From Fulvimonas soli (lineage in GTDB: Bacteria > Pseudomonadota > Gammaproteobacteria > Xanthomonadales > Rhodanobacteraceae): a stretch of DNA of 64,000 bases. The stretch covers positions 40,286 through 104,285 of the forward strand of contig NZ_QGHC01000006.1 in the NCBI RefSeq assembly GCF_003148905.1, written 5' to 3'. The notes beneath the pieces were generated by a model. That model was not told the origin of the DNA, ran no database searches, and worked only from the letters and a program-made list of their open reading frames with translations. Position numbers and translations under genes: made by a program. Below, in pieces: positions 1-64,000 of this stretch; position 1 is the stretch's first letter, and each line of letters starts with the position of its first letter.

Positions 1-2
1 TC

Positions 3-1193
<1,191 letters not shown>

Positions 1194-1200
1194 GCAAGCC

Positions 1201-1290
1201 GGGAGTCGGGAGCGGGGAACAGGGAACCGGAAGCGGCTCGCCCAGCGTGCTACGCTTTCCCCGTTCCCGGTTCTCCATTCCCGATTCCCA
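1201..1290. repeat. GGGAAT-type intergenic inverted repeat, copy a
   Basis: The left arm has purine-rich units of the form GGGAGTC/GGGAAC, and the right arm (about 1258-1290) has the complementary TTCCC/GATTCCC units. A long imperfect hairpin can form between tuf and tRNA-Trp. Similar arrangements occur at 5338, 9642 and 27188, always between genes of the translation/transcription block. It could act as a transcript stabiliser, a processing site or a weak terminator; the sequence does not say which. Confidence 0.7.
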
Positions 1291-1298
1291 TTTTTCGT

Positions 1299-1374
<76 letters not shown>

Positions 1375-1455
1375 TCTTCCCGAGGAAATCCGTCGGGCAC
1401 GGATGGCATGATCGGCCGCGCGGCCGGTGATGCCGGCCCGTACCGACCACGGCGC

Positions 1456-1845
1456 ATGAATACCAAGGCAGAACAGTCCAAGGGCGTAGGCGCGGTCGAT
1501 GTCGTCTTGCTGGTGCTGGCCGCCGCGATCCTGGCGGCGGGCATCGTCGGCTATTCGGTGCTGGGCGCCAGCGGCAACGTGTCGCAATCGGTGCGCCTGC
1601 TCGGCGTGCTGGCCGCGCTGGTGGTGTCGCTGGCGATCGCCGCCTTCACCGCCCCCGGCCGCCGCGTGAAGGGTTTCGTGGCCGAGTCGCAGTTCGAATT
1701 GCGCAAGGTGGTCTGGCCCACCCGCGACGAGACCCTCAAGACCACGCTCGTCATCATCGCCGTGGTCATCGTCCTGTCGCTGCTGCTGGGGCTGATCGAC
1801 CTGATCCTGAAGTCGGTCGTGCTCGACTGGCTGCTCAAGCTGTGA
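1456..1845 (+). CDS. secE: Preprotein translocase subunit SecE
   Basis: SecE clamps the SecY channel of the inner-membrane Sec translocon. The 129-residue protein has three hydrophobic segments (about residues 13-34, 45-65 and 96-118), matching the three-span proteobacterial type, and the conserved cytoplasmic segment [13 protein letters not shown] before the last span. The ATG at 1456 is chosen because the frame upstream runs into tRNA-Trp and has no family-like sequence. It lies 10 bp before nusG, the standard secE-nusG pair. Confidence 0.95.
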
Positions 1846-1855
1846 GGTTAAGCCC

Positions 1856-2416
1856 ATGAGCAAGCGTTGGTATGTGGTGCACGCCTATTCGGGCTTCGAG
1901 AACCAGGTCAAGCGCTCGCTGGTCGAGCGCATCGCCCGCGCCGGCATGGAGGAGAAGTTCGGCGAGGTGCTGGTGCCGACCGAGGAAGTGATCGAGATGC
2001 GCGGCGGGCAGAAGCGCCGCAGCGACCGCAAGTTCTTCCCCGGCTACGTGCTGGTGCAGATCGAGACCAACACCGAGGGCAAGGCGCCGCGCATCGACGA
2101 CGAGTGCTGGCACCTGGTGAAGGAAACCCCGAAGGTGATGGGCTTCATCGGCGGCACCGCCGACCGCCCGCTGCCGATCAAGGACAGCGAGGCCGACGTC
2201 ATCCTGAGCCGCGTCCGCGAGGGCGTGGAGAAGCCCAAGCCCAAGGTGCTGTTCGAGCCGGGCGAGATGGTCCGCGTCACCGACGGCCCGTTCAACGACT
2301 TCAACGGCGTGGTCGAGGAAGTCAACTACGAGAAGAACCGCCTGCGCGTGGCGGTGCTGATCTTCGGCCGCTCCACGCCTGTGGAGCTGGAATTCGGCCA
2401 GGTCGAAAAGGCTTGA
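1856..2416 (+). CDS. nusG: Transcription termination/antitermination protein NusG
   Basis: NusG binds RNA polymerase to suppress pausing, and links it to Rho or to ribosomal protein S10. The 186-residue protein starts with the NGN-domain signature [14 protein letters not shown], followed by the FPGYVLVQ segment. It ends with a KOW domain (about residues 130-165, containing [18 protein letters not shown]). Length is close to the E. coli protein (181). It is probably co-transcribed with secE. The 404 bp after it hold repeats and the rplK promoter. Confidence 0.97.
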
Positions 2417-2463
2417 TCCGGCCGAAGTGTTTGAGCGGAGCGGTACCGCATCGCGCGCTCGCT

Positions 2464-2640
2464 TCCTCCCCCCTCCGGGGAGAGGATTGAGGTGAGGGGC
2501 CGGGACTTGCGCAGAGGCTGATTCGAAGCGCCCCCCTGCCTGGTCCGGCGTCATCGCCAGGTTGGCCCCTCATCCGGCCCTTCGGGCCACCCCGGATCGG
2601 GTCCGGGGCAGGCTCTTCTCCCCGGCGGGGAGAAGGAAGT
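2464..2640. repeat. REP-like inverted pair (CTCCCC/GTGAGGGG family)
   Basis: Two small hairpins of the CCTCCGGGGAGAGG and TCTCCCCGGCGGGGAGA type lie in opposite orientation. They are linked by GGTGAGGGGCC (2491-2501) and its complement GGCCCCTCA (2564-2572), so the whole stretch can fold on itself. The same family forms the pair at 41,083-41,225. It occupies most of the nusG-rplK gap; apart from the promoter described next, I see no gene in 2417-2820. Confidence 0.7.
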
Positions 2641-2652
2641 ACGGCACGGGGC

Positions 2653-2681
2653 TTGCTTAAAACGTGAGCAGTCTCTAGACT
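2653..2681 (+). promoter_or_regulatory. Candidate promoter of rplKAJL-rpoBC
   Basis: TTGCTT (2653-2658), a 17-nt spacer and TAGACT (2676-2681) make a good sigma-70-type promoter about 140 nt before rplK. The transcript would start near 2688. Its leader contains a long-range pairing of CTGGGGG (2694-2700) with CCCCCAG (2733-2739), a plausible place for the L1 autoregulatory binding site known upstream of rplK in proteobacteria; the assignment is inferred. Confidence 0.6.
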
Positions 2682-2820
2682 ACGCGGTTCACGCTGGGGG
2701 TTTGCGCCCGGCGTGCCCGCGTTTTTCGGCGGCCCCCAGGACGGCGGGCCCGTCACGGTCAGGGATCGACGTTCTGCTGCGAGGAGCCGCAAGGCGCTTG
2801 CACTCGCGAGGAAAATCCAC

Positions 2821-3249
2821 ATGGCAAAGAAAGTCGTCGGTTACATCAAGCTGCAGGTCAAGGCCGGCCAGGCCAACCCGTCGCCGCCGGTCGGCCCGGC
2901 GCTGGGCCAGCGCGGCCTGAACATCATGGAGTTCTGCAAGGCGTTCAACGCCGCCACGCAGAAGATGGAGCCGGGCCTGCCGATCCCGGTCATCATCACG
3001 GCCTACTCCGACCGCAGCTTCACCTTCGTCACCAAGACCCCGCCGGCCACCGTGCTGATCAAGAAGGTCACCGGCGTCGCCAAGGGCTCGTCCAAGCCGA
3101 ACACCGACAAGGTCGGCAAGATCACCCGCAAGCAGCTGGAGGACGTCGCCAAGCAGAAGGAGCCGGATCTGACGGCTGCGGATCTTGACGCCGCGGTGCG
3201 CACCATCGCCGGTAGCGCGCGCAGCATGGGCCTGGTGGTGGAGGGCTAA
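2821..3249 (+). CDS. rplK: 50S ribosomal protein L11
   Basis: L11 forms part of the GTPase-associated centre of the large subunit, where it binds 23S rRNA and is needed for RelA activation by stalled ribosomes. The 142-residue length equals E. coli L11. The N-terminal domain carries the proline-rich [16 protein letters not shown] segment and the C-terminal rRNA-binding domain ends in RSMGLVVEG. The start is the ATG before [11 protein letters not shown]; the longer open frame upstream is leader. rplA follows after 3 bp. Confidence 0.98.
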
Positions 3250-3252
3250 GAC

Positions 3253-3960
3253 ATGGCGAAGCTCACGAAGCGTATGAAGGCGGCCCAGGCCGCGGTGCAG
3301 CCGGGCAAGCTCTACGGCCTGGAAGAGGCCCTGACCATCGTCAAGGCCAACGCCAAGGCGAAGTTCGCCGAGTCCGTGGACGTCGCCGTCCGCCTCGGCA
3401 TCGACGCGAAGAAGTCCGACCAGGGCGTGCGCGGCTCCTCGCTGCTGCCGCACGGCACCGGCAAGACCGTCAAGGTGGCGGTGTTCTGCCCGGCCGGCGA
3501 GAAGGCCGAGGCGGCCAAGGCCGCCGGCGCCGACGCGGTCGGCATGGACGACCTGGCCGAGCGCATGCAGGCCGGCGAGCTCGACTTCGGCCGGGTGATC
3601 GCCACGCCGGACGCGATGCGCGTGGTCGGCAAGCTGGGCCAGCTGCTCGGCCCGCGCGGCCTGATGCCGAACCCGAAGGACGGCTCGGTCACCGCCGACG
3701 TGGTCACCGCGGTGAAGAACGCCAAGGCCGGCCAGGTGAAGTTCCGCAACGACAAGGCGGGCATCGTCCACGCCAGCATCGGCAAGGTCACCTTCGAGGC
3801 GGGCCAGCTCGCCGACAACCTGAACGCGCTGATCGCCGACCTGCTGAAGGCCAAGCCGGCCGCGGCCAAGGGCCAGTACCTGCAGAAGGTCGCGCTGTCC
3901 AGCACCATGGGCGTGGGCGTGCCGGTCGATACCTCGACCCTGGTCACCGCGGCCAAGTAA
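3253..3960 (+). CDS. rplA: 50S ribosomal protein L1
   Basis: L1 builds the mobile L1 stalk that helps eject deacylated tRNA. In proteobacteria it also represses its own L11-L1 message. The 235 residues match the family length. Family signatures include [13 protein letters not shown], the [15 protein letters not shown] motif and a C-terminal [10 protein letters not shown] segment. It is translated directly after rplK, which fits joint L1-mediated control. A strong hairpin follows the stop. Confidence 0.98.
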
Positions 3961-3973
3961 GACGAGTTCAAGC

Positions 3974-4006
3974 CCCGCGCGGCGGCTGCCGCGCGGGCAC
4001 GTTTTT
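3974..4006 (+). terminator. Hairpin with T-run after rplA (partial terminator or attenuator)
   Basis: CCCGCGCGGC (3974-3983) pairs perfectly with GCCGCGCGGG (3988-3997) around a 4-nt loop and is followed by CACGTTTTT. The shape is that of a Rho-independent terminator, placed between the L11-L1 pair and the L10-L7/L12 pair. Complete termination would uncouple rplJL from the rplK promoter, so partial read-through or a promoter downstream is expected. Confidence 0.65.
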
Positions 4007-4303
4007 GAGGGTAGCCCCGCGCCTTCCGCGGCGGGGCCGCCGTCAAAGACCGCAGGCGCGGCAAGCGCGCGGCGACGGCGGGCAGGGAGCCCGTTCTGGC
4101 ACGGAATCGCCGTCGACGCCCGCGAAGCCGCTTAATCCGGGTCCCTTGGGGCCCCGCCTGCGCAGATGGTGTCGCCCCTTCTGGATCGTTTCGTTCTGGA
4201 AAGGCCACCACCCGGGACGCCCCGCGTCCCCGACGTCAGGGAAGGCGTCGCCCAGGACCGCGAGCGGCAGGAGCCGTGAGCGGAATTCATTTGGAGGAGT
4301 GCA
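4007..4303 (+). promoter_or_regulatory. rplJ leader region (candidate L10 autoregulatory leader)
   Basis: About 300 nt without a credible gene separate the rplA hairpin from rplJ. In proteobacteria the L10-(L7/L12) complex binds a structured leader here and represses translation. The stretch is GC-rich with several pairing possibilities, and ends in a good ribosome binding site (GGAGG at 4293-4297) before the ATG at 4304. I cannot draw the conserved fold with confidence by eye. Confidence 0.4.
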
Positions 4304-4828
4304 ATGGCTCTCAATCTGTCCCAGAAGCAAGAAGTCGTCGCCGAGCTGGCAGAGGTTGCCGCGAAGGCGCACTCCTTGGTCGCCGCCGAGTACGCGGGCA
4401 CCACGGTCGAGCAGATGACCGCGATGCGCAAGAAGGCCCGCGAGTCCGGCGTGTTCCTGAAGGTTGTCAAGAACACGCTGGCCGCGCGCGCCGTGGCCGG
4501 TACCGGGTTCGAGGTCGTCAAGGACGCCCTGACCGGTCCGCTGCTGTATGCGTTCTCGACCGAGGAGCCCGGCGCTGCCGGTCGCCTGATCAAGGAATTC
4601 GCCAAGACCAACGACAAGCTGAAGGCGAAGGTCGTCTCGGTGGAAGGCAAGCTGCTGCCGCCCGCTCACGTCGACGTGCTGGCCTCGCTGCCGACCCGCG
4701 AGCAGGCGCTGGCGATGCTGGCCCGCGTGCTGGCCGAGCCGGCCGCGATGTTCGCCCGCGCCGTCAAGGCGGTGGCCGACAAGCAGGGCGGTGGCGAAGT
4801 CGCCGCCGAAGCCCCGGCCGAAGCCTGA
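4304..4828 (+). CDS. rplJ: 50S ribosomal protein L10
   Basis: L10 anchors the L7/L12 dimers to form the ribosomal stalk that recruits translational GTPases, and autoregulates rplJL. The 174-residue protein has the family start [19 protein letters not shown], the [19 protein letters not shown] segment and a C-terminal helix (about residues 140-165) that would bind L12 dimers. The ending is Ala/Glu-rich. The start is set by a strong GGAGG nearby. rplL follows 47 bp downstream. Confidence 0.97.
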
Positions 4829-4875
4829 AGCCCGACGTCTTTCCGTAACGAATCCATTTCCAGAGGTAGAACACA

Positions 4876-5250
4876 ATGTCCCTGACCAACGAGCAGATCG
4901 TCGAGGCCGTCGCTTCGAAGTCCCTGATGGAAGTGATGGACCTGGTGAAGGCCATCGAAGAGAAGTTCGGCGTCTCCGCCGCCGCCCCGGTCGCCGTGGC
5001 CGCCGGCCCGGTCGCCGCCGCGGCCGCCGCCGAGGAGCAGACCGAGTTCAACGTGATCCTGGCCGCCGCCGGCGACAAGAAGGTCGAAGTGATCAAGGCC
5101 GTCCGCGCGATCACCGGCCTGGGCCTGAAGGAAGCGAAGGACCTCGTCGAGGGTGCTCCGCAGACCGTGAAGGAAGGCGTGTCGAAGGAAGACGCCGAGA
5201 AGTTCAAGAAGGACCTGGAAGCCGCCGGCGCCAAGGTCGAACTGAAGTAA
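4876..5250 (+). CDS. rplL: 50S ribosomal protein L7/L12
   Basis: L7/L12 is the multicopy flexible stalk protein that recruits EF-Tu, EF-G and IF2. The 124 residues show the helical dimerisation domain (1-33), an Ala/Val-rich hinge (about 34-52) and the globular domain with the [20 protein letters not shown] helix. Length is close to E. coli L12 (121). An imperfect terminator-like hairpin follows, as expected for the reduced transcription of rpoB relative to rplL. Confidence 0.98.
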
Positions 5251-5293
5251 TTGGCGCCCTTGCGCGCCGTCAGTTTGATCGAGCGTCACGCAA

Positions 5294-5320
5294 GCCTGGG
5301 GGCGTAAGCCCCCGGGCTTT
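5294..5320 (+). terminator. rplL-rpoB attenuator hairpin
   Basis: GCCTGGGGGC (5294-5303) pairs with GCCCCCGGGC (5308-5317), with one G-T pair and the loop GTAA, followed by only TTT. The short T-run suggests partial termination. That is the known arrangement between rplL and rpoB in E. coli, where most transcripts stop before the polymerase genes. Confidence 0.65.
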
Positions 5321-5337
5321 GCCTGCTTACGGCGGGC

Positions 5338-5425
5338 AGGAATAGGGAATGGAGAATAGGGAATCGTAACCCCGGCGGAGCCTGCCGCCGATTGACGATT
5401 CCCTATTCTCGATTCCCTGCATTTT
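5338..5425. repeat. GGGAAT-type intergenic inverted repeat, copy b
   Basis: The best-paired copy of the family. GAGAATAGGGAATCGT (5352-5367) is the exact complement of ACGATTCCCTATTCTC (5395-5410), and both arms extend with further GGGAAT/ATTCCC units. The 27-nt loop is GC-rich. It lies between the rplL attenuator and the rpoB start, so it would be in the rpoB leader RNA. Confidence 0.8.
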
Positions 5426-5481
5426 CCCTTTTGCCGGTGTGTGCACCACCGGCGCCACTGCGAACCGAGGCGTCACCGACC

Positions 5482-9641
<4,160 letters not shown>

Positions 9642-9642
<1 letters not shown>

Positions 9643-9731
9643 TGGTCGGGGCAGGGACGGGGCGAGGTTCCCCGTGCCCTGTTCCCCGTTCCCCCGACAG
9701 GGATTCGCCGGCAAGCGCGGACCCCGACCAT
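9642..9731. repeat. GGGAAT-type intergenic inverted repeat, copy c (GC-shifted)
   Basis: ATGGTCGGGG (9642-9651) is the exact complement of CCCCGACCAT (9722-9731). Inside them the arms carry GGGACGGGG and TTCCCCGT/GTTCCCC units, like the other GGGAAT copies but with A/T replaced by G/C. It fills the rpoB-rpoC spacer and begins at the rpoB stop codon. Confidence 0.65.
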
Positions 9732-9757
9732 GAAATGGCTCCTATCGGAGACTTGCA

Positions 9758-13966
<4,209 letters not shown>

Positions 13967-13992
13967 GCCTCCGGGCCCGGCTCGCCGACATA

Positions 13993-14014
13993 CGAAATGA
14001 GGCGCAGGGAACGC
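13993..14014 (+). promoter_or_regulatory. Motif shared with the S10 leader
   Basis: This 22-nt stretch, with core GAAATGAGGCGCAGGGA, recurs at 18,779-18,800 upstream of rpsJ with one mismatch. Here it can fold as GAGGCGC/GCGCCTC around a 7-nt loop. It lies 26 bp after the rpoC stop, before the likely rpsL promoter. Function unknown; a shared binding or processing site is possible. Confidence 0.4.
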
Positions 14015-14050
14015 GCCTCGTGTTCGGGTCAGGGACGGCAGGGCTTCGGC

Positions 14051-14079
14051 TTGCCTGTGGCGGGCTGCCCATGTTAAAT
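14051..14079 (+). promoter_or_regulatory. Candidate rpsL-rpsG-fusA-tuf promoter
   Basis: TTGCCT (14051-14056), a 17-nt spacer and TTAAAT (14074-14079) resemble a sigma-70 promoter upstream of rpsL. Transcription would begin near 14,086, just before the hairpin at 14,091. Confidence 0.55.
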
Positions 14080-14090
14080 TCCCGCTTCTT

Positions 14091-14119
14091 GGCAGACCGA
14101 GACGTATCGGTCTGCCTTT
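14091..14119 (+). terminator. Hairpin at the start of the str transcript
   Basis: GGCAGACCGA (14091-14100) pairs perfectly with TCGGTCTGCC (14107-14116) around GACGTA and is followed by TTTATGTTT. It could end read-through transcripts from rpoC. For transcripts from the adjacent promoter it would be a 5'-terminal hairpin, so an attenuator or mRNA-stabilising role is also possible. Confidence 0.55.
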
Positions 14120-14142
14120 ATGTTTCCCAGGAATAGTTCCGC

Positions 14143-14517
14143 ATGACGACAGTCAACCAGTTGGTGCGCAAGTCCCGCAGCCCGAAGAGCTACAAGAGCG
14201 CTTCGCCGGCCCTGCAGAGCAGCCCGCAGCGCCGTGGCGTCTGCACGCGCGTTTACACCACCACCCCGAAGAAGCCGAACTCGGCCCTGCGCAAGGTCGC
14301 CAAGGTGCGCCTGACCAACGGCTACGAGGTCATCAGCTACATCGGCGGCGAAGGCCACAACCTGCAGGAGCACTCGGTGGTGCTGATCCGCGGCGGCCGC
14401 GTCAAGGACCTGCCGGGCGTGCGCTACCACACCGTGCGCGGCAGCCTCGACTGCGCCGGCGTCGCCAAGCGCCGCCAGGCCCGCTCCAAGTACGGCGCCA
14501 AGCGCCCGAAGTCCTGA
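14143..14517 (+). CDS. rpsL: 30S ribosomal protein S12
   Basis: S12 sits at the decoding centre of the small subunit. The 124-residue protein (E. coli 124) begins with [14 protein letters not shown]. It keeps the [17 protein letters not shown] loop with both lysines whose change gives streptomycin resistance (Lys43/Lys44 counting the initiator Met), and the [12 protein letters not shown] loop with its lysine, so the sequence looks streptomycin-sensitive. First gene of the str operon; rpsG follows after 17 bp. Confidence 0.98.
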
Positions 14518-14534
14518 TCCCTAGGAAATAACTC

Positions 14535-15002
14535 ATGTCGCGTAAAGGTTCCCATCCCGCCCGCCTGGTGCTGCCCGATCCCAAGCACGGCAGCCAGCTG
14601 ATCGCCCGCTTCATCAACATGGTGATGAAGAGCGGCAAGAAGTCCGTCGCCGAGGGCATCGTCTACGGCGCGCTCGAGCACCTGGGCGAGAAGAACGCCG
14701 AGCCGGTCGCCCTGGTCGAGAAGGCCCTGGGCAACGTCGCCCCAGCCGTCGAGGTGAAGTCCCGCCGCGTCGGCGGCGCCACCTACCAGGTGCCGGTGGA
14801 AGTGCGTCCCGGCCGCCGCATGGCGCTGGCGATGCGCTGGGTGATCGAGGCCGCCCGCAAGCGCGGCGAGACCTCGATGCCGCGCAAGCTGGCCGCCGAG
14901 CTGCTGGAGGCCTCCGAGAACCGCGGCGGCGCGATCAAGAAGCGCGAAGAGACCCACCGCATGGCGGAGGCCAACAAGGCCTTCTCGCACTACCGCTGGT
15001 AA
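14535..15002 (+). CDS. rpsG: 30S ribosomal protein S7
   Basis: S7 nucleates assembly of the 30S head and contacts E-site tRNA. It is also the usual translational repressor of the str operon. The 155-residue protein has the family features [34 protein letters not shown] and the C-terminal helix ending KAFSHYRW. A 135-bp gap before fusA contains a GC-rich hairpin-forming stretch (about 15,017-15,066, with the ATCCCGCATGGCGGGTTAT palindrome) that may modulate fusA expression. Confidence 0.98.
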
Positions 15003-15137
15003 GAGAGTTCCCGTGCCGCCCCTGCCGGGGCGGCGAGGACGTTCCCCGCCATCCCGCATGGCGGGTTATTTCATGAAAAGCGCGGCCCGGACGGCTGCTC
15101 AGGATCAGGGCAGGCAGCCCGGAACAGGTAAACACCC

Positions 15138-17255
<2,118 letters not shown>

Positions 17256-17284
17256 TTCTTGCGATCATCCTTAGATCGCAAGAA
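17256..17284 (+). terminator. Hairpin immediately after fusA
   Basis: TTCTTGCGATC (17256-17266) pairs perfectly with GATCGCAAGAA (17274-17284) around ATCCTTA, starting one base after the fusA stop. It is the first of the GCGATC-type hairpins of the intergenic repeat family. No T-run follows, so read-through into tuf is likely. Confidence 0.5.
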
Positions 17285-17410
17285 TCAAGAAGCGGCCATC
17301 CATGGCCGCGTGCATGGTTGGTGCGATCATCCGTGATCGCAAAAGAAGATCAAAAAGCGGCCATCCATGGCCGCACTCTTAAAGTAAGGCAGTGCGATCC
17401 CAGTGGTCGC
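17261..17410. repeat. Alternating palindromes between fusA and tuf
   Basis: Two motifs alternate. Type A is GCGATC-loop-GATCGC at 17261-17279, 17323-17340 and, degenerate, 17394-17410. Type B is the 18-nt GCGGCCATCCATGGCCGC (8-bp arms around CC) at 17292-17309 and 17357-17374. Type B recurs exactly at 32440 and with one changed base pair at 26762, and type A at 32368, always in gaps of the ribosomal block and often flanked by AAAAG and ACTC. Confidence 0.8.
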
Positions 17411-17471
17411 GTAATTGAAAAGACGCGGCCGAGCCGCACTGACGAATAGTTCTATCTAGAGGTCTCAAGTC

Positions 17472-18662
<1,191 letters not shown>

Positions 18663-18667
18663 GCGGA

Positions 18668-18700
18668 CCGGCGAAGCCGTCCCCGCGGCGGCTTCGCCGG
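18668..18700 (+). terminator. Hairpin after tuf copy 2
   Basis: CCGGCGAAGCCG (18668-18679) pairs perfectly over 12 bp with CGGCTTCGCCGG (18689-18700) across a 9-nt loop, 6 bases after the stop. The following AGGCTTGTTC has few T residues, so it is either a Rho-assisted end of the str operon or a 3' stabilising stem. The S10 promoter lies directly after it. Confidence 0.55.
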
Positions 18701-18704
18701 AGGC

Positions 18705-18733
18705 TTGTTCACGGCAAGTGAATAGGCTATAGT
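18705..18733 (+). promoter_or_regulatory. Candidate S10 operon promoter
   Basis: TTGTTC (18705-18710), a 17-nt spacer and TATAGT (18728-18733) form the best promoter-like element in the block. The start would fall near 18,740, leaving a leader of about 275 nt before rpsJ, the size range in which the E. coli S10 leader carries L4-dependent control. Confidence 0.65.
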
Positions 18734-18739
18734 TGACAA

Positions 18740-19014
18740 GTTGCCCTGCCGGATCAGGTTCCGGCACGGGCCTCACCGCGAAATGAGGCGCAGGGAGCGC
18801 TTCGAGTTCGCATCCAGGGATGGTTCGCCGGAATTCCGGTTCGTTCCGGGCTTTCCGACGCTGGTTTCAATGCCTGGGCAGGCCGATTTGCGGCCTGCCC
18901 GGCGTTTTGGAGTCTCCGGGGGCGGTTCGCCCCGAGGCGTTTCAGGGTTGTGCGGCGCGGCGAGAAGCCCTGCCGGATCACAGAAATCGTTCTTTCGATA
19001 ACAGGACACGGTTT
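18740..19014 (+). promoter_or_regulatory. S10 operon leader with internal attenuator-like hairpin
   Basis: There is no credible gene in this 275-nt leader. It begins with a TGAGGC-containing stretch (18,779-18,800) shared with the rpsL upstream region. At 18876-18900 GGGCAGGCCG pairs perfectly with CGGCCTGCCC around ATTTG and is followed by GGCGTTTT, an intrinsic-terminator shape inside the leader. In E. coli L4 causes transcription attenuation in this leader; a similar role here is inferred from position, not from sequence similarity. Confidence 0.55.
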
Positions 19015-19326
19015 ATGGCGAACCAGAAGATTCGCATTCGGCTCAAGGCGTTCGATCATCGCCTGATCGACCGTTCGGCCAGCGAGATCGTCGAGACGGC
19101 CAAGCGCACCGGCGCCACGGTGCTCGGCCCGATCCCGCTCCCGACCAAGATCGAGCGCTACACCATCCTGGTGTCGCCTCACGTCGACAAGGACGCGCGC
19201 GACCAGTACGAGACCCGTACCCACAAGCGCGTGCTCGACATCGTCGACCCCAACGACAAGACCGTGGACGCGCTCATGAAGCTCGATCTCGCCGCCGGCG
19301 TGGACGTGCAGATCAAGCTGGGCTGA
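19015..19326 (+). CDS. rpsJ: 30S ribosomal protein S10
   Basis: S10 belongs to the 30S head and is also the NusG partner (NusE) that couples translation to transcription. The 103-residue protein (E. coli 103) starts [19 protein letters not shown]; a 65-residue upstream frame extension is leader. The conserved [13 protein letters not shown] loop is present. First gene of the S10 operon; rplC follows after 21 bp. Confidence 0.98.
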
Positions 19327-19347
19327 GCGTAGAGACAGGATACGAAG

Positions 19348-19989
19348 ATGAGCATCGGACTGGTTGGCCGCAAGTGCGGCATGAGCCGGCTCTTCACCGA
19401 AGACGGGCGCTCGATCCCGGTGACGCTGATCGAGGCGACGCCGAACCGCGTGACCCAGGTGAAGACGGAAGACAACGACGGCTACAGCGCCGTGCAGGTC
19501 ACGGTGGGCGCCAAGCGCGCCAGCCTGCTGACGCAGCCGCTGAAGGGCCATTACGCCAAGGCCAAGGTGGAGCCGGGTCGCGGCCTGTGGGAGTTCCGCG
19601 TGGACGCCGCCGAGGCGGGCAAGTACGCCGTGGGCGCCGAGATCAAGGCCGAGGAAGTGTTCCAGGTCGGCCAGATCGTCGACGTGGCCGGCGTGTCCAA
19701 GGGCAAGGGCTTCCAGGGCACCATCAAGCGCCACAACTTCACCATGGGCGACGCCACGCACGGCAACTCGCTGTCGCACCGCGCGCCGGGCTCGATCGGC
19801 CAGCGCCAGACGCCGGGCCGCGTGTTCCCGGGCAAGCGCATGGCCGGCCACATGGGCGCGGTGAACCGCACCCAGCAGGGCCTGGAAGTGGTCAAGGTCG
19901 ACGCCGAGCGCCACCTGATCGCGGTGAAGGGCGCGGTGCCGGGCGCCACCGGCGGCGACGTCGTGATCCGTCCGACCACCAAGGGTTGA
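19348..19989 (+). CDS. rplC: 50S ribosomal protein L3
   Basis: L3 is an early assembly protein of the large subunit that reaches toward the peptidyl-transferase centre. The 213-residue protein starts [19 protein letters not shown]. Its extended loop contains [21 protein letters not shown], including the Gln in the GQRQTPG segment that is methylated by PrmB in E. coli. It sits between rpsJ and rplD in the standard order. Confidence 0.98.
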
Positions 19990-20000
19990 GGAGAGACGCC

Positions 20001-20603
20001 ATGGAACTGAATGTCATTGGCGCCAAGCCGCTCAGCGTGTCGGACGAGGTGTTCGGCGCCGAGTTCAAGCAGGCCCTGGTCCACCAGGTGGTCGTGGCCT
20101 ACCAGGCCGGCGGCCGCGCCGGTACCAAGGCGCAGCTGTCCCGCGGCGAGCTGTCGGGCACCACCAAGAAGTTCAAGAAGCAGAAGGGCGGCGGCGCCCG
20201 CCACGGCGACTACCGCGCCCCGATCTTCGTGGGCGGCGGCGTCACCTTCGCGGCCAAGCCCCGCAGCTACGAGCAGAAGGTCAACCGCAAGGCCTACCGC
20301 GTGGCGATCCGCTCGATCCTTGCCGAGCTGAACCGCCAGGGCCGCCTGAAGGTGGTCGAGGGCTTCGGCATCGAGGAGCCCAAGACCAAGGCCATGGTCG
20401 CCAAGCTGGCCGAGCTGCAGGTGTCGGGCCGCGTGCTGCTGGTGTCCGAGGACGCCTCCGAGGCGCTGTTCCTGGCCGCGCGCAACATCCCGTACCTGCA
20501 TGTGCTGGACGTGCTGGCGCTGAACCCGGTCGCCCTGGTGGGCTCCGACTACGTCGTGGCGACCACCGAGGCGATCAAGAAGATCGAGGAGTGGCTGGCA
20601 TGA
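20001..20603 (+). CDS. rplD: 50S ribosomal protein L4
   Basis: L4 lines the nascent-chain exit tunnel and, in E. coli, represses the S10 operon at both transcription and translation. The 200-residue protein starts [19 protein letters not shown]. The tunnel loop includes [21 protein letters not shown], and the rest has the family length. Its stop overlaps the rplW start by ATGA. Confidence 0.98.
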
Positions 20604-20893
20604 GCAACGAACGCATCCTGAACACGCTGCGCGCGCCGTACATCTCCGAGAAGGCGGCCCGTCTCGCCGAGGGCAACCAGTACGTATTCGTGGTCGCCCC
20701 CGAGGCGACCAAGGCCGACGTCCGCGCGGCGGTGGAGCAGCTGTTCGACGTCAAGGTCGAGCAGGTGAACCTCGTCAACGCCAAGGGCAAGGTCAAGTCC
20801 TTCCGCTTCCGCGCGGGCAGCCGCCAGGGCAAGCGCAAGGCCTACGTCCGCCTTGCCGAAGGCCAGACCATCGACGTGGCGGCCAAGGCCTGA
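20600..20893 (+). CDS. rplW: 50S ribosomal protein L23
   Basis: L23 lies at the tunnel exit and docks trigger factor and SRP. The 97-residue protein begins [18 protein letters not shown] and contains the conserved segment [16 protein letters not shown]. The ATG overlapping the rplD stop (ATGA) is preferred to a possible start 9 bases upstream because translational coupling and family alignment fit it. Confidence 0.96.
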
Positions 20894-20911
20894 GCCAGGA
20901 GTTGAATTGAG

Positions 20912-21733
20912 ATGGCACTGATCACCCACAAGCCGACCTCCGCCGGGCGCCGCGACGCGGTGAGCGTCCGCACCGAGGGGCTGCACAAGGGCGCGCCCTA
21001 CGCGGCGTTGACCGAGGCGCAGTCGAAGACCGGCGGCCGCAACCACTTCGGCCGCATCACCACCCGCCACCGCGGCGGCGGTCACAAGCAGCACTACCGC
21101 ATCATCGACTTCAAGCGCGACAAGGAAGGCATCGCCGCCCGCGTCGAGCGCCTGGAGTACGACCCGAACCGCACCGCGCACATCGCGCTGCTGTGCTACG
21201 CCGACGGCGAGCGCCGCTACATCATCGCGCCGGCCGGCGTGGCGGTGGGCGACCGCGTGGTCTCCGGCCACGACGCGCCGATCAAGGTGGGCAACAGCCT
21301 GCCGCTGCGCAACATCCCGGTGGGTTCCACCGTGCACTGCGTGGAGATGAAGCCGGGCAAGGGCGCGCAGATCGCCCGCTCGGCCGGCGCCTCGGTGCAG
21401 CTGATCGCCCGCGAGTCCGGCTACGCCACCCTGCGCCTGCGCTCCGGCGAGATGCGCAAGGTACCGGTGGACTGCCGCGCCACCATCGGCGAGGTCGGCA
21501 ACAGCGAGCACAGCCTGAAGAAGCTCGGCAAGGCCGGCGCCAAGCGCTGGCAGGGCATCCGCCCGACCGTCCGCGGCGTGGCGATGAACCCGGTCGACCA
21601 TCCGCACGGCGGCGGCGAGGGCCGCACCTCCGGCGGCCGCCACCCGGTCAGCCCGTGGGGCACGCCGACCAAGGGCTACAAGACCCGCAACAACAAGCGC
21701 ACGCAGCAGTTCATCGTGCGCCGCCGCAAGTAA
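20912..21733 (+). CDS. rplB: 50S ribosomal protein L2
   Basis: L2 is one of the most conserved large-subunit proteins, needed for subunit joining and peptidyl-transferase structure. The 273-residue length equals E. coli L2. Signatures include [19 protein letters not shown] and the C-terminal [18 protein letters not shown] with the conserved histidine close to the catalytic centre. Fifth gene of the S10 operon. Confidence 0.98.
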
Positions 21734-21745
21734 CAGGAAACCGTC

Positions 21746-22018
21746 ATGCCGCGTTCTCTCAAGAAAGGTCCGTTCGTCGACCTTCATCTGCTGAAGAAGG
21801 TGGAAACCGCGGTTTCCACCAACAACAAGCGCCCGATCAAGACCTGGTCGCGCCGCTCGATGATCCTGCCGGAGATGGTGGGCCTCACCATCGCCATCCA
21901 CAACGGTCGCCAGCACGTGCCGGTGCTCGTCAACGAGAACATGGTCGGGCACAAGCTCGGCGAGTTCGCGGTGACCCGCACCTTCAAGGGCCACGGCGGC
22001 GACAAGAAGGGCAAGTAA
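21746..22018 (+). CDS. rpsS: 30S ribosomal protein S19
   Basis: S19 forms the top of the 30S head with S13. The 90-residue protein starts [19 protein letters not shown] and has the signature [20 protein letters not shown] near the centre, matching the family length. It is followed one base later by rplV. Confidence 0.98.
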
Positions 22019-22019
22019 G

Positions 22020-22355
22020 ATGAGCACCGAAGCCAAAGCGATCCTGCGCGGCGCCCGCATCTCGGCGCAGAAGGCACGCCTGGTGGCTGACCTGGTCCGC
22101 GGCATGCCCGTGGGCCGCGCCAGCGACGTGCTCGCTTTCACCAACAAGAAGGCCGCGCACCTGGTCCGCAAGGTGCTGCTGTCGGCCGTCGCCAACGCCG
22201 AGAACAACCTCGGCGCCGACGTCGACGAGCTGAAGGTCGCGCGCATCTTCGTGGACGAGGGCCCGGCGATGAAGCGCATGTACGCCCGCGCCAAGGGTCG
22301 CGGCTCGCGCATCCTGAAGCGCACCAGCCACATCACCGTGGTCGTTGGCGAGTAA
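22020..22355 (+). CDS. rplV: 50S ribosomal protein L22
   Basis: L22 spans all 23S rRNA domains, and its hairpin narrows the exit tunnel. The 111-residue protein includes [17 protein letters not shown] and the loop [20 protein letters not shown], in which macrolide-resistance changes arise in other species; the loop looks ordinary here. Length is identical to the usual 110-111 residues. Confidence 0.97.
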
Positions 22356-22369
22356 GAGGACAGCAGACG

Positions 22370-23119
22370 ATGGGTCATAAAGTTCATCCCACCGGTATCC
22401 GCCTCGGCATCGCCAAGGACTGGAACTCGAAGTGGTACGCCAACAAGGGCGAGTACGCCCAGTACCTCGCGGCCGACCTCAAGGTCCGCGAGATGCTGCG
22501 CAAGAAGCTGGCCGCCGCCGGCATCTCGAAGATCCAGATCGAGCGCCCGGCCAAGACCGCGCGCGTGACGATCCACACCGCCCGCCCGGGCGTGGTGATC
22601 GGCAAGAAGGGCGAGGACATCGAGAAGCTGCGCAAGGAAGTGTCCGACCTGATGGGCGTCCCGGCGCACATCAACGTCAGCGAGGTGCGCAAGCCCGAGC
22701 TCGACGCGCAGCTGGTGGCCGAGTCGATCGCGCAGCAGCTGGAGCGCCGCATCATGTTCCGCCGCGCGATGAAGCGCGCGGTCGGCAACGCGATGCGCCT
22801 GGGCGCGCTGGGCATCAAGATCAACGTGTCCGGCCGCCTGAACGGCGCCGAGATCGCGCGCTCCGAGTGGAGCCGCGAGGGCCGCGTGCCGCTGCACACC
22901 CTGCGCGCCGACATCGACTACGGCGTGGCCGAGGCCCGTACCACCTACGGCGTGATCGGCATCAAGGTGTGGATCTACAAGGGCGAGATCTTCGACCTGG
23001 CGCAAGCCGGCCAGGAGTCGAAGGAAGAGCAGCCGTCGCAGCCGCGCCGCGAAGGCGGCGAGGGCCGGCGCGAAGGCCGCCGTGACGGCGAAGGCCGTCG
23101 CGAGCGGGCGGCGAAGTAA
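22370..23119 (+). CDS. rpsC: 30S ribosomal protein S3 with charged C-terminal tail
   Basis: S3 shapes the mRNA entry tunnel. The 249-residue protein has an N-terminal KH domain (about residues 38-106, with [13 protein letters not shown]) and the S3 C-terminal domain. It then ends in a roughly 35-residue Arg/Gly/Glu-rich tail with [15 protein letters not shown]-like repeats, which makes it about 16 residues longer than E. coli S3 (233). The tail is probably disordered and RNA-contacting; its role is not known to me. Confidence 0.97.
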
Positions 23120-23130
23120 GGAGAGTTGCC

Positions 23131-23544
23131 ATGCTGCAACCCAAGCGAACCAAATTCCGCAAGCAGTTCAAGGGCCGCAACGAAGGCCTGGCTTTCAACT
23201 CCAACCTCGTCAGCTTCGGCGAGTACGGCCTGAAGGCGACCACCCACGGCGCGCTCACCGCGCGCCAGATCGAGGCGGCGCGCCGCTGCATCACCCGCTT
23301 CGTGAAGCGCGGCGGCAAGCTGTGGATCCGCGTGTTCCCGGACAAGCCGATCACCAAGAAGCCGATCGAGGTCCGCATGGGCGCGGGCAAGGGCGGCGTC
23401 GAGTACTGGGTCGCGCCGATCCAGCCGGGCCGCATGCTGTACGAAATCGAGGGCGTCGACGAAGCCACGGCGCGCGAGGCGTTCCGCCTGGCCGCCGCCA
23501 AGCTCTCGGTGCAGACCCAGTTCGTGACCCGGGCGGTGATGTGA
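23131..23544 (+). CDS. rplP: 50S ribosomal protein L16
   Basis: L16 helps position the A-site tRNA. The 137-residue protein starts [19 protein letters not shown] and carries the signature [20 protein letters not shown]. The arginine hydroxylated by RoxA in E. coli falls in the region of its central loop. Length matches the family (136-137). Confidence 0.98.
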
Positions 23545-23545
23545 C

Positions 23546-23731
23546 ATGGCCATCAAAGATCTGACCACCAAGTCGGCCGAAGAGCTGAAGCAGCACCTGC
23601 TGGACCTGCGCAAGGAGCAGTTCAACCTGCGCATGCAGAAGGGCACCGGCCAGCTCAGCCAGCCGCACCAGCTGCGCCGCGTGCGGCGCGACATCGCCCG
23701 CACGAAGTTCGTGCTCGGCGGCAAGAAGTAA
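23546..23731 (+). CDS. rpmC: 50S ribosomal protein L29
   Basis: A small two-helix protein beside L23 at the tunnel exit. The 61-residue protein shows [23 protein letters not shown]-type coiled helices and the signature [16 protein letters not shown]. It begins one base after the rplP stop, suggesting coupled translation. Confidence 0.97.
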
Positions 23732-23743
23732 GGGACGGCCGAC

Positions 23744-24004
23744 ATGAGCGACAACAACAAGCAGGCGCGCACCCTCGAGGGCCGCGTCATCAGCAACAAG
23801 ATGGACAAGACGGTCACCGTGCTGATCGAGCGCCAGGTGCAGCATCCGCTGCTGGGCAAGATCGTGCGCCGTTCCACCAAGCTCCACGCGCAGGACGACA
23901 TCGGCGCGAACGAGGGCGACGTGGTGCGCATCGCGGAGTGCCGTCCGCTGTCCAAGACCAAGCATCACCGCGTGGTCGAAATCGTCACGCGCGCGAACGT
24001 CTAA
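23744..24004 (+). CDS. rpsQ: 30S ribosomal protein S17
   Basis: S17 is an OB-fold primary binder of 16S rRNA. The 86-residue protein has the family core [20 protein letters not shown] and [20 protein letters not shown]. Last gene of the S10 operon in the E. coli arrangement; rplN follows after 14 bp without a visible terminator, so S10 and spc transcription are probably continuous. Confidence 0.98.
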
Positions 24005-24018
24005 GGGAGGGTGCAGAC

Positions 24019-24387
24019 ATGATCCAGATGCAAAGCACGCTCTCGGCCGCCGACAACAGCGGCGCGAAGGAACTGATGTGCATCAAGGTGCTCGGCGGCT
24101 CCAAGCGCCGCTACGCCGCGATCGGTGACGTGATCAAGGTCACCGTGAAGGATGCCATCCCGCGCGGCAAGGTGAAGAAGGGCGAGGTGTACAACGCCGT
24201 GGTGGTGCGCACCGCCAAGGGCGTGCGCCGCCCGGACGGCTCGCTGATCCGTTTCGACGGCAATGCGGCCGTGCTCCTCAACAACAAGCTCGAGCCGATC
24301 GGCACCCGCATCTTCGGGCCGGTCACGCGCGAGCTGCGCGGCGAGAAGTTCATGAAGATCGTCTCCCTCGCGCCCGAAGTGCTCTGA
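24019..24387 (+). CDS. rplN: 50S ribosomal protein L14
   Basis: L14 forms an inter-subunit bridge and is the binding site of RsfS, encoded in this window at 40,689. The 122-residue length equals E. coli L14, with start [18 protein letters not shown] and signature [16 protein letters not shown]. The start replaces a longer frame running back into rpsQ. Confidence 0.98.
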
Positions 24388-24405
24388 AAGCGGAGACTTG
24401 AAGCC

Positions 24406-24720
24406 ATGAACCGTATCCGCAAGGGCGATCAGGTCATCGTGATCGCCGGCAAGAACAAGGGTCAGCGCGGCGACGTGCTGCGCGTGGACGGCGACCGCGT
24501 GGTCGTCTCCAACGTGAACCTGGTCAAGCGCCACACCAAGCCGAATCCGCAGGCCAACCAGCCCGGCGGCATCGTCGAGCGCGAGGCCTCGATCCATATC
24601 TCCAACGTGCAGCTGTTCAACCCCGCCACGGGCAAGGGTGAACGCGTTGGCGCCAAGACGCTCTCCGATGGGCGCAAGGTGCGCGTGTTCCGCTCCTCTG
24701 GCGAGGTCGTGGACGCGTAA
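24406..24720 (+). CDS. rplX: 50S ribosomal protein L24
   Basis: L24 initiates 50S assembly. The 104-residue protein has an N-terminal KOW motif ([21 protein letters not shown]) and the family segment [19 protein letters not shown], close to the E. coli length of 104. It lies between rplN and rplE, as expected for the spc operon. Confidence 0.97.
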
Positions 24721-24731
24721 GGAACACAGTC

Positions 24732-25271
24732 ATGACGCGCCTTGAAAAGATTTACAAAGAGCAGGTAGTCCCGAAGCTCACCGAGCGCTTCGGCTACACC
24801 AACGTGATGCAGGTTCCCCGCATCACCAAGATCACGCTGAACATGGGCGTGGGCGAAGCCGCGGGCAACAAGAAGGTGCTCGAGAACGCCGTGGCCGACA
24901 TGGCCAAGATCGCCGGCCAGAAGCCGGTCACGACCAAGGCGCGCGTCTCCGTGGCCTCGTTCAAGATCCGCGACGGCTGGCCGATCGGCTGCAAGGTCAC
25001 CCTGCGCCGCGCCAACATGTGGGAGTTCCTGGACCGCCTGATCAACATCTCGCTGCCCCGCGTGCGCGACTTCCGCGGCGTGTCGGGCCGCGCCTTCGAC
25101 GGCCGGGGCAACTACAACTTCGGCATCAAGGAACAGATCATCTTCCCGGAGATCGACTTCGACGCGATCGACGCGATGCGTGGCATGGACATCTCCATCA
25201 CCACCACCGCCAAGACCGACGAAGAAGCCAAGGCGCTGCTGGAAGCCTTCAGCTTCCCGTTCCGCAACTGA
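24732..25271 (+). CDS. rplE: 50S ribosomal protein L5
   Basis: L5 binds 5S rRNA and contacts the 30S head. The 179-residue protein (E. coli 179) includes [20 protein letters not shown], the GCKVTLRR segment, and the C-terminal [20 protein letters not shown]. In E. coli the S8 repressor binds the mRNA near this gene's start; I did not identify the site here. Confidence 0.98.
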
Positions 25272-25288
25272 GAGCCGCGAGAGAATCC

Positions 25289-25594
25289 ATGGCCAAGACC
25301 TCGATGATTAACCGCGACCTGAAGCGGACCAAGCTCGTCAAGAAGTACGCCGCCAAGCGCGCCGAACTGAAGGCGATCGTGCTGAGCCCCACCGCCTCCT
25401 ACGACGAGAAGATGGAGGCCCAGGGCAAGCTGCAGAAGCTGCCGCGCGACGCCAGCCCGGTGCGCCAGCGCAACCGCTGCGAGCTGTCCGGCCGTCCGCG
25501 CGGCGTGTACCGCAAGTTCGGCCTGGGCCGCAACAAGCTGCGCGAGGCGACCATGCGCGGCGACGTGCCGGGCCTGCGCAAGGCCAGCTGGTAA
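25289..25594 (+). CDS. rpsN: 30S ribosomal protein S14 (zinc-free type)
   Basis: S14 completes the 30S head. The 101-residue protein is the long zinc-independent form: the region around [19 protein letters not shown] has a single Cys and lacks the paired CxxC motifs of the short zinc-binding paralogue. It starts [19 protein letters not shown] 212-bp gap with a promoter-like element follows, an interruption not seen in the compact E. coli spc operon. Confidence 0.97.
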
Positions 25595-25604
25595 GCGACC
25601 CGAC

Positions 25605-25806
25605 CTCGCCGGGCGGGCCGGTCCCGCCCGGACGGATTTCCGGCGGCGGACCCGCCGCCGACGATCGCCCGCGCCGATGTTCGCCATGGGCCGGAAAAGC
25701 TGCTATAGTCGTCTGTCTGCGCAACGCAGGCCGGCTGCCACGGCGGCTCACAATCTAGATTGATCTCCGGTTTATCGGATATCGGTGCACTCTGAAGGAT
25801 GTATTC
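25605..25806 (+). promoter_or_regulatory. rpsN-rpsH gap with hairpins and a -10-like element
   Basis: The gap contains two GC hairpins (CGGGCGGG/CCCGCCCG near 25,610-25,630 and GGCGGCGG/CCGCCGCC near 25,640-25,660). TATAGT at 25704-25709 matches the -10 of the S10 promoter, but only a weak TTCGCC (18-nt spacing) serves as -35. I read it as a possible internal promoter of the distal spc genes. Confidence 0.4.
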
Positions 25807-26202
25807 ATGAGCATGACTGATCCCATCGCCGACATGTTCACGCGTATCCGCAATGCCCAGCTCACGGGCAAGCAGACCGTAAGCATGCCGTCGTCCAAGC
25901 TGAAGTTGGCGATCGCCAACCTCCTCAAGAACGAAGGCTACGTTCTCGACGTCAAGACCTCCACCGCGGAGGGCAAGCCGGTGCTCGAGATCAAGCTGAA
26001 GTATTTCGAAGGCCGCCCGGCCATCGAGAGCATCTCCCGCGTGTCCCGCTCGGGCCTGCGCGTCTACCGCGGCAAGGACCAGCTGCCGAAGGTGCTCGGC
26101 GGCATGGGCATCTCGATCATCTCGACTTCCGCCGGCCTGCTGACCGACGCCCAGGCGCGCGCCAGGGGCATCGGCGGCGAAGTCATCGGCCAGGTGGCGT
26201 AA
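25807..26202 (+). CDS. rpsH: 30S ribosomal protein S8
   Basis: S8 organises the 16S central domain and is the spc-operon translational repressor in E. coli. The 131-residue protein starts [18 protein letters not shown]; the upstream ATG is favoured over the one two codons later because E. coli S8 also begins MSMQDPIADM. The C-terminal signature is [18 protein letters not shown]. Confidence 0.98.
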
Positions 26203-26211
26203 GGAGTCCCC

Positions 26212-26739
26212 ATGTCCCGCGTTGCTAAGAAACCGATCTCCCTGCCCAAGGGCGTGGAAATCAAGGTCGCCGAGGAAGCCATCTCCGTGAAGGGCCCGAA
26301 GGGCACGCTGTCGATCCATGCCCTGCCGGGCGTGTCGGTCGCGGTGGACAACGGCGTGGCGAACATCACCGTGGCCGAGGGCGCCGACGACAAGTTCGGC
26401 GGCACCGCGCGCGCGCTGCTGGCCAACCTGGTCAAGGGCGTGTCCGAGGGCTACGAGCGCAAGCTGGAGCTGGTCGGCGTGGGTTACCGCGCATCGATGG
26501 CCGGCAAGGCGCTGAACCTGAGCCTGGGCTTCTCGCACCCGGTGGTGTTCGAGGCCCCGGAAGGCATCACCCTGGAGACGCCGTCGCAGACCGAGATCCT
26601 GGTCAAGGGCTCGGACAAGCAGCGCGTCGGCGAAGTGGCCGCGAAGATCCGCGGCTTCCGCCCGCCGGAGCCCTACAAGGGCAAGGGCGTGCGCTATGCC
26701 GGCGAGAAGATCACCCTGAAGGAAGCCAAGAAGGCCTGA
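26212..26739 (+). CDS. rplF: 50S ribosomal protein L6
   Basis: L6 supports the sarcin-ricin loop region used by translational GTPases. The 175-residue protein (E. coli 177) has two tandem L6 folds with [21 protein letters not shown] and the signature [14 protein letters not shown] near the C terminus. It follows rpsH after 9 bp; a palindrome pair separates it from rplR. Confidence 0.98.
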
Positions 26740-26740
26740 T

Positions 26741-26785
26741 GCGGGTCCCTCCGCGAAAAGCCCGGCCATCCATGGCCGGACTTCT
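26741..26785. repeat. Palindrome pair between rplF and rplR
   Basis: A small GCGG/CCGC hairpin (26741-26754) is followed by CCGGCCATCCATGGCCGG (26762-26779), the type B palindrome of the fusA-tuf gap with its outer base pair changed to C-G, so pairing is retained. It is flanked by AAAAG on the left and ACTTCTCAAAA on the right. The compensatory change argues that the hairpin itself is selected or spread as a unit. Confidence 0.7.
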
Positions 26786-26833
26786 CAAAAGAGCCAGATC
26801 CCTATAGCCGATCCGCTTTCGAGGAACATGACG

Positions 26834-27187
26834 ATGAACAAGAAAGAAGCCCGTCTGCGCCGCGCCAAGGCCACCCGCGCGCACATCCGCAAGCTCGCCG
26901 TGGCGCGCCTGTCGGTGCATCGCAGCGGCCAGCACCTGTACGCCCAGGTGTTCGACGCCTCCGGCGAGAAGGTGGTTGCCGCCGCCTCGACCGTGCAGAA
27001 GTCGGTCGCCGAGGGCCTGAAGGGCACCAAGAACCTGGCCGCCGCCGCGGCAGTGGGCAAGGCCGTCGCCGAGCGCGCGCTGGCCGCGGGGGTGGAGTCG
27101 GTCGCGTTCGACCGCTCCGGCTTCCGCTACCACGGCCGCATCAAGGCGCTGGCCGACGCGGCCCGCGAGGCCGGACTGAAGTTCTGA
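26834..27187 (+). CDS. rplR: 50S ribosomal protein L18
   Basis: L18 binds 5S rRNA together with L5. Starting at the ATG at 26834 gives [11 protein letters not shown] and 117 residues, the E. coli length. The ATG two codons upstream (26828) is only 2 bases from the GAGGAA ribosome binding site and is less likely. The family segment [17 protein letters not shown] and the ending EAGLKF are present. A GGGAAT inverted repeat follows. Confidence 0.97.
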
Positions 27188-27275
27188 GATCAGGGAATGG
27201 GGAATTAGGGAGTAGGGAATAGCAAAAGCGCCGGTTCCGCGGCTTTCACTATTCACCATTCCCGATTCCCGCCCG
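27188..27275. repeat. GGGAAT-type intergenic inverted repeat, copy d
   Basis: It begins directly at the rplR stop. The left arm (27188-27222) has units AGGGAAT, GGGGAAT, AGGGAG and AGGGAATAG; the right arm (27247-27275) has CTATTC, CATTCCC and GATTCCC. Same design as copies at 1201, 5338 and 9642. It separates rplR from rpsE, which are adjacent in most genomes. Confidence 0.75.
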
Positions 27276-27350
27276 CAAGGCAAAAACAACTCCAAGCGGC
27301 AGCAGCCGCAAGCAAAAGTCCCGGATGGTCCGGGCACACGGAAACGAACA

Positions 27351-27860
27351 ATGTCTTCTACCGATCGCGAAAATTCCGACGGCCTGCTCGAGAAGCTGAT
27401 CGCCGTCAACCGCGTGGCCAAGACCGTCAAGGGTGGCCGCCAGATGAGCTTCACCGCGCTGACCGTGGTTGGCGACGGCGAGGGCAAGGTCGGCTTCGGC
27501 TACGGCAAGGCGCGCGAGGTGCCGGTCGCCATCTCCAAGGCGATGGAGCGCGCCCGCCGCAACATGGTGAGCATCGACCTGAACAACGGCACGCTGTGGT
27601 ACGCCATCAAGGCCAACCACGGCGCCGCGCGCGTGTTCATGCAGCCGGCCGCCGAAGGTACCGGCGTGATCGCCGGCGGCGCGATGCGCGCCGTGCTGGA
27701 AGTGGTCGGCGTGAAGAACGTGCTGGCCAAGGCGGTCGGCTCGCGCAATCCGATCAACCTGGTGCGCGCCACCATCAAGGGCCTGCAGGCGATCGCCTCG
27801 CCCAAGCGCATCGCCGCCAAGCGCGGCAAGACCGTGGAAGAGGTGCTCGGCAATGGCTAA
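27351..27860 (+). CDS. rpsE: 30S ribosomal protein S5
   Basis: S5 contributes to decoding accuracy and the mRNA entry helicase. The 169-residue protein contains the double-stranded-RNA-binding fold with [21 protein letters not shown] and the signature [16 protein letters not shown], followed by the C-terminal domain [18 protein letters not shown]. It overlaps rpmD by 8 bp. Confidence 0.98.
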
Positions 27861-28041
27861 CAACGACAAGACCGTCCGCGTCCGCCTGGTCAAGGGCCTG
27901 CGCGGCGTGCAGAACCGTCATCGCCTGAGCGTGAAGGCGCTCGGCCTGAACAAGCGCAACGACGTCCGTGAACTGAAGGACAGCCCGCAGGTGCGCGGCC
28001 TGATCAACACGGTCTACTACCTGGTGCGGGTCGAGGAGTAA
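27853..28041 (+). CDS. rpmD: 50S ribosomal protein L30
   Basis: Small large-subunit protein of 62 residues, with the core [20 protein letters not shown] followed by a short strand near [10 protein letters not shown]. Its ATG lies inside the end of rpsE (8-bp overlap), so translation is probably coupled. Slightly longer than E. coli L30 (59). Confidence 0.96.
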
Positions 28042-28046
28042 TCATC

Positions 28047-28478
28047 ATGCGTCTGAACGACATCAAGCCGGCCGCCGGTTCGCGCAAGACGCGCCTGCGC
28101 GTCGGTCGCGGCATCGGCTCGGGCCTGGGCAAGACCGCGGGCCGCGGCCACAAGGGCCAGCACGCCCGCGCCGGCGGCACCCACAAGTTCGGCTTCGAGG
28201 GCGGCCAGATGCCGCTGCAGCGCCGCCTGCCGAAGGTCGGTTTCCGCTCGCAGAAGAAGGCCGAGAGCCAGCAGGTGTTCCTGTACCAGCTCGCCGGTCT
28301 GAAGGACGAGGTGATCGACGTGGTCGCCCTGCACAAGGCCGGCCTGATCGACAGCCGCGCCAAGAAGGTCAAGGTCGTCGCCAAGGGCGAGATCGGCCGC
28401 GCGGTGAAGCTGTCCGGCGTGCTGGCCACGGCCGGCGCCAAGGCGGCGATCGAAGCTGCCGGCGGCAGCGTGGAGTAA
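28047..28478 (+). CDS. rplO: 50S ribosomal protein L15
   Basis: L15 is a late assembly protein with a long basic N-terminal extension. The 143-residue protein starts [20 protein letters not shown] and has the glycine-rich [19 protein letters not shown] segment typical of the family. secY follows after 4 bp. Confidence 0.98.
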
Positions 28479-28482
28479 GCAC

Positions 28483-29808
28483 GTGGCGGCAGGCCAGGGC
28501 AATTCGCTCGGTGCGCTCGGCAAGCTGACCGAACTGCGTCAGCGCATCTTCTTCGTGATCGGTGCGCTGATCGTGTTCCGCCTCGGCTCGTTCATCCCCG
28601 TGCCGGGCGTGAACCCGGAGGCGATGACGCGGCTGATCGAGCAGGGCGGCGGCCTGCTGAACATGTTCAACATGTTCTCCGGCGGCTCGCTGTCCCGCTT
28701 CTCGGTGTTCGCGCTGGGCGTGGTGCCGTACATCTCGGCGTCCATCGTGGTGCAGATGATGGGCTCGGTGATCCCGAGCTGGCAGAACCTGCGCAAGGAG
28801 GGCGAGGCCGGCCGGCGCAAGATGACCATGTACACCCGCTTCGGCACGGTGGCGCTGGCGGCCTTCCAGGGCTTCGGCATCGCCATGGCGCTGCAGAAGC
28901 AGGTGGCCGCGGGCGGCGCGCCGGTGGTGTACACCCCGGGCATGGGCTTCGTGATGGCCTCGGTGGTCGGCCTGACCGCCGGCACCATGTTCCTGATGTG
29001 GCTGGGCGAGCAGATCACCGAGCGCGGCATCGGCAACGGCATCTCGCTGCTGATCTTCGCCGGCATCGTCGCCGGCCTGCCGGGCGCGGTGGCGCATACC
29101 CTGGGCATGGCCAGCAACGGCGAGCTCTCGGTGCTGCGGCTGATCCTGGTGGTGGCGCTGATCCTCGGCGTGACGGCGTTCGTGGTGTTCATGGAGCGCG
29201 CCCAGCGGCGCATCACCGTGAACTACGCGCGCAAGTCCGGCGGCCAGCGGGCCTACATGAACCAGACCTCGCACCTGCCGCTGAAGATCAACATGTCGGG
29301 CGTGATCCCGCCGATCTTCGCCTCCAGCCTGCTGATGTTCCCGGCCACCGCCGCCAACTGGTTCGGCGCCGGTCACCAGGCGCGCTGGCTGCAGGAGCTG
29401 ACCCAGGCGCTGACGCCGGGCGAGCCGCTGTACGACATCGTGTTCTCCGTGCTGGTGATCACCTTCGCCTTCTTCTACACGGCGATCGTGTTCAACTCGC
29501 AGGAGACCGCGGACAACCTCAAGCGCTCCGGCGCGCTGATCCCCGGCATCCGCCCGGGCCGCGCCACCGGGGAGTACATCGACAACGTGATGACGCGCCT
29601 GACCGGCGTGGGCGCGCTGTACCTGGTGCTGGTCTGCCTGGTGCCGTCGTTCATGCAGAAGGCCTGGCACGTCCCGTTCTACTTCGGCGGCACCTCTCTG
29701 CTGATCGTGGTGGTCGTGGTGATGGATTTCACTGCCCAGGTGCAGGCGCATCTGGTCAGTCACCAGTACGAAAGTCTGCTCAAGAAGGCCAATCTCCGCC
29801 GCAACTGA
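28483..29808 (+). CDS. secY: Preprotein translocase subunit SecY
   Basis: SecY is the inner-membrane protein-conducting channel and partner of SecE at 1,456. The 441-residue protein (E. coli 443) shows ten hydrophobic spans, the plug and first-span region [13 protein letters not shown], the [14 protein letters not shown] segment, and the C-terminal cytoplasmic [14 protein letters not shown]. The start is a GTG, chosen because it follows rplO by 4 bp and gives the right length. rpmJ, which often follows secY, is absent. Confidence 0.97.
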
Positions 29809-29852
29809 TGGCTGCTGGGGCTGCGGGAGAGAAGGCCTTGAAACGGGATCCG

Positions 29853-29903
29853 GCGGCGCCTGGCGCCGCAGGGCTTTCCTGTCGGGGTATTTAAGGTTAG
29901 AAT
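29853..29903 (+). promoter_or_regulatory. Hairpin and candidate alpha-operon promoter
   Basis: GCGGCG/CGCCGC (29853-29869) forms a short hairpin after secY. It is followed by TTTCCT (29875-29880), a 17-nt spacer and TAGAAT (29898-29903), a plausible promoter for rpsM-rpsK-rpsD-rpoA. The transcript start would be near 29,910, about 36 nt before rpsM. Confidence 0.5.
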
Positions 29904-29945
29904 TGCGCGTTTACCGCGCACGAATCGCATCGGAGAAAGCACATC

Positions 29946-30302
29946 ATGGCGCGCATCGCGGGTGTCAATTTGCCGGTCCACAAGCACGTGTGGGTCGGCC
30001 TGCAGAGCATCTACGGCATCGGCCGCAGCCGGGCCAAGAAGGTCTGCGCGGACGCTGGCGTGGTCCCCACCACGCCGATCAAGTCCCTCAGCGAGGGCGA
30101 GGTGGAGAAGCTCCGCCACGAGGTCGGCAAGTACGTCGTCGAGGGCGACCTGCGCCGCGAGGTCGGCATCGCCATCAAGCGTCTGATGGACCTGGGTTGC
30201 TACCGCGGTCTGCGCCACCGCCGTGGCCTGCCGGTGCGCGGCCAGCGCACGCGTACCAACGCGCGTACCCGCAAGGGCCCGCGCCGCGCGATCAAGAAGT
30301 AA
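29946..30302 (+). CDS. rpsM: 30S ribosomal protein S13
   Basis: S13 bridges the head of the small subunit to the large subunit. The 118-residue protein (E. coli 118) begins [20 protein letters not shown] and ends in the basic tail with [15 protein letters not shown] that contacts P-site tRNA. First gene of the alpha operon. Confidence 0.98.
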
Positions 30303-30314
30303 CGGATTCCGAAC

Positions 30315-30704
30315 ATGGCCAAGCCAGCTGTCAAGACCAAGAAGAAGATCAAGCGCGTCGTCACGGATGCCGTGGCGCACGTGCAGGCCTCCTTCAACAA
30401 CACCATCGTCACCATCACCGACCGCCAGGGCAACGCCCTGTCGTGGGCGACCGCCGGCGGCGCGGGCTTCCGCGGCTCGCGCAAGTCGACCCCGTTCGCC
30501 GCGCAGGTCGCCGCCGAGAAGGCCGGCCGCGCCGCCAGCGACTACGGCGTGAAGACCGTGGAAGTGCGCATCAAGGGCCCGGGCCCCGGCCGCGAGTCGG
30601 CCGTGCGTTCGCTGAACGCGCTGGGCTACAAGGTGCTCAACATCATCGACGTCACGCCGATCCCGCACAACGGCTGCCGTCCCCCCAAGAAGCGTCGAGT
30701 CTAA
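30315..30704 (+). CDS. rpsK: 30S ribosomal protein S11
   Basis: S11 lies on the platform near the mRNA exit. The 129-residue protein (E. coli 129) contains [20 protein letters not shown] and the highly conserved ending [18 protein letters not shown]. It follows rpsM by 12 bp and precedes rpsD by 10 bp. Confidence 0.98.
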
Positions 30705-30714
30705 GGAGTCCCCC

Positions 30715-31341
30715 ATGGCCCGTTATCGTGGAGCTACCTGCAAGCTCGCCCGCCGCGAGGGCGCGGACCTCAGCCTGAAGAGCCCGGCACGCGCGATCGA
30801 TTCCAAGTGCAAGCTGGAGAACAAGCCCGGCCAGCACGGCGCCAACAAGCGCATGCGCATGTCCGACTACGCCGTGCAGCTGCGCGAGAAGCAGAAGGTC
30901 AAGCGCATCTACGGCGTGCTCGAGCGCCAGTTCAGCAACTACTACGCCAAGGCGTCGACCCTCAAGGGCAACACCGGCGAGAACCTGCTGCGCCTGCTCG
31001 AGAGCCGCCTGGACAACGTCGTCTACCGCATGGGCTTCGCGGTCACCCGCGCCCAGGCCCGCCAGCTGGTGAGCCACAAGGCGGTGCTGGTCAACGGCAA
31101 GAAGGTCAACATCCCGTCCTACCAGGTCAAGCCGGGCGACGAGATCGCGCTGACCGAGCGCGCGCGCAACCAGCTGCGCGTGCAGGAAGCGGCGACGGTG
31201 TTCGACACCATGGACCTGCGTCCGATCTGGGTCGAGGTGGACGCGAAGAAGTTCGCCGGCACCTTCAAGTCGGTGCCGGACCGCGGCGACCTGCCGTCCG
31301 ACATCAACGAAGCCCTGATCGTCGAGCTTTATTCGAAGTAA
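30715..31341 (+). CDS. rpsD: 30S ribosomal protein S4
   Basis: S4 nucleates 16S rRNA assembly and is the alpha-operon repressor in E. coli. The 208-residue protein has the S4 RNA-binding domain (about residues 98-160, with [20 protein letters not shown]) and the C-terminal [16 protein letters not shown]. Length is within two residues of E. coli S4. Confidence 0.98.
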
Positions 31342-31356
31342 TCACCGGAGCCCTGC

Positions 31357-32355
31357 ATGGCAGTTTCGTCAACTAGCGTGCTGCGGCCTCGCGGCCTCAG
31401 CGTCGAGCAGCTCGGACCGAACCGCGCGAAGGTGGTGGTCGAGCCGCTCGAGCGTGGCTTCGGCCACACCCTGGGCAACGCGCTGCGCCGCGTGCTGCTC
31501 TCGTCCATCCCCGGCAGCGCCATCGTCGAGGTGGAGATCGACGGCGTGCTGCACGAGTACACCACCCTCGAGGGCCTGCAGGAGGACATCATCGAGGTCC
31601 TGCTCAACCTCAAGGACGTGGCGATCCGTCAGCATTCCGGCGACGAGGTGACCCTCACCCTGTCCAAGAAGGGCAAGGGCGTGGTCACCGCCGGCGACAT
31701 CGTGGTGGACCACACGGTCGAGATCGTCAACCCCGACCACGTGATCTGCCACCTGACCAAGGACATCGCGCTCAACATGCGCCTGAAGGTGCGCCGCGGC
31801 GTCGGCTACCAGCCGGCCAGCGCGCGCCAGCATCCGGACGACGAGGCGCGCCCGATCGGCCGCCTGCAGCTGGACGCCTCCTTCGCGCCGGTGCTGCGCG
31901 TCGCCTACGAGGTGGACGCGGCCCGCGTGGAGCAGCGCACCAACCTCGACAAGCTGGTGCTGGACATCGAGACCAACGGCACCATCGGCGCCGAGGACGC
32001 GGTGCGCAAGGCCGCCGAGATCCTCAACGACCAGCTGTCGGTGTTCGGCGACTTCGCCCGCCGCGAGAGCGCCACCGACAAGGCCGAGAAGGGCGGCTTC
32101 GACCCGCTGCTGCTGCGCCCGATCGACGACCTGGAGCTCACCGTGCGTTCGGCGAACTGCCTGAAGGCCGAGAGCATCTACTACATCGGCGACCTGGTGC
32201 AGAAGACCGAGGTCGAGCTGCTGAAGACGCCGAACCTGGGCAAGAAGTCGCTCACCGAGATCAAGGACGTCCTTGGCTCGCGCGGCCTGGCTCTGGGCAT
32301 GAAGCTGGAGAACTGGCCGCCGCCGGGTCTCTCGCACGGCATGCAGTTGGGTTGA
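31357..32355 (+). CDS. rpoA: DNA-directed RNA polymerase subunit alpha
   Basis: Alpha dimerises to start RNA polymerase assembly, and its C-terminal domain binds UP elements and activators. The 332-residue protein has the N-terminal assembly domain (about 1-235, with [20 protein letters not shown]) and a C-terminal domain with [20 protein letters not shown] and [13 protein letters not shown]. Length is three residues longer than E. coli. A 244-bp gap with palindromes follows. Confidence 0.98.
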
Positions 32356-32367
32356 TGAGTTACTGGT

Positions 32368-32457
32368 GCGATCGTCCTTGATCGCCGTGTAGCAGGACAT
32401 CGGCCAGGGCGTGTATAGCGCCTTGGCCGAACACCAAAAGCGGCCATCCATGGCCGC
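32368..32457. repeat. Palindrome cluster between rpoA and rplQ
   Basis: Three hairpins in a row: GCGATC-GTCCTT-GATCGC (32368-32385, type A of the fusA-tuf gap); CGGCCAGGGCG with CGCCTTGGCCG (32401-32429, one G-T pair); and an exact GCGGCCATCCATGGCCGC (32440-32457, type B) preceded by AAAA and followed by ACTC. The A and B hairpins keep the same order as in the fusA-tuf gap. Confidence 0.75.
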
Positions 32458-32599
32458 ACTCCTCGCAAGAGCTTTCGCTTCGGTTGGGGATTTTAAAAAG
32501 AGCCTTGCTTCGATGAGGCCATAAAAGCGGGTAACCGCGGGGCGTTGGACATAGGTGCCAGCGCTTCATAACAACAGACCTACATAGAGAGTATTCGCC
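32458..32599. other. Remainder of the rpoA-rplQ gap
   Basis: A comparatively A/T-rich stretch with TTTTAAAAAG and CATAAAAGCG segments and no gene. I could not assign a spaced -35/-10 pair, although a separate rplQ promoter here is possible given the 244-bp separation from rpoA. Confidence 0.3.
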
Positions 32600-32983
32600 A
32601 TGCGCCACATGAAATCCGGACGCAAGCTCAACCGGACCAGCAGCCACCGCGAAGCCATGTTCAAGAACATGGCCGCGTCGCTGATCAAGCACGAGCTGAT
32701 CCGCACCACCCTGCCCAAGGCGAAGGAGCTTCGCCGCGTGGCCGAGCCGCTGATCACCCTGGCCAAGACCGACGGCGTCGCCAACCGCCGCCTGGCCTTC
32801 GCGCGCCTGCGCGACAAGCAGGCCGTGGGCAAGCTGTTCGTCGAGCTGGGGCCGCGCTACCGCGAGCGTCCCGGCGGCTACCTGCGCATCCTCAAGTGCG
32901 GCTTCCGCCCGGGCGACAACGCGCCGATGGCCTACGTCGAGCTGGTGGACCGTCCGCGCGCCGAGGCGGCCGACGCCGAGTAA
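32600..32983 (+). CDS. rplQ: 50S ribosomal protein L17
   Basis: L17 sits near the tunnel exit. The 127-residue protein (E. coli 127) starts [20 protein letters not shown] and includes [21 protein letters not shown]. It is the last gene of the ribosomal block and ends at a strong terminator. Confidence 0.98.
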
Positions 32984-33009
32984 GCGCCCTCGCAGGGCAA
33001 GACACGAGA

Positions 33010-33038
33010 CCCCGGCAGGGCGACCTGCCGGGGTTTTT
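33010..33038 (+). terminator. Rho-independent terminator after rplQ
   Basis: CCCCGGCAGG (33010-33019) pairs perfectly with CCTGCCGGGG (33024-33033) around GCGA, followed immediately by TTTTT and CGTTT. It is the strongest terminator in the window and marks the end of the translation/transcription super-block. Confidence 0.9.
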
Positions 33039-33101
33039 CGTTTCGGCGGCCCGGGTTTCCGCGGAAGTCGGCCGCCTTCGGAGGGCGCGGCCGGGGATCG
33101 T

Positions 33102-33178
33102 GGCCATCGCGGCCGGAGGCCGCTCCCCACAAAAACCTGCCGAGCCCCCTGTGGGAGCGGCCTCCGGCCGCGATGGCC
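33102..33178. repeat. REP-like hairpin (GTGGGAGCGGCCTCCGGCC family), copy 1
   Basis: The arms 33102-33131 and 33150-33178 are complementary apart from one extra C. Each carries GCGGCCGGAGGCCGCTCC or its complement, and they are separated by an 18-nt loop. The same element occurs at 61,315-61,379, and a minimal version at 55,748-55,768. Apart from this repeat and the terminator, nothing gene-like is visible in 32,984-33,321. Confidence 0.8.
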
Positions 33179-33321
33179 GAGCCCCCAGTGGCCACATCGG
33201 GCCCAAGTGCACCTGGGGCGGAGCCAAGGCCAACCCCGTTTGGAAGTCCAAACACCCCAGACGGCTGACAGCGCGCCAGCGAGCGGGTAATGTCGGCGTT
33301 CCGCAACGCGACACGCCCGCC

Positions 33322-33819
33322 ATGAATCCTCTCCGCTGGTCGTTCCGTGTCAGCTACCTCGCCGGCTTCGCGGCCTGCGCGGCGCTGCTGGGCTTCGCGC
33401 TGTACACCGAGTACTTCTGGGGGCTGATCCCGTGCCCGCTGTGCATCTTCCAGCGCATCGCCTTCATGGTGATGGCGGTGTTCTTCCTGCTCGGCGGCCT
33501 GCACGCGCCGCGCGCGGGCGGGCGCTGGGTCTACGCCGGCGGCGTGCTGCTGGGCGCGCTGGGCGGCATCGCGGTGGCCGCGCGGCACCTGTGGATCCAG
33601 TCGCTGCCGGCCGATCAGGTGCCCTCGTGCGGGCCGCCGCTGGACTACATGTTCAGCGCCTTCCCGCTGGCCAAGGTGCTGCGGCTGGTGTTCACCGGCT
33701 CGGGCGAGTGCGCCAAGGTGGAGCCGGTGCTCGGCCTGCCGATGCCGGCGTGGACGCTGCTGTGGTACGTGCTGCTCGCCGCCTGGGCGCTCCGCGCCGC
33801 GCTGCGCAGGCGCGCGTGA
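33322..33819 (+). CDS. dsbB: Disulfide bond formation protein B
   Basis: Inner-membrane enzyme that reoxidises DsbA using quinones. The 165-residue protein shows four hydrophobic spans and both redox pairs: Cys38-Pro-Leu-Cys41 in the first periplasmic loop, and Cys103/Cys130 in the second (E. coli Cys41/44 and Cys104/130). The conserved FQRIAFM segment follows the first pair. The ATG at 33322 removes a spurious upstream extension. DAHP synthase begins just after. Confidence 0.95.
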   Translation: MNPLRWSFRVSYLAGFAACAALLGFALYTEYFWGLIPCPLCIFQRIAFMVMAVFFLLGGLHAPRAGGRWVYAGGVLLGALGGIAVAARHLWIQSLPADQVPSCGPPLDYMFSAFPLAKVLRLVFTGSGECAKVEPVLGLPMPAWTLLWYVLLAAWALRAALRRRA

Positions 33820-33853
33820 CATGCTGGCTCCCGCCTCTTCCGGATACCGCGTC

Positions 33854-35224
<1,371 letters not shown>

Positions 35225-35725
35225 GCCCGTCCGCCGCACGCCGGCGCGACCCGCCGGGCGGTCGGGGCGGGCGGCGGTACACGGGGAGGCCCGAGCGCGT
35301 CGCCACCCGGCCATGCAGCCGCATGGCGGCGGCATGGCTCGCGTGGGTCTGCCAGTAGACCCGCTCCGCGCCCGCGCGCTGCGCCTGCGCGCAGGCCGTC
35401 TCGATCAGGGCGCGGCCCACGCCCTGGCCGCGCGCGGCCTCGGCGGTGAACAGGTCCTGCAGGTAGCAGCTGGGGCCCAGCGGGATGGCGCTGCGGTGGA
35501 ACGGGTAGTGGGCCAGGTCCGGCAGCGCGCCGCCGCGCGCGGCGACCGGGGCGTGCACGGGCTCATAGCCGTCGAAGAAGCGCCGCCAGGTGCAGCGGGC
35601 CACCTCGGTCGGGCCGCTGCGGCCGTAGAAGGCGTTGTAGCCGGCTTCCAGGCGGAATCGTCGCCATGGGCCAGCGGGCGCGCCAGCAGCGGCTCGGCCA
35701 TGCCCGCGTTCCCGGGGCGGCGGCA

Positions 35726-37360
35726 TCAGGGCGCGCCGGCCGGCGCCACCGGCTGGCCGCCCACCGTGTCGAGGAAGCGCGGCGGCTGCCAGGCCCGGGC
35801 GTGCTGTTCGAAGCCGTAGGCGATGGCGATCAGCGTGGGCTCGCTCCATTTCGCGCCGAACAGCACGATGCCCACCGGCAGGTCGTGCGCGAAGCCGGCC
35901 GGCACGGTGATCGACGGGTAGCCGGCCACCGCCGCCGGCTGCGAGGCGCCGCCCACGGTGGGGTCGCCGCTGACGATGTGGTCGCCCAGCACCGGGTCGG
36001 TGACGAAGGCCGGGCCCCAGGACGGCGCGAGCAGGGCGTCCAGGTGGTCCTTCGCCAGCGCGGCGTCGATGCCCTCCGGGCCGGCCAGGCGCCGGGCCCT
36101 GGCCTGCGCGTCGAGGTAGGCCTTGTCGGTCAGCGGCCCGCGCGCCTGCGCCTGCTCGAACAGCTCCTGCCCGAACCACGGCATCTCCTCCGCGGCGTGC
36201 TGCCTGTCGAAGGCGATCAGGTCGGCCAGCGACTTCACCCCGAGGCCGGGACGGCCGGCGAGGTAGGCGTCGATGTCGTGCTTGAAGTCGTACGACAGCA
36301 CGGTGAGCTCGGGCTCGCCGAGTTCGCCCAGGTGCGGGATCCGCACCGGGTCGACGATCACCGCGCCCTGCGCCTTCATCAGCGCGATGGCCTGCTCCAG
36401 CACGCGGTCGGCGTTGGGCTCGGCGCCGGCGAGCTGGCGCACCACGCCGATGCGCCTGCCCTTCAGGCCGTCCGGGTCGAGGAAACGGGTGTAGTCGGTG
36501 GCGTGCGCGTCGGCCTCGGCGGTGGCCGGGTCGCGCGGGTCGCTGCCGGCGATCACGCCCAGCACGGCGGCCGCGTCGGCCACGCTGCGCGCCATCGGGC
36601 CGGCGGTGTCCTGGTCGTGGCTGATCGGCACGATGCCGCTGCGGCTGACCAGGCCGAGCGTGGGCTTGATGCCGACCAGGCCGTTGAACGAGGCCGGGCA
36701 GATGATCGAGCCGTCGGTCTCCGTGCCGAGCGCCACCGTGGCCAGCCCGGCGGCGACCGCCGCGCCCGAGCCGGCGCTGGAGCCGCACGGATTGCGGTCC
36801 AGCACGTAGGGATTCTTCGTTTGCCCGCCGCGCGCGCTCCAGCCGCTGTTGGCGTGGTTGGAGCGGTAGTTGGCCCACTCGCTGAGGTTGGTCTTGCCCA
36901 GGACCAGCGCACCGGCCGCGCGCAGGCGCTCCACCACGAAGGCGTCGCGCGGCGCGGGCGCACCGGCCAGCGCCAGCGAGCCGGCGGTGGTGAGCATGCG
37001 GTCGCCGGTGTCGATGTTGTCCTTCAGCAGCACCGGGATGCCGTACAGCGCGCCGCGGGCGCCGGCCTTGCGCCCGGCGTCCAGCTCGCCGGCCAGGCGC
37101 AGCGCGTCGGGGTTGGTCTCGATCACCGAGCGCAGCGCCGGGCCGCCCTGGTCGATCCGCCGGATGCGGTCCAGGAACTGCCGCGCCAGCGCGCGGCTGT
37201 CCAGCTGGCCGGCGGCCATGCGCCGGTGCAGCTCGGCGATGGACGCATAGGCGTCGGACGTCCGGACGTCCGCGGCGCCGGCGCGGCCGGCCAGCAGCAG
37301 GGCGAAGGCGAGGGCGAGTCGGGAACACGGGCGTGGCACGGCGGCTTTCCCCGAGGGCAT
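35726..37360 (-). CDS. Secreted amidase-signature hydrolase, peptide-amidase-like
   Basis: The 544-residue protein begins with a signal peptide (hydrophobic 14-26, cut near AGAA-DVR) and then the amidase-signature domain. The Ser-cisSer-Lys triad is readable: Lys113 in LLKDNID, Ser194 in NPCGSSAGSG, and nucleophile Ser218 in ETDGSIICPASFNG. Secretion and the family motif resemble the peptide amidase of Stenotrophomonas, which removes C-terminal amides from peptides, but the substrate cannot be read from sequence. It is divergent from the cytochrome pair (78 bp between starts) and translationally linked to the GNAT. Confidence 0.88.
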   Translation of the reverse strand: MPSGKAAVPRPCSRLALAFALLLAGRAGAADVRTSDAYASIAELHRRMAAGQLDSRALARQFLDRIRRIDQGGPALRSVIETNPDALRLAGELDAGRKAGARGALYGIPVLLKDNIDTGDRMLTTAGSLALAGAPAPRDAFVVERLRAAGALVLGKTNLSEWANYRSNHANSGWSARGGQTKNPYVLDRNPCGSSAGSGAAVAAGLATVALGTETDGSIICPASFNGLVGIKPTLGLVSRSGIVPISHDQDTAGPMARSVADAAAVLGVIAGSDPRDPATAEADAHATDYTRFLDPDGLKGRRIGVVRQLAGAEPNADRVLEQAIALMKAQGAVIVDPVRIPHLGELGEPELTVLSYDFKHDIDAYLAGRPGLGVKSLADLIAFDRQHAAEEMPWFGQELFEQAQARGPLTDKAYLDAQARARRLAGPEGIDAALAKDHLDALLAPSWGPAFVTDPVLGDHIVSGDPTVGGASQPAAVAGYPSITVPAGFAHDLPVGIVLFGAKWSEPTLIAIAYGFEQHARAWQPPRFLDTVGGQPVAPAGAP

Positions 37361-37426
37361 GCGACACGTTGTCGCGGACGGCCCAGCTTAGCCGGGACGG
37401 CGACGAAGGCGCGACACTCCGCCGCC

Positions 37427-37439
37427 TATAATGCGTGGA
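37427..37439 (+). promoter_or_regulatory. -10 element directly at the cytochrome c4 start
   Basis: A perfect TATAAT (37427-37432) ends six bases before the ATG at 37439. A transcript starting at the usual distance would begin at the A of that ATG, giving a leaderless mRNA. No good -35 is visible at 16-18 nt. Confidence 0.45.
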
Positions 37440-38182
37440 TGAAACCCCCCGACCGGTTGCGCCCAGCCCTGCACGCCAGCGCCCTGCTGGTGCTGCTGGC
37501 CTTCCCCTTCGCCCCGCGCGCGCAGGAGGCCGCACCCGTGGTGCCGGACACCCTGCGGCAGCGCATCGCCGCCTGCACCGCCTGCCACGGCGTGCACGGC
37601 GAGGGCACGCCGCAGAGCGGCTTCTTCCCGCGCCTGGCCGGCAAGCCCGCCGGTTACCTGGCGCGCCAGCTGCAGGACTTCCAGAACGGCCTGCGCAAGT
37701 ACGCGCCGATGGAGTACACCGTGCGCGGCCTCAGCCCCGCCTACATGCGCGAGATCGCCGACTACTTCGCCGCCCAGCAGGTGCCCTACGAGCGCTCGCC
37801 GGTGCCGCGGCTGCCGGCCGACGCGCTGGCGCGCGGCGAGCGGCTGGTCACCCAGGGCGATCCGGATCGCAAGCTGCCCGCCTGCCAGGCCTGCCACGGC
37901 AGCCAGCTCACCGGCGTGCAGCCGGACATCCCGGGCCTGGTCGGCCTGCCGTACGACTACATCAGCTCGCAGCTGGGCTCCTGGCGCACCAGGACGCGCG
38001 CCACCGTGGCGCCGGACTGCATGGCCGAGATCGCCAACCGGCTGAGCGCCGAGGACATCACCGCGGTGGCCGCCTGGCTGGCCAGCCGCGAGCTGCCGGC
38101 CGACATGCACGCGCAGCCGGCCGGCTCGGTGAACCCGCCGCTGGCCTGCGGCGTGCTCGGCGCGAAGGAGGCCGCGCGATGA
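37439..38182 (+). CDS. Diheme cytochrome c4-like protein
   Basis: Periplasmic electron carrier. The 247-residue protein has a signal peptide (hydrophobic 11-25, cut near PRAQ-EA) and two cytochrome c domains with heme sites Cys46-Thr-Ala-Cys49-His50 and Cys149-Gln-Ala-Cys152-His153. Methionine candidates for the sixth ligand include Met91 or Met103 and the Met in DCMAEIANRL. The repeated GFFPRLAGKPAGYLARQL segment is typical of the c4/c553 group. Its stop overlaps the next cytochrome start (ATGA), so the two are coupled. Confidence 0.9.
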   Translation: MKPPDRLRPALHASALLVLLAFPFAPRAQEAAPVVPDTLRQRIAACTACHGVHGEGTPQSGFFPRLAGKPAGYLARQLQDFQNGLRKYAPMEYTVRGLSPAYMREIADYFAAQQVPYERSPVPRLPADALARGERLVTQGDPDRKLPACQACHGSQLTGVQPDIPGLVGLPYDYISSQLGSWRTRTRATVAPDCMAEIANRLSAEDITAVAAWLASRELPADMHAQPAGSVNPPLACGVLGAKEAAR

Positions 38183-39471
38183 AGCTGCTGTCGCGTTTCC
38201 TGGTCGCCGCGGCAGTCGTCGCCGTGCTCGCCGTCGGCTGGCTGCTGCTGCGCGAGCGCGGCCACGCGCCGGTGCCGCGCGCGGACAGCGCGGTGAGCGC
38301 CGCGCGCCTGCAAGACCCCGCGCTGGTCGCCCGCGGCGCCTATCTCGCCAGGGTGGGCGACTGCGCCAGCTGCCACACCGCGCAGGGCGGCGCGCCCTAC
38401 GCCGGCGGGCGCCGCCTGCCCACGCCGTTCGGCGACATCCCGGCGCCCAACCTCACCCCGGACCGCGAGACCGGCCTGGGCGCGTGGAGCTTCGAGGACT
38501 TCTGGCGCGCGCTGCACCAGGGCGAAGGCCGCGACGGCCGCCTGCTGTACCCGGCCTTCCCGTACACCTCCTACACCAAGGTGAGCCGCGACGACGCGCT
38601 GGCGCTCTTCGCCTACCTGCAGTCGCTGCCGCCGGTGCGCCAGCCCAACGCGGCGGCGGGCGTGGGCTTCCCGTACAACCTGCGGGCCAGCCTGTCGGCG
38701 TGGCGCTCGCTGTACTTCAATCCGGGCGAGTTCCGCCCCGATCCCGCCCAGTCGCCGGAGTGGAACCGCGGCGCCTACCTGGTCGAAGGGCTGGGCCACT
38801 GCAACGAGTGCCACGTCGCGCGCGACGCGCTGGGCGGGCTGCCGAAGCAGGCCACCCTCACCGGCGGCCAGATCCCGGCGCAGAACTGGTACGCGCCGGA
38901 CCTGGGCATGCAGGCCAACGGCGGGCTGCAGGGCTGGAGCGAGCAGGACCTCGTGGACCTGCTCAGGACCGGCCGGTCCGCCAGGGGCAGCGCCTTCGGC
39001 CCGATGGCCGAGGTGGTGACGCAGAGCACCCAGCACATGGACGAGGCCGACCTGCGCGCCATCGCCACCTACCTCAGGTCGCTGCCGCCGCGGCCGCCGC
39101 CGGCCGCGCAGAAGCCGCTGCTGGACACCTCCGCGCTGGTCGATGCCGGCGGCAAGCTCTACGCCGACCGCTGCGCCGCCTGCCACGGCAAGGACGGCAA
39201 GGGCGTGGCCGGCGTGTATCCGCCGCTGGACGGCAATTCCTCGGTGGACGAGCCGACCGGGGTCAACGCGATCCGCGTGGTGCTGCTGGGCGGCTTCGCG
39301 CCGCTCACCAAGGACAACCCGCGCCCGTACTCGATGCCGCCGTTCGCCCAGCAGCTCAGCGACCGCGAGGTGGCGGCGGTGGTGAGCTACATCCGCCAGG
39401 CCTGGTCGAACCATGCCGGCGCGGTGCAGGAGCGCGACGTGGCCGCCTACCGGCATACGCCGGTCGACTGA
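38179..39471 (+). CDS. Membrane-anchored triheme cytochrome c
   Basis: The 430-residue protein has an N-terminal membrane anchor (about residues 5-24) and three heme c sites: Cys62-Ala-Ser-Cys65-His66, Cys208-Asn-Glu-Cys211-His212 and Cys332-Ala-Ala-Cys335-His336. The layout is that of the cytochrome subunit of membrane alcohol, aldehyde or gluconate dehydrogenases (AdhB type), which pass electrons to quinone or an oxidase. No dehydrogenase subunit is adjacent, so its electron donor is unknown; the coupled diheme cytochrome is the obvious partner. Confidence 0.88.
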   Translation: MKLLSRFLVAAAVVAVLAVGWLLLRERGHAPVPRADSAVSAARLQDPALVARGAYLARVGDCASCHTAQGGAPYAGGRRLPTPFGDIPAPNLTPDRETGLGAWSFEDFWRALHQGEGRDGRLLYPAFPYTSYTKVSRDDALALFAYLQSLPPVRQPNAAAGVGFPYNLRASLSAWRSLYFNPGEFRPDPAQSPEWNRGAYLVEGLGHCNECHVARDALGGLPKQATLTGGQIPAQNWYAPDLGMQANGGLQGWSEQDLVDLLRTGRSARGSAFGPMAEVVTQSTQHMDEADLRAIATYLRSLPPRPPPAAQKPLLDTSALVDAGGKLYADRCAACHGKDGKGVAGVYPPLDGNSSVDEPTGVNAIRVVLLGGFAPLTKDNPRPYSMPPFAQQLSDREVAAVVSYIRQAWSNHAGAVQERDVAAYRHTPVD

Positions 39472-39506
39472 TCGGGCGGCCCGCCGGCCTCGCGCGGGAG
39501 GCCGGA

Positions 39507-39512
39507 TAAAAT
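39507..39512 (+). promoter_or_regulatory. -10 element upstream of the nitronate monooxygenase gene
   Basis: TAAAAT followed by CCGCC, 30 bp before the ATG. The same TA(A/G)AATCCGC string precedes ykgJ-like (47757) and slyD-like (60697) genes, suggesting a recurrent -10 plus GC-rich discriminator. No clear -35. Confidence 0.4.
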
Positions 39513-39541
39513 CCGCCGGCCGCCGTTTCCGGAGTCCCGCC

Positions 39542-40612
39542 ATGCCGGTCCCCTTCCTCGCTCCGCTCGGCGTCGAGCACCCGCTGGTCCAGGCGCCGAT
39601 GGCCGGCTCCGACACGCCGGCGCTGGCCGCCGCGGTGAGCGGCGCCGGCGCGCTCGGCTCGCTTGGCTGCGGCTACCTGGAGCCGGAAGACCTGCTGGCG
39701 CGGGCCGCGCAGGTCCGCGCCAGCACCGACCGCCCGTTCGCGCTCAACCTGTTCGTGCTGCCGGAGAGCTTCGCGGTGGACGAGGCGGCGGTGGCGCGCA
39801 TCCGCGAGCGGCTCGACGCGCTGATGGCGGCCGAGGGGCTGGACGTGCGCACCACCCGGCCGGCGCGCTGGGCGCCCTCGTTCGCCGACCAGTTCGCCGC
39901 GCTGTGCGAGGCGCGGCCGGCGGTGGCCAGCTTCGCCTTCGGCCTGCTCGACCAGGCGCGGATGCGCGAGCTGCGCCGGCGCGACATCCGCGTGGTCGGC
40001 ACCGCCACCACGGTGGACGAGGCGCGCGCCTGGGAGGCGCTGGGCGCCGACGCGGTGTGCGTGCAGGGCGCCGAGGCCGGCGGCCACCGCGGCGGCTTCC
40101 TGCATCCGCCGGAGGAGACGCTGGTGGGCCTGTTTGCGCTGGTCCCGCTGGCCGTGCGCGCGGTGCGCATCCCGGTGATCGCCGCCGGCGGCATCATGGA
40201 CGGCCGCGGCATGCTCGCCGCGGAGGTGCTGGGCGCGGCGGCCAGCCAGCTCGGCACCGCCTTCCTGGTCTGTCCCGAGTCCGCCGCGGCGCAGGCATGG
40301 AAGGACGACCTGCCGCGGGCCGCCGAGCACCGCGTGGGCACCATCCGCAGCTTCTCCGGCCGCGCCGCGCGCGGCCTGGTCAACCGCTTCGTCGAGGCGA
40401 TGCGGCCGTTCGAGCACGAGCTGCCGCCGTACCCCGTGCTCAACGCGCTCACCGCCCCGCTGCGGCGCGCCGCGGCGGCGGCCGGGCGCGGCGACCTGCT
40501 GTCGGAATGGTGCGGCCAGGCCGCCGCGCGGGTCCGGCCGATGCCGGCGGCCGCGCTGGCGGGCACGCTGGCGGACGAGTACCGGGCGGCCAGGCAGGCG
40601 CTGGCGGGTTGA
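39542..40612 (+). CDS. Nitronate monooxygenase (FMN-dependent)
   Basis: Flavin enzyme of the 2-nitropropane dioxygenase family, detoxifying alkyl nitronates such as propionate 3-nitronate. The 356-residue TIM-barrel protein starts [19 protein letters not shown] and has the conserved [11 protein letters not shown] motif with the putative catalytic His, then [13 protein letters not shown], which binds the FMN phosphate. Starts upstream of 39542 lie in the cytochrome gene and are rejected. It reads away from the cytochromes in the same direction, 70 bp after them. Confidence 0.9.
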
Positions 40613-40634
40613 TGGGACCTTCGCGCGGCGGCGC

Positions 40635-40640
40635 TATACT
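40635..40640 (+). promoter_or_regulatory. -10 element upstream of rsfS
   Basis: TATACT followed by GCGCCC, 49 bp before rsfS. The string TATACTGCGC also occurs on the minus strand upstream of rhlE (57,216 downwards), which supports it as a local promoter motif. No -35 at a normal distance. Confidence 0.35.
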
Positions 40641-40688
40641 GCGCCCGCGCCAGTCCGGCGCGCCCCGACGCCGCGAGGCCACCCTCTC

Positions 40689-41075
40689 TTGAGCCCTACC
40701 CGTACCGCCAAGGCCGTCAGCACGGCCGCCCTGCGCAAGTCCGTCATCGACGCGCTGGAAGAACTGAAGGCCAAGGACATCCGCGAAATCGACGTCCGCG
40801 GCAAGACCTCCATCGCCGACCTGCTGGTGATCGCCTCCGGCACCTCGGCCCGCCACGTGAAATCCATTGCCGACGAAGTGGTGAAGTTCGCCAAGAAGGC
40901 GGGCGTGATGCCGCTGGGCGTGGAAGGCGAGCAGGAAGCCGAGTGGGTGCTGGTCGACCTCGGCGACGTGATCGTGCACGTGATGCTGCCGCGCATCCGC
41001 GAGTTCTACGGCCTGGAGCGGCTGTGGACGGTGGGCGACCGCGAGCAGGAGCTGGGCGCGGCGAGCGCGGGGTGA
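40689..41075 (+). CDS. rsfS: Ribosomal silencing factor RsfS
   Basis: RsfS (RsfA/Iojap) binds L14 and blocks subunit joining in slow growth. The 128-residue protein contains the family core [35 protein letters not shown] and [21 protein letters not shown]. No ATG fits; the TTG at 40689 with GAGG about 11 nt upstream is the best start. It is paired with rlmH, the usual neighbour, across a REP-like repeat. Confidence 0.93.
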
Positions 41076-41082
41076 GCGCCGG

Positions 41083-41225
41083 GCCTTCTCCCTCTCCCCT
41101 GCGGGGAGAGCGGGGTGAGGGGCCGACCCTGCGACGCGCTTGCCGTTGCGAAGCGCGCTTCGATGTGCGCCATCGCAAGCCCCGCCCCCTCACCTCGATC
41201 CTCTCCCCGCAGGGGAGAGGAGGCG
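41083..41225. repeat. REP-like inverted pair between rsfS and rlmH
   Basis: CCTCTCCCCTGCGGGGAGAG (41091-41110) is the exact 20-nt complement of 41201-41220. The inner boxes GGGTGAGGGGC and GCCCCCTCACC extend the pairing. Each arm is itself a hairpin. Same family as 2464-2640. The element separates two genes that are normally co-transcribed. Confidence 0.8.
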
Positions 41226-41268
41226 AAGGTGGGCGCTGCGCGCCCGTTTCCATCGTTCGACGGCGATG

Positions 41269-41739
41269 ATGCGCGCGCGCATCATCGCCGTCGGCGAGCG
41301 CATGCCCGGCTGGGTGGCCGAGGGCTTCGCCGAGTACCGCAAGCGGCTGGCGCACGAGCTGCCGCTGGAACTCGTCGAGCTCAAGCCCGGCGCGCGCGGC
41401 AAGGGCCGCGACGACGCGCGGGCGATGCAGGAGGAGGGCGCGGCGATCCTCGCCGCGCTGCCGCGCGACGGCCACGCGGTCGCCCTGGACGGGCGCGGCA
41501 AGCCCTGGTCCAGCGAGGAGCTGGCCGAGCAGCTGCGCCGCTGGCGCATGGCCGGGCGCGACCTCGCCTTCCTGATCGGCGGCCCGGACGGTCACGCGCC
41601 CGAGGTGCTGGCCCGCGCCGACCAGCGCTGGTCGCTCGGCCCGCTGACCCTGCCGCACATGCTGGTGCGCCTGGTGCTGGCCGAGCAGCTGTACCGCGCC
41701 GCGACCATCGTGGCGGGGCATCCCTACCATCGCGCCTGA
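41269..41739 (+). CDS. rlmH: 23S rRNA (pseudouridine1915-N3)-methyltransferase RlmH
   Basis: SPOUT-class enzyme that methylates pseudouridine 1915 of 23S rRNA on the assembled 70S ribosome. The 156-residue protein (E. coli 155) starts MRARIIAVGERMPGWVAEGF and contains LDGRGKPWSSEELAE, LIGGPDGHAPEV and the knot-forming ending LTLPHMLVRLVLAEQLYRA...HPYHR. The second of two adjacent ATGs (41266, 41269) fits the family. Confidence 0.95.
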   Translation: MRARIIAVGERMPGWVAEGFAEYRKRLAHELPLELVELKPGARGKGRDDARAMQEEGAAILAALPRDGHAVALDGRGKPWSSEELAEQLRRWRMAGRDLAFLIGGPDGHAPEVLARADQRWSLGPLTLPHMLVRLVLAEQLYRAATIVAGHPYHRA

Positions 41740-41939
41740 GCGTAGCCGCGCGATGGCCGCGGCGGTTTCGACCGGCGCGTGTATCGGGTTTTTGGCCGAG
41801 CACGCCTCACCGGGTTTCGGCCCGCTGCGCGGAACGTGTCGGAGTTGGATTCCGGCCTGCGCCGGAATGACGGAGGGGCAGGTCGGAAGGAAGGCGTGAA
41901 AGCCAATGCCCCGACGGGGGCATGTCGAACGCGCGCACC
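41740..41939. other. Intergenic stretch with ATTCCGGC hairpin
   Basis: No gene. ATTCCGGC (41849-41856) pairs with GCCGGAAT (41861-41868) around CTGC, followed by GACGG. This is the common ATTCC(G/C)GC-loop-GC(C/G)GGAATGACG repeat, also seen at 52,831-52,854. The rest is non-repetitive. Confidence 0.55.
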
Positions 41940-42656
41940 CTAGTGGTGGTGCTCGTGCTCGTCGTCGGCGCCGAGCGCGCCGCCCAGCCCAAGACCCGCG
42001 CCGGCGGCCATGCCACCGCCGCCCATGCCGCGGCCGCCGCCGGCCTTGCCGCCCTCGCGCGCGCCGCCCTCGCCCTTGCCCCGGTTGCCGGACGGCCGCG
42101 CCGGACCCTGCTTCGGGATCGGCAGGCCGGCCGGCACCGGCTCCAGGTCGAGTACGCGGCGGATGAAGTCGCGCAGCGAGACCACCAGCTCGTCGGTGTG
42201 CGTGGGGCGGCCCGCGGCGAGGTCGGCGGCGGCCCGCGCCGCCAGCCGCACCTGCTCCTCGGTGCCGAGCAGGATGATGTCCGACAGCGCGGCCTCCACC
42301 GCGTCGCGCATGCGCCGCGCGCGGTCGCTGCCGCCGGGGAAGCCGTCCTGCGGCGACGCGGGCGCGGCGGCGTCCGCCTCCGCGGCGGGGGCGGCGGGTG
42401 CCTCGGCCCGGCGCCGCAGGTCGCGCAGGTGGGTGGGATCGACCGCGAGGGTGCCGGTGAAGGAGCCGCCCAGCGTCTTGTAGGCGGCGATCAGCGTGCG
42501 CAGGCGCTCGTTGATCTGCCGGTTCTCGCGCTCGCGGCGCTGCTGCAGGGTCTGCATCGCGATCAGGCGGATGCCCACGCCGATCAGGGTGATCACGGCC
42601 AGCCCGACCAGCGTCGAGAGGAGCGCCTGCCAGGAACTGAAATCCAGATTGCGCAT
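41940..42656 (-). CDS. Membrane protein of unknown function with Gly-rich, His-ended tail
   Basis: I do not recognise a family. The 238-residue protein has one hydrophobic span (about residues 10-34), then a basic, probably helical segment (RRERENRQINERLRTLIAAY) and an Ala/Pro-rich linker. A conserved-looking helical domain follows (about 110-170, MRDAVEAALSDIILLGTEEQ and ELVVSLRDFIRRVLDLEPV). A Gly-rich tail ends in DDEHEHHH. The topology would place the bulk in the cytoplasm or periplasm depending on the single span; the acidic/His end could bind metal. The ATG at 42656 is the only start before the span. Confidence 0.75.
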   Translation of the reverse strand: MRNLDFSSWQALLSTLVGLAVITLIGVGIRLIAMQTLQQRRERENRQINERLRTLIAAYKTLGGSFTGTLAVDPTHLRDLRRRAEAPAAPAAEADAAAPASPQDGFPGGSDRARRMRDAVEAALSDIILLGTEEQVRLAARAAADLAAGRPTHTDELVVSLRDFIRRVLDLEPVPAGLPIPKQGPARPSGNRGKGEGGAREGGKAGGGRGMGGGGMAAGAGLGLGGALGADDEHEHHH

Positions 42657-42824
42657 GAAAGGCTCCAGCAGCGGCGGCCGCCCGCCGGGTGTCGCGCGGG
42701 ACGGGCGGGCGTTTGCAGCATGCCGCCCGCCGCCGCCTGCCGCAACGTCGGCGCGGGCGGCCACTGTCGCGGCGCGGCAGCCTTGGCTTAGGCTGGCCGC
42801 CCGTCCCCGCGAGCCGGCACCGCC

Positions 42825-43274
42825 ATGAGCTTCCAGATCCAGCAGGCCACCATCCACGACCTCGACGCGCTGGCGCCGCTGTTCGACGGCTACCGCCAGT
42901 TCTACGGCCAGCCGCCCGATCTGGCGCGGGCGCGCGACTTCCTCGCCGCGCGCTTCGCGCACCACGAGTCGCTGCTGCTGCTGGCGCGCGGCGCGGCGGG
43001 CGAGGGGCTGGGCTTCACCCAGCTGTACCCGCTGTTCTCCTCGGTGCGCACCGCGCGCACCTATCTGCTCAACGACCTGTTCGTGGCAGCGGCGGCGCGC
43101 CGGCGGGGCGTGGCGAAGGCGCTGCTGCTCGCCGCCGCCGGGCATGCGCGCGCGCTGGGCGCGGCCGGCCTGTCGCTCTCCACCGGGCTGGACAACCGGC
43201 CGGCGCAGGCCCTGTACGAGTCGCTGGGCTGGCAGCGCGAGCGGCAGTTCTGCGAGTACACGCTGGCCCTGTGA
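42825..43274 (+). CDS. GNAT-family N-acetyltransferase
   Basis: The 149-residue protein has a complete GNAT fold: N-terminal IQQATIHDLDALAPLFDGYRQFYG, the segment RTYLLNDLFVAAAARRRGVAKALLLAAAGHA with the acetyl-CoA loop, and LSLSTGLDNRPAQALYESLGW. It resembles the FYGQ-type acetyltransferases of proteobacteria; its substrate is unknown. It is divergent from the unknown membrane protein, 168 bp away. Confidence 0.88.
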   Translation: MSFQIQQATIHDLDALAPLFDGYRQFYGQPPDLARARDFLAARFAHHESLLLLARGAAGEGLGFTQLYPLFSSVRTARTYLLNDLFVAAAARRRGVAKALLLAAAGHARALGAAGLSLSTGLDNRPAQALYESLGWQRERQFCEYTLAL

Positions 43275-43360
43275 GGGCCTGGCTGCGGCGTTCGGACGCG
43301 GGTCGATCCGCCGCACCGCGCGGTTAACATGAGGCCTTCCCCGACCGTGGAGCACGCCCC

Positions 43361-44875
43361 GTGACCGATGCGCGCATCGCCCATCCCGCCCTGGCCGCGC
43401 GGCGCATGCCGGCCGACGAGGCCGCCGCGCTGATCGCGCCCGGCATGACGGTGGGCATGAGCGGCTTCACCGGCGCGGGCTACCCGAAGGCGGTGCCGCA
43501 GGCGCTGGCGCAGCGCATCCTGGCGGCGCACGGGCGCGGCGAGGCGTTTGGCCTGCGCATCCTCACCGGCGCCTCCACCGCGCCGGAGCTGGACGGCGCG
43601 CTGGCCAAGGTCGGCGGCATCGACTTCCGCCTGCCGTACCAGTCCGACCCCGAGCTGCGCGCGCGCATCAACGCCGGGCTGATCGAGTACATGGACATCC
43701 ACCTGGGCCAGGTGGCGCAGTACGCCTGGTTCGGCTTCCTCGGCAGGATCGACGTCGCGGTGATCGAGGTCGCCGGCATCCTGCCCGACGGCCGGCTGGT
43801 GCCCTCCACCTCGGTGGGCAACAACAAGACCTGGCTGGACCTGGCCGACAAGGTCGTCCTGGAGGTCAACCGCCGCCAGCCGCCCGGCCTGGACGGCATG
43901 CACGACATCTACTACGGCACCGCGCTGCCGCCCGAGCGCAAGCCGATCCCGCTGCTGCACCCGGGCGACCGCATCGGCGAGCCGTACCTCAAGGTGGACC
44001 CGGCCAAGGTGGTGGCGGTGGTGGAGACCGACGGGCCCGACCGCCTCGGCCGCTTCGCGCCGCCGGACGAGACCTCGCGGCGCATCGCCGGCCACCTGGT
44101 CGAGTTCTTCCGTCACGAGATCCGGGCGGGGCGCCTGCACGAGCACCTGCTGCCGCTGCAGTCCGGCGTGGGCAACATCGCCAACGCGGTGCTCGCCGGC
44201 CTGCGCGAGGGCGGCTTCGGCGGGCTCACCGCGTTCACCGAAGTGATCCAGGACGGCATGCTCGACCTGATCGGCGAGGGCATCATCCAGACCGCCTCGG
44301 CCACCGCGCTCTCGCTCAGCCCCGAGGGCGTGGAGCGCTTCGTGCGCGACATCGACACGTACCGCAAGCGCATCGTGCTGCGCCCGCAGGAGATCTCCAA
44401 CCACGCCGAGTTGGTGCGGCGGCTGGGCTGCATCGCGATGAACGGCATGGTGGAGGCGGACCTCTACGGCAACGTCAATTCCACCCACGTGGCCGGCACC
44501 AGCATCATCAACGGCATCGGCGGCTCGGGCGACTTCGCGCGCAACGGCTTCCTGTCCTGCTTCGTCACGCCGAGCACGGCCAAGGGCGGCGCGATCTCGA
44601 CCATCGTGCCGATGGTCAGCCACGTCGACCACACCGAGCACGACGTGGCGGTGCTCGTCACCGAGCAGGGCCTGGCCGACCTGCGCGGGCTCTCGCCCAA
44701 GCAGCGCGCGCGGCAGGTGATCGCGCACTGCGCGCACCCGGACTACCGGCCGCTGCTGCAGGACTACTTCGACCGCGCGCTGCGCGACAGCCGCGGCAAG
44801 CACACGCCGCACCTGCTGAACGAGGCGCTGTCCTGGCACCAGCGCTACCTCGACACCGGCAGCATGAAGCCCTGA
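43361..44875 (+). CDS. Succinyl-CoA:acetate CoA-transferase / acetyl-CoA hydrolase family
   Basis: Transfers CoA between succinyl-CoA and acetate, a way to turn the TCA cycle or detoxify acetate. The 504-residue protein has the two-lobe class I CoA-transferase fold. The catalytic glutamate is Glu294 (in [10 protein letters not shown]), the same number as in Acetobacter AarC. The oxyanion loop [11 protein letters not shown] and the C-terminal [20 protein letters not shown] are present. The start is a GTG at 43361. Maf follows 19 bp after the stop. Confidence 0.9.
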
Positions 44876-44894
44876 CCACGCCCGGAACCGCCGC

Positions 44895-45482
44895 ATGCTC
44901 TACCTCGCCTCCCAGTCGCCGCGCCGCCGCGAGCTGCTCGCCCAGCTCGGCTACCGCTTCGAGGTCGTCGACGTCGACGTGCCGGAGCTGCGCGCGGCCG
45001 GCGAGCCGCCGCAGGACTACGTGAGCCGCGTGGCGCTGGACAAGGCGCGCGCCGGCCTGGCCGCGCTCGGCGCGCGGGGCGACGCGGTGGTGCTGGGTGC
45101 CGACACCGAGGTGGTGCTGGACGACGAGGTGTTCGGCAAGCCGGCCGGCGACGAGGATGCCGCGGCGATGCTGCGCCGGCTGTCCGGGCGCACCCACGCG
45201 GTGGTCTCGGCGGTGTGGGCGGCCGGCGCGACCCAGGCCGAGCGCGCGCTGTGCGTCTCGCGGGTGCGCTTCGCGCCGCTGGACGAGGCCGCCATCGCCG
45301 CCTACGTCGCCACCGGCGAGCCGTTCGGCAAGGCCGGCGGCTACGCCATCCAGGGCCGCGGCGCGGCGCTGGTCGAATACCTGGAGGGCAGCTACTCCGG
45401 CGTGATGGGCCTGCCGCTGTTCGAGACGGCGCGCCTGCTGCGCGGCTTCGGGCTGGCCCCGGGCCGAGCGCTCAGCCGGTGA
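44895..45482 (+). CDS. maf: Maf-family nucleoside triphosphate pyrophosphatase
   Basis: House-cleaning enzyme that hydrolyses dTTP/UTP or modified nucleotides. The 195-residue protein has all family motifs: [10 protein letters not shown] near the start, [50 protein letters not shown] and [12 protein letters not shown]. Whether it is the dTTPase/UTPase (YhdE) or the m7GTP (YceF) subtype is not certain; GADTEV and QGRG favour YhdE. Its end overlaps the convergent CPBP gene by 11 bp. Confidence 0.92.
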
Positions 45483-46203
45483 ACCAGGCCGCCAGCGCCA
45501 GCAGGTTGTTCACCCCGTGCGCCAGCACCGCCGGCCACAGCGAGCTGGAGCGCAGCCGCAGCCAGGCCAGCACCGCGGCGAGCAGGGCGAGGTTGGGCAC
45601 CGCGTACCAGAGGAAGCCCAGGTCCGGCAGGTGCACCAGCGCGAACAGCAGCGAGCTGGCCGCCACCGCCCAGCCGGCCGGCACGCGGCGCAGCAGCGCC
45701 GACAGCAGCAGGCCGCGGAACAGCAGCTCCTCCACCAGCGGCCCCACCGTGGCCACCAGCAGCGCCAGCGGCAGGCGCAGGCCGAGCGAGACGGTGCCGC
45801 CCAGCTCCTTGATGTCCTGGCTCACCGCGTGGCCGCGTGCCAGCCACTGCGTCAGCCAGCTGCCGAACACCGGCAGCGCCAGCCCCAGCAGCACGGCCAG
45901 CGCGTAGTAGGGCGCGGCGCCGGCGCGGCTGAGGCCGAAGCCGGGCGGCGCGGCCTGCCGCCAGGCGAACGGCCACAGCGCGCGGACCGTCCAGGCGACC
46001 AGGCCGGTGGAGGCGAGCACGGTGAGGATCACCAGCAGCGCGCGCAGGTCCGCGCCGTTCATGCCCGGCAGGCGCGGCGCCAGCAGGTACAGCGCGCTGC
46101 CGATGCCCACCTGCAGGGCGAAGTACAGCACGATCACCGCCAGCGCGCCGCCGATGCCGGGCAGGCGCGGCGGGGCGGGAGGAAAGGGAGTGGCCTGGCT
46201 CAT
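45472..46203 (-). CDS. CPBP-family intramembrane metalloprotease
   Basis: Multispan protease of the Abi/Rce1 type. The 243-residue protein has about seven hydrophobic spans and the three family motifs: Glu158-Glu159-x3-Arg (EELLFRG), Phe-x3-His191 (FALVHL) and His229-x3-Asn233 (HGVNN). The ATG at 46203 (SQATPFPP) is preferred; an earlier ATG at 46293 would add a non-hydrophobic, low-complexity stretch. Substrates are not predictable. Confidence 0.87.
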
Positions 46204-46341
46204 CGGGGCCCCTGGGGGTGCGTCGTGTCTCGCTGCTGCAACGGCCCGCGAGCCGCCTGGGATCACGCTAGCCGCGCCCCGGGAGGGGCGCAATCCTGTC
46301 CTCCGGCAGGGGCGTGGCGGCCTGCGTGCCGCGCGGGCGGC

Positions 46342-46737
46342 TCAGCCGGCGAGCAGGGCGCGCCCCAGGCCGACCACGCCGAGCAGCAGCGTGGCGGCCC
46401 AGCCGATCGAGCCGAGCAGGTAGCCGCCGCCGCGCTTGCCGGCGTCCTTGAGGTAGGCCAGCGCGTACCACACGCGCCCGGCGATCCAGACCAGCCCGGC
46501 CAGGCCGGCCCAGGCCGGGAAGCCGTAGCGCGCCGCCAGCCACAGCGTGGGCAGGAACAGCAGGGTGGCCTCCAGCGTGTTCATCTGCACACGGAACGCG
46601 CGCTCGAAGGCCGGGTGCCCGGTGGTGGCCGGCGCCTTCACGCCGTAGCGGTAGCGCGCGCGGCCGGCGGCGTACATGGTGCCGAACTGCAGCAGCACGG
46701 CGAGCAGGACGACGATGGCGGGCAGGTGCTGGAGCAT
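46342..46737 (-). CDS. MAPEG-family membrane protein
   Basis: Small four-span membrane protein of 131 residues related to microsomal glutathione transferases. It carries the family signature FERAFRVQMNTLEATLLFLP (ExxxQxNxxE with arginine) after the first span. Bacterial members are often uncharacterised; glutathione-dependent detoxification is inferred from the family. It lies 138 bp upstream of the CPBP gene on the same strand, and divergent from ypfJ. Confidence 0.88.
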   Translation of the reverse strand: MLQHLPAIVVLLAVLLQFGTMYAAGRARYRYGVKAPATTGHPAFERAFRVQMNTLEATLLFLPTLWLAARYGFPAWAGLAGLVWIAGRVWYALAYLKDAGKRGGGYLLGSIGWAATLLLGVVGLGRALLAG

Positions 46738-46854
46738 GCGCGGGATTCCTGGAGCGGACGGTGCGCCTACTCTAGCGGCGCGCGCAGTTGGCGGGAGCGG
46801 TGCGCGGCGCTATCGTCCGCCCATCGCGGCCGGTCGCCGCGCGGGGAAGCCGTT

Positions 46855-47727
46855 ATGGACTGGCAGAAGGGTCGCTCCAGCGACAACGTGGAGGAAGGCA
46901 GCGGCGGCGGTGGCGGCGGGTTCATCCCCGGCGGCGGCCGCGGGCTGGGCATCGGCGGCCTGATCCTGCTCGGCGTGCTCAGCCTGATCTTCAAGCGCGA
47001 CCTGATCACGCCGTTCCTCGCCGGCGAGGGCGGCGCGCCGGGCCAGGCCAGCTCGCAGCCGACGCAGGCGGTGAGCTGCGACCGCGACGAGCAGACCCAG
47101 TTCGTGTGCAAGATCCTCGGCGCCACCGAGGACACCTGGGGCCAGGTCTTCGCCGAGCACGGCGCGCAGTACGCGCGGCCCAGGCTGCACCTGTTCACCG
47201 GCAGCGTGGGCACCGCCTGCGGCGCGGCCTCCACCGCGGTGGGCCCGTTCTACTGCCCGGGCGACCAGAAGGTATACCTGGACCTGTCCTTCTTCCAGGA
47301 ACTGCAGGACCGCTTCCACGCCGCCGGCGACTTCGCCCGCGCCTACGTGATCGCGCACGAGGTCGGCCACCACGTGCAGAAGCTGATCGGCGTGTTCGAC
47401 AAGGTCGAGCAGGCGCGCCGCCAGGGCGCGCCGATGGAGGGGGCCGACGGCCTCTCGGTGCGCCAGGAGCTGCAGGCCGACTGCTTCGCCGGCGTGTGGG
47501 CCAACCGCAGCCAGCGGAGCCTGAACTGGCTGCAGGAGGGCGACGTGGAATCGGCGCTCAACGCCGCCAGCCAGATCGGCGACGACACCCTGCAGCGCGA
47601 GGCGCGCGGCACGGTGATGCCCGACTCCTTCACCCACGGCACCTCGGCGCAGCGCGTGAAGTGGTTCAAGACCGGCTTCCAGAGCGGCGACATCGGCAGC
47701 TGCGACACCTTCGCCGGCGAACCTTGA
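46855..47727 (+). CDS. ypfJ: YpfJ-type neutral zinc metallopeptidase
   Basis: The 290-residue protein matches the neutral zinc metallopeptidase family. It has an N-terminal Gly-rich segment (MDWQKGRSSDNVEEGSG...GGGRGLGIGG), one membrane span (about 33-47), and a periplasmic domain with zinc motif HEVGHH at 168-173 and the downstream QELQADCFAGVWA carrying a further Glu/Asp. Four cysteines suggest disulfides. The physiological substrate is unknown. Confidence 0.92.
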   Translation: MDWQKGRSSDNVEEGSGGGGGGFIPGGGRGLGIGGLILLGVLSLIFKRDLITPFLAGEGGAPGQASSQPTQAVSCDRDEQTQFVCKILGATEDTWGQVFAEHGAQYARPRLHLFTGSVGTACGAASTAVGPFYCPGDQKVYLDLSFFQELQDRFHAAGDFARAYVIAHEVGHHVQKLIGVFDKVEQARRQGAPMEGADGLSVRQELQADCFAGVWANRSQRSLNWLQEGDVESALNAASQIGDDTLQREARGTVMPDSFTHGTSAQRVKWFKTGFQSGDIGSCDTFAGEP

Positions 47728-47756
47728 CGCCTGCTGCGGCCGGGCCCTGGCCGTTC

Positions 47757-47762
47757 TAGAAT
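47757..47762 (+). promoter_or_regulatory. -10 element upstream of the ykgJ-like gene
   Basis: TAGAAT followed by CCGCGCGC, 42 bp before the ATG at 47805. It matches the TA(A/G)AATCCGC string also seen at 39507 and 60697. No recognisable -35. Confidence 0.4.
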
Positions 47763-47804
47763 CCGCGCGCTGCGCGCCCTGGGGTGCGCTTCGCCCGGTT
47801 TCCC

Positions 47805-48167
47805 ATGGAGCATCCCTGCCTGCGCTGCGGCGCCTGCTGCGCCCATTACCGCGTCGCCTTCCACTGGTCGGAGGCCGAGCCGGACCTGGGCGGCGTGGTG
47901 CCACCGGAGCTGGCCGAGAAGCTCGACCCGCACCGGCTGGCGATGCGCGGCACGCAGGCCTCGCGCCCGCGCTGCGTGGCGCTGGAAGGCACGGTGGGCA
48001 CGGCGGCGCGCTGCGGCATCTATCCGCGCCGGCCCTCGGTGTGCCGCGAGGTGGCGCCGTCGTGGGAGTTCGGCGCGGCCAGCCCGCAGTGCGACAGGGC
48101 GCGCCTGGCGCACGGCCTGGCGCCGCTGACGCCGGAGGACTGGGCGGCGCCGCGGCTGGCGTCGTGA
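47805..48167 (+). CDS. YkgJ-family cysteine-cluster protein
   Basis: Small cytoplasmic protein of 120 residues whose start MEHPCLRCGACC carries the Cys5-x2-Cys8-x2-Cys11-Cys12 cluster expected to bind zinc or an Fe-S cluster. More cysteines lie in RCGIYPRRPSVCREV and SPQC. The ATG at 47805 places the cluster at the very N terminus, as in the UPF0153 family; an upstream GTG at 47784 is in frame but less likely. Function of the family is unknown. Confidence 0.87.
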   Translation: MEHPCLRCGACCAHYRVAFHWSEAEPDLGGVVPPELAEKLDPHRLAMRGTQASRPRCVALEGTVGTAARCGIYPRRPSVCREVAPSWEFGAASPQCDRARLAHGLAPLTPEDWAAPRLAS

Positions 48168-48217
48168 GCCGGGCCCGGGCATCCGTCGGCGGAGCCGGGC
48201 CGCGATGGAACCCCGCC

Positions 48218-49831
48218 TCAACCGCCCAACGGCGGCAACCCGAGCCCGAGCCGCAACGGATCGAGCAGCGCGCCGTAACGCTCCGCACGCGCGGTATCGC
48301 GGCGCAGCGGCTGGCGCACCTGCGCGGCGCTGGCGGTGCGCACGCTGCGCTCGGCGCGGTGGAAGTCCAGGCAGGCCGGGTCGAACGGCAGGCCGCAGAA
48401 GTCGAGCAGGGCGCGGATCTCCCGCTCCGGGTCGGCCAGCAGCGCCTCGTAGCACTGCGTGCGGATGCGCGCCGGACCGGCCGCGCGCCAGGCGTCCATC
48501 GCGCGTTCGTAGTCGCGGATGTAGGCGGCGATGTCGGTGAGCGCGCAGGCGAAGTGCGGCAGCCGGTAGAACTGCTGCTTGTAGCAGGACCAGCCGGCCT
48601 CCAGCGCGTCGCGCCGCGCGTCGACGATGCGCGCGCCCGGCAGCATCGCGCGCAGCAGCCCGGCGTAAAGCCAGTTCTCCGGCAGCTTGTCGGTGTGGCG
48701 CGGCCGCTGCGCGCGCCAGCGCGCGGTGCGCTCGAGGTAGCGCTTGCCCAGCCGGAGCCAGTCGGCCGCGCTGGCCCGGGCAAGCCACTGCGGGAACGGC
48801 TGGCCGCGCCGGCGCGATTCCTCGGCGAGCGTCTCGGGAAGGTCCGGCAGCTCGCTGGCGCCCTCCACCTGCGGGTGCGCGGCGAGGATCTGCTCGAACA
48901 GGGTGGAGCCCGAGCGCGGCAGGCCGACGATGAAGATCGCCTCGCGGCCCAGCGCGGGATCGGCCGGCTCCGGCAGCGCCGCGTCGGCGGCGCGCACCGC
49001 TTCCACCAGCGCGTGGAAGGCCCCGGCCTGCCACGGCGCCAGCCGGCGCTGCTGCGCGTTGGCCTCGCCCAGCGCGGCGAAGGCCGCCGCGTAGTCGCCC
49101 TGGTCCTCGCACGCCTTGCCCAGCGCGAAGCCGAGGGCGATGCGGTCCGGCGGCGCCAGGTCGTCGCGCCGGAGCAGGCCGGCGAGCCGCGTGCGCTCGT
49201 CGGCGGAGAGCGGGCGCGTCTTCAGGTTGGCCAGCCCGCGCCAGGCGTCGCCGCAGGCCGGATGCAGCGCCAGCGCGGCGCGGTAGCGCGCGTCCGCCTC
49301 GTCGAGGCGGCCCAGGTGCGCCAGCGCGTCGCCGAGCAGCACCTGCGCGGGCAGCAGGTCCGGCGCCAGCGCGGCGGCGCGCTGCAGCGCCTCGGCCGCC
49401 TCCGCCGTGGCGCCGGCCTGCTGCAGGTTGCGGCCCAGGTTGAACCACGGCATCGGCGCGTCCGGCGCCAGCGCGCAGGCGCGCCGCCAGCTCGCCAGCG
49501 CGGCCTCGCCGTCGCCCGTCGCCTGCAGCGCGGTGCCCAGGTCGGAATGCGCCAGCGCGTAGTCGGGCCACCGCGCCAGCGCGCGGCGCAGCCATGCCTG
49601 CGCCTCGGCCGGCCGCTGCCGGCGCAGGTGCAGGACGCCGTACAGGCGCAGCGTCTCGGGGTGCTCCGGCGCCAGCCCCAGGGCCGCGTCCAGCGCCTGC
49701 CGCGCCGCGTGCTCGTCGCCGTCGCGGATCGCCCGCGCGGCGGCCTGCAGCCGCGCCACGGCCGCGGCGGGCAGGCCGTCGAGGCAGGGCTCGGCACGGC
49801 GGTGCGGCGGGGCGGCGGCAGGCTCGGACAT
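48218..49831 (-). CDS. TPR-repeat sulfotransferase
   Basis: The 537-residue protein joins an N-terminal TPR array (about residues 30-205, at least four repeats such as [21 protein letters not shown]) to a sulfotransferase domain. The 5'-phosphosulfate loop is GLPRSGST at 303-310 and the 3'-phosphate region is [13 protein letters not shown]. It should transfer sulfate from PAPS to a protein or other acceptor chosen through the TPRs. It is divergent from cysD-cysNC, which makes PAPS, 158 bp between starts. No signal peptide, so it acts in the cytoplasm. Confidence 0.9.
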
Positions 49832-49989
49832 GCGGTGCTCGCAACGGGGCTGTCCCGCCGATGCTACGTCGCCCCGCCGGGCGTGGCGAGGCGCGCGGCG
49901 GCCGAAGGGGTAAACCGGGAACGGGTCTGCTACGTTTGCGCGATGGCTTCCGCGGAAGGCGGGCCGTTGACCGATCCAGGAGTTGCGCT
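49832..49989. promoter_or_regulatory. Divergent control region between the sulfotransferase and cysD
   Basis: 158 bp without a gene. TGCTACGT occurs twice in direct orientation (49863-49870 and 49929-49936), and each includes a possible -10. AGGAG at 49978-49982 serves the TTG start of cysD. A shared regulator of sulfation and PAPS supply could bind here; no operator is recognised. Confidence 0.35.
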
Positions 49990-50892
49990 TTGCCGTCCCT
50001 TGGCCACCTCGACGAACTGGAAGCCGAGAGCATCCACATCCTGCGCGAGGTGTTCGCCTGCTTCCGCCGCCCGGTCATGCTGTACTCGCTGGGCAAGGAC
50101 TCGCAGGTGCTGCTGCACCTGTTGCGCAAGGCCAGCTTCCCCGCGAAGCCGCCGGTGCCGCTGCTGCACGTCGACACGCTGTGGAAGTTCCGCGAGATGA
50201 TCGCGCTGCGCGAGCGCGTCGCCGCGCGGGGCGACGTGGAGGTGCTGGTGCACGTCAACGAGGATGGCGTGCGCCGGGGCATCTCACCGCTGCTGCACGG
50301 CGCGGCGCTGCACACCGACGTGATGAAGACGCAGGCGCTGAAGCAGGCGCTGGACAAGTACGGCTTCGACGCGGCGATCGGCGGCGCGCGGCGCGACGAG
50401 GAGAAGTCGCGCGCCAAGGAGCGCGTGTTCTCCTTCCGCAGCGCGCAGCACCGCTGGGACCCCAGGCGGCAGCGGCCGGAGCTGTGGCGGGCCTACAACA
50501 CGCGCCTGTCGCCGGGCGAGAACGCGCGCGTGTTCCCGCTGTCCAACTGGACCGAGCTGGACGTGTGGCGTTACATCCGCCGCGAGGGCATCGAGGTGGT
50601 GCCGCTGTACTTCGCCGCCGAGCGCCCGGTGGTGGCGCGCGACGGCGCGCTGATCCTGGTGGACGACGGGCGCTTCACGCTGCGCGAGGGCGAGCGCGTG
50701 GAGATGCGCAGGGTGCGCTTCCGCACGCTGGGTTGCTACCCGCTCACCGGCGCGATCGAGTCCGAGGCCGACACGCTGGACAAGATCATCGACGAGATGG
50801 AGCGCTCGCGCGTCTCCGAGCGGCAGGGCCGCCTCATCGACCACGACGCTTCCAGCTCGATGGAGAAGAAGAAGCAGGAGGGCTACTTCTGA
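49990..50892 (+). CDS. cysD: Sulfate adenylyltransferase subunit 2
   Basis: CysD with CysN converts sulfate and ATP to APS. The 300-residue protein begins (M)[20 protein letters not shown] and has the PP-loop [11 protein letters not shown] (Ser33-Ser38), [15 protein letters not shown] and the C-terminal [23 protein letters not shown] region. The start is a TTG at 49990 with AGGAG seven bases before it; no ATG is available in frame. The stop overlaps the cysNC ATG (TGATG), a coupled operon. Confidence 0.95.
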
Positions 50893-52724
50893 TGGCCTCC
50901 CTGCTGCGCTTCATCACCTGCGGCAGCGTGGACGACGGCAAGAGCACGCTGCTCGGCCGCCTGCTGCACGACGCCGGCTGCGTGCCGGACGACCAGCTCG
51001 CCGCGCTGCGCCGCGACAGCCGCCGCCTGCACGAGGGTGACGCGGCGCTGGACTTCGCGCTGCTCACCGACGGCCTCGACGCCGAGCGCGAGCAGGGCAT
51101 CACCATCGACGTGGCCTGGCGCCATTTCCACACGCCGCGCCGGCACTTCATCGTCGCCGACTGCCCCGGCCACGAGCAGTACACCCGCAACATGGCCACC
51201 GGCGCCTCGCAGGCGCAGGCGGCGGTGGTGCTGGTGGACGCGCGCAAGGGCCTGCTGCCGCAGACCCGGCGGCACAGCTACATCTGCGCGCTGATGGGCG
51301 TCCGCCAGGTGATCCTGGCGGTGAACAAGATGGACCTGGCGGGCTTCGACGCGGACGTCTATGCGTCCATCGTCGGGCCCTACCGCGAGCTGGCGGCGAA
51401 GCTCGGCATCGCCGCCGTGCACGCGCTGCCGGTGGTGGCGCCGGCGGGCGACAACGTGGGCGCGCGCTCGGCGCGCATGCCCTGGTACGGCGGCCCCTGC
51501 CTGCTGGAGCTGCTGGAATCGGTCGAGGCCGAGTGGGCGCCGCCGGCGCGGTTCCGCCTGCCGGTGCAGTGGGTGAACCGGGCCGATGCGGACTTCCGCG
51601 GCTACGCCGGCACGGTGAGCGGCGGGCGCGTCGCGCGCGGCGACGAGGTGGTGGTGCAGCCGGGCATGCAGCGGGCGCGGGTGGCGCGCATCGTCACTGC
51701 CGACGGCGACCTCGCCGCCGCCGCGCACGGCCAGGCGGTCACCCTGTGCCTGGACCGCGAGGTGGACGCCGGCCGCGGCGACGTCGTCAGCGCCGCCGCG
51801 CAGCCCGCGCCGGTGGCCGACCAGTTCGGCTGCCACCTGATCTGGATGGACGAGGCGCCGCTGCTGCCCAGCCGCAGCTACCTGCTGCGGCTGGGCACGC
51901 GCACGGTCAACGCGCGCGTCACCGCGATCAAGCACAAGGTGGACGTGAACACGCAGGCCGAGCTGGCCGCGCGCCGGCTCGAGCTCAACGAGGTCGGCTA
52001 CTGCAACATCGACCTGGACCAGCCGGTGCCGTTCGAGCGCTATGCCGACGACCGCACGCTGGGCGGCTTCGTGCTGGTCGACCGGCAGAGCAACGCCACC
52101 GTGGCCTGCGGCATGATCGACTTCGCGCTGCGCCGCGCCGCCAACATCCACTGGCAGCACACCGACGTGGACAAGGCCATGCGCGCCCACGCCAAGGGAC
52201 AGAAGCCGCTGTGCCTGTGGTTCACCGGCCTGTCCGGCGCGGGCAAGTCCACCGTCGCCAACCTGGTCGAGCGCCAGCTCGCCGCGCAGGGCTTCCACAC
52301 CTACCTGCTGGACGGCGACAACCTGCGTCACGGCCTCAACGTGGACCTGGGCTTCACCGCCGAGGCGCGCGTGGAGAACGTGCGCCGCGTGGCCGAGGTG
52401 GCCAGCCTGATGGTGGACGCGGGGCTGATCGTGCTGGTGTGCGTGATCTCGCCGTTTCGCAGCGAGCGCGAGTTCGCGCGCGGACGCTTCGCCGAGGGCG
52501 AGTTCGTGGAGGTGTTCGTGGACACGCCGCTGGCCGAGTGCGAGCGGCGCGATCCCAAGGGCCTCTACCGCAAGGCGCGCGCCGGCGAGATCCGCAACTT
52601 CACCGGCATCGACTCGCCCTACGAGCCGCCGCAGCGGCCGGAGCTGCACCTGCGCGCCGACGGCCACCGGGTCGAGCAGCTGGCCGGGGAAGTGCTGGCA
52701 AGGGTGCGGGCGTTGCAGGGATAG
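50892..52724 (+). CDS. cysNC: Sulfate adenylyltransferase subunit 1 fused to adenylylsulfate kinase
   Basis: A bifunctional 610-residue enzyme. The N-terminal CysN GTPase has GSVDDGKST at 11-19, DCPGH at 90-94 and NKMD at 145-148, followed by two beta-barrels. The C-terminal APS kinase (from about 425) has the P-loop GLSGAGKST at 446-454 and [10 protein letters not shown]. It therefore turns APS into PAPS in one chain. This NodQ/RaxQ-like fusion suits PAPS supply for sulfation as well as cysteine synthesis. No cysH, cysI or cysJ is in the window. Confidence 0.95.
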
Positions 52725-53034
52725 GCCTTGGCGACGTTGGCCTCGCGTCCGCTTTCTTCCCGCTGCGCGCGACTTTCCCGTTGCACGCGGCCGTCGGCGC
52801 GGGGGACGGCCCCTGGCGCATCGCCCCGGTCGTCATTCCCGCGAAAGCGGGAATCCAGCGTCCTTGCTTCCGGCCCCGGAAGGCCAAGGAACTCCAGGTC
52901 CCGGCCTTCGCCGGGACGACGGGCAGGGCATCAAGCCCTCCCGACGGCGGGCAGGCACGCCACGCGGCGCGTCACCGGGAACCTCGGGGAAGACGCGGGC
53001 GAACGGCGCCGTCGCGTCAGGCCGCGCCGCGCGT
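52725..53034. repeat. Intergenic stretch with ATTCCCGC repeat
   Basis: No gene is visible between cysNC and the convergent helicase. ATTCCCGC (52835-52842) pairs with GCGGGAAT (52847-52854) around GAAA, preceded by CGTC. A partner box ending GGGACGACGGG lies near 52,912-52,923. This is the widespread CGTCATTCCCGC repeat; a variant is at 41,849. It may act as a bidirectional terminator for the converging genes. Confidence 0.6.
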
Positions 53035-54837
<1,803 letters not shown>

Positions 54838-54974
54838 GGGGAACCTCGAGTGGCATGCACGGCGGCATGCGGAGTGTGGATGGCATTGTATCAGCAAGGC
54901 GTGACCCCACTGTCTGCGAACTTCCCCCCGGCGCAGGCCGCGGGGATGGATCTTCCCACCGCGAAGGAGCAGAC

Positions 54975-55724
54975 ATGTCGAACCGACTGAACGGCCGCGT
55001 CGCCCTGGTGACCGGCGCCTCCTCGGGCATCGGCGAGGCCACCGCGCTGGAACTGGCGCGGCAGGGCGCCAGGGTGGCGGTCGCCGCGCGCCGCCGCGAC
55101 CGCCTCGACACGCTGGCGAAGCAGCTCGACGCGCTCGGCGCCGCGCCGCTGGTGCTGCCCGCCGACCTGGCCGACGAGGCCGCGGCGCAGCGCGTCGTGA
55201 AGGAGACCGAGGCGCACTACGGACGGCTGGACGTCCTGGTCAACAACGCCGGCGTGATGTACCTGGAGCCGGTCGCCGAGGCCGACCTCGGCCGCTGGCG
55301 GCACATGCTGGAGCTCAACCTGCTGGGCCTGATCGCCGCGACGCAGGCCGCGCTGGCCGGCATGCGCGCGCGGCGCGACGGCCACATCGTCAACATCGCC
55401 TCCACCGCCGGGCGCGTCGCCAACCCGAACGCGGGCGGCTACGCGGCCACCAAGTTCGGCGTGGTGGCGTTCTCCGAGGCGCTGCGCCGCGAGGCGTACA
55501 AGGACAACATCCGCGTCAGCGTGATCGAGCCGGGCGCGGTGGCCACCGAACTGCGCGAGCACATCGGCCACGCCGCCGTGCGTGACGCGACCAACGCCTG
55601 GGCCGAGGGCATGCGCCAGCTGCAGAGCCAGGACGTGGCCGAGGTGATCGCCTTCTGCGTGAGCCGGCCGCCGCACGTCAACGTCAACGAGGTGCTGCTG
55701 CGGCCGACCGACCAGGAGCGCTGA
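54975..55724 (+). CDS. SDR-family oxidoreductase
   Basis: NAD(P)-dependent short-chain dehydrogenase of 249 residues. It has TGASSGIG at 13-20, the NNAG motif at 90-93, Asn115, and the catalytic Ser143-Tyr156-Lys160 set. Arg39/Arg40 after the second strand suggest NADPH preference. It is close to the YdfG/serine-dehydrogenase-like group. Upstream GGAG near 54,966 fits the ATG at 54975. It is divergent from the deaD gene and convergent with rhlE. Substrate unknown. Confidence 0.9.
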   Translation: MSNRLNGRVALVTGASSGIGEATALELARQGARVAVAARRRDRLDTLAKQLDALGAAPLVLPADLADEAAAQRVVKETEAHYGRLDVLVNNAGVMYLEPVAEADLGRWRHMLELNLLGLIAATQAALAGMRARRDGHIVNIASTAGRVANPNAGGYAATKFGVVAFSEALRREAYKDNIRVSVIEPGAVATELREHIGHAAVRDATNAWAEGMRQLQSQDVAEVIAFCVSRPPHVNVNEVLLRPTDQER

Positions 55725-55747
55725 AGGCTGGCTCCGGAGGGGCGGTC

Positions 55748-55768
55748 ATCGCGGCCTCCGGCCGCGAT
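55748..55768. repeat. Minimal REP-like palindrome between convergent genes
   Basis: ATCGCGGCC-TCC-GGCCGCGAT: nine-base arms around three bases, the inner core of the repeats at 33,102 and 61,315. It fills the 48-bp gap between the SDR gene and the convergent rhlE stop and may serve as a shared terminator. Confidence 0.7.
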
Positions 55769-55772
55769 GGCA

Positions 55773-57107
55773 TCAGGCATTGGCCCCCGGCTTGGCCGAA
55801 GCGCGGCGCCGGCGCTTGCGGTTGCCCTCGGCCGGGCGCTCGCCGCCGCCCTGCGCCTGCGCGTGCCCGTGCGGGCGATGCGCCGGCGCGGGCCGGCCGC
55901 CCTGCGCGCGCGGGGCGCGCGGCTGGCGCTGGCCCTGCGCGGGGCGCGGGGCGCCCTCGTCCAGCCGCAGCGGCGCGGACGGCTCGAAGCCCGCGACGGC
56001 GGCCACCGCGACCTCCTGCCCGAGCAGCCTGCGGATGTCGCGCAGCAGGCCCGACTCGTCGTGGCTGACCAGCGACACCGCCAGCCCCTCCGCGCCGGCG
56101 CGGCCGGTGCGGCCGATGCGGTGCACGTAGTCCTCGGCGACCATCGGCAGGTCGAAGTTGATCACCATCGGCAGCTGGTCGATGTCGATGCCGCGCGCGG
56201 CGATGTCGGTGGCCACCAGCACGGTGACGCGGCCGCCCTTGAAGTCCGCCAGCGCGCGGGTGCGCGCGTTCTGGCTCTTGTTGCCGTGGATGGCCGCGGC
56301 GCGCAGGCCGGCGTGGTCCAGGTACTTCACCAGCTTGTCGGCGCCGTGCTTGGTGCGGCTGAACACCAGCGTCTGCCGGCGGCTGTCCTGCGCCAGCACG
56401 TGCAGCAGCAGCTCGCGCTTGCGCGCCGCGTCCACCGGGTGCACGCGGTGGCGCACGGTGGCGGCCACGCTGTTCGGCGGCGTCACCGACACCTCGCGCG
56501 GCGCGCGCATGAACTCCAGCGCCAGCGCCTTGATCGGCGGCGCGAAGGTGGCGGAGAACAGCAGCGTCTGGCGCTGCTTCGGCAGCGCGGCGAGGATGCG
56601 CTTGAGCGCCGGCAGGAAGCCCATGTCGAGCATGCGGTCGGCCTCGTCCAGCACCAGCACCTCGATGCCGGAGAGGTCGGCGGTGCGCTGCTGCAGGTGG
56701 TCGATCAGCCGGCCCGGCGTGGCGATCACCACGTCCGCGCCGCGGCGCAGCGCCTGCACCTGCGGGTTCATGCCCACGCCGCCGAACACCACCGCGCGGC
56801 TCACGCGCAGGTGGCGGCCGTAGTCGCGCAGGTTGTCGTCGACCTGCGCGGCCAACTCGCGGGTGGGGGTGAGCACCAGCGCGCGCGGCCGCCGGCCGCC
56901 GGCGGGCGCGCCGGCCGAGAGCTTCTGCAGCAGCGGCAGCGCGAAGGCGGCGGTCTTGCCGGTGCCGGTCTGCGCGGCGGCGAGCAGGTCGTGGCCCTCC
57001 AGCACCAGCGGGATGGCGCCGGCCTGGATCGGGGTGGGTTCGGCGTAGCCCTGTTCGGCGAGCGCGCGCAGCAACGCGGGCGCGAGGCCCAGCGATTCGA
57101 AAGACAT
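55773..57107 (-). CDS. rhlE: DEAD-box RNA helicase, RhlE type
   Basis: RNA helicase of 444 residues. It has the start [21 protein letters not shown], the P-loop AAQTGTGKT (44-52), [21 protein letters not shown] and the HRIGRTGR motif, ending in a basic low-complexity tail ([12 protein letters not shown]) as in RhlE proteins. These helicases act in ribosome maturation and RNA turnover. Second helicase within 5 kb; it lacks the DbpA domain of the first. Confidence 0.92.
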
Positions 57108-57228
57108 GGAACGACTCCTGTGTGCAACCCGGAGCGTTCTTGCGGAACCGTGTTGCGGTATGGGGAATGGGCGTGGCCGCTGGCCACGGCGGCGGGGACG
57201 CCGTGCGCGCAGTATAGCTGGTGCGCGG

Positions 57229-57253
57229 CCGGACCGCGCCAGGCGCGGTCCGG
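57229..57253. terminator. 12-bp palindrome between the methyltransferase and rhlE
   Basis: CCGGACCGCGCC (57229-57240) is the complement of GGCGCGGTCCGG (57242-57253), with a single base between. It follows the methyltransferase stop on the minus strand, without a T-run, so a Rho-dependent or stabilising role is as likely as termination. Confidence 0.4.
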
Positions 57254-57258
57254 GCCGT

Positions 57259-57921
57259 TCAGCCGGGGCGGCGCGCCACGACCAGGTAGCTGTTGAACGG
57301 GGTGCGCCCCCACAGCGGCTCGATCGCCACCTCCAGCCCCGCCGCGCGCAGCGGCGCGGCGATCTCCTCGGCGGAGGGATAGTGGGTGGGGCGCACGCGC
57401 ATCCAGCCGGAGTAGTACAGGAACTGCTCCTCCAGCACCGTGGCGTGGAAGCGCCAGTGGCGCTCGCGCAGCACGTTGCGCAGCAGCAGCAGCCCGCCGG
57501 GGGCGACGTGCGGCGCCAGCTGCCGCAGCAGCACCGGCTGGCGCCCGGCGGGCAGGTAGTGCAGCACGTCGAGCAGGGCCACGTGGCCGCGGAAGTCGGG
57601 CAGCTCGGCCACGTCCGCGTGGCGCAGCTCCAGCGCGCCGCCGAGCGCCGCGGCCGCCACGCGGCCGGCGTCGATCTTGCGCTCGTCGTGGTCGACGCCG
57701 ACGTAGCCGTGCAGCACGCCGGCCGCGTGCAGGTAGTGGCCCAGCAGGCCCAGCCCGCAGCCCACGTCGAGCAGCGGCAATGCCGGCGCGTCCGCCAGCC
57801 GTCCGGCGATGGCCGCGTAGAGCGGGTCGCCCGCCAGCTTGCCGCCGACGTAGCCGCGCTGGTAGCGGGTGGAAAAGCGCGCGGCGATGGCGCGGCGGGC
57901 GGCGCGGTCGATGCGGGTCAT
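57259..57921 (-). CDS. Class I SAM-dependent methyltransferase
   Basis: Methyltransferase of 220 residues from the ATG at 57921 ([20 protein letters not shown]); an in-frame ATG at 57969 would add 16. The SAM site is [15 protein letters not shown] (motif I), with Asp in [10 protein letters not shown] (motif II) and LLDVLHYLP (motif IV). The later part [20 protein letters not shown] and the ending [13 protein letters not shown] resemble methyltransferases of lipid or small-molecule pathways, but I cannot name the substrate. Confidence 0.85.
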
Positions 57922-58027
57922 GCGTGGAGGCCGTTCCTGGGCAGGGGCGTGAAACCCGTCCGACCGCAAGTCTGGCCGGCCGCGGGGGCGCGGACAAGCG
58001 CCGCGGCGTCCCGCGCCGGCCGGGAGG

Positions 58028-58378
58028 TCACGGCTGGCTGCCGTTCGGCGCCTGCTGCGTGTAGGCGGCGTATTCGTCCGGGGTCAGGCGGCCGTTGCCG
58101 TCGCGGTCCGCCTCGGGGAAGTGGGCGCGCAGCTGTTGCAGGCTCTCCACGTCCCTGGGTATGTCGCTGCGCTTGAGGTAGCCGCGGTGCGCCGTGTCGA
58201 GCGAATCGAAGCTGGGCACGCCGGCAGGGGCCTGTTGCGGCATCGGCTGCTGCTCCGGCGCCGGCGGCGGCAGCGACGGCGGGTTGGTCGGCGGCGGGGT
58301 CGTCTGCCGGGCGCTCGCCGTGCCGGCGAGCAGCAGCCCGGCCAGGACGATGGAGTGACGAAGCGGTGCGTTGCGCAT
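58028..58378 (-). CDS. Secreted EF-hand protein, copy 1
   Basis: Small exported protein of 116 residues. It has a signal peptide (hydrophobic 9-21, cut near TASA-RQ), a Pro-rich linker (residues 26-55), then two EF-hand-like units: a degenerate one at SFDSLDTAHRGYLKRSDI and a good calcium loop DRDGNGRLTPDE. About two thirds of its C-terminal domain matches the protein at 58,950. It is divergent from a broken MFS copy, the same arrangement as the intact pair downstream. Role unknown; calcium sensing or binding in the periplasm is inferred. Confidence 0.82.
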   Translation of the reverse strand: MRNAPLRHSIVLAGLLLAGTASARQTTPPPTNPPSLPPPAPEQQPMPQQAPAGVPSFDSLDTAHRGYLKRSDIPRDVESLQQLRAHFPEADRDGNGRLTPDEYAAYTQQAPNGSQP

Positions 58379-58534
58379 GCTCGGTTCCTCGCGGTGGGGT
58401 GGGGGGACTTGCCCGCCGAGTGTAGGCATGCGGCGTGGCCTGGCCGTGAGCGGGACGTTGCGCGAATGGAAGGTCCGCCGCGCGCCTGTGCTAGCTTGCC
58501 GCCTCGTTGTGGAACCCTTCATGGAGCCGACCCC

Positions 58535-58753
58535 ATGCCCCTGCTGCCGGCCACCCTGCGCCAGCTCGACCACGACCAGCGCCGCACCGTGCTCGCCAGC
58601 TTCCTCGGCTGGACGCTGGACGCCTTCGACTGCTTCCTGCTGGTGCTCGTGATCGGCGAGATCGCCCGCGGTTTCCACACCGGCCACACGCGGGTGGCCG
58701 GTGCCGTTGCCGACGCTCGTGGTGCGTCCGCTGGGGCGCTTCCAGCCGCCTAG
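58535..58753 (+). pseudogene. Truncated, frameshifted copy of the MFS transporter
   Basis: The first 56 codons match the MFS gene at 59,452 (from codon 5 onward 149 of 156 nt identical). The seven differences are all transitions and all change the amino acid. After codon 56 a net 2-nt deletion shifts the frame; similarity continues in the other frame (GACGCTCG, CCGCTGGG) to about 58,742 and then stops. The shifted frame ends at TAG 58,751-58,753, so only a 72-residue stub could be made, without a complete transport domain. Confidence 0.85.
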
Positions 58754-58949
58754 CAATCGCTATGGGCGGCAATCGGCACCGACAGCGAAAGAGACGAAAA
58801 CGTGGAATGGGACGAAGCGTATTGTTGTCTAGGCACATCATGCGGAAGTGCCAATTCCGGGGTAATGCGGAAGACGTGTGGTTTCTCGTAGGCATGGTGG
58901 TCGGCCCTTGCGCCAATTGGGGACAAGGGCCGGCCACCTGAGGGCGGCG
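58754..58949. other. Low-GC stretch with a long hairpin
   Basis: No gene. The first 130 bp are distinctly less GC-rich than their surroundings. GGTGGTCGGCCCTTG (58896-58910) pairs with CAAGGGCCGGCCACC (58924-58938), one G-T pair, around a 13-nt loop. It lies just after the EF-hand copy 2 stop on the minus strand, a likely terminator or 3' stem of that gene. Confidence 0.5.
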
Positions 58950-59309
58950 TCAGGGTTGGGCATTACCTCCCTGCAGCCCTCCCCGGGTGTAAGCGGCATA
59001 TTCAGCCGGGCTCAGGCGCCCATTGCCATCCTTGTCTGCATCGGGGAAATGGGCACGTAGGTTCTTCAGTGCCTCTGCATCCTTGGGAATATCGCTGCGT
59101 TTCAAATAGCCGTGGTGTTCCTTGTCGAGGGAATCGAAGCTCGGTGCATCGAATGACTGGCCTAAACGCACCATGCCAGCGGACTGAGGTCGCGGTGGCG
59201 GAGGCGGAGGCGCCGATTGCTGCGCAGAAGCCACGGTATCGAACAGCAGGGCGGAGAGGATGAGCGCAATGATGCAGCGGTTCCCTTTTCGCATACGTCT
59301 TTTCCTCAT
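58950..59309 (-). CDS. Secreted EF-hand protein, copy 2
   Basis: Paralogue of the gene at 58,028. The 119-residue protein (or 114 from the ATG at 59294) has a signal peptide (hydrophobic stretch CIIALILSALLF, cut near VASA-QQ), a polyproline stretch, and the EF-hand region PSFDSLDKEHHGYLKRSDIP with calcium loop DKDGNGRLSPAE. It is divergent from the intact MFS gene with 142 bp between. Expression may be linked to the transporter. Confidence 0.82.
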   Translation of the reverse strand: MRKRRMRKGNRCIIALILSALLFDTVASAQQSAPPPPPPRPQSAGMVRLGQSFDAPSFDSLDKEHHGYLKRSDIPKDAEALKNLRAHFPDADKDGNGRLSPAEYAAYTRGGLQGGNAQP

Positions 59310-59451
59310 GCTGTAAATGGATCGCCAATACCCAAGGGGGCAATGTTGTATGGCATGCGTCCCCTCGATCCGGTGGTGGGCGGAGTACCCGCATCCCAGT
59401 GTAGCTCCGTGTTAGCGTGGATGTCTGTTTAAAGCTCACGGGGCATCACAC

Positions 59452-60696
59452 ATGCACCTTTTCCCGGCCGCCCTGCGCCAGCTCGACCACGACCAGCGCC
59501 ACACCGTGCTCGCCAGCTTCCTCGGCTGGACGCTGGACGCCTTCGACTACTTCCTGCTGGTGTTCGTGATCGGCGAGATCGCCCGCGATTTCCACACCGA
59601 CCACACGCGGGTGACCACCGCGCTGTTCCTGACGCTCGCGGCGCGGCCGCTGGGCGCGCTGCTGTTCGGCCGCCTGGCGGATCGCTACGGGCGGCGGCCG
59701 GTGCTGATGGTGGACATCGTGCTGTTCTCGCTGCTGGAGCTGGCGTGCGCCTTCGCGCCGTCGCTGGGCGCGCTGCTGGTGCTGCGCTTCCTGTTCGGCA
59801 TCGCGATGGGCGGCGAGTGGGGCATCGGCGCCTCGCTGGCGATGGAGTCGATCCCGCCGTCCGCGCGCGGGCTGGTCTCCGGCCTGCTGCAGAGCGGCTA
59901 CCCGTGCGGCTACTTCCTGGGCGCGATCGCCTACTGGCTGGTGTTCGACCATTTCGGCTGGCGCGGCATGTTCGTGGTGGGCGCGCTGCCGGCGCTGCTG
60001 GTGCTGTACGTGCGCAGCAAGGTGCCGGAGTCGCCGGTGTGGAAGGCCGGGCAGGCCGGCGGCGGCCGCGCGAGCGCACTCGCGGCGATGCGCGGGTACT
60101 GGAGGCGCTTCCTCTACCTGATGCTGCTGATGATGGCCTTCAACATGTTCAGCCACGGCTCGCAGGACCTCTACCCGACCTTCCTGAAGTCGCAGCTGCA
60201 TTTCGGCACCGGCGAGGTCACCGTGCTGACCATGCTGCTCAACCTCGGCGCGATCGTGGGCGGGCTCGGCTTCGGCGCGTGGTCCGAGCGCATCGGCCGG
60301 CGCCGCGCGATCGTCCTGGCCGCGCTGCTGGCGCTGCCGGTGATCCCGCTGTGGGCCTACGGCGGCTCGCTGCTGTTGCTCGGGCTGGGCGCGTTCCTGA
60401 TCCAGGTGATGGTGCAGGGCGCGTGGGGCGTGGTGCCGACCCACCTCAACGAGCTGTCGCCGGACGCGGTGCGCGGCACCCTGCCGGGCTTCGCCTACCA
60501 GATGGGCAACCTGCTGGCGGCGGTCACCGCCACCGCGCAGAGCTGGCTGGCCGCGCGCCACGGCGGCGACTACGCCTTCGCCATGTCGCTATGGATCGCC
60601 GCGGTGGCGGTGCTGCTGGCGGCGCTCACCTGGCTGGGCCCGGAGGCGCACGGCGTCGGCTTCGGGGGCGCGGGCCACGGGAAAGGGCGCAGCTGA
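59452..60696 (+). CDS. MFS transporter (sialate/metabolite:H+ symporter-like)
   Basis: Inner-membrane carrier of 414 residues with twelve hydrophobic spans. The loop after the second span has the MFS motif GRLADRYGRRP, and the later equivalent GAWSERIGRRRAI lies after span eight. The start DHDQRHTVLASFLGWTLDAFD is typical of the NanT/ShiA/aromatic-acid symporter group with the early Asp pair. The substrate cannot be set. It is the intact member of a tandem duplication; -10-like TTAGCGT lies 32 bp before the start. Confidence 0.9.
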   Translation: MHLFPAALRQLDHDQRHTVLASFLGWTLDAFDYFLLVFVIGEIARDFHTDHTRVTTALFLTLAARPLGALLFGRLADRYGRRPVLMVDIVLFSLLELACAFAPSLGALLVLRFLFGIAMGGEWGIGASLAMESIPPSARGLVSGLLQSGYPCGYFLGAIAYWLVFDHFGWRGMFVVGALPALLVLYVRSKVPESPVWKAGQAGGGRASALAAMRGYWRRFLYLMLLMMAFNMFSHGSQDLYPTFLKSQLHFGTGEVTVLTMLLNLGAIVGGLGFGAWSERIGRRRAIVLAALLALPVIPLWAYGGSLLLLGLGAFLIQVMVQGAWGVVPTHLNELSPDAVRGTLPGFAYQMGNLLAAVTATAQSWLAARHGGDYAFAMSLWIAAVAVLLAALTWLGPEAHGVGFGGAGHGKGRS

Positions 60697-60702
60697 TAGA
60701 AT
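60697..60702 (+). promoter_or_regulatory. -10 element upstream of slyD
   Basis: TAGAAT followed by CCGCCG, starting one base after the MFS stop and 30 bp before slyD. It is one of three TA(A/G)AATCCGC strings in the window (also 39507, 47757). Confidence 0.4.
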
Positions 60703-60731
60703 CCGCCGCTTTGATTGCGGGCGAGAAGGCG

Positions 60732-61217
60732 ATGAAGGCTGGCAAGGACAAGGTGGTTTCCCTCCACTACACGCTCAGCGTGGACGGCGAGAAGGTCGAG
60801 AGTTCGCACGACCACGGCGAACCGCTGTGGGTGCTGCTGGGCCACGGCCAGCTGATCCCCGGGCTGGAGAAGGCGCTGGAGGGCCGCGAGGCCGGCGAGT
60901 CGCTGCAGGCGCGGATCGCCCCCGCCGACGGCTACGGCGAGCGCCAGGAAGGGCTCACCCAGCGCGTGCCCAAGAAGTACTTCCAGCAGGCGGCGAAGCT
61001 CAAGCCCGGCATGACCGCCGTGCTGGCGCTCAAGCAGGGCGGTCATCGCGCGGTGGTGGTGCAGAAGGTGGGCATGACCACGGTGGACGTCGACCTCAAC
61101 CATCCGATGGCCGGCAAGACGCTGAACTTCGACGTCACCGTCAACGAGGTGCGCGAGGCCAGCGAGGAGGAGCTCCAGCACGGCCACGCGCATCCGCCGG
61201 GCGACGCGGCGCACTGA
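60732..61217 (+). CDS. slyD: SlyD-type FKBP peptidyl-prolyl isomerase
   Basis: Prolyl isomerase and chaperone of 161 residues. The FKBP core starts VVSLHYTLSVDGEKVESSH and has GHGQLIPGLEKALEGREAGE; the insert-in-flap domain follows (GERQEGLTQRVPKKYF), then HPMAGKTLNFDVTV. The short tail HGHAHPPGDAAH keeps a few histidines but is much shorter than the nickel-binding tail of E. coli SlyD, so metal delivery may be reduced. Confidence 0.92.
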   Translation: MKAGKDKVVSLHYTLSVDGEKVESSHDHGEPLWVLLGHGQLIPGLEKALEGREAGESLQARIAPADGYGERQEGLTQRVPKKYFQQAAKLKPGMTAVLALKQGGHRAVVVQKVGMTTVDVDLNHPMAGKTLNFDVTVNEVREASEEELQHGHAHPPGDAAH

Positions 61218-61314
61218 GCGCAGTGCTTCGCGGCGGATGAGACGACGGCGCCCTCGTGGCGCCTTCGTCGTGTCGGGGGCGTGGATGGTGGGCGTGCCGT
61301 GCTGCGGTGGATGG

Positions 61315-61379
61315 ATCGCGGCCGGAGGCCGCTCCCACAGGCTTGCGGCAACCTTGTGGGAGCGGCCTCCGGCCGCGAT
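61315..61379. repeat. REP-like hairpin (GTGGGAGCGGCCTCCGGCC family), copy 2
   Basis: A perfect 25-bp stem. The left arm at 61315-61339 contains GCGGCCGGAGGCCGCTCC and the right arm at 61355-61379 is its exact complement, around a 15-nt loop. Nearly identical to the element at 33,102-33,178. The rest of 61,218-61,475 is non-coding, and ends at the convergent NlpC/P60 gene. Confidence 0.85.
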
Positions 61380-61475
61380 GGCCTTTCTCCACAGGACGGC
61401 CGCCCCCCGGATGCCATGCCGGCGATACGCGCCGGCGGCGGATCTCTCCGTCGCCTGGGAAGAGAACGGGCTGTA

Positions 61476-62045
61476 TCAGTCGAGCAGCCGCTTGCCGTAG
61501 GCGAAGTGGTCGCGCCAGTAGGGCCCGTCGATGTCGTCCAGCCGCACGGTGCCGCCGCTGTTGGGCGCGTGCACGAAGCGGCCCTGGCCCACGTACACGC
61601 CGACGTGGTCGATGCCGCCGCGGTTGCCGAAGAACACCAGGTCGCCGCTGGCCAGCTCGGTCATGCGCTTGATCTTGCGCCCGTCCACGCCGGCCATCTC
61701 GCGCGAGCTGTGCGGCAGCGCGATGTTCGCCGCCTGGCGGTAGATGTAGTCGACCAGCCCGCTGCAGTCGAAGCCGCCCTCGGGGGTGTTGCCGCCCCAG
61801 TGATAGGGCGTTCCTACCAGGCCCATGGCGCGGAACAGGATGTCGTTGGCCAGTTGCGCGTTCGCCTCCGAAGGGGCCCGCGCCGGCAGGCCGGCCAACG
61901 TGGAATGCGATGTCTTGAAGGTGGGTTCGCGCCGTACGGAAGGGGACGAGCAGGCGGAGAGCAGCAGCATCGATGCCAGCCATGCGGCCGCGGACCGCAA
62001 CATGGCGGGCATCGCCGAACTGGCCCTGGAGCGAGGATGTTGCAT
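61476..62045 (-). CDS. NlpC/P60-family lipoprotein hydrolase
   Basis: Cell-wall-cleaving enzyme anchored to a membrane by lipid. From the ATG at 62045 the protein has 189 residues: a signal with lipobox Leu29-Ser-Ala-Cys32, then the NlpC/P60 domain with catalytic Cys94 (FDCSGLVDYIY), His147 (GIDHVGVYVG) and His159 (FVHAPNSGG). It resembles the Spr/MepS and YafL group that cut peptidoglycan cross-links. ATGs at 62075, 62012 and 62003 are also in frame, so the start is uncertain. Confidence 0.88.
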   Translation of the reverse strand: MQHPRSRASSAMPAMLRSAAAWLASMLLLSACSSPSVRREPTFKTSHSTLAGLPARAPSEANAQLANDILFRAMGLVGTPYHWGGNTPEGGFDCSGLVDYIYRQAANIALPHSSREMAGVDGRKIKRMTELASGDLVFFGNRGGIDHVGVYVGQGRFVHAPNSGGTVRLDDIDGPYWRDHFAYGKRLLD

Positions 62046-62178
62046 ACGCCAATCCCGGCAGTCGAGGCGCTGCAAGATTACTGTCTGAGAAATATCATTT
62101 CAAATTAAGCCGTTCCGGCAACTTTCTTCATTGGATTGGAGGTTTGGCGGCGGGCCGGGCGCATGCCCTGGCGCCAAC

Positions 62179-63630
62179 TCAGTCGCTTACTTCGGTCTGA
62201 AGTTCGCCGAGCATGTGACCATCGGCGTCGACATACCGGATACGGAACCTGCCCGGGCGGAGATAGAGCACGTTCTGTTGCCTGTCCTGGACGAAAACAT
62301 AGCGGTCCGCGGCAATGGCATTGTCCGGCTCGTCAGCGTAGTGCGCTTCGACCAGGCAGGGAATGGACGACCTGCATGGCTGGGTGCTGACAGGCACGGG
62401 TTTCCTCGTGCCGTCCAGGGTCAGCCACTTGGGCCGTTCGCCCGCGGAGGCCGGAGGCATGATGGCGAACCGCCGGTCGCCCAGTCTGAGGTTCACGGGC
62501 CCTTGCGCATAGCTCGACATGCGGTTGTTGCCGATGGGCAGGATGACGGAGACGTCATAGGCCTTGGGGCGTGCGCTCCAGATGGCCCCGCTTGAGCGGT
62601 TGCGGAGCACGAAGGGCTTGTCCAGATGGAAGTGGCTCAGGATCTGCTCGTAGATGTCGAGGTTGGGGTGCTGATAGGTCTTTTGGCTCGGTGTGCCCAG
62701 AAGCTGGCGCGTAGTGGCGCGCGCACTCAGCAACGAATTCGAGGTGATGTATTCGGATTCGGCCCGGGTGGCGGCATCCAGTTCGCTGACGGGCTCGTCT
62801 TCGCGGATATCCGTCTGATCGATGCTCAGCGGGGGGATTCCGGTGAGCTGCTGCAGCCTTTCCGCCATGGGCGTGACCGGGCCAAGGCGGCCGCGGGCCT
62901 TGTCTATGTGCGCATAACCTGCATGTACGAAAAGACGGGCTTCAGGGTCCTTGGCGAAGACGCGCTCGTAGAGATTCTTGGCTTGCCCGTCCTCGCGCTG
63001 CTGGCCGGCGTGACCTACTGTTTCGTAAGGGACAATCTTGAAGCCTAGACGAATGGCTTCGCGCAGGATGTCGCCGTAGATGGGCTCGTGCAGATACTCG
63101 CTGCCGCTGCGCGCGACCGGAAATCCGCGACTGGACAAGTCCGTGTCCTGACCATCGAGCGCTTCCGCGGCGAAGTAATTGAATCCGGCAGCCCTGAGCT
63201 TGGGCAGCAGGGCGAGGGTGAGTATCCGGGTGTGGGCATCATGGTGGGCTTCGTTTACCATGACGATGCGTCTTTCCCCCGCCAGTTTGACGATGGCGTC
63301 GACGGCATCCACGGCCTCCCAGTCCGAGGCGCGCGGCACATCCACCCGCTGCATGGGCTGGCTGCGCAGGGGAAAGTCGCGGACCGCCTCGCTGTACAGT
63401 CCCAGTTCGTTTTCGGTAGCTGCCAGGAATTGCAACGCAACGGCTTTGTCTTCGCGGGACAGCTGCGGCAGGGTGGTCAACAGGTAACGGTAGCGGGACA
63501 TCTCGTCGTCGCTGTGCTCCATGACTCCCTGGAAGAGATCCGACCTGGATTGCTCCTTTGCCGGCAGGCAGCAGGCAAGGCCGAAAAAGGCGATGGCCAA
63601 CAGGGTCTGGTGCGCCAGTCGGATGGACAT
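62179..63630 (-). CDS. Exported protein with EreA/ChaN-like motif, function unknown
   Basis: The 483-residue protein begins with a signal-like segment (hydrophobic 9-21). The central domain has IVMVNEAHHDAHTR (Glu127, His129, His130, His133, Arg135), Glu156 in FAAEALDG, LREAIRLGFKIVPYE and the late FVHAGYAHIDKA, a pattern of the EreA/ChaN-like superfamily in which Glu and His residues cluster at the active site. The C-terminal 180 residues have no recognised domain. Codon use is less GC-biased than that of its neighbours, which hints at later acquisition. Esterase or heme/iron-related functions are known for relatives, but none can be assigned. Confidence 0.72.
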   Translation of the reverse strand: MSIRLAHQTLLAIAFFGLACCLPAKEQSRSDLFQGVMEHSDDEMSRYRYLLTTLPQLSREDKAVALQFLAATENELGLYSEAVRDFPLRSQPMQRVDVPRASDWEAVDAVDAIVKLAGERRIVMVNEAHHDAHTRILTLALLPKLRAAGFNYFAAEALDGQDTDLSSRGFPVARSGSEYLHEPIYGDILREAIRLGFKIVPYETVGHAGQQREDGQAKNLYERVFAKDPEARLFVHAGYAHIDKARGRLGPVTPMAERLQQLTGIPPLSIDQTDIREDEPVSELDAATRAESEYITSNSLLSARATTRQLLGTPSQKTYQHPNLDIYEQILSHFHLDKPFVLRNRSSGAIWSARPKAYDVSVILPIGNNRMSSYAQGPVNLRLGDRRFAIMPPASAGERPKWLTLDGTRKPVPVSTQPCRSSIPCLVEAHYADEPDNAIAADRYVFVQDRQQNVLYLRPGRFRIRYVDADGHMLGELQTEVSD

Positions 63631-63724
63631 GGTTCCGGGTTCCAGGAGGGTGGCTGCAGCCTATGCATAGCTTGCGGATGGGCACAAGTGAATTCTTTCC
63701 GGCGGGCCCGTCAGAGGCGGCAAG

Positions 63725-64000
63725 ATGAATTCGCCGGATAGCGATGTCCTGATCCTCGGCGCCGGCGTGATCGGCCTTTCCTGCGCGCTGCACCTGCTCA
63801 GGGCCGGCGTCGGGGTGCGGGTGCTGGAGCAGGGGGCGCCCGGCTGCGGCGCCTCGCATGGCAACTGCGGCACGATCACGCCGAGCCACGCCGCGCCGCT
63901 GGCCATGCCGGGCACCTTCGGCGTCGCCCTGCGCTCGATGCTGCGGGCGGACGCGCCGCTGTACCTCAACCCGCGCTTCGACGGGCCGCGCCTGCGCTGG
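63725..64000 (+). CDS. FAD-dependent D-amino-acid dehydrogenase-like oxidoreductase, 5' part
   Basis: The open frame from ATG 63725 runs to the window edge (92 codons, no stop), with AGAGG about 6 bases upstream. The start NSPDSDVLILGAGVIGLSCA is an FAD-binding Rossmann motif (GxGxxG). The GASHGNCGTITPSHAAPLAMPG segment resembles the DadA family, which oxidises D-amino acids and passes electrons to the respiratory chain. Other members of the D-amino-acid-oxidase superfamily are possible because most of the protein is missing. It is divergent from the unknown exported protein. Confidence 0.8.
   Translation, partial: MNSPDSDVLILGAGVIGLSCALHLLRAGVGVRVLEQGAPGCGASHGNCGTITPSHAAPLAMPGTFGVALRSMLRADAPLYLNPRFDGPRLRW

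Follow-up and report, generated by a model that had tools for sequence, protein, structure and literature searches.

Why should a PAPS-making operon lie back to back with a sulfotransferase gene in Fulvimonas soli, a relative of Rhodanobacter and Frateuria, and what might that sulfotransferase act on? Animals and plants are known to sulfate protein tyrosines, and nodPQ is an example of a dedicated, non-assimilatory PAPS operon. We analyzed a 64,000-nucleotide stretch of the genome (the window), in which a first-pass annotation had placed a TPR-carrying sulfotransferase (ST) gene divergent from cysD and a cysN-cysC fusion, with 158 bp between them; gene models and coordinates bear out both the arrangement and the length of the gap (49832-49989). 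On one side of the gap lies the ST gene (48218..49831, minus strand), which encodes 537 residues. On the other side, cysD (49990..50892, plus strand; sulfate adenylyltransferase small subunit, 300 residues) is followed by the cysN-cysC fusion (50892..52724, plus strand; sulfate adenylyltransferase GTPase subunit and APS kinase, 610 residues), whose ATG overlaps the cysD stop codon by one base. The cysD start codon is TTG, with an AGGAG ending 7 bases 5' of it. The CysD, CysN and CysC models all exceed their cut-offs: CysD scored 508.6 bits on the NCBIfam CysD model (cut-off 413), while the fusion scored 928.7 bits on PRK05506 (NCBIfam, cut-off 715) and matched APS_kinase in Pfam (8.4e-66). Beyond cysN-cysC is a gene for a DEAD-box helicase (53035..54837, minus strand), a call made from sequence motifs only and not from a family search; in relatives without cysDNC this gene adjoins the orthologous ST, and by synteny it marks the ancestral site. 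Judged from the sequences, the ST-cysDNC arrangement is not a product of chance, as all three genes score far above curated cut-offs and it recurs in 5 of 19 relatives with an ST orthologue.

The ST protein is built from two parts. Pfam assigns TPR families to residues about 33-203 and Sulfotransfer_3 (PF13469) to residues 299-485 (1.6e-39, 136.8 bits, cut-off 27), and in the AlphaFold2 model (mean pLDDT 88.8) a TPR superhelix (about residues 22-264) precedes a TPST-like sulfotransferase domain (about 291-535). A comparison with human TPST had been proposed in the first-pass annotation. In a PDB profile search TPSTs are the closest solved relatives of the domain (3.3e-19), followed by CurM from polyketide synthesis (2.6e-13), and structure comparison of predicted residues 292-535 with TPST1 gave a strong match (Z 18.6, 2.9 Å, 229 residues). 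TPST is the only sulfotransferase family among the 50 matches listed, which does not show that other families differ. ST also contains the PAPS-binding PRSGSTL loop, and among 103 TPR-STs the residues R306 (103/103), E327 (102/103), K382 (101/103) and S501 (102/103) are conserved; they align with TPST residues that in human TPST2 are R78, E99, K158 and S285, the PAPS-loop arginine and the catalytic glutamate, lysine and serine. A predicted TPST fold is thus accompanied in ST by E327, K382 and S501, and we infer that ST is cytosolic, uses PAPS and has catalytic machinery of the TPST type. Unlike TPST1 and TPST2, however, ST is bacterial, shows no signal peptide and carries an N-terminal TPR superhelix, and it does not keep the basic residues R101 and R105, which in TPST2 read acidic acceptors. 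The aligned residues are P329 and E333, at positions that vary in the 103 sequences, and the acceptor may thus be something other than a tyrosine in an acidic setting.

A rival, rather unlikely reading is that the substrate of ST is a small molecule, a lipid or a glycan precursor, and that its TPRs serve for dimerization or for binding a partner protein instead of capturing the acceptor. For it speak this difference from TPST, the rank of CurM as second-best solved relative, and a dioxygenase-like gene that follows immediately downstream, in like orientation, at 14 of the 21 named loci flanked by the helicase gene. Against such a substrate speak, all of them indirectly, the TPST-first profile ranking, the strong predicted fold match, a TPR-containing, protein-modifying Asp/Asn hydroxylase found beside paralogues of ST, and the TPR part itself, whose best structural matches are the protein-modifying enzymes OGT (Z about 21 over about 185 residues) and SPINDLY. 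ST is like these two in placing a transferase domain after a TPR superhelix, but its catalytic domain is a sulfotransferase rather than a glycosyltransferase, and it is not a member of their family. It is reasonable to suppose, on an OGT-like model, that the TPRs bind a protein target. We therefore favor a protein or peptide acceptor, which the superhelix would most likely grip so that a hydroxyl group, perhaps of a tyrosine, meets the active site, on the pattern of GlcNAc transfer by OGT.

The origin of the PAPS bears directly on how cysDNC is used. On another contig of the same genome (L003), cysJ, cysI, cysH and sat/cysC form one complete block, and CysH, which contains a single Cys, scores as a PAPS reductase (TIGR02057, 274.9 bits, cut-off 254.2). 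Because Sat-CysC lies in a block with cysHIJ and CysH is of the PAPS reductase type, assimilation has its own PAPS; the window cysDNC is separate from this assimilatory source and constitutes a second, reductase-free PAPS source of the genome. The first-pass annotation was correct that cysH, cysI and cysJ are missing from the window, and its PAPS-making operon beside a sulfotransferase gains strength from the Sat-CysC and cysHIJ block elsewhere. Missing cysHIJ is not diagnostic of sulfation, however: among 85 genomes encoding both CysH and CysNC, some of them fragmented assemblies, none has the two on a shared contig less than 12 kb apart. A cysH next to a second PAPS source had been named as half of what would speak against sulfation; the genome has one, and it favors the sulfation idea, as assimilation then has no need of cysDNC.

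Relatives show how general this division is. CysH adjoins Sat in 56 of the 57 family-sample genomes with both, and Sat-CysC is found in five of the six genomes with the ST-cysDNC pairing, the sixth (G086) being 86% complete. G030, which has the pairing and is 99% complete, encodes Sat-CysC and two CysNC without a CysH match, and G086 also lacks a CysH match. Assimilation and sulfation are therefore not cleanly divided in every genome. CysNC occurs without a full Sat match in 73 of 147 relatives, where CysDNC is the only PAPS source found (three partial matches of 70, in G040, G053 and G126, were left out of the Sat counts). CysNC is commoner in genomes with TPR-STs (105/125) than in those without (8/22), in a comparison that is not corrected for ancestry and in which a few genera weigh heavily; TPR-ST matches occur without CysNC in 20 of the 147. 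The genome of the window has seven Sulfotransfer_3 matches, ST and six others, four of which align with ST over both the TPR and sulfotransferase parts, and if active these six would need PAPS too.

The history of the locus suggests that ST was there before its PAPS genes. The pairing is present in 6 of 20 ST orthologues, counting the window's own copy, and the remaining 14 have no adjacent cysDNC, with ST orthologues occupying the same helicase-flanked site in its absence. Among the sampled genomes it is confined to that of the window and its Frateuria-type relatives; outside the family 229 genomes were sampled and, in the rows listed, none of the 9 that hold ST and CysNC alike shows it. In G022, a close relative (CysNC 90% identical), cysDNC stays beside the helicase gene and ST is elsewhere, and on the tree one insertion and one separation, that of G022, explain the pairing. 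Synteny and tree support the order of ST first and cysDNC second, and on this evidence ST is ancestral at the site and older than the pairing. The divergent gap is retained between genera that are about 19% different in CysNC.

Conserved elements in the gap are separate for the two genes. On the ST side, ACGTAGCAT (49861..49869, minus strand, 30-38 bases before the ST start) is a copy of the -10-like motif ACGTA[ACG]CAT, an ancestral upstream element: of 41 named loci tested, 16 have the motif 5' of the ST orthologue, whether or not cysDNC is present, and nowhere else. It is missing from the other 25, mostly of Luteimonas, Thermomonas, Lysobacter, Oleiagrimonas, Dokdonella and MAGs, but also of Frateuria terrea (L169), F. 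defendens (L168) and one Rhodanobacter (L173); L169 has the ST-cysDNC pairing and only TACCAT of the motif. On the other side, GTCTGCTACGTT (49925..49936, plus strand) lies 5' of cysD and belongs to an element common to divergent arrangements. The pattern GTCTGCTA[CG]CGT, with at most 2 mismatches, occurs in all four other divergent loci tested (L175 being identical) and in none of 20 loci whose cysDNC is not adjacent; the window copy, identified by eye, departs from the exact pattern. Scanning the gap with a consensus yielded no sigma-70-type site, a result of little weight as none is expected in shuffled sequences either. With one motif also present in relatives lacking cysDNC and a separate motif on the cysD side, we rejected a shared promoter for ST and cysDNC. 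A dedicated ST-cysDNC pair is likewise unsupported, given an ancestral ST, the 14 orthologues without adjacent cysDNC and the six other Sulfotransfer_3 matches. Of the sulfation reading in the first-pass annotation, the PAPS-making operon next to a sulfotransferase is thus supported, whereas shared control, a dedicated pair and the argument from missing cysHIJ are not.

We lean toward an explanation in which cysDNC supplies PAPS independently of Sat-CysC, ST is a TPST-type TPR-sulfotransferase that grips a protein or peptide, and cysDNC was inserted at an older ST site. CysD and CysN-C would convert sulfate, ATP and GTP to PAPS apart from the Sat-CysC that feeds cysteine synthesis. An ancestor shared by the Frateuria-type relatives and the window's genus would have acquired the operon between the helicase gene and an ST already in place, and the pair would mostly have been kept since. 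The adjacent cysDNC may provide more PAPS for ST and for the cell's other sulfotransferases, and sulfation would be its main use. The same coupling is seen in the Frateuria-type relatives, where a second cysDNC copy is accompanied by other sulfotransferases, and we counted it for this explanation. Frateuria terrea and F. flava, neither of them known as a pathogen, both carry the divergent pair and a second cysDNC. That copy differs in belonging to a separate CysNC clade on the tree and to a glycan-type locus with glycosyltransferase and TupA-like ATP-grasp genes, and no TPR families were found in its scanned Sulfotransfer_3 neighbors. Should cysDNC instead be a redundant assimilatory enzyme for other sulfate or energy conditions, its place beside ST being a frozen insertion accident, one would understand why CysDNC is the sole PAPS source found in so many relatives, why cysH is nowhere nearby, why ST retained its ancestral motif, why a single insertion and separation suffice, and why G030 has Sat and cysDNC without a CysH match. 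We consider this unlikely, as the window's genome has Sat-CysC in one block with cysHIJ, the gap persisted despite the divergence of CysNC, and the other Frateuria-type cysDNC again lies beside sulfotransferases.

The locus also invites comparison with RaxST, the bacterial case of tyrosine sulfation named in the literature examined; in Xanthomonas oryzae, according to PMC4216712, the ATP sulfurylase and APS kinase genes raxP and raxQ supply PAPS to this enzyme. In both systems such genes would serve a sulfotransferase, but the window PAPS genes adjoin the ST gene, the operon partners of raxST are raxA and raxB, and ST carries TPRs and has no raxX-, raxA- or raxB-like neighbors that we could see. 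A RaxST-like system in which ST sulfates a small secreted peptide is very improbable despite the shared combination of PAPS operon and TPST-like enzyme (PMC4216712), as the TPR domain is extra and inspection by eye of called genes near the orthologues revealed no peptide, RaxX-like companion or secretion gene, including no peptidase-type ABC exporter or membrane-fusion gene among those of at least 60 residues.

Our preferred explanation, a TPR-guided protein or peptide sulfotransferase, can be set beside the genomic context of its paralogues. Paralogous TPR-STs adjoin TonB-dependent receptors in 35 of 40 chosen loci, as compared to 0 of 28 controls and 0 of 19 orthologues of ST, and a TPR-Asp/Asn-hydroxylase is also present at 11 of the 40. 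These linkages were counted by tblastn, since a simple gene caller whose training set was the GC-rich genome of the window overlooks genes in relatives of lower GC content. The linkage hints at modified outer-membrane proteins or peptides. A bolder scheme, which we regard as speculative and rather unlikely, is that the TPR-STs of this bacterial family and TPR-Asp/Asn hydroxylases work together in the cytosol, where TonB-dependent receptors or their peptide cargo would be sulfated and hydroxylated, ST being a conserved stand-alone member with broad or housekeeping targets and its own PAPS operon, in an OGT-like plan for bacterial protein sulfation. In a gene-cluster table of PMC10040529, an aspartyl beta-hydroxylase, sulfotransferases and a lasso-peptide protein have neighboring numbers. 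Open-licence literature, whose silence is not proof of absence from print, yielded no description of a TPR-sulfotransferase, no cluster of sulfotransferase, TonB-dependent receptor and tetratricopeptide genes, no link between bacterial tyrosine sulfation and TonB, and nothing of the kind for Lysobacter.

With several copies per genome, and with genes that lie physically beside those of TonB-dependent receptors, this TPST-like family equipped with TPRs offers concrete places in which sulfated bacterial proteins may be sought. In the genome of the window, sulfation and assimilation appear to be separately supplied with PAPS, and the two could therefore be separated genetically.

The first-pass annotation placed a TPR-sulfotransferase divergent from a PAPS-making operon, and the three genes are as it described, each scoring above the cut-off of its curated model. 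The 537-aa TPR-sulfotransferase (ST; 48218-49831, minus strand; Sulfotransfer_3 136.8 bits, cut-off 27) faces away from cysD (49990-50892, plus strand; CysD model 508.6 bits, cut-off 413) and a cysN-cysC fusion (50892-52724, plus strand; CysN/CysC fusion model 928.7 bits, cut-off 715), and the ST and cysD starts are indeed separated by 158 bp. The cysD start codon is TTG, with AGGAG 7 bases ahead of it, and the ATG of cysN-cysC overlaps the cysD stop. On the ST side the sulfation reading is likely, supported by a TPST-like domain, kept residues and a fold match, and we predict with considerable confidence that ST is an active sulfotransferase. When a profile built from 20 ST domains was run against solved structures, the best relatives were eukaryotic tyrosylprotein sulfotransferases (TPSTs; 3.3e-19), followed by CurM (2.6e-13) and then by more distant sulfotransferases. 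Among 103 ST-like proteins containing TPR and sulfotransferase domains (TPR-STs), R306 is conserved in 103, E327 in 102, K382 in 101 and S501 in 102; these face TPST residues that correspond to R78, E99, K158 and S285 of human TPST2. TPST2 residues R101 and R105, the readers of acidic acceptors, align with P329 and E333 in ST, positions that are variable across TPR-STs. The AlphaFold2 model of ST (mean pLDDT 88.8, 42 sequences) comprises a helical repeat (residues 22-264) and the sulfotransferase domain; its residues 292-535 superimpose on TPST1 (Z 18.6, 2.9 Å, 229 residues), and its TPR part matches O-GlcNAc transferase (OGT; Z ~21 over ~185 residues). The plan of a TPR superhelix followed by a catalytic half is common to ST and OGT, but the catalytic half is here TPST-like, making this a likeness rather than membership. 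By inspection ST has no signal peptide, and the cytosol is therefore where it would be expected to encounter both PAPS and its acceptor.

The 3.77-Mb assembly (44 contigs, with the window on contig 6) encodes APS kinase twice, in the window's cysN-cysC fusion and in a bifunctional Sat-CysC. The latter is part of a full assimilatory block on contig 4 (cysJ, cysI, cysH and Sat-CysC, all above curated cut-offs), which is adjoined by a LysR/CysB-like regulator whose model scores are below cut-offs, as well as by siroheme-synthase-like and cysteine-synthase-like genes named from sequence only. The genome's CysH is a PAPS reductase by model (TIGR02057 274.9 bits, cut-off 254.2) and contains one cysteine only; it therefore requires PAPS, for which Sat-CysC can be the source. 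As this complete block lies elsewhere, the window operon amounts to a second source of PAPS, one that comes with no reductase genes. The earlier remark that no cysH is in view holds for the window, but this is normal for the family's cysDNC (cysD plus the cysN-cysC fusion): CysH was near CysNC, the fusion product, within 12 kb in 0/85 genomes holding both (fragmented assemblies might hide a few). Of the 57 genomes holding CysH and Sat, 56 have the two no more than 12 kb apart. In the sample of 147 family genomes, CysNC (E 1e-180 or better) is present in 113, a full Sat match in 67 (3 partial matches of 70 were dropped) and a CysH match in 105; 40 genomes have both CysNC and Sat, 73 CysNC only, 27 Sat only and 7 neither. 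CysNC occurs in 105/125 genomes with an ST match below 1e-25 versus 8/22 without (Fisher p ~1e-5, kinship ignored) and, among Sat-bearing genomes, in 34/50 versus 6/17 (p 0.024, kinship ignored). That cysDNC mainly serves ST we consider an about even proposition.

ST has orthologues in 19 relatives (63 to 76% identity), and cysDNC is adjacent at 6 of the 20 orthologues, in the window genome and in family genomes G005, G008, G030, G059 and G086. Sat is present in five of these six genomes and CysH was found in four, the others being G030 (99% complete) and G086 (86% complete). G030 combines the divergent pair with Sat and a second CysNC, and at 1e-25 nothing in it matched CysH. Where cysDNC is not adjacent, ST still occupies the same site in many relatives, flanked by a DEAD-box helicase gene on one side and a metalloprotease-MAPEG-Maf-RlmH stretch on the other (names by sequence), and named Rhodanobacter, Frateuria and Dyella records show the same helicase-flanked site. 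Among 76 named loci, some with short flanks, ST-cysDNC adjacency occurs only in four Frateuria records, which are G005, G008, G059 and G086 again and hence not independent of those genomes. A dioxygenase-like gene (DODA type by reading) lies 3' of the orthologous ST, in the same direction, at 14 of 21 helicase-flanked named loci (L162-L190), one of which, L178, ends right after ST; no such gene is beside the window ST.

The window and 16 of the 41 named loci tested (of 76) have the motif ACGTA[ACG]CAT upstream of ST, and those loci have it at no other position. It is present without cysDNC at ten Rhodanobacter loci, one Lysobacteraceae MAG, L182 and two Dyella loci, and with cysDNC at L174 and L175; most of the 25 loci without it are from more distant genera, but L168, L169 and L173 are also among them. 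On the other side, GTCTGCTA precedes cysD in all five divergent loci read (the window by eye; L169, L174, L175 and L177 by pattern), and its pattern had no site with two or fewer mismatches in 20/20 non-adjacent cysDNC loci. ST-adjacent CysNC copies form one clade (100/99 support) that also contains genome G022, and mapping adjacency onto the tree takes two changes. CysNC of G022 (loci L074/L094) is 90% identical to the window's; its cysDNC stays at the helicase gene and its ST orthologue (75% identical) is elsewhere, so the pair can be separated. The plainest history is that ST and its promoter occupied the site first, that a single cysDNC insertion brought its promoter along or acquired one, and that the genes were mostly kept together thereafter. 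Outside the family, ST matches (1e-30) occur in 44/229 class members and CysN or CysNC (1e-100) in 32/229, own genome counted in each; in the 9 other members with both, the two are adjacent in 0/9 among the matches listed.

The genome has seven Sulfotransfer_3 matches, ST included. Another of these matches, on contig 6 (L010, 158150-158647), has a 347-aa open frame that by eye ends in transposase-like sequence, suggesting a sulfotransferase that is broken or fused to an IS. Forty paralogue loci (about 45-54% identity to ST) were hand-picked from the match list, with some genomes represented twice and many loci being the same cluster in related species. TonB-dependent receptor sequence is present in 35 of these 40 loci (the 40 being L122-L161), 79 to 2,842 bp from an ST domain, the exceptions being L132, L135, L136, L142 and L150; the count is 34/40 once pieces under 250 bp are dropped. 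Receptor sequence was found in 0/28 control loci (~411 kb) and beside 0/19 orthologues of the window ST; the receptor references were taken from the paralogue loci themselves plus two more, and the Pfam check covered just two of the references. In 11/40 paralogue loci there is in addition a protein combining TPRs with an Asp/Asn beta-hydroxylase domain, with a weak match in a twelfth and none in the 28 controls (one call by Pfam, the rest by tblastn). Within L122-L161, L114 and L120, receptor-linked paralogues often stand in arrays of several sulfotransferases. One ST paralogue in the window's own genome adjoins a receptor (L114); the window ST has no receptor neighbour. Judged from gene neighbourhood, the linkage suggests that TPR-STs may modify the receptors or peptides that those receptors handle.

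The comparison drawn earlier with RaxP/RaxQ and RaxST is fair as a likeness of logic (PMC4216712), but it is not a demonstrated relationship. A second cysDNC, whose CysNC forms a separate clade (100/100), occurs in six genomes of the Frateuria-type genus g6. Beside it are three Sulfotransfer_3 genes, a group-1 glycosyltransferase and a tyrosinase-domain gene at L098, one Sulfotransfer_3 gene at L108, a TupA-like ATP-grasp gene at L096, and relatives of those sulfotransferase or glycan-type genes at L107, L109 and L110; two further genes scanned at these loci had no family match. On more than one occasion, then, a PAPS operon has come together with sulfotransferases in these bacteria, and this adds to the plausibility of a sulfation role for the window genes.
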